A stretch of DNA of 32,238 nucleotides from contig SXJR01000046.1 of assembly GCA_005779305.1 (NCBI GenBank), forward strand, positions 1 through 32,238. The letters are read 5' to 3'. How positions within the stretch are numbered: position 1 is the first letter of the stretch; every line of letters begins with the position of its first letter. The notes below the pieces were generated by a model, which had not been told where the DNA came from, did no database searches, and worked only from the letters and a program-made list of their open reading frames with translations. Positions 1 to 32,238 of this stretch are shown piece after piece. A program made the position numbers and the translations under genes. Origin of the DNA: Myxococcales bacterium. Lineage in GTDB: Bacteria > Myxococcota_A > Polyangia > Haliangiales > Haliangiaceae.

Positions 1-1
1 C

Positions 2-667
2 GGCGGTGGCGCGGTCGGCGCCGCCACTGGCGCGCTGCGCGCGTATCGCGATGCCCACGAGGTCATCGTCGCCATCCTCTTCAACGCCATCATCGGCGGA
101 GTCGCGCTGTGGTTGGGCAACGAGTGGTTGTTCGTCGGCGACGCCACCCGCACCGCCGCGGTGGTCGAGGGCGCGCGTTTCGGCGAGCTCGGCATCTCGG
201 GCTCGAACGCCAGCACCAGCGTGCTGGTCGCGCTCGCCGCCGCGGCCGCCGTGGGCTGGATCCAGACCCGCACCACCACCGGCTTTCGCTGGCGCATGGT
301 GGGCAGCGGCCCCGAGGCCGCGCGCGCCTCCGGAATCGTGGTCGCGCGCGAGCGGCTCACCGCCATGACCGCGGCCGGGGCGCTGGCCGGGCTCGCCGGC
401 GCCCACTTCGTCCTCGGTCACAAGCACGTCTTCGAGGACGGGCTCGGCCGCGGCCAGGGCTTCCTCGGCGTGGCGGTCGCGCTTCTGGCCCAGGGACGCG
501 CCGCCGCCATCATCATCTCGGCGGTCGTGTTCGGCGCGCTGGCGCAGGGCGGGATGGACGTCGCCGAGCTGGTGCCCAAGGAGCTGGTCGACGTGCTCCA
601 GGGTGTGGTCGTGCTGGTCGCGGCCGCGACCCTCGGCCGCAGCCGCACGCCGGGAGGTGTCCCGTGA
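2..667 (+). CDS. ABC importer permease, BMP/nucleoside-sugar type, 5' end outside window
   Basis: This is the C-terminal 221 residues of an inner-membrane permease; the reading frame is open to the left edge, so the start lies upstream. Several hydrophobic segments are separated by short loops. The stretch EVIVAILFNAII near the start of the visible part, and the later GxxPEAARASGI-like loop, match the YufP/BmpC class of permeases that import nucleosides or simple sugars. The loop contacts the ATPase in this family. It overlaps the next permease by 4 bp (GTGA), as expected for the two halves of a heterodimeric channel. An ATPase and a BMP-type binding lipoprotein would be expected upstream but cannot be seen. 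The substrate is not determined. Confidence 0.85.
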   Translation, partial: GGGAVGAATGALRAYRDAHEVIVAILFNAIIGGVALWLGNEWLFVGDATRTAAVVEGARFGELGISGSNASTSVLVALAAAAAVGWIQTRTTTGFRWRMVGSGPEAARASGIVVARERLTAMTAAGALAGLAGAHFVLGHKHVFEDGLGRGQGFLGVAVALLAQGRAAAIIISAVVFGALAQGGMDVAELVPKELVDVLQGVVVLVAAATLGRSRTPGGVP

Positions 668-1563
668 GCGGCGCGCTCGACGTGATCGGCGATCTGCTGG
701 CCTCGATCTTCACCCTGGCGTTCGTGGCCCAGGCCCTGCGCATCACCGTGCCCTACGTGCTGGCCGCGGTCGGCGGCGCCCTCACCGAGCGCTCGGGGAT
801 CGTCGATCTGGCGCTCGAGGCCAAGCTCCTGTGCGGCGCCTTCGCCGCCGCGATCATCGGCTACGAGACCGGCTCGATCCCGCTCGCCATCGCCGGCGCC
901 GCGGTCACCGGTGCCGCCATCGGCGCGGTGCAGGCGCTGTGGGCGATCCGGCTGCGCGCCGATCAGATCGTCACCGGCGTCGCCCTCAACATCATCGCGT
1001 TCGGGCTCACGCGCTTCTTGCTCCAGGTCTGGTACGGGCAGGGCGCGAACTCGCCGCAGTTCCAGGGCACCGGCACGGCGGTGTGGTCGAGCCCGCTGGT
1101 GTGGCTCGCGATCGTGCTGGTCGCGGCGGCGATCGTGCTGGTCGATCGCACCGTGCTGGGCCTGCGTCTGCGCGCGGCCGGCGAGCGGCCCGACGCCACG
1201 ATCGCCGCCGGGGTCTCGGTCGGCGGCGCGCGCTTCCTGGCGGCGCTGTGCGGTGGCGCCATCGCCGGAGTCGGTGGAGCGCAGCTATCCCTGGCGGTGG
1301 GTGGCTTCGGGGACCAGATGTCGAGCGGCCGCGGCTACGTGGCGCTGGCGGCGGTGATCATGGGTGGCTGGCGGCCGGCGTACGTGGCGCTGGTGTGTCT
1401 GGGCTTCGGCGCGGCCGAGGCGGTCCAGGCCCGCATGCAGGGCGTGGGCACCGGCCTGCCGCCCGAGCTGGTGCGGCTCCTGCCCTACGTGGTCGCCCTC
1501 GTGCTCCTCGCCACACTCCGCGGCCGCGGGCGCGCCCCGGCGGCGCTGGGCCGGCCCACCTGA
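664..1563 (+). CDS. ABC importer permease, second subunit (YufQ-like)
   Basis: A 299-residue integral membrane protein with about eight to nine hydrophobic segments. The N-terminal part TVPYVLAAVGGALTERSG is the hallmark of the YufQ/RbsC-like permease subunit of nucleoside or simple-sugar ABC importers, followed by the family's conserved GIVDLALE segment. The GTG start at 664 overlaps the TGA of the upstream permease by 4 bp, so translation is probably coupled. The frame stays open much further upstream, but the homology begins at this GTG and the upstream stretch is antisense-like noise over the first permease. It is the last gene of the transporter operon: the next gene starts 70 bp later and is a lipoprotein of unrelated style. 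Confidence 0.88.
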   Translation: MSGALDVIGDLLASIFTLAFVAQALRITVPYVLAAVGGALTERSGIVDLALEAKLLCGAFAAAIIGYETGSIPLAIAGAAVTGAAIGAVQALWAIRLRADQIVTGVALNIIAFGLTRFLLQVWYGQGANSPQFQGTGTAVWSSPLVWLAIVLVAAAIVLVDRTVLGLRLRAAGERPDATIAAGVSVGGARFLAALCGGAIAGVGGAQLSLAVGGFGDQMSSGRGYVALAAVIMGGWRPAYVALVCLGFGAAEAVQARMQGVGTGLPPELVRLLPYVVALVLLATLRGRGRAPAALGRPT

Positions 1564-1633
1564 CGGTCGACGCTGCCGGGGAAGACGACGGTTTGGCCTA
1601 CGTGCCCGCGCGGGCCGTAGTACGCTCGGCCTG

Positions 1634-2446
1634 ATGTTGCGCGTCCTGTTCGCCTCGATGGCCATCTTGCTGCTGGGGTGTGCGAGCGCCAACGTGTCGG
1701 GATCGGGCGACGCCAACGACATCGACGGCACCAGCGATCCGATCGACGCCAGCATCGACGCCATCGACGCGTCGACGTGTGCGCGCTCGCCCTGCGACAT
1801 CCTCAGCCAGTGCGGCTGCGAGGGCACCCCGGCCACGCCGGTCTGCGATCTCGACTTCCAGATGCTCACCACCGGCGCCACCAAGTGTCGGGCCAACAAC
1901 TTCAGCGGCACCGAGTCGACGACGTGCACGATGACCGCGACCTGCGGTCCGCTCCACGTCTGCGTCGGCGGTCGCTGCCGCAAGTACTGCGACGACGACA
2001 ACGACTGCCCCGGCGCCGGCGGCCTGTGCCTGATCGAGCTGACCCAGGGCAACCCGGCCATGCCGATCCCCAACGCGCCCGAGACTTGCTCCACCGACTG
2101 CAACCCGACCGCGGCCTCGAACGCCGCATGCCCGGCGACGTGGGCCTGTCACATCTACCTCGAGGATCCCACGCCCGGTACGCCCGGCGACGAGCAGTAC
2201 CTCACCGACTGCAACGCGCCGCCCCAGACCGGCGGCGGCGTCGCCTCGGTGTGCACCGGCAACACCAGCTGCAACGCCACGCTCGACTGCGTGAACCTCA
2301 ACCCCGGCGGCCCGCAGTGCCGCCCGACCTGCGTCTGCCCCGGCGGCAACTGCGCTGCTGGCTCGTGCCCAGGCGGCACCGGAAGCTGCCGCGGCTACAC
2401 GACGCCGGTCGTGCTCGGCACCGTGACCTACGGCGCCTGCTTCTGA
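1634..2446 (+). CDS. Cys-rich lipoprotein of unknown function
   Basis: The 270-residue product starts with a lipoprotein signal (MLRVLFASMAILLLGC; lipobox LLGC), then an Asp/Ala/Ser/Ile linker repeating DAS and IDA, then a body with more than twenty cysteines, many in C-x(2-6)-C spacing. This domain style (many disulfides behind an acidic linker) is common among myxobacterial outer-membrane lipoproteins. No catalytic motif is visible. The ATG at 1634 was chosen because the signal peptide begins there; the open frame extends upstream without a signal. It lies 70 bp after the ABC permease and converges on the VOC gene. It resembles in style the Cys-rich lipoprotein at 12126-12911, though I cannot show homology. 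Confidence 0.75.
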   Translation: MLRVLFASMAILLLGCASANVSGSGDANDIDGTSDPIDASIDAIDASTCARSPCDILSQCGCEGTPATPVCDLDFQMLTTGATKCRANNFSGTESTTCTMTATCGPLHVCVGGRCRKYCDDDNDCPGAGGLCLIELTQGNPAMPIPNAPETCSTDCNPTAASNAACPATWACHIYLEDPTPGTPGDEQYLTDCNAPPQTGGGVASVCTGNTSCNATLDCVNLNPGGPQCRPTCVCPGGNCAAGSCPGGTGSCRGYTTPVVLGTVTYGACF

Positions 2447-2450
2447 GCGC

Positions 2451-2470
2451 CGGATCCGAACCCGGGTCCG
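2451..2470. terminator. Hairpin between convergent genes
   Basis: An 8-bp stem (CGGATCCG paired with CGGGTCCG, one G-T wobble) with a 4-nt loop begins 5 bp after the stop of the lipoprotein gene, in the 61-bp gap between convergent genes. The flanking bases carry three similar CCG(G)AACCCG blocks. There is no T-run on either side, so it is not a classical intrinsic terminator; it could still end transcription or protect 3' ends. Confidence 0.35.
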
Positions 2471-2507
2471 ACCGGAACCCGACGTCCGAACCCGAACTCT
2501 GTGCGGC

Positions 2508-2996
2508 TCACGCGGACGCGAGGCGGGCCATCGCCGCGATCAACTCCGGCGGAGCCTGCACCAGCTCGATCAACACGCCCTCGCCGCCCTGGGGGGCGTC
2601 GTCGGCGCCGCGGGGATGGATGAAACACACGTCGAAGCCCGAGGCGCCGCGGCGGATGCCGCCGGGCGTGAAGCGCACGCCGCGCCCGGAGAGCCAGGTC
2701 ACGGCGGCCGGAAGATCGTCGATCCACAGGCCGAGGTGGTTGAGCGGCGGCTGGTGCACCTTGGGGCTCTTGTCGGGATCGATCGGCTCCATCAGATCGA
2801 TCTCGACCCGGGCCGCACCGGCGCCACACACCAGGATGTCCTCGTCGACGTTCTCGCGCTCGCTGCGGAAGGTCCCGGTCTGCTCGAGCCCGAACAGATC
2901 GACCCACAACCGGCGCAGGCCGGCCTTCGACGGCCCGCCGATGGCGAGCTGCTGCACGCCCAGGACGAGGAACGGCCGGGCCTCGGCCGCGCTCAC
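2508..2996 (-). CDS. VOC-fold (glyoxalase-superfamily) protein, epimerase-like
   Basis: A 162-residue protein with the two-half beta-alpha-beta-beta-beta plan of the vicinal oxygen chelate fold. The second half starts at [10 protein letters not shown] and ends with VLIELVQ; the His and Glu there fit metal ligands of methylmalonyl-CoA epimerase. The first half reads [10 protein letters not shown], where epimerases normally have a His ligand (DHIGIAV), so one ligand appears to be Gln. The GTG start overlaps the stop of the ccr gene by 4 bp. Next to a crotonyl-CoA carboxylase/reductase, a role as ethylmalonyl-/methylmalonyl-CoA epimerase is attractive, because that pathway needs one. The substituted ligand leaves the assignment at the fold level. 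Confidence 0.75.
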
Positions 2997-4285
2997 GCGC
3001 CGGCTCCCCCTGCGGCGAACGCCGCCTTGACCTCGTCGACGGTCTTGAGGCCGGTGCGCGGCGCGTTGACCAGGATCGCCATGTTGCCGCTGGGGTGCTT
3101 GTTGTCGCGCATGAGCTGGTGGCACTCGCCGGTGCCGGCGAAGCCGAAGGTGCGCGACAGGCACGGATCGACCTTGCCCTCCATCACCAGCTTGTTGATG
3201 CCCGCGCACTGGACGTCGTTGGCGAAGTGCGAGCCCTGCAGGCGCTTCTGCCGCATCCAGTGGTAGCGGAGATCGAGCGTGGCGTTGTAGCCGGTGGTGC
3301 CGGCGCAGATCACGACCATGCCGCCGGTCTCGCACATCATGCCCGACGTCGGGATGGTGTTCTCGCCGGGGTGCTCGAACACGATCACCGGGCTCCGTTT
3401 CTCGCCCAGCGCCTCCCAGAAGGCCTTGCCGAAGTCACGCGCGCCCTTGAGCCACACGCCGTAGTCGAGCTCGTTGGTCCAGCGCGGCAGCATCCCCCAG
3501 TGGGAGAACTTGCGACGGTCGATCACGCCGACCGCGCCGAGGTTCTTGCAGTACTCGACCTTGTCCTCGCCGGCGACGACGGCGACCGCGCGGCCGCCCG
3601 CGGCCTTGACGATCTGGATCGCCATCGAGCCAAGGCCGCCGGCGCCGCCCCAGATCAGCACCGGATCACCGGGGCCGACGACGTTGGGCGGCCAGCCGTG
3701 CAACATGCGATAGGCGGTGGCGCCGACCAGCATGTAGGCCGCAGCCTCCTCCCAGGTCAGGTGCGTGGGCTTGGGCAGGCACTGGTGGTCCTGGACCTTG
3801 GTGAACTGGGCGAAGCTGCCCCAGTTCGATTCGTAGCCCCAGATGATCTGCGAGGGCGCGAACATCGGATCCTTGCCCGCGGTCACCCACGGGTCGTCGT
3901 GGTTCCACATGCCGCAGTGCACGACCACCTCGTCACCCACCTTCACGTTGGTGACGTCCTTGCCCACCTTCCACACCACGCCCGAGGCGTCGGAGCCGCC
4001 GATGTGGAAGTCCTCCTTCTCGCCCTTCTTCTGCCGGTTCTTGATCACGTCGATGGGGATGCCCATCGCGGCCCAGACATTGTTGTAGTTGACGCCGGCC
4101 GCCATCACGTAGACCAGCACGTCGCGCGGCCCGATGTCGGGCACCGGCACGGTCTCTTCCTTGAAGGCTTCGAGCGGCTCGCCGAATCGCTCGCCGCGGA
4201 TGACCTGGGCCAGCATCGTCGGCGGCACCTGGCCGAGCTCGGGCACGTCGCCCAGCGCGTAGACGTCCTTGGGGGGCGGGGTCAC
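2993..4285 (-). CDS. ccr: Crotonyl-CoA carboxylase/reductase
   Basis: A 430-residue medium-chain dehydrogenase/reductase, the normal length for this family. It catalyses NADPH-dependent reductive carboxylation of crotonyl-CoA to ethylmalonyl-CoA, the key step of the ethylmalonyl-CoA pathway, and also supplies extender units for polyketides. Visible signatures are the N-terminal [16 protein letters not shown] segment, NYNN at residues 66-69 and His305 in FEHPGE (both regions belong to the CO2 pocket in characterised enzymes, from memory), the NADPH-binding GGAGGLGS at 213-220, and [12 protein letters not shown] at 4285 is the start: it overlaps the regulator's TGA by 4 bp and has AGGA 5 bases upstream. 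It is sandwiched between a regulator and an epimerase-like protein with coupled translation on both sides. Confidence 0.95.
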
Positions 4286-5751
4286 GACTGTCCTTTCTTG
4301 GTCGGCGCGGCGATCGTGCGATCGGCCTCGACCAGCGGGCTGAAGAAGTTGTCCTTCTTCACGTTCTCGTCGACGGTCACGGCGAACTTGTAGCTGGGGG
4401 CAGCGCGCTGGCTGCAGTCGGTGCGCTCGCAGAAGCGGCAGGTGACGCCGACCGGGACGGCGGCGCGGTCGTTGGCGCGGGCCACGTCGTCGGCGTAGAC
4501 CATGTGGCGGGCGTTGTCGGCGTTGGTGCCGAGGCCGATCGAGTAGTTCACGCCGCGCACCAGCGAGCCGGCGGCCGGTTGCGAGATGACCTTGGCGAAG
4601 CAGAAGTACGTCGAGCCGTCGGGCATCGAGGAGTACTGCTTGGTGATGAGCGCCGGGGTCATGAACGCGGCGTGCACCGCCCACTTGGGGCACGACCCGT
4701 GGCCGTGAGGGAAACGCAGCCCCGAGGCCGAGTAGCGCTTGGAGATGTTGCCGGCGGCGTCGACGCGCAGGAAGTGGAGTGGCAGGCCGGGGCGGCGCGG
4801 ATCGCCGAGGTTGCACATGCGGTGGGCGACCGCCTCCCACGACGAGCCGAACAGGCCGACCAGGCGGGCCACGTCGTAGCGGGTGCGCTGGGTCTCGGTG
4901 AAGAACTCGCCGTAGGGCAGGAGCAGTGCGCCGGCGAAGTAGTTGGCGAGGTGGATCTTGATGAGGCGTGGGGTCTCGGCGTGGCGGGTGGTCAGCGCGC
5001 CGAGGAACCGCTCGGCCAGCCCGCCGTGGGCCAGGACCTCGAGTCCGATGACGTGGGCGAGCTGGAACTTGAGCGCCTGATCGGAGAGATCGGTGGAGAG
5101 GCGAAGCGTGCGCGCTTCGGGATCGAAGGCCCGCACCACCGACGACAAGCCGTGCGGTTGTTCGAGCGTGACCGCGATGCCGAACTGATCGGCGAGCAGC
5201 GCAGCGAGGGCCTCGGCCGGGAAGCGGCGGGGCAGGGCGGCCCGGGTTCGGACCTCGTCGGCGGCGGCCTCGAGCTCGGGGAAGTAGTTCTTGTGGGACT
5301 CGAGGAAGTCGGTGACCTCGTCGCCGGGCGCGTAGCCCATGGGCGGCAGCACGCCGGCCTCGAGCTTGGTGAGCGCGACGTCGAGCTGGGCGCGCGCGTT
5401 CTTGTAGAGGTGGAAGAGGGCGGCGATCGTGGTGGCGACGCGCGGCTCGGCGCGCATGCGGGCGAGGTCGGCCTCGTCGAGGGCCAGGGTGTCGGCGAGC
5501 GGATCGTCGAGCAAGTGGGCCAGCGCGTCCTCGGGACGGGCGCCCGAGGCCTCGGCCATGAACTGCTCGAGGTCGGCGCCGAGCAGCTCGAGCGCGCGCA
5601 GGAGCAGCGGGAACTGCATCGTGCGGCGGCCCTTCTCGAGCAGGTTCAGGTACGCCGGCGAGATGGTGAGCTGGCGGGCCAGATCGGCTTGCGAGAGGTC
5701 GCGCGCCAGGCGGAGCTGGCGGAGTCGCTGGCCGATCGTCGAGGAGTCCAT
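4282..5751 (-). CDS. XRE-family regulator of the ScfR (short-chain fatty acyl) type
   Basis: A 489-residue transcription factor. Residues 8-60 form an XRE helix-turn-helix ([20 protein letters not shown], then [11 protein letters not shown]). The middle matches the ImmA/IrrE-like (Peptidase_M78) region, but where active members have HExxH this has [11 protein letters not shown], so it is probably a sensor and not a protease. The C-terminal part has the family's HGSCPKW and a C-x2-C-x4-C cluster at residues 438-446. Known relatives (RamB, PccR, MccR) sense acyl-CoA metabolism and control glyoxylate-cycle, propionyl-CoA or methylcitrate genes. Its stop overlaps the ccr start, so regulator and enzyme are made together, and it probably controls its own operon. 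The ATG start gives a normal N-terminus directly before the HTH. Confidence 0.88.
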
Positions 5752-5779
5752 GGCCGGATACGATGCAGTTTCTCGTGGT

Positions 5780-5794
5780 CAACGCGCTGCGTTG
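5780..5794. promoter_or_regulatory. Inverted repeat upstream of the ScfR-type regulator
   Basis: CAACGC-GCT-GCGTTG is a perfect 6-3-6 dyad 29-43 bp upstream of the regulator's ATG, inside the 200-bp gap between divergent genes. Its position fits an autoregulatory operator or a site over the regulator's promoter. No factor is assigned. Confidence 0.4.
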
Positions 5795-5898
5795 TGAACG
5801 CCCAACCCACTGGTACCACATGGAAAGCCGCGCTGACAACGATCAATCGCTGTGAGCACGGTTCCGAGTGTAAATCGGACCGCTACCCGTGAATGGCA

Positions 5899-5913
5899 TT
5901 TGCCGGACTTTGC
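5899..5913. promoter_or_regulatory. TTTGC direct repeat in the divergent intergenic region
   Basis: TTTGC occurs twice with a start-to-start spacing of 10 bp (5899-5903 and 5909-5913), about 38-52 bp before the start of the Ig-repeat lipoprotein gene. RamB and PccR, relatives of the adjacent regulator, are reported to bind TTTGCAAA-like sequences, so these could be half-sites. The match is short and may be chance. Confidence 0.2.
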
Positions 5914-5950
5914 GGCGAGAGCCACGCGCGGTGTGCGTTATCTAGCCCCC

Positions 5951-8629
5951 GTGCGCCTACATCGTCTTCTCGCGTTCGCTCTGCTGGGCTCGATCACGTG
6001 CGCCGCGTGCACGCCCGACGACCCGACGTTCACCGACGCCGGCGGCCTGGACGGCAGTGACCTCGACGCCTTCGTCGACCCGAGCGCGCCGGAGACGACC
6101 ATCACGGCGAGCCCGGCGGCTCTGACCAACGTCGCCGAGTCCCGCTTCGAGTTCACCAGCGACCGCACCGGCGCGACCTTCCGCTGCAGCACCGACGGTG
6201 GCGCCGCTGCTACCTGCGACACGCCGTTCTCGATGGTGGCGACCGAGGGCGAGCACACCTTCACGGTGTTCGCGATCAGCCCGGCCCAGGTCGCCGATCC
6301 GTCGCCGGCCGTGCACACCTGGCGCGTCGATCTGACGCCGCCCGAGACCACCATCACCGGCGGTCCCGCCGCGCTCGATAACAGCGTGAACACCGAGATC
6401 GCGTTCACCGCCAGCGAGACCTCGACCTTCGAGTGCGCCCGCGACGGCGGCGTCTACGCGACCTGCACCACGCCCTTCGCCGTGACCGGCCTGACCGACG
6501 GCGCCCACACCGTGCTGGTGCGCGCCACCGACGAGGCCGGCAACGTCGAGCCGACGCCAGCGATGCACACCTGGACCGTGGACACCGCCGCGCCCGACAC
6601 CGTGATCGACAGCGGGCCCACCGGCGCGGTGGCGTCGGCCTCGGCGACCTTCACCTTCTCGTCGCCCAACGCCGGCACCGGCGCCTCGTACACCTGCTCG
6701 CTGGACGGTGCGGCCTTCACGGCGTGCACCTCGCCGCGCGCGCTGACCGGCCTGGCCGAGGGTCAGCGCACCTTTCAGGTCCGGGTCCGCGACGCGGTCG
6801 GCAACGTCGATCCCACGCCGGCCCAGCGCCAGTGGACGGTCGACACCGTCGCGCCGACGGTGACGATCACCGGCGGGCCGACCGGTCCGGTCTCGGACTC
6901 GACCCCGACCTTTGACTTCACCACGGCGGGCTCGCCGACCTCGACCCAGTGCCGCTTCGACACCGCCGCCTTCGCGGCATGCGTGTCGCCGTTCACGCCG
7001 GCCACGGCGCTGAGCGAGGGCGCCCACACCTTCGAGGTGCGCGTCACCGACGCCGCCGGTAACAACGGCTCGGCCACCCGCGCCTTCACCGTCGACACCA
7101 TCGCGCCGACCGCGACGATCACCGGCGGGCCGACCGGGCCGACCGGCGATTCGACGCCGACCTTCACCTTCACGACGGCGGGTTCGCCCAGCACGATCAC
7201 CTGCGCGGTGGGCGGCCAGAGCGGTGCTTGTACGACCACGTTCACGCCGACCGCGCTGGCCGACGGCAGCTACACCTTCACCATCACCGTCGCCGACGCG
7301 GCGGGCAACACCGGCTCGGCGACGCGCAGCTTCTCGATCGACACCGGCGCACCGACGGCCACCATCACCGCCGGGCCGACCGGGCCGACCAGTGACTCGA
7401 CGCCGACCTTCACCTTCACCGTCGCCGGCTCGCCGGTGACGACGACCTGCACGGTCGGCGCGCAGACCGCCGCGTGCGCGGGCGGGACCTTCACGCCGAC
7501 CGCGCTGACCGACGGCGGCTACACCTTCACGGTCACGGTCACCGACGCCGCCGGCAACTCGGGCGCGGCCACTCGGACCTTCTCGGTCGACACCGTGGCG
7601 CCGACCGCGACCATCACCGGCGGACCGACCTCGGCCACCAGCGACTCGACCCCGACCTTCACGTTCACCACCGCCGGCTCGCCCAGCACGATCACCTGCG
7701 CGGTGGGCGGCCAGAGCGGCGCCTGCACCACGACGTTCACGCCGACCGCGCTGACCGACGGCGGCTACACCTTCACGGTCACGGTGACGGACGCGGCCGG
7801 CAACGTCGGCTCGGCGACGCGCTCGTTCTCGGTCGACACCGTGGCGCCGACCGCGACCATCACCGGCGGACCCAGCGGCGTCACCACCGACAACACCCCG
7901 ACCTTCACGTTCACCACCGCCGGCGCGCCGACCACGATCACCTGCGCCGTGCCGGGCCAGAGCGGCGCCTGCACGACGACGTTCACGCCGACCACGCTGG
8001 CCGACGGCAGCTACACGTTCACGGTGACCGTCACCGATGCCGCCGGCAACTCAGGCTCGGCGTCGCGCAGCTTCTCGGTGGACACCACGCCCCCGACCGT
8101 GACCATCACCGGCGGTCCCGTCGGCGCCAGCAACGACCCGACGCCGACCTTCACCTTCACCACCGCCGGCTCGCCGACCAGCATCGTGTGCTCGGTCGGT
8201 CAGCAGGTGGTGAACTGCTCGAGCCCGTTCACCGCGGCAACGCTCGGCGACGGCAGCTACACCTTCGGCGTCACGGTCACCGACGCGGCTGGCTGGACGG
8301 GCTCGGCGTCGCGCAGCTTCTCGGTCGACACCGTGGCTCCCACCATCACGATCCTCACCTGCCCCGGCCAGACCGTCTACTCCACGACCACGACCTTCCG
8401 GTCCAGCACGACGGGCACGTTCAACTTCGTCGAGTGTCGCAACTACCCGCAGGGCCAGCCCTCCGGCGCGTACTTCACCTGCGCCACGCCGACCTACACG
8501 TTCGCCAACCAGTTCCCGGTCTACCCGCCCAACACCTTCGCGAGCTGGACCTTCGAGATGCGCGTCCGCGACATCGCCGGCAACACCGGGACCTCGCTCT
8601 GCAACTACTCCACGGGCATCATCATCTAG
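5951..8629 (+). CDS. Lipoprotein with about ten tandem Ig-like domains
   Basis: An 892-residue surface protein. The GTG at 5951 starts a lipoprotein signal (VRLHRLLAFALLG, then the SITCAAC region); the frame is open upstream from 5852, but that stretch is not signal-like. After an Asp/Gly linker come nine units of 82-87 residues, then a diverged tenth. Each unit runs from P-x-x-x-I-T-x-GP to a DAAGN-x-x-S-A-x-R-x-F-S-V-D-T end, with two cysteines that probably form one disulfide per domain. This is the bacterial Ig-like repeat type found in adhesins and stalk proteins. It is divergent from the acyl-CoA regulator and sits alone. A role in adhesion or cell-surface extension is inference from architecture. 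Confidence 0.85.
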   Translation: MRLHRLLAFALLGSITCAACTPDDPTFTDAGGLDGSDLDAFVDPSAPETTITASPAALTNVAESRFEFTSDRTGATFRCSTDGGAAATCDTPFSMVATEGEHTFTVFAISPAQVADPSPAVHTWRVDLTPPETTITGGPAALDNSVNTEIAFTASETSTFECARDGGVYATCTTPFAVTGLTDGAHTVLVRATDEAGNVEPTPAMHTWTVDTAAPDTVIDSGPTGAVASASATFTFSSPNAGTGASYTCSLDGAAFTACTSPRALTGLAEGQRTFQVRVRDAVGNVDPTPAQRQWTVDTVAPTVTITGGPTGPVSDSTPTFDFTTAGSPTSTQCRFDTAAFAACVSPFTPATALSEGAHTFEVRVTDAAGNNGSATRAFTVDTIAPTATITGGPTGPTGDSTPTFTFTTAGSPSTITCAVGGQSGACTTTFTPTALADGSYTFTITVADAAGNTGSATRSFSIDTGAPTATITAGPTGPTSDSTPTFTFTVAGSPVTTTCTVGAQTAACAGGTFTPTALTDGGYTFTVTVTDAAGNSGAATRTFSVDTVAPTATITGGPTSATSDSTPTFTFTTAGSPSTITCAVGGQSGACTTTFTPTALTDGGYTFTVTVTDAAGNVGSATRSFSVDTVAPTATITGGPSGVTTDNTPTFTFTTAGAPTTITCAVPGQSGACTTTFTPTTLADGSYTFTVTVTDAAGNSGSASRSFSVDTTPPTVTITGGPVGASNDPTPTFTFTTAGSPTSIVCSVGQQVVNCSSPFTAATLGDGSYTFGVTVTDAAGWTGSASRSFSVDTVAPTITILTCPGQTVYSTTTTFRSSTTGTFNFVECRNYPQGQPSGAYFTCATPTYTFANQFPVYPPNTFASWTFEMRVRDIAGNTGTSLCNYSTGIII
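6089..8626 (+). repeat. Tandem repeat array encoding Ig-like domains
   Basis: Unit starts (first base of the leading Pro codon) are 6089, 6341, 6593, 6854, 7106, 7352, 7601, 7847, 8093 and 8339. Units 5 to 8 (7106-8092) are close to identical in both protein and DNA (246-249 bp period). Units 1 to 3 and 10 are diverged. The gradient suggests recent expansion in the middle of the array by recombination. Confidence 0.9.
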
Positions 8630-8895
8630 ACCCGATGCCGGTCCGATGGCGCAGTGGAGCCCAGACCGTCCGGGGCCAGGTCCACGTCCACGTGGGTCCA
8701 CGTCGACGTCCACGCTCACGAGATCGTCAACGGCCACGCGCACGTCCACGACGACGACCACGACCGCGCCCCCTCGAGCGAGGCGGCACGGCTTGGTGAA
8801 CATGGCGACGATGCGTTCGAGCAAGTCGATCGCGGACGCGTGGTAGCCGGCGTCGATGACGCCGAGCACGAGCAAGGCGTCCATCACCGCCGCAG
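8630..8895. other. Intergenic low-complexity stretch, possible minus-strand gene remnant
   Basis: No convincing gene. From about 8680 to 8765 the DNA is dominated by repeated CCACGT/CCACGA-like hexamers and includes the palindromes CCACGTGG and ACGTCGACGT. On the minus strand, an ATG at 8887 opens a frame whose first 30 or so codons have typical coding GC at third positions (MMDALLVLGVIDAGYHAS), then becomes Val/Asp-rich and runs antisense through the Ig-repeat gene to 8051. It is either a fragment or a chance frame. A plus-strand His/Asp-rich frame covers the same bases. Neither is supported well enough to call. Confidence 0.3.
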
Positions 8896-10176
8896 GTGTG
8901 CGAAGCTCGCGGGATCGTGGACGAGGTCAAGGAGTACCGCGCGCTTCGCTCGATGACGCGCTTCCGGTGCCTTGGCGGCGCCTGCGAGGATCCGTGTTGC
9001 CGGCAGTGGCAGATCCCGGTGGACGAGCCGCACTACCGCGCGATCGCGGCCGCGCTCGGTGATTCTGCGGACGGCCAGCGCGAGCTGGCGCGGATGGTGC
9101 GCAAGCTGCCGGTCGTGGACCAGCGTCCGGATCGCGTGGGCGACATCAGGTTCCGCGATGACGGGTTCTGCGTGATGCTCGACGAGGACAAGCTGTGCTC
9201 GTTGCACCGGCGGTTCGGCGAGGACGTGCTCGCCGACACCTGCGCGACCTACCCGCGCGCGATCAACCAGCTCGGCGTCCGCCTGGAGATGTCGGGCATG
9301 ACGTCGTGCCCCGAGGTGGTGCGCATGTCCCTCCTGACCGAGGACGGGGTGGACGTGGTGCCGCTCGATCCGGCGCGGGTGCCCCGGCGCCAGTTGCTGC
9401 TGGAGCTCGCCGACCCGAACCAGGCGAGGTTCTCCGAGATCCGGGAGTTCCTGATCGGGCTCATGCGCCTTCCCTTCTCGCTGGCCACCCGGCAGATGTT
9501 CGTGGGCGCCTTCGCCCACCGCACCGCCGGCTACCTCGCCCGGGGCCAGACACCCGCCGACGCGCACCTCGATGGCACGCTGGCGTCGATGCGTGACCCG
9601 GCCGTGCTCGAGGCGCTGCACCGCTCGTTCGTCGAATCGTCGTTCGACCCCGGCTTCGCGGCCACGGTCGTGCTCGCCGTGCTCGAGGCCGAGCCCTGGC
9701 CGATCGGGGGCAACTTCGCCCGGCTGACCGAGCGCGTGATCTCGCGCTACGCGCCGGCGCGCAAGGGCGGCGCCCTCGAGCCGCGGCGGGTGTGGGCCAT
9801 GTTCCACAAGCGGCGCGACGACCTGCCCGCGCACCTGATGGCGCGCATGGATCTGTACGTGCGCAACTTCGCGATCAGCAACCTCTACCAGGAGTGGTAC
9901 ACGGCGTACCCGAGCCTGGTCGACTTCGTGCAGATCCACCTGATCCAGTGCGCGGTCATCCAGTTCCTGCTGGTCAGCCACCCCGAGACCAGCCGCGCGT
10001 GCAAGGAGCCGGCGGCCGAGGGGCTGGCCCGGTTCGACGGCGCGGTCGTCGAGTGCGTGTCCTACTTCTCGCGCGCCGCCCACCACAGCCAAGGCCTGGG
10101 CCAGCGGATCGCGCTCCGGCTCGCCGCGCGCGGCCTGGACACGCCCGCGCACACGTACGCGCTGGCGACGATGTGA
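8896..10176 (+). CDS. FliB-like (flagellin) lysine N-methylase family protein
   Basis: A 426-residue cytoplasmic protein with the cysteine pattern of FliB: C25, C30, C34 and C35 in FRCLGGACEDPCC, and C92, C101 and C116 in the block FCVML...DTCATYPR. FliB methylates lysines of flagellin in Salmonella; the conserved cysteines presumably hold a metal centre. The start is uncertain: GTG 8896, GTG 8917 and ATG 8953 are in frame, and the first two leave the usual short N-terminus before the first Cys block. No flagellar gene is in this window, so the substrate is unlikely to be a neighbouring flagellin and may be another surface protein. Its stop is 3 bp from the stop of the convergent ligase gene. 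Confidence 0.8.
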   Translation: MCEARGIVDEVKEYRALRSMTRFRCLGGACEDPCCRQWQIPVDEPHYRAIAAALGDSADGQRELARMVRKLPVVDQRPDRVGDIRFRDDGFCVMLDEDKLCSLHRRFGEDVLADTCATYPRAINQLGVRLEMSGMTSCPEVVRMSLLTEDGVDVVPLDPARVPRRQLLLELADPNQARFSEIREFLIGLMRLPFSLATRQMFVGAFAHRTAGYLARGQTPADAHLDGTLASMRDPAVLEALHRSFVESSFDPGFAATVVLAVLEAEPWPIGGNFARLTERVISRYAPARKGGALEPRRVWAMFHKRRDDLPAHLMARMDLYVRNFAISNLYQEWYTAYPSLVDFVQIHLIQCAVIQFLLVSHPETSRACKEPAAEGLARFDGAVVECVSYFSRAAHHSQGLGQRIALRLAARGLDTPAHTYALATM

Positions 10177-10179
10177 CCG

Positions 10180-11997
10180 CTACTCGGCGGGCTCGCCGCC
10201 GCCGGCGTACAGGGCCTCGATCTGCGCGGCGTACTTCTGCGCGATCGGCTTGCGGCGCAGCTTCATGGTCGGCGTGAGCTCGTCACCGCCGGGCATCCAC
10301 TCGGCGGTGAGCAGGGCGTGACGCTTGATCTGCTCGACCCGCGACAGGTGGCTGTTGGCCGACGCCATGGCGCGATCGAGCTCGGCCTGGACCTCGGGCG
10401 CGGCGACCAGCGCGGCCGGCGACGGATCGAGGCCGTGGGCCTTGGCGAAGGCGGCGGCACCGTCGGGATCGAGCACCAGGAGGGCCACGTTGTAGGGCCG
10501 GGCATCGCCGATCACCACGGCCTGGCCGATGATCGGGCTCGAGGTCTTGAGCCGGGCCTCGATGTTCGACGGCGACATGTTCTTGCCGGCGGCGTTGATC
10601 AGGATCTCCTTCTTGCGATCGACGATCTTGAGGAAGCCCTCGTCGTCGAGCGCGCCGATGTCGCCGGTGTGGAGCCATCCGTCGGCGTCGATGGTCTCGG
10701 CGGTCTGCTGGGGCAGGTTGCGGTAGCCGCGCATGACCAGCGGGCCGCGCACCAGCACCTCGCCATCGTCGGCGATGCGGAGCTCGACGCCTGGCATGGC
10801 CTTGCCCACGGTGCCGATCTTGATCCGCCCCTGCGGCATGGTGGTGGCCACGCACGACAGCTCCGACATGCCCCAGACCTCGGTGATGGGCATGCCGAGC
10901 GCGTGGAAGAACTCCAGCACCTCGCGCGGCGTGGGCGCGGCGCCGACATAGAAGCCGCGGGACTGATCGAGCCCGAGCGCGGCGCGCAGCGGCGCGAACA
11001 TCATCTGCTCGGCGCGGCCCACGCCCATGGCCAGCGCCTCGGGCACCGGCTGGCCGGCCTGCTCCAGCCGCACCTTGGCCAGGCTGGCCTCGAGCGCGCC
11101 CTTGATGGCGGCCTTGCGCTCCGGCGCCTCGCCGGCGAAGCGCGCCTCGAGCGCGGCCTTGAGCTTCTCCCACACCCGCGGCACGCCGGTGAACTCGGTC
11201 GGCTTCGCGTCGGGGACGTGCTCGAAGAGCTGGCGCGGATCGGGGCACGCGGTCACCGTCGTGCCCATCGACATGGCCAGGTAGTGGGTGGCCATGCGAT
11301 CGGCGATGTGGGCGTGGGGCAGGAACGAGATCACCCGGCTGTCGGTGTAGCTGCGGCCGGCGGCGACGAACGAGCGCAGCTCGAACATCATGTTGGTGTG
11401 GGTGATCTCCACGCCCTTGGGCGCGCCGGTGGTGCCCGACGTGTAGATGATGGTGAGCAGCGCGTCGGACGGCACCGCCCGCCACGTCGCCTCGAAGTCG
11501 AAGCCGGCCGGGGCCGCGGCCTCGAGACCGGCCAGGCTGACCGTCCCCTCGGCGTCGCCGTCGACGACCACGATGGTCGCGATCGGCGTGCCGGCGGCCG
11601 CCTCGCGCAGGAGGGGCAGGAACGCGGTCTGGGTGATCGCGACCTTCGCGCCCGAGTCGACCAGCAGGTGCCGGATCTGCTCGGCGGTCGACGTGTTGTA
11701 CATGGAGAACGGCACGGCCCCGAGGTGGATCGCCGCGGTGTCGAGCAGGTTGAACTCGGGCCGGTTGATCATCAGGATGGCGACGGTGTCGCCGGCGCCG
11801 ACCCCGAGCCCGGCCAGGCCGGCGGCGTAGCGCGCCACCCGATGGCCGTACTCGCGCCAGGTGATCGAGACGGCGTTGCCCTTGGTGCGCAAGGCGACGA
11901 CGTCGCCGCGCTCGGCGATCGTCCGCTGGAAGGCGGCGCACAGGGTGTCTTCACGCAGCGCCGCCGGTGTGCCCTCGAGCAGGGTATTCCAGTCCAT
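10180..11997 (-). CDS. Long-chain fatty acid-CoA ligase (AMP-forming)
   Basis: A 605-residue ANL-superfamily enzyme of FadD15 type, the usual length. It activates fatty acids with ATP through an acyl-adenylate and transfers them to CoA. Motifs in order: the P-loop TIIYTSGTTGAPKG, SFLPHAHIADR, VWGMSEL, GWLHTGDIG, and DRKKEILINAAGKNMSPSNIE, which carries the hinge region; the catalytic Lys region TPTMKLRRK lies near the C-terminus. The ATG at 11997 has GGAGGGA just upstream (CTGGAGGGACATATG), a strong ribosome site. The frame is open further upstream, but that region does not match the family. The gene stands alone; it is convergent with the FliB-like gene. Confidence 0.93.
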   Translation of the reverse strand: MDWNTLLEGTPAALREDTLCAAFQRTIAERGDVVALRTKGNAVSITWREYGHRVARYAAGLAGLGVGAGDTVAILMINRPEFNLLDTAAIHLGAVPFSMYNTSTAEQIRHLLVDSGAKVAITQTAFLPLLREAAAGTPIATIVVVDGDAEGTVSLAGLEAAAPAGFDFEATWRAVPSDALLTIIYTSGTTGAPKGVEITHTNMMFELRSFVAAGRSYTDSRVISFLPHAHIADRMATHYLAMSMGTTVTACPDPRQLFEHVPDAKPTEFTGVPRVWEKLKAALEARFAGEAPERKAAIKGALEASLAKVRLEQAGQPVPEALAMGVGRAEQMMFAPLRAALGLDQSRGFYVGAAPTPREVLEFFHALGMPITEVWGMSELSCVATTMPQGRIKIGTVGKAMPGVELRIADDGEVLVRGPLVMRGYRNLPQQTAETIDADGWLHTGDIGALDDEGFLKIVDRKKEILINAAGKNMSPSNIEARLKTSSPIIGQAVVIGDARPYNVALLVLDPDGAAAFAKAHGLDPSPAALVAAPEVQAELDRAMASANSHLSRVEQIKRHALLTAEWMPGGDELTPTMKLRRKPIAQKYAAQIEALYAGGGEPAE

Positions 11998-12054
11998 ATG
12001 TCCCTCCAGTCGGCCGCCGGGATCAGCGGTTCGAACGAAGGTACTACCACGCTT

Positions 12055-12068
12055 CGATGGCGCCATCG
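12055..12068. promoter_or_regulatory. Perfect 14-bp palindrome upstream of the acyl-CoA ligase
   Basis: CGATGGCGCCATCG lies 58-71 bp before the ligase start, in the 128-bp gap between two minus-strand genes. It could be an operator for the ligase promoter or a 3' hairpin of the preceding lipoprotein gene. No T-run follows on the minus strand, which makes the terminator reading less likely. Confidence 0.35.
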
Positions 12069-12125
12069 TGGGGCGGCACGTGCGCCGAGCACGGTTGCCA
12101 GGAATGCACCGGCGGTCGCTGAACC

Positions 12126-12911
12126 TCAGGTGCAACCGGCGGCCTGGGTTGCGCTGCAGGTTCGCACGTCGATCGCGAGAGCTGGACAGCAGAACGGAGA
12201 GCCGCCGGGGCAGTCGGCGCCGGTATGGCAGAACTGCTCGAGTGGCGCGCAGGTGCCGGTGGTGACGCAGGTGGCGGTCCACAAGTTGTCACCGCCGCAG
12301 CAGATGCCGCCGGCGCAGTCCTCCGGACCGTCGCAGGCGCGGGTGTAGTTGCTCCCCGGGCACGTGCCGGTGACGCACGTGCGGTCGTCGCTCGCCGCCG
12401 ACGGGATGCAACAGACCTCCGAGCCGACGGTGCAGCCGGGTGCGCCGCAGGTGATGCCCGCCGGGGTCTGCGCGCAGATGTCGACGCAGGCGACGTCGCA
12501 GCTCGCCCAGGCGTCGGCGCCACCGCCGGTGCAGGTGCATTCCTGCTGGGCGCCGGGGTCCGTCGGGCACGCGCGGAAGCCGCGATCACCTTCCCAGACG
12601 CGATCGCCGAACGCGTCGACACACGGCGTCCCCGGGCCGACCCCGGCCTGGCACTGCGTGCCGATGAAACAGAACTCGTCGGGCTCGCACTCTCCGCAGG
12701 GAAAGCCACAGTCGCTTCGACCGCAGATCCGAGTCCCGCACGACGATGCGTCGCACGAACACGCGGCGGCGTCGGTCGCGGCGTCGATGCCCCCGGCACT
12801 GTCGAGCATCGAAGCGTCGGGATCGTTGACGCCGATCTGCTCGTCGGGGGTGCAGGCCGAGAGTGCGACGGCGACCAAAGAGGCGCAGAACAGGGTAGTC
12901 GAATGGGCCAC
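12126..12911 (-). CDS. Cys-rich lipoprotein, last gene of sigma module A
   Basis: The 261-residue product has a lipoprotein signal (FCASLVAVALSAC), a short Asp/Ala linker with DPDAS and DAATDAAAC, and a body with about 35 cysteines in repeated short spacings, including CSCDASSCGTRICG and several GG-x-CC motifs. Start is GTG 12911, with GAGGGAAC directly upstream. Function is unknown; the disulfide-rich body suggests an exposed, protease-resistant surface protein. It follows the TPR-like membrane protein by 43 bp on the same strand, so it is probably co-transcribed with the ECF sigma factor and may be part of what that sigma controls. Confidence 0.78.
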   Translation of the reverse strand: MAHSTTLFCASLVAVALSACTPDEQIGVNDPDASMLDSAGGIDAATDAAACSCDASSCGTRICGRSDCGFPCGECEPDEFCFIGTQCQAGVGPGTPCVDAFGDRVWEGDRGFRACPTDPGAQQECTCTGGGADAWASCDVACVDICAQTPAGITCGAPGCTVGSEVCCIPSAASDDRTCVTGTCPGSNYTRACDGPEDCAGGICCGGDNLWTATCVTTGTCAPLEQFCHTGADCPGGSPFCCPALAIDVRTCSATQAAGCT

Positions 12912-12954
12912 GTTCCCTCAGTGGTGCGACACCGCCCCCATTATGAGGCGATCG

Positions 12955-13746
12955 TCAGGGGCCGTCCGCGAGCAATCGCTGGAGCCTCGTCCGGTAGCCG
13001 GAACGAGGGAACCGCTGCACGAACCGGTCGAAGCTGGCCTGCGCGGCATCGCGACGACCGAGCTGGAGCCAGCCCTCGACGATGATCGCCTCGCGTTCCT
13101 CGGTCATGGCCCCACTCGGGTAGAGGTCTGCGTGCCGCGTGGCGAGGTCGAGGGCACGCTGCGTGTCTCCCGACCGCAGCGCTTCGTGCGCCGGACCGAG
13201 CAGATCGACCTCTCGCGGGCGCGGCTGCGGAGCGGGTGGGGGTACCGTTTCGGCGGGCTCGAGCAGCGGAGGTTCGAGCGGCGGCGGTGGCTCGGTCGGC
13301 GGCGGCTCGTTCGGCGGCGGGACGGTCGCAGGCACCGCGGGCGGGCGCCGAGGTCGAGGTGCCACGGGCGCGGCGATCGACCCGATCGGAGCCGCGATGG
13401 CAGGGGCGGGATCCGGTTCGGGCGTCACCGCCGGGACCGGCGCCGGTTCCGTCACGGCGACGGGCGCCGAGCGCGGCACGAGCGGCGTCGGCGACTGCGG
13501 TCCAGGCGTGCGGGCCCACCAGACGACGCCGGCCACGCCGACCGCGGCCGCGGCGGCGACCAAGAGCCAGAGCTTGCCACCCGCGGGTGCCGCCGCTGCT
13601 GTCGAGGTCAGCGTCGGGCTCAGCCGGGCCTCGAGCCGAGCGAGCGCCTCGGGCGACGGGTCGTCCACCCGCGCGGAACGCAGCAGCTCGCGGAGCTCAG
13701 GTGAACCGCCCACCGCAAGCCGCACCGGATCATCATGCCCGCTCAT
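12955..13746 (-). CDS. Membrane protein with Pro-rich linker and C-terminal TPR-like region, putative anti-sigma
   Basis: A 263-residue single-pass protein. Residues 1-57 are cytoplasmic, 58-78 form a membrane helix (KLWLLVAAAAAVGVAGVVWW), about 80-185 are rich in Pro, Ala, Val and Glu (PPPNEPPPTEPPPPLEPP), and about 190-263 look like a tetratricopeptide pair (ALRSGDTQRALDLATRHADLYPSG, then AQASFDRFVQRFP). The ATG overlaps the ECF sigma gene's TGA by 4 bp, the usual place for an anti-sigma factor. The cytoplasmic part lacks a recognisable zinc (HxxxCxxC) anti-sigma motif. The proline-rich stretch may reach across the periplasm. The equivalent gene in module B (16126-17307) has the same outline with a FecR domain added. 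Confidence 0.72.
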   Translation of the reverse strand: MSGHDDPVRLAVGGSPELRELLRSARVDDPSPEALARLEARLSPTLTSTAAAAPAGGKLWLLVAAAAAVGVAGVVWWARTPGPQSPTPLVPRSAPVAVTEPAPVPAVTPEPDPAPAIAAPIGSIAAPVAPRPRRPPAVPATVPPPNEPPPTEPPPPLEPPLLEPAETVPPPAPQPRPREVDLLGPAHEALRSGDTQRALDLATRHADLYPSGAMTEEREAIIVEGWLQLGRRDAAQASFDRFVQRFPRSGYRTRLQRLLADGP

Positions 13747-14318
13747 GAGCGTACGTCCTTGGCCGCGCGGCGGAGGACCGCGGCTTCCACCGCTTCGCGC
13801 GCGGCGTGCAGGCGTGAGTACGCGGTCTGGAGCGGGCACCCGACCGCCTCGGCGACCTCGATCATCGGCAGCTCCTCGAGCTCGTAGAGTACGAACACCG
13901 CGCGCTTGGATTCGTCCAGCTGATCGAGGATCTCGTCCAGCGCGGCGCGGGCCTGGCGTTCGGCCACGGCGCCGGGCTGCGCCGGATCGACCGGCGCCGC
14001 GGTGACCGAGACAGCCGTCGTCTCGCGCTGGACGTGGGCGCGGCGGCGATGATCGGCCGCGCAGCGTACCGCGATGCCGTACAACCATGTGCGCACAGTC
14101 GAGCGCCCTTCGAACGTCGCCAGCTTGCGGTGGACGACGACGAACACCTCCTGGCAAACATCCTCGACATCGGCGGGGCGTACGCCGAGGCGTCGAACCA
14201 CCCGCCAGACGAACGTGGCGTGCGCGCGATAGACCTCGGTGAACGTCGGCGCCGCGATCTGAGGCGCGACCGCCGGAGCCGGCTGAACGTCATCGGAGGT
14301 TTGCACGGCCATCCACAC
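13743..14318 (-). CDS. ECF-family RNA polymerase sigma factor (module A)
   Basis: A 191-residue sigma-70 family protein with region 2 at about residues 26-95 (FTEVYRAHATFVWRVVRRLG, DVEDVCQEVFVVVHRK, STVRTWLYGIAVRCAADHRRR) and region 4 at about 130-180 (LDESKRAVFVLYELEELPMIEVAEAVGCP). No region 3 is present, as in all ECF factors. The start is GTG 14318 or, two codons later, ATG 14312; neither has a clear Shine-Dalgarno. It follows a secreted barrel-like protein by 35 bp and is translationally coupled to the putative anti-sigma. It probably responds to an envelope signal. Confidence 0.9.
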   Translation of the reverse strand: MWMAVQTSDDVQPAPAVAPQIAAPTFTEVYRAHATFVWRVVRRLGVRPADVEDVCQEVFVVVHRKLATFEGRSTVRTWLYGIAVRCAADHRRRAHVQRETTAVSVTAAPVDPAQPGAVAERQARAALDEILDQLDESKRAVFVLYELEELPMIEVAEAVGCPLQTAYSRLHAAREAVEAAVLRRAAKDVRS

Positions 14319-14353
14319 GAAGGGTGTGTGGGGTCAGGAGACCACTTTTAGGA

Positions 14354-15298
14354 TCAAAAATGCAGGCCCATTCCGGCATGGCCGACCACCGCCAGCGCTG
14401 GCGCCTGGTAGAGCAGCACGGCCATCCCACCCTGATCGTAGGTGAAGCGGGGCCGAACGATGGGAACCCGCAGACCGAGGCCCGCGTCGATCGTCAGCGT
14501 GCGGCCCAGGCGGACCTCGAGCCGAGGCTCGATCAGCACATGTCCGACCAGGGTCGTGGTCCGCTGGCTCAGGTCGAACCCGAACCCCCGCGCGCTGACC
14601 CGTCCGGCTTCCCCACCGCCGCACGTGGCCACATCGATCGCGTCGCGTCCCCACACCCGCGGACAGAGCGCGACGCTCGCGGTCGCCAGGTCGAAGCGTG
14701 CGCCCACCTGCGCCGAAGCGGCCTCGTCTTCACGCCAGAGCGTCGCTCGGACCACGCCCGGCGGAATCCGTGGCGCGTCGAACGTGACGGCCAGCGCGCC
14801 ACCGAACGCAGCGCCGGGCAAGAGACCTGCCGCGGCCGTGCCGTTGGCTGCAAGACCGAACTGCCAGGGCGCAGCTGCGGGCGCGGGCGTCGGCGGAGCG
14901 GCGCGTGTCGCGGCGTCGGGATCGACGATGAGCGCGATGATCAGCGCGAGCGCGTCATCGACGGAGCGGCACTCCGGTGCGGGATCGTCGAGTTCGCGGG
15001 CACCCAGGGCTGCGCCGGCTCCGTCGCGCACCGCGATCGCCACGTGCCATCCCGCGGACGCCGGCGCGATGTGCGCCTCGATCACGACCGGCGCCACGTC
15101 GGCGTCGACGAAGACGCGGCGCCGCAGGCGAGCCTCGACCGCGATGCGCAGCGCCGCGGCGTCGATGCAGCTCTGGGCCCCGGGCGCGCGGGTCCAGCGC
15201 AGCACGTGGCGCGCCGGTGGCACCTGCGCTCGAGCGCTCCAGGGCAACGGGGCGATCAGCCCCGCCACCACGGCCAGCGTCACTGCCAACGGGCGCAT
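14354..15298 (-). CDS. Secreted barrel-like envelope protein (module A)
   Basis: A 314-residue protein with a Sec signal peptide (residues 1-24, ending ARAQ). Residues 28-130 form an alpha/beta-like domain with two cysteines (QSCIDAAAL and PECRSVDDALALIIAL). An Ala/Pro linker follows, and the C-terminal 170 residues alternate polar and hydrophobic positions and end in Phe (GMGLHF), as outer-membrane beta-barrels do. I do not recognise a named family. It is the first gene of a unit with the ECF sigma factor downstream. The protein at 17906-18820 has the same plan and the same place before a sigma gene, so the pair probably belongs to one family. Confidence 0.7.
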   Translation of the reverse strand: MRPLAVTLAVVAGLIAPLPWSARAQVPPARHVLRWTRAPGAQSCIDAAALRIAVEARLRRRVFVDADVAPVVIEAHIAPASAGWHVAIAVRDGAGAALGARELDDPAPECRSVDDALALIIALIVDPDAATRAAPPTPAPAAAPWQFGLAANGTAAAGLLPGAAFGGALAVTFDAPRIPPGVVRATLWREDEAASAQVGARFDLATASVALCPRVWGRDAIDVATCGGGEAGRVSARGFGFDLSQRTTTLVGHVLIEPRLEVRLGRTLTIDAGLGLRVPIVRPRFTYDQGGMAVLLYQAPALAVVGHAGMGLHF

Positions 15299-15352
15299 CC
15301 AGCGCGACGGTACCGGATCGGCGGTGCGCGCTGGATCCCGAAGCCGGGATTC

Positions 15353-16105
15353 TCAGGGCGCGACCTCGCCACCGCACCAGCTCTCGACGACCGGCGCCGG
15401 GTACGTGACGGGGTTGGCGACATCGATGCGTGCCCGCGACACCACGCCGTGCGGCCCGGCGCCGGTGATCGCCTGGGGCCGCGTGTCGATGACGCGCACC
15501 ACCTCGACGAACGACGGGCAGCTCGCACAGCGGAGCAGGCCGCGCACCTCGTTGCCGACGGCCTCGATCCGGATCGTGTCGCCCGGCCCTGGCGCCGGCA
15601 GGTCGGGATTCGACGCCAGGATGGCGGTCTGGCTCGATGGCACCCCGTCGTACTTGATCTGCCACACGTCGGGATCGGCCTCGAGGTTGTGGTGGAACCC
15701 GTAGCGGGCGTTGTCGCTCGCGCGCCGCCGGGCCGAGGCCTGGATCATCATGTCCGGATCGCGGTCGGCGCTCACCACGGCCTCGCTGAACTGATCGGCG
15801 CCGATCGCCGTGCCCTGCCACTCGATGAAGGCGCCGCCGCCCGTCCCGGTGACACCGAAGTCGCTGCCGCCGACAATGCCGGTGCCGGGTCCAGCTCGCC
15901 AGCTCGCACCCAAGGTGGCCCGTTCGAAATCGTCGCAGACGACGTTGATGTCCCGCAGGCCGCCGTCGGCGATCGCGTCACCCGAGTCCGAGGTGGCCGC
16001 ATCGATCATCGGCGCATCGACCGGGTCGGCGCCGGGCGATTCGCTGCCGCACGAGGCGAGCACTGCGAGGATTCCGCAACAGTCCACGAGCAAGCCAGGG
16101 CGCAT
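15353..16105 (-). CDS. Lipoprotein, lectin/LamG-like fold candidate, end of module B
   Basis: A 250-residue lipoprotein (signal to lipobox VLASC, Cys19) with an Asp/Ala linker. The folded part begins at DDFERATLGASW and contains GGSDFGV, IEWQGTAIGADQFSEA, RRRASDNARYGFHHN, KYDGVPSSQT and PGPGDTIRIEAVGNEVRGLL. This order is typical of concanavalin-like jelly-roll domains that bind or present carbohydrate. It is a clear paralogue of the lipoprotein at 22950-23678, which keeps DDFERA, ADQFCEA, RARYGF, KYDGVPGPQT and GDTIRIE in the same order. It lies 20 bp after the FecR-like gene, so it probably ends that operon. No catalytic residue is evident. Confidence 0.78.
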   Translation of the reverse strand: MRPGLLVDCCGILAVLASCGSESPGADPVDAPMIDAATSDSGDAIADGGLRDINVVCDDFERATLGASWRAGPGTGIVGGSDFGVTGTGGGAFIEWQGTAIGADQFSEAVVSADRDPDMMIQASARRRASDNARYGFHHNLEADPDVWQIKYDGVPSSQTAILASNPDLPAPGPGDTIRIEAVGNEVRGLLRCASCPSFVEVVRVIDTRPQAITGAGPHGVVSRARIDVANPVTYPAPVVESWCGGEVAP

Positions 16106-16125
16106 GTCCCTGGGTGCCCGGCGGG

Positions 16126-17307
16126 CTACTCAGCCTTCGCCGCGGCGCGGATCGCCGCGACGCGGGCCAGACCCGCGCGAGCGCTCTTGCGGACCGCAGG
16201 CACCGCATCATCGACGGCGGCCTCGAACCGTCGTTCGGCATCGTCGACATGGCCGGCATCGATCTGCAGCCAGCCCAGGCGGGCGGCGGCCTCGCCGGCG
16301 CGCGACGATCGCGGGAAGGATGACAGGAAGCCCCCGAGCGCGGCGATCGCATCCGTGGACCGGCCGGCACGGGCCAGGGCGACACCCTCCCAGTACCGCG
16401 CATCCTCGGCGACCGCGCCTCGCTTCGCGGCCCGGTGGGATGCCGCAAACGACGCGGCGGCGCGGTCCGCGTCGCCGCGTCGCATCGCGTCCCATCCGTC
16501 GCGGAACTCGGCTTCTCCAGGCGCGCTGGCCGGAGCTGGCGGCGCTGGCGGAGCGACGGGCGCCTCTTTCGCCGCGTCGACTCTTCCGTCCGCGCCCGAC
16601 CTCCGCGTCACCGGCGGTCGTGCCAGAGGCTGCGCTGGCGCTTGCGGTTCCAGCTGTGGCTGCGGCTGCGGCTGCGCTTGCGGTTGCGGTTGCGGTTGCG
16701 GCAGCGGCAGCGGTTGCGGGTCGTCCACACGCGCCGTCTTCGCCGGCTCCCCATCCGGCCACCGCTGCCCCGCTTCCAGCATCACCACCGTGCCCGACCG
16801 AAGACGCAGCTCGACGACGCCGCGCTCGACCGCGACGGCCACGAGCCGCCCCTGATCCGCCGCGACCACGAAGCGCGTCCCGCGCACCTCGACCTCGGCG
16901 TCGCTGGTGATCACCCGGAACCGCTGCCCCACACCGAGACGCGCAACCTCGATCGTCAACGAGCCTTGACGGAGCTGGACGATCTCGTCGGGCGGAGCCC
17001 CGATCCGGGCAAGAACCGCGTCGGCCGCGGGCTCGAGCGTCGCGCTCGACAGACCGGCGGAAGCCTCATGGCCGCGGCCGACGAAGAACCACATCGCCAC
17101 GGCGGCCGCGAGCGCGACCGCAACCGCGGCAACGCCAAGCGTCCGTGGCCCGAACGTGCGCGTCGGCAGCGGCGTCACGCCACCGGCGGACGCGAGCAGC
17201 TCGCTCCGCATCCGTTCGACCCGGACGGCATCGGGCCGCAGCGCGGGAATCGAGCGCGCCAGCTCGTCGATCGCGTCGTCAGCCGGGTGGTGGCCGCGCG
17301 CGCTCAT
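16126..17307 (-). CDS. FecR-domain membrane protein with Pro-Gln linker and TPR-like C-terminus
   Basis: A 393-residue protein. Residues 1-55 are cytoplasmic, 56-77 a membrane helix (TLGVAAVAVALAAAVAMWFF), 108-185 a FecR domain (LRQGSLTIEV, TSDAEVEVRGTRFVV, ERGVVELRLRSGTVVMLEAGQ), 195-225 almost pure Pro-Gln/Pro-Leu, and about 265-390 TPR-like helices (AAASFAASHRAA, AIAALGGFLSSFPRS). FecR proteins relay outer-membrane signals to ECF sigma factors. The ATG overlaps the sigma gene's TGA by 4 bp. The fusion of FecR and TPR on one chain with a rigid linker suggests that a periplasmic assembly state is being sensed; that is inference. Confidence 0.85.
   Translation of the reverse strand: MSARGHHPADDAIDELARSIPALRPDAVRVERMRSELLASAGGVTPLPTRTFGPRTLGVAAVAVALAAAVAMWFFVGRGHEASAGLSSATLEPAADAVLARIGAPPDEIVQLRQGSLTIEVARLGVGQRFRVITSDAEVEVRGTRFVVAADQGRLVAVAVERGVVELRLRSGTVVMLEAGQRWPDGEPAKTARVDDPQPLPLPQPQPQPQAQPQPQPQLEPQAPAQPLARPPVTRRSGADGRVDAAKEAPVAPPAPPAPASAPGEAEFRDGWDAMRRGDADRAAASFAASHRAAKRGAVAEDARYWEGVALARAGRSTDAIAALGGFLSSFPRSSRAGEAAARLGWLQIDAGHVDDAERRFEAAVDDAVPAVRKSARAGLARVAAIRAAAKAE
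16637..16722 (-). repeat. Hexanucleotide repeat encoding a Pro-Gln linker
   Basis: Repeated GGTTGC/GGCTGC/GGCAGC hexamers on the plus strand (Pro-Gln and Pro-Leu dipeptides on the coding strand). Copies can be gained or lost without changing the frame, so the linker of the FecR-like protein can vary in length. Confidence 0.8.
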
Positions 17308-17906
17308 GTCCCGCTCCCTTCGATCGTGGTGCGGAGCGCGGCGCGGGCTTCGTGGACGCGTCGCCACACCGTGCCTTCCGAGGTTCCGATCGCCGCCGCG
17401 GCTTCCTTGGCGGACATCTCCTCCACCACGCAGAGCACGTACGCCACGCGCAACGGCTCGGCGAGACCGTCGAGCGCCCTCGCGAGCTGTTCCAGCTGGC
17501 GGGCGCGGTCGGTCAGCGCGTCGGGCCGATCGGCCTGTGGTTGGCGCTCGGTCGCGAAGCGCTCCAGCGTCACACCGCGCCGGCTCTCGCTGCGGTGATG
17601 GTGTCGCACCACGTTGATGGCGATGCCCATGAGCCACGTCTTCACCGAGGAGCGCCGCGTGAAGCGAGCCGAGCCGCGATACGCCTCGAGGAACGTGGCC
17701 TGGACCAGATCGTCGATATCGGCGGCGTAGCGCCCCGCGATGCGCGTCACGAAGCGGTGGAGGTCGCCGCAGAAGCGATCGAAGAGCGCCCCGAGCGCTG
17801 CGGTGTCGCCGGCGCCGGCGGCGGAGACCAGCGCCTCGTCGGAGAGCTCGCGGACCTCGCCGCTGATCCGCCGCAGCGGGATGATCTCGGCCCCGCGAGC
17901 ACCCAT
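17304..17906 (-). CDS. ECF-family RNA polymerase sigma factor (module B)
   Basis: A 200-residue sigma factor with region 2 at about residues 25-95 (ALGALFDRFCGDLHRFVTRI, DIDDLVQATFLEAYRG, SVKTWLMGIAINVVRHHHR) and region 4 at about 135-190 (LAEPLRVAYVLCVVEEMSAKEAAAAIGTSEGTV). The ATG at 17906 shares one base with the TGA of the upstream barrel-like gene (TGATG), and the stop overlaps the FecR-like gene by 4 bp, so three genes are tightly coupled. It is diverged from the module A factor, so the two probably read different promoters. Confidence 0.9.
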   Translation of the reverse strand: MGARGAEIIPLRRISGEVRELSDEALVSAAGAGDTAALGALFDRFCGDLHRFVTRIAGRYAADIDDLVQATFLEAYRGSARFTRRSSVKTWLMGIAINVVRHHHRSESRRGVTLERFATERQPQADRPDALTDRARQLEQLARALDGLAEPLRVAYVLCVVEEMSAKEAAAAIGTSEGTVWRRVHEARAALRTTIEGSGT

Positions 17907-18820
17907 CACCGACCTCCGTAACGGAGACCGAGCCCCAACCGACCCAGGCTCCCGGGGACGGTCGCCGCCCCACCCAGCGCCACACCGTCGGCGCCGACCT
18001 CGACGTTGACCGCCCACCGGCGCCCGAGCCGGCGGCGGACGGCGCACGTCGCACCGACGCGGAGGCTGGCGACGTTCTCGGACTGATCCATGTGGGGACC
18101 GATCTCACCGATGTGATCCCAGCCCACGCCGATCCCGACGCCGGGCGCGACGGCGAATCCACCCAGCGGCAACGCCAGCTCGACCAGGACCCCGGCGCTG
18201 ACACCGCTCCGCGGATGCGTGGTGCGCTCGAGCCTGAGATCGCGCGTGACCGCGGCGCGGCCGCCGAGGCATACGGGTCCCAGCCTGCGGCAGCCGGCCG
18301 CATCCACGCGCATCCACGCCGTGCCGTCGTCGGCATAGGTGGCGCCGGCGACGAGGGCGAGCCCGGTGGTCGACGGCATCAGCGGCGCTGCGCGCACTCC
18401 GATCGTTCGATGGGTGACAGGACGATCGGCGGGCGGAGGAGGCGGCGAGGCCGCCTCCATCGGAGCGATCCCGGGAAGGTCGGCATCGACGACCTCGGGC
18501 CGGACCCAGGATTCGATGAGCGCGATCGCCGTGTCCGTATCCCGGACCTCGCGCTGGCTGCGCCGCCCGTAGCTGTCGGTGACCTCGACGCGGAGCAACT
18601 CACCGTCGCGCTCGACGCGGGCGTGGAGCAGTGGACAGCGGCCGGTCGCGTCGTCCACCAGTCCGCGTCCGGCCAGGCTGGCGCGGATCGGTTCGGCGAC
18701 GCTGCGATCGCCCGACACGCGCACGGCCGGCTCGCACTCGCCGGGTGCGGCGCGCGCGGTCTCGGCGGTCACGGCGCATGCCGTCACCGCGATCGCGAGC
18801 CGCGTCGCCAGGCCTCTCAT
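17906..18820 (-). CDS. Secreted barrel-like envelope protein (module B)
   Basis: A 304-residue protein with a Sec signal peptide (residues 1-24, ending ARAA). The N-terminal domain has cysteine pairs (ECEPAVRVS and GRCPLLHARV), then SPPPPPADRP as linker. The C-terminal part is made of alternating strands (SAGVLVELALPLGGFAVAP, VNVEVGADGVALGG, LGLGLRYGG) like a small outer-membrane barrel. Same plan as 14354-15298. It is the first gene of module B and starts 111 bp from the divergent DUF4266 gene, so the two arms may share regulatory DNA. Confidence 0.7.
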   Translation of the reverse strand: MRGLATRLAIAVTACAVTAETARAAPGECEPAVRVSGDRSVAEPIRASLAGRGLVDDATGRCPLLHARVERDGELLRVEVTDSYGRRSQREVRDTDTAIALIESWVRPEVVDADLPGIAPMEAASPPPPPADRPVTHRTIGVRAAPLMPSTTGLALVAGATYADDGTAWMRVDAAGCRRLGPVCLGGRAAVTRDLRLERTTHPRSGVSAGVLVELALPLGGFAVAPGVGIGVGWDHIGEIGPHMDQSENVASLRVGATCAVRRRLGRRWAVNVEVGADGVALGGAATVPGSLGRLGLGLRYGGR

Positions 18821-18931
18821 CGTGGTCGATCGTACTCGATCCAACTCGGGGATCCCAAAGGGGAAATCGCGGGCGAAGGGAACGGGCGCGAGCGGGCACT
18901 CATGGTCGTGGCGAACCGCGGGGGCCCCTTC

Positions 18932-19138
18932 ATGCGTGATCTGATCGTCGTCCTTGCGCTGCTCTGCGCGTCGGCGTGCGCCCGGGTCAAACCCCATCAA
19001 CGGCAGGACCTGGCCCGGCGCTCGATGGATCCGGCCGGCGATGCCGGCGAGCGCAAGCTCGACGGCCACGTCGAGGAGTACCGTGAAGGATCGATGGGCG
19101 GCACCGGCGCCGGAGGTGGTGGATGCGGCTGCAACTGA
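18932..19138 (+). CDS. DUF4266 lipoprotein
   Basis: A 68-residue lipoprotein: signal with lipobox CASAC (Cys16), then ARVKPHQRQDLARRSM, a variable middle, HVEEYREGSMGG and a glycine run ending GCGCN. These are the defining features of DUF4266, a short outer-membrane lipoprotein that nearly always sits beside a DUF3570 gene. The start is taken as ATG 18932 because it gives the compact signal; ATG 18902 is in frame and would add 10 residues. Its 3' end overlaps the DUF3570 gene by 16 bp. Function is unknown; in other genomes the pair tends to lie near thioredoxin-like and ApbE flavin-transferase genes (from memory), which are absent here. Confidence 0.88.
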   Translation: MRDLIVVLALLCASACARVKPHQRQDLARRSMDPAGDAGERKLDGHVEEYREGSMGGTGAGGGGCGCN

Positions 19139-20190
19139 TCGCCGCGCTGGTCGTGCTCCTCCCCGCGACCGGCGCCACCGCGCAGGTCGATGATCGCGAA
19201 TCAGGTGAGGGCAAGCTCGACTCCGAAGTCGCGTTGTACGCGGACGACGACGCGACCACGGTGATCACCACGCTGGTGGCTGCCGACCTGCGCCTGCCCG
19301 CGCCGGTGGTGGTCGATGCGCACGCCCTGATCGATGCGGTCTCGAGCGCATCGGTCGACGTGGTCTCGGCGGCCACGCCCCGCTGGACCGAGAACCGCAT
19401 CGAGCTCGGCGCCAAGGCCCAGGCCCGCCTCGCCCGTCTCGACCTCGTGCTCGGCTACGTCTCGTCGGGAGAGAACGACTGGCGGTCGCACGGCATCGCG
19501 CTCGGCGTGGGCAAGGACCTCGCCGACGACAACACCACCATCCGCGCCGGGTACGGCTACACCACCAATCGCATCGGCCGCGCGCGGGATCCGGTGTTCG
19601 AGAAGACTCTCGATGTCCATGGCGCCGAGCTCAGCCTCGCCCAGGTGATCGGACCGTCGACGCTCGCGTCCCTCGCCTACACAGTCCAGCGCTCCGACGG
19701 GTATCACGCCAGTCCGTACCGCTACGTCATGACCACCGGCGGCGGCGCGGGACCGGAGGTCCATCCGAGCGGCCGCACCCGTCACGCGATCACCGGGAGG
19801 CTACTCCGCGCGCTCGGACCGACGACGACGGTCGACGCGAGCTACCGCGCCTACGTCGACGGCTGGGGGGTGTCGTCGCACACCGCCCAGCTGGCGCTCA
19901 CTCGCGAGCTCGGCGACGCCCTCGATCTTCGCGTGCGAGCCCGCGGCTACTACCAGGACGCCGCCGACTTCTACCAGGAGAGCTACGCGGCCCCGATGCG
20001 CTACATGTCTGCCGACCGCGAGCTCTCGACCTTCTGGGACGCCGGCGGCGGCCTCAAGCTCGCGTGGTACGGCGAGGCCATCGAGATCGGGGTCAAGATC
20101 GATGGTTCGTACTATCGCTTCCTCGACTTCGGTCGCCTCGGCGGACGGGTCGCGGTCGTCACCGGCGGAGGCATCACATGGCGCTGGTGA
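19123..20190 (+). CDS. DUF3570 outer-membrane protein
   Basis: A 355-residue protein with a signal peptide (ending ATAQ). DUF3570 signatures are present: EGKLDSEVALYADDD, DAVSSASVDVVSAAT with an ENRIE strand, DIRxGxGYTTNRIGR-like and SxNxRYxExxxTxxLG-like segments in diverged form, and SDGYHASPYRYV. Alternating strands continue to the C-terminus, which ends GGGITWRW with a terminal aromatic residue, as needed for outer-membrane insertion. The family is predicted to form a barrel. It starts inside the DUF4266 gene and its end overlaps the next lipoprotein gene by 13 bp, so the set is a tight operon. Confidence 0.88.
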   Translation: MRLQLIAALVVLLPATGATAQVDDRESGEGKLDSEVALYADDDATTVITTLVAADLRLPAPVVVDAHALIDAVSSASVDVVSAATPRWTENRIELGAKAQARLARLDLVLGYVSSGENDWRSHGIALGVGKDLADDNTTIRAGYGYTTNRIGRARDPVFEKTLDVHGAELSLAQVIGPSTLASLAYTVQRSDGYHASPYRYVMTTGGGAGPEVHPSGRTRHAITGRLLRALGPTTTVDASYRAYVDGWGVSSHTAQLALTRELGDALDLRVRARGYYQDAADFYQESYAAPMRYMSADRELSTFWDAGGGLKLAWYGEAIEIGVKIDGSYYRFLDFGRLGGRVAVVTGGGITWRW

Positions 20191-20684
20191 ATCGCATCGT
20201 CGTTGCCGTGCTGGGCGTGGCCGCGGCGTCGTGCACCGACGATGGCCTCACCGATCCGAGCTCGTTGCCCGAGCTCGATCGCGACCACTTCCGCTGCGCC
20301 GTCCAGCCCGTGCTCGCGGCCCGCTGCGCGTTCGCCGGCTGCCACGCCAGTGCTCGCCGCCCGCTGCGCCTCTACGCCGTCGGTCGTATGCGCCTGGGTG
20401 TTCCCTGGGACCGCCTCGCCGAGCCCCTCGGCGAGGCGGAGCTCGAGGCCAACTTCCAGGCCGCGCGCGGCTTCGCGTCCGCGGACGGCGACGAGTCACC
20501 GCTCCTGCTCTCCAAGCCGCTCGATCCGCTGGCCGGCGGTGGCTACCACCGCGGCCAGGATCTGTACGGAGACCGCGACGTGTTCGAATCGACCGACGAC
20601 CGTGGCTATCGCCTGGTCGCGGAGTGGCTGGCGGGGGCGTCGGCGCCCGCGGACTGTGTCCCCACGACGGAGGTGATGCCGTGA
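20178..20684 (+). CDS. Lipoprotein with a CX4CH (haem-binding-like) motif, copy 1
   Basis: A 168-residue lipoprotein (lipobox AAASC, Cys19). The core reads FRCAVQPVLAARC-AFAG-CH: Cys50, Cys55 and His56 form CX4CH, a spacing known for some variant c-type haem sites, in the sequence context of cytochrome-like domains (CxVxPxLxxxCxxxGCH). It goes on with PLRLYAVGRMRLG and later SxLLSKPLDPLAGGGYHRG. Its paralogue is the second half of the next gene (Cys350, Cys355, His356). Whether haem is attached at CX4CH is unproven; the cysteines could form a disulfide. The ATG lies inside the DUF3570 gene end, and the stop overlaps the next start by 4 bp. Confidence 0.8.
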   Translation: MALVNRIVVAVLGVAAASCTDDGLTDPSSLPELDRDHFRCAVQPVLAARCAFAGCHASARRPLRLYAVGRMRLGVPWDRLAEPLGEAELEANFQAARGFASADGDESPLLLSKPLDPLAGGGYHRGQDLYGDRDVFESTDDRGYRLVAEWLAGASAPADCVPTTEVMP

Positions 20685-22123
20685 AACTCGCCAGCCTCGC
20701 GATGCTCGCCGTGCTCGTCGTTGCGCCCGTATCGGCGGCGGCCTTCCATCCGGCGCTCTCGTTCGAGAAGACCGCCAACGAAGGCGGCGGCGGCGGCCTG
20801 TCCTTCACCGGCTCGCCACGCCACAAGGGCTACGACTGCGCCATCTGCCACGTCGATCCGGCGCTCCGCATCACCGCCGAGGTCACGTCCGACCCCGCCG
20901 GGTTGTCGGCCGGAAGTTACACACCCGGTGCGAGCTACGCCCTGGTCGTCCGCATGGTCGGCGAGCACCGCGGCTTCGGCACGCGGGCCAACCAGAACAG
21001 CATCGTCCTCGAGGTCACCGACGACCTCGGACGCTCGGCCGGGACGTTCGTCGGCTTCGACTCGGACGAGATGACGCCGATCGATGACGGTCGCGTGCTC
21101 GGTGGACGCGCCGGTCCCGATACCGAGTGGCGGTTCGGATGGCGCGCGCCGATCGCCGGCACCGGCGCGGTGACCCTCTATCTCGGCGTGGTCGATGGTG
21201 ACGGTGCTGGCAACGCGGCCGAGGCCCAGACCGATCCGAACGGCGACGACGTCGCGATGGTGAGTCTGCGCGCGTGCGAGGGTGCGGCCGGATGCGCGGA
21301 TCGTCCGCGCCGTGCGCCGGACGAATCGATCGCGGCTGGGTGCGCGGCGGGAGGAAGTGGCGTGGGCGTCCCGTGTGTCGTCCTGATCCTGTGCGCGGTG
21401 GTGACGGCGAGACGCCGCCGCGCGCTGATGCCGCCCGTGCTCGCGCTGGCCGCCGCGAGCGGATGCTTCGACCCCACGGTCCCGGGCGAGTGCGCGGGCC
21501 GGGTCTGCGGCGCCGACACCGGCGACGGCGGTGTCCCGGGATGCCCCGAGAGCTGGGAGTGCACGTCGTGGGAGGCACCGCTCGGCTCCGATCAGGCGAC
21601 GCGGACGTGCATCGACGCCAACCAGGTCGGCACGACCGAGTGCAAACCGTCGGAGGGACCGGTGACGCTGCCGGCCCTCGATCTCGAGTTCTACCAGTGC
21701 AACGTGCACCCGATCATCCAGCGGGGCTGCGCCATGCAGGGCTGCCACGGCACCGAGACCGGTCGCCCGTATCGGGTCTACGCCCGGGGCCGCCTTCGCA
21801 ACAACGAGATCGTCAACCGCACCGGCACCTGCATCCCGGCCACTGGCCAGGTCAACCTGGCCGAGGCGGGCACCGGCACGGTGATGTGCGAGGGCTGGCT
21901 GCCGCACACGCCGCGCGAGTGGAAGAAGAACTTCGACAGCGCGCGGTCGTTCATGCTCGACGTCGCTGCGCCGGCCGACTCCGACATGCTGCTCATGCCA
22001 GTCGTCGGTGGCAAGCCGCACATCGAGGTCAAGCTGTTCCGCAACACCGACGCCGACTACCGCACCATCCGCGACTGGCTGGGCGGCGGGTCGCTCCAGA
22101 CCTGCACCACGGGAGTGAACTGA
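20681..22123 (+). CDS. Fused protein: CX2CH secreted domain with MYXO-CTERM-like tail, then CX4CH lipoprotein
   Basis: One uninterrupted 480-codon frame. Residues 1-21: signal peptide. Residues 22-210: a beta-rich choice-of-anchor/Reeler-like domain with C53-x2-C56-H57 (YDCAICHVDP). Residues 217-247: a MYXO-CTERM-like tail (Cys221, hydrophobic 226-243, RRRR 244-247). Without a stop this continues as ALMPPVLALAAASGC (Cys262), a lipoprotein signal and lipobox, then a Cys-rich domain with CX4CH (Cys350, Cys355, His356), paralogous to the previous gene. GTG 21401 and ATG 21428 are in-frame internal starts, so the second half may be made separately. The GTG at 20681 overlaps the previous stop by 4 bp, and the TGA overlaps the next ATG (TGATG). 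Confidence 0.8.
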   Translation: MKLASLAMLAVLVVAPVSAAAFHPALSFEKTANEGGGGGLSFTGSPRHKGYDCAICHVDPALRITAEVTSDPAGLSAGSYTPGASYALVVRMVGEHRGFGTRANQNSIVLEVTDDLGRSAGTFVGFDSDEMTPIDDGRVLGGRAGPDTEWRFGWRAPIAGTGAVTLYLGVVDGDGAGNAAEAQTDPNGDDVAMVSLRACEGAAGCADRPRRAPDESIAAGCAAGGSGVGVPCVVLILCAVVTARRRRALMPPVLALAAASGCFDPTVPGECAGRVCGADTGDGGVPGCPESWECTSWEAPLGSDQATRTCIDANQVGTTECKPSEGPVTLPALDLEFYQCNVHPIIQRGCAMQGCHGTETGRPYRVYARGRLRNNEIVNRTGTCIPATGQVNLAEAGTGTVMCEGWLPHTPREWKKNFDSARSFMLDVAAPADSDMLLMPVVGGKPHIEVKLFRNTDADYRTIRDWLGGGSLQTCTTGVN

Positions 22124-22917
22124 TGCGCACCGCGATCACCGTCCTCGTCCTCCTCGTGACCGCCGCGCCGGCGGCCGCGTGGGATGGGCCCGAGCTCTGG
22201 TACGACCGCGCCGACGCGGCCAGCCCCGGCGGCGGCGGCATCTTCGGCACCGGTGGGCTCCGCGACCACCGCGTCACCTGCAGCCACTGCCACGTCGACC
22301 GGGTCGAGAACGGCGTCACCCTCGATCTCCGCTTCCAGCCCGCGCTGGGCAGCGCCGGCGGCGAGGCGACCTTTCAGGCCGGTCAGCGCTATCGCATCGA
22401 CGTGTCGCTCGTCGGCGAGACCCTCGGGTCGATCTGCGATCCGTACATGATGAACATGAACGGCTTCGCGGTCGCGTTCGAGAACGACGGCGGAGCGATC
22501 GTGGGGACGCTCGAATCGGACTCCGGTCAGATCCAGAGCAACTGCCCGACCAACTTCACCGATCCACCTTCGGGAACGACCGCGCTCTACCGCGATTGCC
22601 AGACGGTGTTCTCGATCGCGCCCGAGGACGTCGCGGCCTGGACGTTCTACTGGACCGCGCCGGCCACGGGCGGCACCGTCCGCATGTACTACGGCGGGGT
22701 CGACGGCGACTGTACGATGAGCTCGATGGGGGACGGGGTGGTCGCGGGGCGCCGCACCCTGATCGGCGCCTCCGCCCAGTCGGCGTCGCCGGCACCTGGC
22801 CGCGGCCCGGGCTCGGGAGCGATCGGCCTGGTCGGCCTGGCCGTGCTGGCGGGGCTCGGCGCCCCGCGCATGATGCGCCTGCGTCGTCGGGAGCACGACC
22901 TGCGAGCTCCACCATGA
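22123..22917 (+). CDS. Secreted CX2CH protein with C-terminal membrane anchor, copy 2
   Basis: A 264-residue paralogue of the first half of the preceding protein. The signal peptide ends at about residue 19 (TAAPAAAW). C53-x2-C56-H57 (VTCSHCHVDR) is at exactly the same residue numbers as in the paralogue. The body has the same beta-rich pattern (TFQAGQRYRIDVSLVGE, AAWTFYWTAPATGGTVRMYYGGVDGD), and the C-terminus has a hydrophobic helix followed by MMRLRRRE. The tail resembles MYXO-CTERM but lacks its cysteine. A single c-type haem at CX2CH is likely if the protein is exported to a compartment with cytochrome c maturation; this is inference. Confidence 0.82.
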   Translation: MRTAITVLVLLVTAAPAAAWDGPELWYDRADAASPGGGGIFGTGGLRDHRVTCSHCHVDRVENGVTLDLRFQPALGSAGGEATFQAGQRYRIDVSLVGETLGSICDPYMMNMNGFAVAFENDGGAIVGTLESDSGQIQSNCPTNFTDPPSGTTALYRDCQTVFSIAPEDVAAWTFYWTAPATGGTVRMYYGGVDGDCTMSSMGDGVVAGRRTLIGASAQSASPAPGRGPGSGAIGLVGLAVLAGLGAPRMMRLRRREHDLRAPP

Positions 22918-22949
22918 CGAGCGAGGGGCAGGGAAGGGAGCGGGGGCTC

Positions 22950-23678
22950 ATGGCCATGCGAAGCGCTGTGCTGCTGCTGGTCGGATGCGCGGCATGTGGT
23001 GGAACCGGGTCCGACCCCGTGGATGCATCGACGGGAGGTCGAGACGGCTCTTCGGTCGACGGCGCGCCGGTCGACGCGAGCGACGTCGCGACCGACGACT
23101 TCGAACGTGCCGGGCTTGGAACCGACTGGGTGGTTGTCTTCCCGCCGACCCCGCCGAACACGCAGGTCCAGATCGTCGGTTCGAGCGATCTCGGGATGGG
23201 CCCCGGCCCTGAGGGATTCTTCCTGGTCAACTGGACTCGGCGCGCGTTCTCGGCCGACCAGTTCTGTGAGGCAGCGATCCCGGCCGATGTCACACCGGGC
23301 TGGGCGCACATGGTCTACGTGCGTTGGCGTGCGAGCGATCGTGCGCGTTATGGATTCGCGTACGACAACGATCCAGGGCAGCCGAACTTCGGCGACTGGA
23401 TCTTCAAGTACGACGGCGTGCCCGGGCCGCAGACGCGGATCATCGCCAGGGTGGCCGCGACCGCCACACCGCGACCCGGCGACACGATCCGCATCGAAGT
23501 CGTTGGCTACCGACTGCGCGGCTACCTGAACGGGACGCTGGTTCTCGAGGCGACGGACACAGATGCCAGCAAGATCGCCGACGGTGTTCCCGGGCTCGCC
23601 GCGCGGTGGGCGACCGGCAACCAATCGACGACCACCGCGGTCCGGGTCTGGGAGTCGTGGTCAGGCGGCAGCTTGTAG
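22950..23678 (+). CDS. Lipoprotein, lectin/LamG-like fold candidate, paralogue of 15353-16105
   Basis: A 242-residue lipoprotein (MAMRSAVLLLVGC; the second ATG at 22956 is also possible, and ATG 22914, which overlaps the previous stop, is in frame). A purine-rich GGGAAGGGAG precedes the chosen start. After the Asp/Ser linker come DDFERAGLGTDW, SSDLGMG, VNWTRRAFSADQFCEA, VRWRASDRARYGFAYD, KYDGVPGPQTRI, GDTIRIEVVGYRLRGYLNG and a final VRVWESWSGG, the last matching VVESWCGG of the paralogue. The likely fold is a concanavalin-like jelly roll. Its presence at the end of both divergent arms links the two arms. Confidence 0.8.
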   Translation: MAMRSAVLLLVGCAACGGTGSDPVDASTGGRDGSSVDGAPVDASDVATDDFERAGLGTDWVVVFPPTPPNTQVQIVGSSDLGMGPGPEGFFLVNWTRRAFSADQFCEAAIPADVTPGWAHMVYVRWRASDRARYGFAYDNDPGQPNFGDWIFKYDGVPGPQTRIIARVAATATPRPGDTIRIEVVGYRLRGYLNGTLVLEATDTDASKIADGVPGLAARWATGNQSTTTAVRVWESWSGGSL

Positions 23679-23771
23679 TCGCCAGCAACGCGGGAGCGCC
23701 TGGGCTGGGTCCCTGCGGCAATGTCGATGGAACGTTGACACCGCGCGCCGGGCGCGCGATGCAGATGCCCG

Positions 23772-24824
23772 ATGCCGGAACGCCATTCGCTGCTCGCGCT
23801 CGCCGCGCTCGTCGCCGTCGTCGTGGCCGGGTGCGGTGACAACGCGGAACCGCCTCCTCGCGAGGTCACGCTCGATGCCATGGTCGGCGCCAACGGCCTC
23901 TCGAACGAGATCGTCTTCACGGTTCCCGAGGACACGCGGTCGGTGACCATCGTCGTCGAGGGAGCGGCCACGGCCCTGTATGCGCTGGGCGCGCTTACGC
24001 TCTTCGATGGGATCGACCGCGTGGGTCTCGGTGCCGAGCCGATCGGCGCCGCGATGCGCGCCAGCTACGACGACGAGGAGATCGGGCAGATGCCCGGCGG
24101 GCTCCTGCAGTCGATCCGGCTCGGCACGTACACCCACGTCTACCCGTACCGCCCAGGTCAGGAGGTTCCGGCGGGACAGGCGCGCCTGCGGGTCGCGTCC
24201 GACGCTGCCGGTCCCGTCCGCGTCACGGTGCTGATGCCCGAGGAGGACGCGGCCAACGTCCTTTCGCTCCACTTGATCGTGATCTCCGACACCCTGACCG
24301 ATCCGAACACGGCGCCGTTCGTCACCGAGCTGGAGCGCATCTTCGGCCAGGCCGGCATCGTGGTCCGTGTGGCGAGCGTCGAGCGCATCACCGGGTCGGC
24401 GCTGGAGCGGATCACGCAGTCGACCGAGCCGCAGGAGTCGCCGGCCAGCCAGTCGGCCATGCTGCCCGGCCTGATCGGCGACGACGCACGCGACGGGCTC
24501 GACGTGTTCATCGTCGAGTCGCTGCCGTCGGGGATCGGCGGCCTCTCGCTCGGTACCCCGGGTCCTCCCATCCGCCGCAGCTACTACTTCGGCGTCCTGA
24601 TCAGAGGCGGTCCAGGCGCCGTGCCGCTGGCGCGCGTGGTGGCACACGAGGTCGCACACTTCCTGGCCCTCCAGCACGTGCAGAACATCGGCATCTCGGG
24701 CGCGATCTATCCCGACCCGCTCGACGACACCCAGCCCGGCCAGGGCAACCTGATGGAGACCGGCACGATCCTCACGGCGGACCAGGCCTTCGCCCTGACG
24801 CGGAGCGCGCTCCTGCGTCCGTGA
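23772..24824 (+). CDS. Metzincin-like zinc metalloprotease lipoprotein
   Basis: A 350-residue lipoprotein (lipobox VVAGC, Cys21). Near the C-terminus, VVAHEVAHFLALQH gives the zinc site H292-E293-x2-H296-x5-H302, and NLMETG with Met328 supplies the Met-turn, as in metzincins. The glycine usual between the second and third ligand (HExxHxxGxxH) is Ala299 here. The N-terminal 190 residues look beta-rich (EIVFTVPEDTRSVTIVVEG) and may be a propeptide or binding domain. Other ATG codons just upstream (23759, 23765) are out of frame. It is 93 bp after the lectin-like lipoprotein and convergent with the MFS gene. Its target could be the neighbouring surface proteins; that is a guess. Confidence 0.82.
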   Translation: MPERHSLLALAALVAVVVAGCGDNAEPPPREVTLDAMVGANGLSNEIVFTVPEDTRSVTIVVEGAATALYALGALTLFDGIDRVGLGAEPIGAAMRASYDDEEIGQMPGGLLQSIRLGTYTHVYPYRPGQEVPAGQARLRVASDAAGPVRVTVLMPEEDAANVLSLHLIVISDTLTDPNTAPFVTELERIFGQAGIVVRVASVERITGSALERITQSTEPQESPASQSAMLPGLIGDDARDGLDVFIVESLPSGIGGLSLGTPGPPIRRSYYFGVLIRGGPGAVPLARVVAHEVAHFLALQHVQNIGISGAIYPDPLDDTQPGQGNLMETGTILTADQAFALTRSALLRP

Positions 24825-24858
24825 AGGCTTCGTTGCCCGGGTGACGTGACGCCGGCTG

Positions 24859-26106
24859 TCAGGGAGCTGCGATGCTGGGCAGCGTCCGCGGCGCCATCGT
24901 CTCCGTCATGCGGACCACGACCACGAGTCCGGAACCGAAGGTCAGCGCGGCCACGGTCCACATCGCGGCGGGCGCGCCAAGCGCGTCGGCGATGACGCCG
25001 GCGAGGATCGCGCCTACCGCGTATCCGAGATCGCGCCAGAGCCGGTAGACGCCGACCGCCGAGGCGCGCCACGACGGGTGGGCGACATCGCCGATCGCGG
25101 CCAGGAGCGTCGGGTACACCATCGCCGTGCCCAGGCCGAGGAGGACGCCGCCGATCGCGAACAACGCGAACCCGTCCGCGACGGCGACCACCGCGATGCC
25201 GCCGGCCTGGACCCACATCCCGCTTGCGATGAGCCAGCGGCGACCGACGCGATCCGACCACGCGCCGGTGACGAGCTGTCCCAGCCCCCAGGTGGCGGGA
25301 TAGATCGCGGCCAGGGTTCCGATCTGCCCGAGATCGAGGCTCGCCGCGGCGAAGACCATCGGGAACAGGCCCCAGGCCATCCCGTCGTTGAGGTTGTTGA
25401 CCAGCCCGGCCTGGCTGATGCTGGAAAGATTCCGATCGTGCAGCGTCGTGCGCCAGAAGATCTGGCGGGCGGTCAGGGCCGTGGCGGCGCCATGGATCCT
25501 CGATTCCGCGGAGACATGGTGACGGGTCTCTCGCACCACCAGCGCCGACAGGCCCAGCCCCACGGCGACGTACGCGACTCCGAGGTAAAACGGCGCGGGT
25601 CGCAGGCCGTACGTCGCCGCGATCCATCCGGTCGCGAGTGCGCTGACGGCGACGGCGAGGTAGCCGGCAAACTCGTTGAGCCCCATCGCCAGACCGCGCC
25701 GCTGCGCGCCGGCGAGATCGATCTTCATGATCACGGTGGTCGACCAGGTCAGGCCCTGGCTCACGCCCAGGAAGACGTTGGCGAACAGCACCCAGGTCCA
25801 GCTCGGCGCCCACATGAGCATGAACGGCACCGGGGTCGCGACCAGCCAGCCTGCGACGAGCACGTGTTTGCGGCCGATCCGATCGGAGAGGCGACCGGCG
25901 ACGTAGTTGGTCAGCGCTTTGGTCACGCCGAACACGACGATGAACGACAGGACCGCCGTCTTGGCGGCGAGATCGAATTCGTCCTCCGCGATCGAGGGCA
26001 GGATCGAACGTTCCATGCCGACCATCGCGCCGACGAAGGCGTTGACGACGACCAGGAGCGTGAACTGGCCGAGGTTGGCGCGGATGCCGAGGCGTGGCTG
26101 GGTCAC
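24859..26106 (-). CDS. MFS transporter in the sulfur-responsive operon
   Basis: A 415-residue major facilitator superfamily protein with about twelve hydrophobic segments. The motif-A loops GRLSDRIGRKHVLVAG (after the second or third helix) and GAWSDRVGRRWLIASG (the equivalent in the second half) are both intact. The GTG at 26106 overlaps the MBL gene's stop by 4 bp; the frame is open upstream, but that part is not membrane-like. Substrate is unknown. In the context of a persulfide dioxygenase and rhodanese-regulator, export of sulfite, thiosulfate or another sulfur compound is possible. Confidence 0.88.
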   Translation of the reverse strand: MTQPRLGIRANLGQFTLLVVVNAFVGAMVGMERSILPSIAEDEFDLAAKTAVLSFIVVFGVTKALTNYVAGRLSDRIGRKHVLVAGWLVATPVPFMLMWAPSWTWVLFANVFLGVSQGLTWSTTVIMKIDLAGAQRRGLAMGLNEFAGYLAVAVSALATGWIAATYGLRPAPFYLGVAYVAVGLGLSALVVRETRHHVSAESRIHGAATALTARQIFWRTTLHDRNLSSISQAGLVNNLNDGMAWGLFPMVFAAASLDLGQIGTLAAIYPATWGLGQLVTGAWSDRVGRRWLIASGMWVQAGGIAVVAVADGFALFAIGGVLLGLGTAMVYPTLLAAIGDVAHPSWRASAVGVYRLWRDLGYAVGAILAGVIADALGAPAAMWTVAALTFGSGLVVVVRMTETMAPRTLPSIAAP

Positions 26107-26837
26107 GGACCGCGACCCTGGTTGAAGCGGACGATCGCGTTCATCTCGGCTGGCTTCGGCGGCGTGTTCCCGACAACCTCGTCGACGAACGCCGCCTCGC
26201 TCAGGGCGAGCAACACGTTCCAGCGCTTCTCGAAGGCCACGGTACTCGACGGCTTGCCGCTCAGACCGGCGCCGCACGCAGAGCCGGCGAAGTGGGCCGG
26301 GTAGATCTCGACGTCGTCGGGCAACTCGAGCAGGCGAACGTGAACGCTGTGGTGGAGCGACGCGGCGTTCTCGCGCTCGTGGCCGGGCAGATCGGGACGC
26401 CCGACCGCCCCGACGAACAGGGTGTCACCGGTGTTTACGAACCACGGCTCCGGCCCACGGCGGAGGTCGCTGACGACCAGGCTGATGCTCTCGGGGGTGT
26501 GGCCGGGCGTGTGCAGCACGCGGACGACGGTGTTGCCCAGCTCGATCGTCTGCCCGTCGTCCAGTGGATCGAACGGGAACGCGACGTCGGCCGAACGATG
26601 CAGCCCGTAACGCGCACCGGTCCGGGCCACGAGCGCGCGTCCGCCGGAGCGGTGATCGGCATGCACGTGGGTCTCGAACACGTGTCTGATCCGCATTCCC
26701 TTGGCCTCGGCGAACGCGACGTAAGCGTCGACGTCGGCCTCCAGAGGATCGACCACGCAGGCCAGGCCCTGCCCGCCGCAGCCGAACAGGTACGAGGCGC
26801 ACCCGGTCTCGAACCGGTAGAAGGGGCGGAAGATCAC
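26103..26837 (-). CDS. MBL-fold hydrolase, ETHE1-like persulfide dioxygenase candidate
   Basis: A 244-residue metallo-beta-lactamase fold protein. The metal motif is H57-x-H59-x-D61-H62 in ETHVHADHRSGG, with H113 in HTPGHTPES and D138 in NTGDTLFVG, and a late His in YPAHFAGSACG. HVHADH with GDTLF and RPDL is typical of the ETHE1/glyoxalase II-like branch. ETHE1 enzymes use iron and oxygen to convert glutathione persulfide to sulfite. The start is GTG 26837, overlapping the regulator's stop by 4 bp. The adjoining rhodanese domain supports the sulfur role over hydroxyacylglutathione hydrolase. The two functions cannot be separated by sequence reading alone. Confidence 0.85.
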   Translation of the reverse strand: MIFRPFYRFETGCASYLFGCGGQGLACVVDPLEADVDAYVAFAEAKGMRIRHVFETHVHADHRSGGRALVARTGARYGLHRSADVAFPFDPLDDGQTIELGNTVVRVLHTPGHTPESISLVVSDLRRGPEPWFVNTGDTLFVGAVGRPDLPGHERENAASLHHSVHVRLLELPDDVEIYPAHFAGSACGAGLSGKPSSTVAFEKRWNVLLALSEAAFVDEVVGNTPPKPAEMNAIVRFNQGRGP

Positions 26838-27523
26838 GCGTCAGCTCCGCGACCGGTCACGACCGGGAGCCCGGCGGCGCGCCACTCGGAGACTCCCGCG
26901 TCGGAACGGGTGGCGCGGATCCCACGCTTGCGGAGCGCGGCGACCGCCTGGAGCGCGTACACGCAGTAGGGTCCGCGGCAGTAGGCGACGACCTGGCGCG
27001 GCTTCGGCGCGCGCTCCTGGAACGCGGCGAGGCGGTCGAGCGGGACCGAGATTGCGCCGGCGATGTGGCCTTGCTCGTACTCCTCGGCAGGACGGACGTC
27101 GATCAGCGTGACCGAACCGGCCCGGACGCGTCGGGCCAGCTCGGCTCGATCGATCGGCTCGAAGTCGTCGCGGCCGGTCAGGTAGGCGCGGGCCACCTCG
27201 TCCAGCTCGACCAGACGCGCCTCGGCCGTGCGTTGCAAGGCGTGCCACAGCGCCTCGACGGTCTCGCCGCCGAGGCGATATAGGACTCGCTGACCGTCGC
27301 GGCGCGATTCGACCAGCCGGGCCGCGGCGAGCACCTTGAGGTGCTGCGAGGCGTTGGCCACCGACAGCTCGGTGGTCTGGGCCAGGGCATCGACCGAGCG
27401 CTCACCCTGGGCCAGCAGGTCGAGGAGCTCCAGGCGCGCGGGTGCGGCCAGCGCCTTCGAGATGCGCGCGAACTGCTGGTAGATGCGCTGTTTGGCGGCG
27501 TGGGGTGCGCTCGATCTCGACAT
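26834..27523 (-). CDS. ArsR-family regulator fused to a rhodanese domain
   Basis: A 229-residue protein. Residues 12-110 are an ArsR winged helix (ISKALAAPARLELLDLLAQG, recognition helix NASQHLKVLAAARLVESRR, wing GQRVLYRL), and residues 123-225 are a rhodanese domain with the active loop C182-RGPYC-V and Cys187. The ArsR part has no cysteine at all, so it cannot use the metal or dithiol sites of ArsR, CadC, BigR or SqrR. The only cysteines are in the rhodanese loop, which suggests that persulfidation there is the signal. The ATG at 27523 has no Shine-Dalgarno, and the predicted transcript start is only a few bases upstream, so translation may be nearly leaderless. Confidence 0.9.
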   Translation of the reverse strand: MSRSSAPHAAKQRIYQQFARISKALAAPARLELLDLLAQGERSVDALAQTTELSVANASQHLKVLAAARLVESRRDGQRVLYRLGGETVEALWHALQRTAEARLVELDEVARAYLTGRDDFEPIDRAELARRVRAGSVTLIDVRPAEEYEQGHIAGAISVPLDRLAAFQERAPKPRQVVAYCRGPYCVYALQAVAALRKRGIRATRSDAGVSEWRAAGLPVVTGRGADA

Positions 27524-27541
27524 TCAAGTAAGTGATTGAAT
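27522..27541 (-). promoter_or_regulatory. Putative ArsR operator, proximal copy
   Basis: ATTCAAGTAAGTGATTGAAT: arms ATTCAA and TTGAAT separated by 8 bp. It lies over the predicted -10 element, transcript start and start codon of the ArsR-rhodanese gene, where repressor binding would block transcription. ArsR-family operators are commonly 20-bp A/T-rich imperfect dyads of this sort. Confidence 0.7.
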
Positions 27542-27565
27542 ACGTGCCCGTGCATGAGCTGTCAA
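27537..27565 (-). promoter_or_regulatory. Sigma-70-like promoter of the ArsR-rhodanese operon
   Basis: On the minus strand TTGACA (27560-27565) is followed after exactly 17 bp by TATTCA (27537-27542). The -35 is consensus and the -10 is weak. The expected start of transcription is about 6 bases before the ATG, giving a nearly leaderless mRNA. Confidence 0.6.
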
Positions 27566-27566
27566 G

Positions 27567-27787
27567 TCAGGAAAATGCGTGAAAATTCAAGGAGGCGATT
27601 GATCCATTCGATGAGATGATCTTCTCGGGGATGAAGCCGTCCTCGGTCACTTCGATCATCACGTGTTCGGGATCGGCACCAAGATCTTGGCCGCGGATCC
27701 CGACGCAGCGCTCCCCGAAGACGACGCCTCCTTGTTGCAGGCGCCGGCAGCGAGGAGGAGCGAGGTCACCAGAGCGATGCGCATCAT
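27567..27787 (-). pseudogene. Cupredoxin-like lipoprotein, frameshifted and truncated
   Basis: The ATG at 27787 opens a proper lipoprotein signal (MMRIALVTSLLLAAGAC) and a Ser/Gly/Ala linker, but this frame ends at 27659 after AKILVPIPNT. In the next frame the same DNA reads ADPEHVMIEVTEDGFIPEKI, the first strands of a cupredoxin (plastocyanin-like) domain. It then loses the pattern and stops at 27567. A one-base deletion near 27670-27700 explains the frame change. The copper ligands of the domain's C-terminus are missing. The ATG overlaps the stop of the RND remnant by 4 bp, so the two were an operon. Confidence 0.7.
27585..27604 (-). promoter_or_regulatory. Putative ArsR operator, distal copy
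   Basis: ATTCAAGGAGGCGATTGATC shares 15 of 20 positions with the proximal site, including ATTCAAG and GATTGA at the same spacing. The two copies start 63 bp apart, six turns of DNA, so bound dimers would face the same side and could cooperate. Confidence 0.55.
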
Positions 27788-27909
27788 GGTTCGAGGTCCT
27801 TTGCGGGGTGGGGTTCGGTCGCCGGCAGGCCGCGGTCCTTCCACAGGGCGAAGATCGCGGGGTAGACGGTCAGCTCGAGCAGGAACGAGGTCACCAGTCC
27901 TTCACCAAT
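27784..27909 (-). pseudogene. C-terminal remnant of a CusA/CzcA-type RND metal efflux pump
   Basis: In the frame ending with TGA at 27784-27786 the minus strand reads GEGLVTSFLLELTVYPAIF, then ALWKDRGLPATEPHPAKDLEP. This is the last membrane helix and cytoplasmic tail of heavy-metal RND transporters (usual form GGxVTSxLLELLVYPAIYxLWK). Family members are over 1,000 residues; here about 40 remain, and upstream of about 27909 the similarity stops abruptly, so most of the gene has been deleted. There is no matching start codon or signal. Confidence 0.75.
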
Positions 27910-28150
27910 TCCGCGGTTGGACTGAGCCGGCAACGTCGGAAGACTCAAGAACCGAACCGCTGCGGTCGATCAACGGGCGCCGCAGACGGCGGCGCACGGC
28001 TGCAATCGGTCGGTCGGTGCGCGCGAGCGGACGACGGATGCAGTTCGGCAGCAGGCGGCGGTTCAGCTCTCCTCGGCCTGCTATCACTCGGGAGGATCTC
28101 GCCCGCGACGAACCGACGTGTGGTCGTGATGCGTACGCTACATTCACGCT
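27910..28150. other. Intergenic stretch with no recognisable gene
   Basis: Between the RND remnant and the AmpG-like gene I see no protein similarity on either strand, no RNA gene and no clear repeat. The sharp change of content at about 27909 marks a deletion or rearrangement junction. The bases from about 28151 on already read like the N-terminus of the AmpG-like protein. Confidence 0.5.
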
Positions 28151-28195
28151 CTGGCTGAGCTCCGCTCCGGTCTCGCGATCCTCGGCACCCGCCGC

Positions 28196-29404
28196 ATGGC
28201 GGCGGCGATGCTGCTCGGCTTCGCGTCGGGCCTGCCGCTGTTCCTGACCGGGCAGGTGCTGGTCACCTGGATGGGGCAGGAAGGCTTGCGTCTCGGCACG
28301 GTGAGCGCGTTCGCGTCGGTGGGATTGCCGTACGCGTTCAAGTGGGCGTGGGCGCCGGTCTTCGATCGCTTCGCGTGGCCGTGGCTGGGCCGGCGGCGGG
28401 GCTGGATCGTGGTGCTCGAGATCGCGCTCATCGCGGCCATCGCGGCGCTGGCCGCGGTCGGCATCGCCGCCGACGCCGAGACCGTCGCGATCCTGGCGGT
28501 GACCGTGGCCGCGGCCTCGGCCAGCCACGATGTCGTCGTCGATGCGTTCCTGGCCGCGTCGCTGGCGCCCGACGAGCGCCCGGCGGGCTCGGCGGCGTAC
28601 GTGCTCGGCTATCGCGCCGCCATGCTCACGGTCGGCGGCGGCGGCTTCCTGCTCGCCGCCCGCTCGTCGTGGCCGACGGTCTACGTCGCGGCGGCGGCGC
28701 TGGTGCCGCTGGGCGCGCTGGGCGCGTTGCTCCTGCCCGAGCCCGCGGCGCCAGCCCGCGCGCCGTCGATGTTCGACGCCATCGCCGGCTCGATCTGGGA
28801 CCTGCTCACCCGGCCGGGCCTGGTCGCGGTGACGATCGCGATCGCGACCTTTCGCTTCGGCGAGATGCTGGTGCTCCACATCCAGAGCTACTTCCTGGTC
28901 AACGTCGCCCGGGTCGAGCTCGACACCATCGGCTGGGTGACCCAGGTCGCCGGCTTCTCGGGCCTCGCCGCCGGTGGCGCGGTGCTGAGCACGGTGGCGC
29001 CACGGCTGGGCCCGCGGACCTCGCTCTACGTCTTCGGCGCCACCGCGGCGCTGGCCAACCTGGGCTGGGCGCTCCTGGCCTGGGTCGGCGCCCCGTGGCA
29101 GCTGTTCTTCGCGGTCGCCTTCGTCGACAGCTTCGGCACCGCCCTGGCCTCGGGCGCCTTCGTCGCCTTCCTCATGGGCCAGTGCGCGCCCGGCCGCGCC
29201 GCCACCCAGTACGCGCTCCTCAACGCGCTGTCGTCGGTGGGGGGGCGCGTCTTCGGCTTCGTGATCGCGCCGATGGTGGCCAGCCTGGGCTGGGCCGGCT
29301 TCTTCGCCGTGACCGCGACGATGATGATGCCGGCGATGCTGGCGTTCGCCCTGGTGCCTCGCGAACGCTTCGCGGGTGTTGCATCATCGGGGGCACCGCC
29401 ATGA
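28196..29404 (+). CDS. AmpG-like MFS permease
   Basis: A 402-residue transporter with about twelve membrane segments. The opening AAAMLLGFASGLPLFLTGQVLVTWM and the following LPYAFKWAWAPVFDRF match AmpG-type permeases (GFASGLPLxLTxxTLxxWL, KFLWAPLxDR), which import muropeptides into the cytoplasm for cell-wall recycling. The first ATG is at 28196, but the in-frame codons before it (ELRSGLAILGTRR) also look like an AmpG N-terminus and contain no ATG, GTG or TTG back to a stop at 28127. Either a rare start such as CTG 28151 is used, or the true 5' end was lost at the nearby junction. Its stop overlaps the next gene by 4 bp. Confidence 0.85.
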   Translation: MAAAMLLGFASGLPLFLTGQVLVTWMGQEGLRLGTVSAFASVGLPYAFKWAWAPVFDRFAWPWLGRRRGWIVVLEIALIAAIAALAAVGIAADAETVAILAVTVAAASASHDVVVDAFLAASLAPDERPAGSAAYVLGYRAAMLTVGGGGFLLAARSSWPTVYVAAAALVPLGALGALLLPEPAAPARAPSMFDAIAGSIWDLLTRPGLVAVTIAIATFRFGEMLVLHIQSYFLVNVARVELDTIGWVTQVAGFSGLAAGGAVLSTVAPRLGPRTSLYVFGATAALANLGWALLAWVGAPWQLFFAVAFVDSFGTALASGAFVAFLMGQCAPGRAATQYALLNALSSVGGRVFGFVIAPMVASLGWAGFFAVTATMMMPAMLAFALVPRERFAGVASSGAPP

Positions 29405-30060
29405 ACCGCGTCACCGTCATCCTCGTCGTGTTCGCGCCGATCGCTGTCGCCGGGTGCAAGCGCAAGGCGAAGGTCATCGACGCCGGTCCCAGCGCGGTCG
29501 CCGACGGCGGCGCCGGCGGCGGCGACGAGCCCGACGAGGCCGACGTGCGCGCCGGCAAGCGCACTGGCATGGGTGCGCCCGACGAGTTGCCCGAGGTCGC
29601 CACCGAGCCGCTGGCCCGGGCGCTCCTGCGCGGCGAGACGCCGTGGCCGCGGGTGGTCGACGCGGGGCAGGGCGTGGTCGAGCTGCGGGCGCTGCCGGCC
29701 ACCGACAGCGCCCCGGCCGAGGCCGCGGTCGCCCACCGTTGCGGCGCTGCGCTCGATCAGGCGCTGACAGCGATCAGCGGCTCGGCCACCGCCGCCCTCG
29801 GCGATCCCGGCCTGGTCTACGACGTGCTTTGCGACAACGTCGGTCTCGCCGTCACCATCGCCGGCGTGGCCTCGCACGCCGTCTGCACCGTCTCCAGCCC
29901 GTCCGGGGAAGGGCTCGAGTTCGATCTGGTCTTCGTCCCCGACGCCAGACGCGGCCTCCGTCTCATCGGGGTCGCCACCGCCGACGCCACCGACACGCCC
30001 GACGAGCTCCGCGATCGCTTCGACGAGGAGCTCGGGCGTTACGGCGCCAGGTGCCCCTGA
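29401..30060 (+). CDS. Lipoprotein of unknown function downstream of AmpG-like gene
   Basis: A 219-residue lipoprotein (MNRVTVILVVFAPIAVAGC, Cys19) with KRKAK after the lipid Cys, then an acidic Gly/Asp/Ala linker to about residue 50. The folded part has three cysteines (HRCGAALDQ, DVLCDNVG and HAVCTVSS) and a C-terminal DELRDRFDEELGRYGARCP. I recognise no family. The ATG overlaps the permease stop (ATGA), so the two are translationally coupled and may act together in cell-wall metabolism. Its 3' end overlaps the cyclase pseudogene on the other strand. Confidence 0.72.
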   Translation: MNRVTVILVVFAPIAVAGCKRKAKVIDAGPSAVADGGAGGGDEPDEADVRAGKRTGMGAPDELPEVATEPLARALLRGETPWPRVVDAGQGVVELRALPATDSAPAEAAVAHRCGAALDQALTAISGSATAALGDPGLVYDVLCDNVGLAVTIAGVASHAVCTVSSPSGEGLEFDLVFVPDARRGLRLIGVATADATDTPDELRDRFDEELGRYGARCP

Positions 30061-30313
30061 TCGGGCTCGAGTGGGCCCATGACCTGCCACACCTGCATCT
30101 CACCCTTGCCCTTCACCTGCATCTCACCCTTGCCCTTCACCTGCATCGGGCCGCGGGACTCGCACCGGAACCGGTCACGCACCAGCGCGGGCGTGAATGC
30201 CGAAACGGAAGGCCAGCGCTCGCCCCGCGTACGTGCGAGCGGCGACCGCGTCAGCTATCGCCGATCGTCTTGATCTTCTCGACCCCGTGGCGCTCGACCA
30301 GCTCGTCGGGCGG
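30039..30313 (-). pseudogene. Decayed class III adenylate/guanylate cyclase
   Basis: Three blocks of a cyclase catalytic domain occur in the right order on the minus strand but in different frames and with the parts between missing. At 30254-30307 DELVERHGVEKIKTIGDS is followed directly by a stop (normal genes go on KTIGDAYMA). At 30181-30219 ALAFRFGIHARAG corresponds to the RIGIHxG block. At 30180 and below come LVRDRFRCESRGPMQVKGKGEMQV, the C-terminal motif, then WQVMGPLEPDQ and a stop at 30039. Metal-binding aspartates upstream are gone. The identity rests on four characteristic motifs. Confidence 0.78.
30091..30147 (-). repeat. 24-bp tandem duplication inside the cyclase remnant
   Basis: A 24-bp unit is present twice (30091-30114 and 30115-30138), with the first 9 bases of a third copy to 30147. 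On the coding (minus) strand the unit reads KGKGEMQV, which is the conserved end motif of class III cyclases, so the remnant now encodes it twice. Confidence 0.9.
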
Positions 30314-30354
30314 TCGAACCGGCCATGACGTTCGGTTCGAACGCACCAGTCGCA

Positions 30355-30918
<564 letters not shown>

Positions 30919-30932
30919 AGGGACATCCTAGC

Positions 30933-32238
30933 TCAGCCTAGCTGGCCGAGCGCATCGATCAGGCGGCGCTTGCGCGTGCCCTCGTCGTCGAGACGGCCGC
31001 GCAGCTCGGCGACCACGTCCTCGGGGGCCTTCTCGATGAAGTTCGGGTTGGCCAGCCGCCTCTCGAGGTTGCCGATCTCCTTCTCGGCCTTGGCGATGTC
31101 CTTGGCCAGGCGGGTCTTCTCGGCGTCGACGTCGATGAGGCCGGCCAGCGGCATCACCACCTCGGCCCAGGCGCCGACGATCTCCTTGGCCGACTGGGCG
31201 ACCACGCCGCCGCCGGCGACCAGGCTCATGGTCACGCGGGCCGCGTTCTCGATCAGGGCGCGGTGGCGATCGACCAGCGAGCGCTGGAGCTCGTCGGGGA
31301 CGCGGACCTCGACCGGCACGCTCCACGACGGCGGCACGTTGTAGGTCGAGCGCAGCATGCGCACCGCGGTCGCGACCTCCTGCACCGCGGCCATCTCCAC
31401 CTCGGCGACCTCGTCGACCAGTCGGGCATCGCCCTTGGGATAGATGGTCACCATCAAGGACGCCGGCAGGTGGCCGGGCTTGGGCAGCTTCTGCCAGATC
31501 TCCTCGGTCACGAACGGCGCGATCGGGTGCAGCATGCGCAGGGTCTGCTCCAGCACCAGCGCCAGGGTGCCCTGCACGGCGCGGCGGCGCGGGCTGGGCG
31601 GTGAACCATCGGGCGGCAGGTGCAGGTGAGGCTTGGCCAGCTCGATGTACCAGTCGCACAGCTCGTGCCACACGAACTGGTAGATGGCGTTGGCGGCGTC
31701 GCTGAAGCGGTAGCTCTCGAGCGCCGCGTCGATGTCGACGGCCAGCCGTTGCACCCGCGACAGGATCCAGCGATCGGCCAGGCCGAGCTGACCCGCGCCT
31801 CCGTTGCCGGCGGCGATCATGGCCTCGAAGGCGTCCGGCTCGTGGCCGTCGAGGTTCATGAGCGCGAAGCGCGACGCGTTCCACAGCTTGTTGATGAAGT
31901 TGCGGTAGCCCTCGACCCGCTCGACCGAGAGCCGGATGTAACGACCCGAGGTGTTGAGCGCGGCCAGGGCGAAGCGCAGGGCGTCGGAGCCCATCGCCGG
32001 CACGCCCTTGGGGAAGTTCTTCTTGATGTTGTTCTTGATCGTCGCGCGCGCCTTCTCGTCGGCGATGTCGGTCTCGGCGCGCTCGAGGATCTCCTCGAGC
32101 GTGGCGCCGTGCACCACGTCGAGCGGATCGAGCGTGTTGCCCTTGGTCTTGGACATCTTGTCACCGTTCTCGTCGGTGACGATCGACGTCAGGTACACCG
32201 TGCGGAACGGCGCCTTGCCCATGAAGTGGATGCCCATC
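30933..32238 (-). CDS. valS: Valyl-tRNA synthetase, C-terminal part; 5' end outside window
   Basis: The window holds about 434 codons of the C-terminal half. It starts in the class I catalytic domain: MGIHFMGKAPF, then the KMSKTKGN signature (residues 27-34 of the visible part), GSDALRFALA, and SVERVEGYRNFINKLWNASRF. The anticodon-binding helical domain follows (WILSRVQRLAVDIDAAL, HELCDWYIELAKP, LHPIAPFVTEEIW). A C-terminal coiled coil (KTRLAKDIAKAEKEIGNLERRLANPNF) is the valine-specific tRNA-binding arm that separates ValRS from IleRS and LeuRS. The protein is essential for charging tRNA-Val. The reading frame is open to the right edge. Nothing abnormal is seen. Confidence 0.96.
   Translation of the reverse strand, partial: MGIHFMGKAPFRTVYLTSIVTDENGDKMSKTKGNTLDPLDVVHGATLEEILERAETDIADEKARATIKNNIKKNFPKGVPAMGSDALRFALAALNTSGRYIRLSVERVEGYRNFINKLWNASRFALMNLDGHEPDAFEAMIAAGNGGAGQLGLADRWILSRVQRLAVDIDAALESYRFSDAANAIYQFVWHELCDWYIELAKPHLHLPPDGSPPSPRRRAVQGTLALVLEQTLRMLHPIAPFVTEEIWQKLPKPGHLPASLMVTIYPKGDARLVDEVAEVEMAAVQEVATAVRMLRSTYNVPPSWSVPVEVRVPDELQRSLVDRHRALIENAARVTMSLVAGGGVVAQSAKEIVGAWAEVVMPLAGLIDVDAEKTRLAKDIAKAEKEIGNLERRLANPNFIEKAPEDVVAELRGRLDDEGTRKRRLIDALGQLG

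Follow-up and report, generated by a model that had tools for sequence, protein, structure and literature searches.

A DUF4266/DUF3570 locus with CX4CH lipoproteins and Reeler-like CX2CH proteins in a myxobacterium: a candidate surface electron-transfer module

What might be the role of the small exported proteins encoded directly behind a DUF4266 and a DUF3570 gene in a Myxococcales bacterium (contig SXJR01000046.1, positions 1 to 32,238, hereafter the window)? DUF4266 and DUF3570 belong to a published flavin-type system, and in the available text of that report the DUF3570 protein of Chlorobium luteolum is a substrate of ApbE (PMC8238504). The original prediction described an operon in which these two genes are followed, with overlaps, by two copies of a pair, each comprising a lipoprotein with a CX4CH motif and a secreted protein with a CX2CH motif. 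The gene order, overlaps and motifs are as it described, but the first CX2CH protein and the second CX4CH lipoprotein, which it took for two genes, occupy a single frame (20681-22123). The locus contains the following features.

18932..19138, + strand: DUF4266 small lipoprotein with a C-terminal CXC, GGGGCGCN (PF14086, E 4.8e-17; lipobox and CXC read from the translation)
19123..20190, + strand: DUF3570 outer-membrane-type protein (PF12094, E 9.1e-37)
19333..19377, + strand: two relaxed flavinylation-like motifs within DUF3570, DAVSSAS and DVVSAAT (motif positions, alignment)
20178..20684, + strand: CX4CH lipoprotein 1 (motif 20325-20345; family alignment; all Pfam and NCBIfam scores below cut-off)
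20681..21427, + strand: Reeler-like choice-of-anchor V segment of the fused frame, with its CX2CH motif at 20837-20851 (NF041895, E 5.7e-12, over cut-off; Foldseek match to F-spondin Reeler)
21341..21421, + strand: MYXO-CTERM-like tag inside the fused frame, comprising a Cys at 21341-21343, a hydrophobic stretch and an Arg cluster at 21410-21421 (codon listing)
21428..22123, + strand: CX4CH lipoprotein 2, in frame with CX2CH protein 1 (lipobox Cys 21464-21466; motif 21728-21748)
22123..22917, + strand: CX2CH choice-of-anchor V protein 2 (motif 22279-22293; NF041895, E 8.6e-13, over cut-off)
22914..23678, + strand: lipoprotein P0007, likely a later insertion (38% identity to the minus-strand frame at 15356-16129)
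23772..24824, + strand: lipoprotein P0008 with a zincin-like motif, HEVAHFLALQH (weak Peptidase_M43 match, PF05572, E 0.0087, below cut-off)

Both DUF4266 and DUF3570 exceed their Pfam cut-offs. The Cys/His motifs read C50-x4-C55-H56 in CX4CH lipoprotein 1, C53-x2-C56-H57 in CX2CH protein 1, C-x4-C-H in CX4CH lipoprotein 2 and C53-x2-C56-H57 in CX2CH protein 2, which bears out the identical placement claimed for the two CX2CH proteins; such a motif arises by chance in 0.17 to 0.61% of shuffled copies per protein (20,000 trials each; 0.23% for P0003). P0007 was rejected as a core member of the cluster because it has no match in the sister species (L046), and a relative of P0008 that is 58% identical adjoins the operon of L046.

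The association of these genes recurs among relatives. Within 30 genomes of the family, 25 of the 28 strong CX4CH matches lie within 5 kb of DUF3570, among the matches listed, and three lie away from it; the profile itself was made from 15 of these matches, and 10 of the remaining 13 are near DUF3570. Of up to 194 initial candidates, 127 were scored in 12 of the 30 genomes. In a tree of 137 of 146 DUF3570 frames (nine with fewer than 250 aligned residues were dropped), a CX4CH neighbor is found within 8 kb at 43 of the 58 tips of one clade (support 0.705) and at none of the 79 tips outside it, as counted with a profile of 23 sequences comprising the P0005 domain and 22 others picked by motif in DUF3570 loci, with L134-L137 left out as repeats of other loci, and with some neighborhoods ending at contig ends. 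The neighbor is missing at 15 of these 58 tips, and for a better-supported inner clade (0.917) the corresponding values are 38/53 as against 5/84 outside. These data uphold the proposal that the genes form a conserved unit. DUF4266 lies within 8 kb of DUF3570 in 89 of 95 family frames and 48 of 51 phylum frames. The 51 phylum frames also have as neighbors ApbE (16), thioredoxin (15) and CX4CH proteins (22), and ten of these last 22 have ApbE nearby, eight of them with thioredoxin as well; at L163 and L179, CX4CH, choice-of-anchor V, DUF4266, DUF3570, thioredoxin and ApbE all occur together. Neighbors in relatives include Rieske, DUF2271, AhpC/TSA-type thioredoxin, multihaem cytochromes and ApbE, with Pfam confirmation for one representative each of Rieske, DUF2271, AhpC-TSA and Cytochrome_C554. 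Our literature search found nothing on Kofleriaceae that concerned both cytochromes and the outer membrane.

The lack of thioredoxin and of a flavin transferase had been remarked upon, and profile searches of the whole window indeed recovered neither ApbE nor thioredoxin; two ApbE matches and one DsbD match lie on other contigs of the same genome. This lack is not special to the operon: ApbE lies within 8 kb of none of the 95 family DUF3570 frames. In the mature part of the window DUF3570 protein, the two flavinylation-like motifs contain SSAS and SAAT, both missing the Gly of the canonical motif D-x-x-[ST]-G-A-[ST] (PMC12052999), and the sole TGAT sits in the signal peptide. The explanation that flavin was lost because this Gly was lost was rejected. 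Among the ApbE-linked DUF3570 proteins of the phylum sample, 6 of 16 wholly lack [ST]GA[ST], so the motif may be relaxed in the phylum, and the available text of PMC12052999 reports that a Gly-to-Ala change in one tested protein still permits about 50% flavinylation. Thus, the window DUF3570 protein may still be flavinylated by an ApbE encoded elsewhere.

Both CX2CH proteins exceed the curated cut-off of the choice-of-anchor V family (NF041895; 45.9 and 48.6 bits, with 42 required) and match the MXAN_6652 family (NF041894) weakly, at 27.7 and 17.8 of the 200 bits needed; we found no literature on the choice-of-anchor V family. Their motif residues are invariant in all seven aligned proteins, among which there is no second invariant His or Met. 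When a model of one CX2CH protein was submitted to Foldseek, the top eight structural matches were to the F-spondin Reeler domain (probability 1.00), the best having an E value of 2e-7 and a TM-score of 0.63 by target and 0.37 by query length, for a model whose mean pLDDT is only 59, with a better core. The modeled fold is therefore described here as Reeler-like. At the sequence level, the CX2CH profile matches Spondin-1 at E 0.13, and the PF02014 (Reeler) cut-off is not reached, although one of the seven aligned sequences, which is not from the window, gives E 0.0037. Choice-of-anchor V proteins occur near DUF3570 at 16 of 58 tips in one DUF3570 clade and at 0 of 79 outside, and 21 of their 24 places in the phylum sample are on contigs without a listed DUF3570; a general link between the two families was rejected, the association being confined to one clade. 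The phylum-sample count, together with the lack of a standard flavin motif in the mature DUF3570 protein of the window, would suit an alternative in which the locus encodes ordinary secreted myxobacterial proteins with incidental CXXCH motifs and DUF3570 acts as a plain porin. The strong linkage of CX4CH proteins to one DUF3570 clade and the invariance of the motif residues argue against that alternative, which we consider quite improbable.

In the CX4CH family, the two Cys residues, the motif His and a distant His are invariant in 15 of 15 aligned sequences, so that retention of the Cys/His motifs in homologues, on which the original prediction depended, is seen in both families. No Pfam or NCBIfam cut-off is reached by these proteins, the closest approach to a cytochrome being a match of one of the 15 members to PccH Cytochrome c at E 0.23; a profile of the family found no solved structural relative by sequence, and a structure model (pLDDT 52) was too poor for a fold search. 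The genome encodes cytochrome c assembly proteins (PF01578) at three places, and Pfam and NCBIfam searches gave no match to an inner-membrane electron donor family among the eight cluster proteins. The Cys and His residues might conceivably bind copper, zinc or iron, or engage in disulfides, in proteins that handle metal at the surface without haem. Such a function would be in keeping with CX4CH scores beneath every cytochrome family cut-off, with the lack of an invariant second ligand in the CX2CH proteins and with the VIT1 iron transporter that, according to the available text of PMC8238504, is included in 25 published DUF3570-type clusters. However, C-x-x-C-H and C-x4-C-H both fit c-type haem, and cytochromes, Rieske and flavin-type proteins are among the neighbors in relatives; we regard a metal or disulfide function as improbable.

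The frame from 20681 contains no stop before 22123 (480 codons), and thus CX2CH protein 1 and CX4CH lipoprotein 2 form one frame rather than overlapping genes. The Cys, hydrophobic helix and Arg cluster of a MYXO-CTERM-like tag are all present in CX2CH copy 1, but they are internal to this frame; copy 2 ends in a hydrophobic Arg-rich tail without the MYXO-CTERM Cys. For the tagged protein, an NCBIfam scan listed no match to TIGR03901 (MYXO-CTERM) at E up to 1, a model perhaps absent from the library, and its 27.7-bit match to NF041894, an MXYO-CTERM-anchored family, has an E value of 1.8e-6. Sequencing error was rejected as the source of the fusion because another species, L046, has the same fused frame and eight other loci have analogous junctions. 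The ten loci with a sorting tag plus lipobox inside one frame represent three partner combinations; a pattern scan yielded 19 matches, of which nine were kept and ten were dropped as out-of-frame low-complexity stretches, and the tenth junction (L050) was taken from a list of shared frames. We found no literature on internal lipoboxes, and the junction inside one frame is the most novel element of the cluster.

CX2CH protein 1 and lipoprotein 2 might instead be translated separately, the latter arising from an internal start and the lost stop giving only a minor fused product. The window does have GTG codons in frame, and an ATG at 21428, just ahead of the lipobox, and eight of the ten junctions have an ATG, GTG or TTG after the Arg cluster and before the lipobox Cys. 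The junctions of L054 and L056 have no such codon, the arrangement recurs with different partners, and Lys and Arg are absent after the cluster at nine of ten junctions (L170 has one Arg), such that a protein started there would be without the usual basic start of a signal. Separate translation is, in our view, unlikely, although less so than the alternatives above. A bolder proposal, tentative and slightly short of an even chance in our estimation, is that myxobacteria make surface redox proteins as membrane polyproteins, in which the Arg cluster of an internal sorting tag also serves to begin the signal of a second lipoprotein. Myxosortase and signal peptidase II would then free equal amounts of two surface lipoproteins from a single chain. 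At DUF3570 operons, such precursors would come in three partner combinations, accompanied by a new CX4CH mini-cytochrome family working with, or in place of, the flavin outer-membrane protein.

The observed gene content, single frame, conserved motifs, conserved linkage and Reeler-like fold match are consistent with our preferred reading, to which we assign a probability of roughly 55%: an electron-transfer module at the cell surface that extends the known DUF4266/DUF3570 flavin system by putative mini-cytochromes, with haem, flavin, cleavage, surface position and direction of flow all predicted. DUF4266, a CXC lipoprotein, and DUF3570, an outer-membrane protein which carries flavin in the known system, would carry electrons toward the outer membrane or away from it. 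Each CX4CH lipoprotein would act as a small cytochrome of the c type that binds a single haem, the probable ligands being the motif His and the invariant distant His. It would exchange electrons with the Reeler-like CXXCH proteins; the myxobacterial sorting pathway may anchor at least one of these on the surface. A single precursor would contain one of the Reeler-like proteins together with a CX4CH lipoprotein, and signal peptidase II and the sorting protease would split it; an extracellular metal or another insoluble acceptor is our guess for the destination of the electrons. The electron- or metal-handling surface complex originally predicted gains from the redox neighbors of relatives, and the MYXO-CTERM-like tag on copy 1 would agree with a surface position. 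The locus provides testable partners in one phylum, namely a CX4CH lipoprotein family under all Pfam and NCBIfam cut-offs and a surface-tagged Reeler-like CXXCH protein, as well as a possible polyprotein route to paired surface lipoproteins. It also provides a bacterial context in which to consider the Reeler domain; what this domain does in ferric-reductase-type proteins of animals is, in the available text of PMC10691727, not known.

Comparison with known systems shows that the locus is only in part undescribed, as the DUF4266/DUF3570 flavin-type system is published and the CX2CH proteins bear an NCBI family name, choice-of-anchor V; what is added here is the CX4CH and CX2CH proteins. Like the clusters of ApbE, DUF3570, thioredoxin and DUF4266 in the available text of PMC8238504, the locus has a DUF4266 protein with CXC adjoining DUF3570, and ApbE and thioredoxin are also found in some phylum relatives; unlike them, the window lacks ApbE and thioredoxin, has DsbD on another contig only, and combines relaxed flavin-like motifs with the added proteins. 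The CX4CH spacing is that of the haem sites of cytochrome c3, in which CXXXXCH occurs twice (PMC10454114, available text), whereas each lipoprotein here has a single motif and no solved chain of similar sequence was found. Both CX2CH proteins score as members of NF041895, yet differ from the NF041895 and NF041894 families in the fusion of one window copy to a lipoprotein and in their place beside DUF3570. The modeled fold resembles the Reeler domain of F-spondin, a domain that in the available text of PMC10691727 also belongs to the ferric-reductase-type SDR2/CG8399, but the window protein is bacterial, carries CXXCH ahead of the fold together with a MYXO-CTERM-like tag, and has no DOMON or b561 part that we could see. 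Finally, a mid-frame sorting tag also occurs in MXAN_5598, for which a gene fusion is suspected by its authors in the available text of PMC11980579; here, by contrast, the Arg cluster leads directly into a lipoprotein signal, and the downstream partners are CX4CH or DUF4266 rather than the barrel and OmpA domains of MXAN_5598.

The genes from position 18932 onward in the window, which is contig 293 of an 8.08-Mb draft genome, lie on one strand and mostly overlap:

18932-19138, forward strand: DUF4266 protein, Pfam-confirmed
19123-20190, forward strand: DUF3570 protein, Pfam-confirmed
20178-20684, forward strand: first CX4CH lipoprotein
from 20681, forward strand: first CX2CH protein, whose frame then holds the second CX4CH lipoprotein part
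22123-22917, forward strand: second CX2CH protein
22914-23678, forward strand: lipoprotein directly after the second CX2CH protein
23772-24824, forward strand: lipoprotein separated by a gap from the preceding genes

Pfam upholds the DUF4266 and DUF3570 assignments of the original prediction, and on rechecking, the Cys/His motifs lie where it had placed them. Its treatment of the first CX2CH protein and the second CX4CH lipoprotein as separate genes was wrong, as a stop-free frame runs from 20681 to 22123. The lipoprotein at 22914-23678 is 38% identical to a frame at 15356-16129, about 7 kb upstream on the opposite strand, and has no counterpart in the locus of the sister species (L046). The lipoprotein at 23772-24824, downstream of the operon, bears a zincin-like motif, HEVAHFLALQH, and a relative 58% identical to it adjoins the operon in the sister species.

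The proposal that these genes form a conserved unit is borne out by the linkage of CX4CH proteins to DUF3570, which is present in 29 of 30 family genomes; those relatives that carry names are Kofleriaceae and Myxococcales metagenome genomes. In the 30 genomes, 25 of 28 strong CX4CH matches (at least 87 bits) lie within 5 kb of DUF3570, as do 10 of the 13 not used to build the profile. On a phylogeny of 137 DUF3570 proteins, one clade (support 0.705) has a CX4CH neighbour within 8 kb for 43 of its 58 members, and the 79 proteins outside it have none; for an inner clade (support 0.917) the figures are 38/53 versus 5/84. Outside the CX4CH-linked clade, 27 of the 79 DUF3570s have as a companion a different lipoprotein group, 20 of whose 23 members contain CX5CH. 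In the 30 genomes, 14 of 19 matches to the choice-of-anchor V family (E 0.001 or lower, mostly under the family's own cut-off) fall within 5 kb of DUF3570. Since proteins of this family are also found across much of the phylum at sites apart from DUF3570, this link is confined to the CX4CH-linked clade. One relative's DUF3570 gene (L135:315-1175) is interrupted by an in-frame stop, which may reflect a damaged gene or a reading error.

The CX4CH proteins match no Pfam or NCBIfam model at its cut-off, and their structure model is poor. Two cysteines, a histidine, an arginine, a glutamate, a Gly-Gly pair and a distant histidine are invariant in 15 aligned sequences, the window copies included; the last, 68 residues past the motif histidine, is a candidate second haem ligand. 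The motif is present in 39 of 40 profile matches in phylum loci outside profile construction, in 33/33 full-length phylum matches (20/33 with a Gly-Gly-x-x-His-like pattern) and, together with that pattern, in 35/35 full-length family matches, counts that are not independent, since a profile match itself favours the motif. Two proteins of about 1000 residues with repeated CX4CH domains (L015:8869-11772 and L107:6460-9441) adjoin a single CX4CH lipoprotein and DUF3570, and the former carries a hydrazine-synthase-alpha-like domain (PF18582, E 1.8e-6).

Both window CX2CH proteins exceed the choice-of-anchor V (NF041895) cut-off, at 45.9 and 48.6 bits versus 42, and the C, C and H of the motif are invariant in 7/7 aligned sequences. 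The model of copy 1 (mean pLDDT 59) is confident in its core only; a structural comparison with the PDB ranks the F-spondin Reeler domain in all of the first eight places (probability 1.00, E between 2e-7 and 2.3e-6; TM-score 0.57-0.63 by target length, 0.34-0.37 by query length), followed at weaker scores by general beta-sandwich proteins, suggesting a Reeler-like fold. At the sequence level the resemblance is weak: one of the seven sequences matches Pfam Reeler (E 0.0037), and Spondin-1 ranks first against the profile at E 0.13. Some animal proteins that act as ferric reductases carry a Reeler domain, whose role in them is not known (PMC10691727).

The most unusual feature of the operon is the tag-plus-lipobox frame. 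In the window, a signal peptide, CXXCH, a beta-rich domain, a cysteine, a hydrophobic stretch and an arginine cluster (21410-21421) are followed by a second hydrophobic stretch ending at a lipobox cysteine (21464) and then by the second CX4CH domain. The sister species has the same fused frame, and the second CX2CH proteins of the two share 78% identity. The proposed route for MYXO-CTERM proteins is lipidation at the tag cysteine, cleavage by myxosortase and delivery to the surface via type II secretion, and one internally tagged example, MXAN_5598, is described (PMC11980579). A scan of the loci fetched around DUF3570, plus a few others, found ten loci where a tag-like stretch continues, in the same frame, into a lipobox, joining choice-of-anchor V to CX4CH (window, L046), choice-of-anchor V to DUF4266 (L050, L051, L052, L054, L056) or a Cys-/Asp-rich protein to DUF4266 (L163, L170, L179). 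In L054 and L056 no ATG, GTG or TTG lies between arginine cluster and lipobox cysteine, so a separate lipoprotein start would fall inside the preceding helix; the other eight junctions have some such codon there. The DUF3570 tree places the window with L046 in one group and gives each of the remaining junction types a group of its own (1.0 support for each), all inside a clade of 16 tips (0.942), some of whose members are unfused; the node relating the two DUF4266 junction types has support 0.164. Given this grouping, two origins of the fusion are likely and three possible.

PMC8238504 describes DUF3570 as a substrate of ApbE that has two [ST]GA[ST] sites and is encoded alongside DUF4266 and thioredoxin, with DsbD present in some of the clusters. 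The window counterparts of these sites read DAVSSAS and DVVSAAT. The missing glycine does not prove loss of flavin, because 6 of 16 ApbE-linked DUF3570s have no [ST]GA[ST] and, in one protein studied in PMC12052999 (section 8), about half of flavinylation persisted after a Gly-to-Ala change. ApbE lies within 8 kb of DUF3570 for 0/95 frames in the family and 16/51 elsewhere in the phylum. The family has 38 places that match ApbE, and one of them is on a DUF3570-bearing contig, at a distance of about 18 kb. Since the window genome holds two ApbE matches on other contigs, one starting with an apparent signal peptide, and one DsbD match, DUF3570 could possibly be modified and reduced by proteins encoded elsewhere.

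Redox proteins also adjoin the operon in relatives, where Pfam was run on one representative of each neighbour. A Rieske protein does so in the five clade-D loci, most of which have an AhpC/TSA-type thioredoxin, and another five loci have DUF2271-type proteins, published ApbE substrates. Among five DUF2271-like lipoproteins beside DUF3570 (L100:240-818; L049, L053, L055, L097), two have canonical [ST]GA[ST], two DAITSAT and one neither by the pattern used. At L049:6133-8883 and L097:250-2835, a stop-free choice-of-anchor V frame spans the entire antisense of a convergent DUF3570 gene and continues in frame into a DUF2271-like gene. Multihaem cytochromes stand at other loci, where C554 is matched and an MtrC-like match falls slightly below its cut-off. 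Two loci (L163, L179) unite CX4CH, choice-of-anchor V, DUF4266, DUF3570, thioredoxin and ApbE. The window genome encodes cytochrome c assembly proteins.

From the observed gene content, linkage, motifs and single frame, we consider it somewhat better than an even bet (about 0.55) that the operon is an electron module. By analogy with known families, DUF3570 and DUF4266 would be likely electron carriers and the MYXO-CTERM tag a surface anchor. The fused precursor would be cleaved, each CX4CH and CX2CH protein would bind one haem, and these proteins would exchange electrons with one another, the acceptor or donor lying outside the cell. The observation itself stands, and the unit is conserved. 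No description of the putative mini-cytochrome family or the tag-plus-lipobox frame was found in the open-access literature searched. The original claim of an undescribed system is partly right: the operon is a variation on a known flavin-type system, carrying an apparently undescribed family of putative mini-cytochromes.
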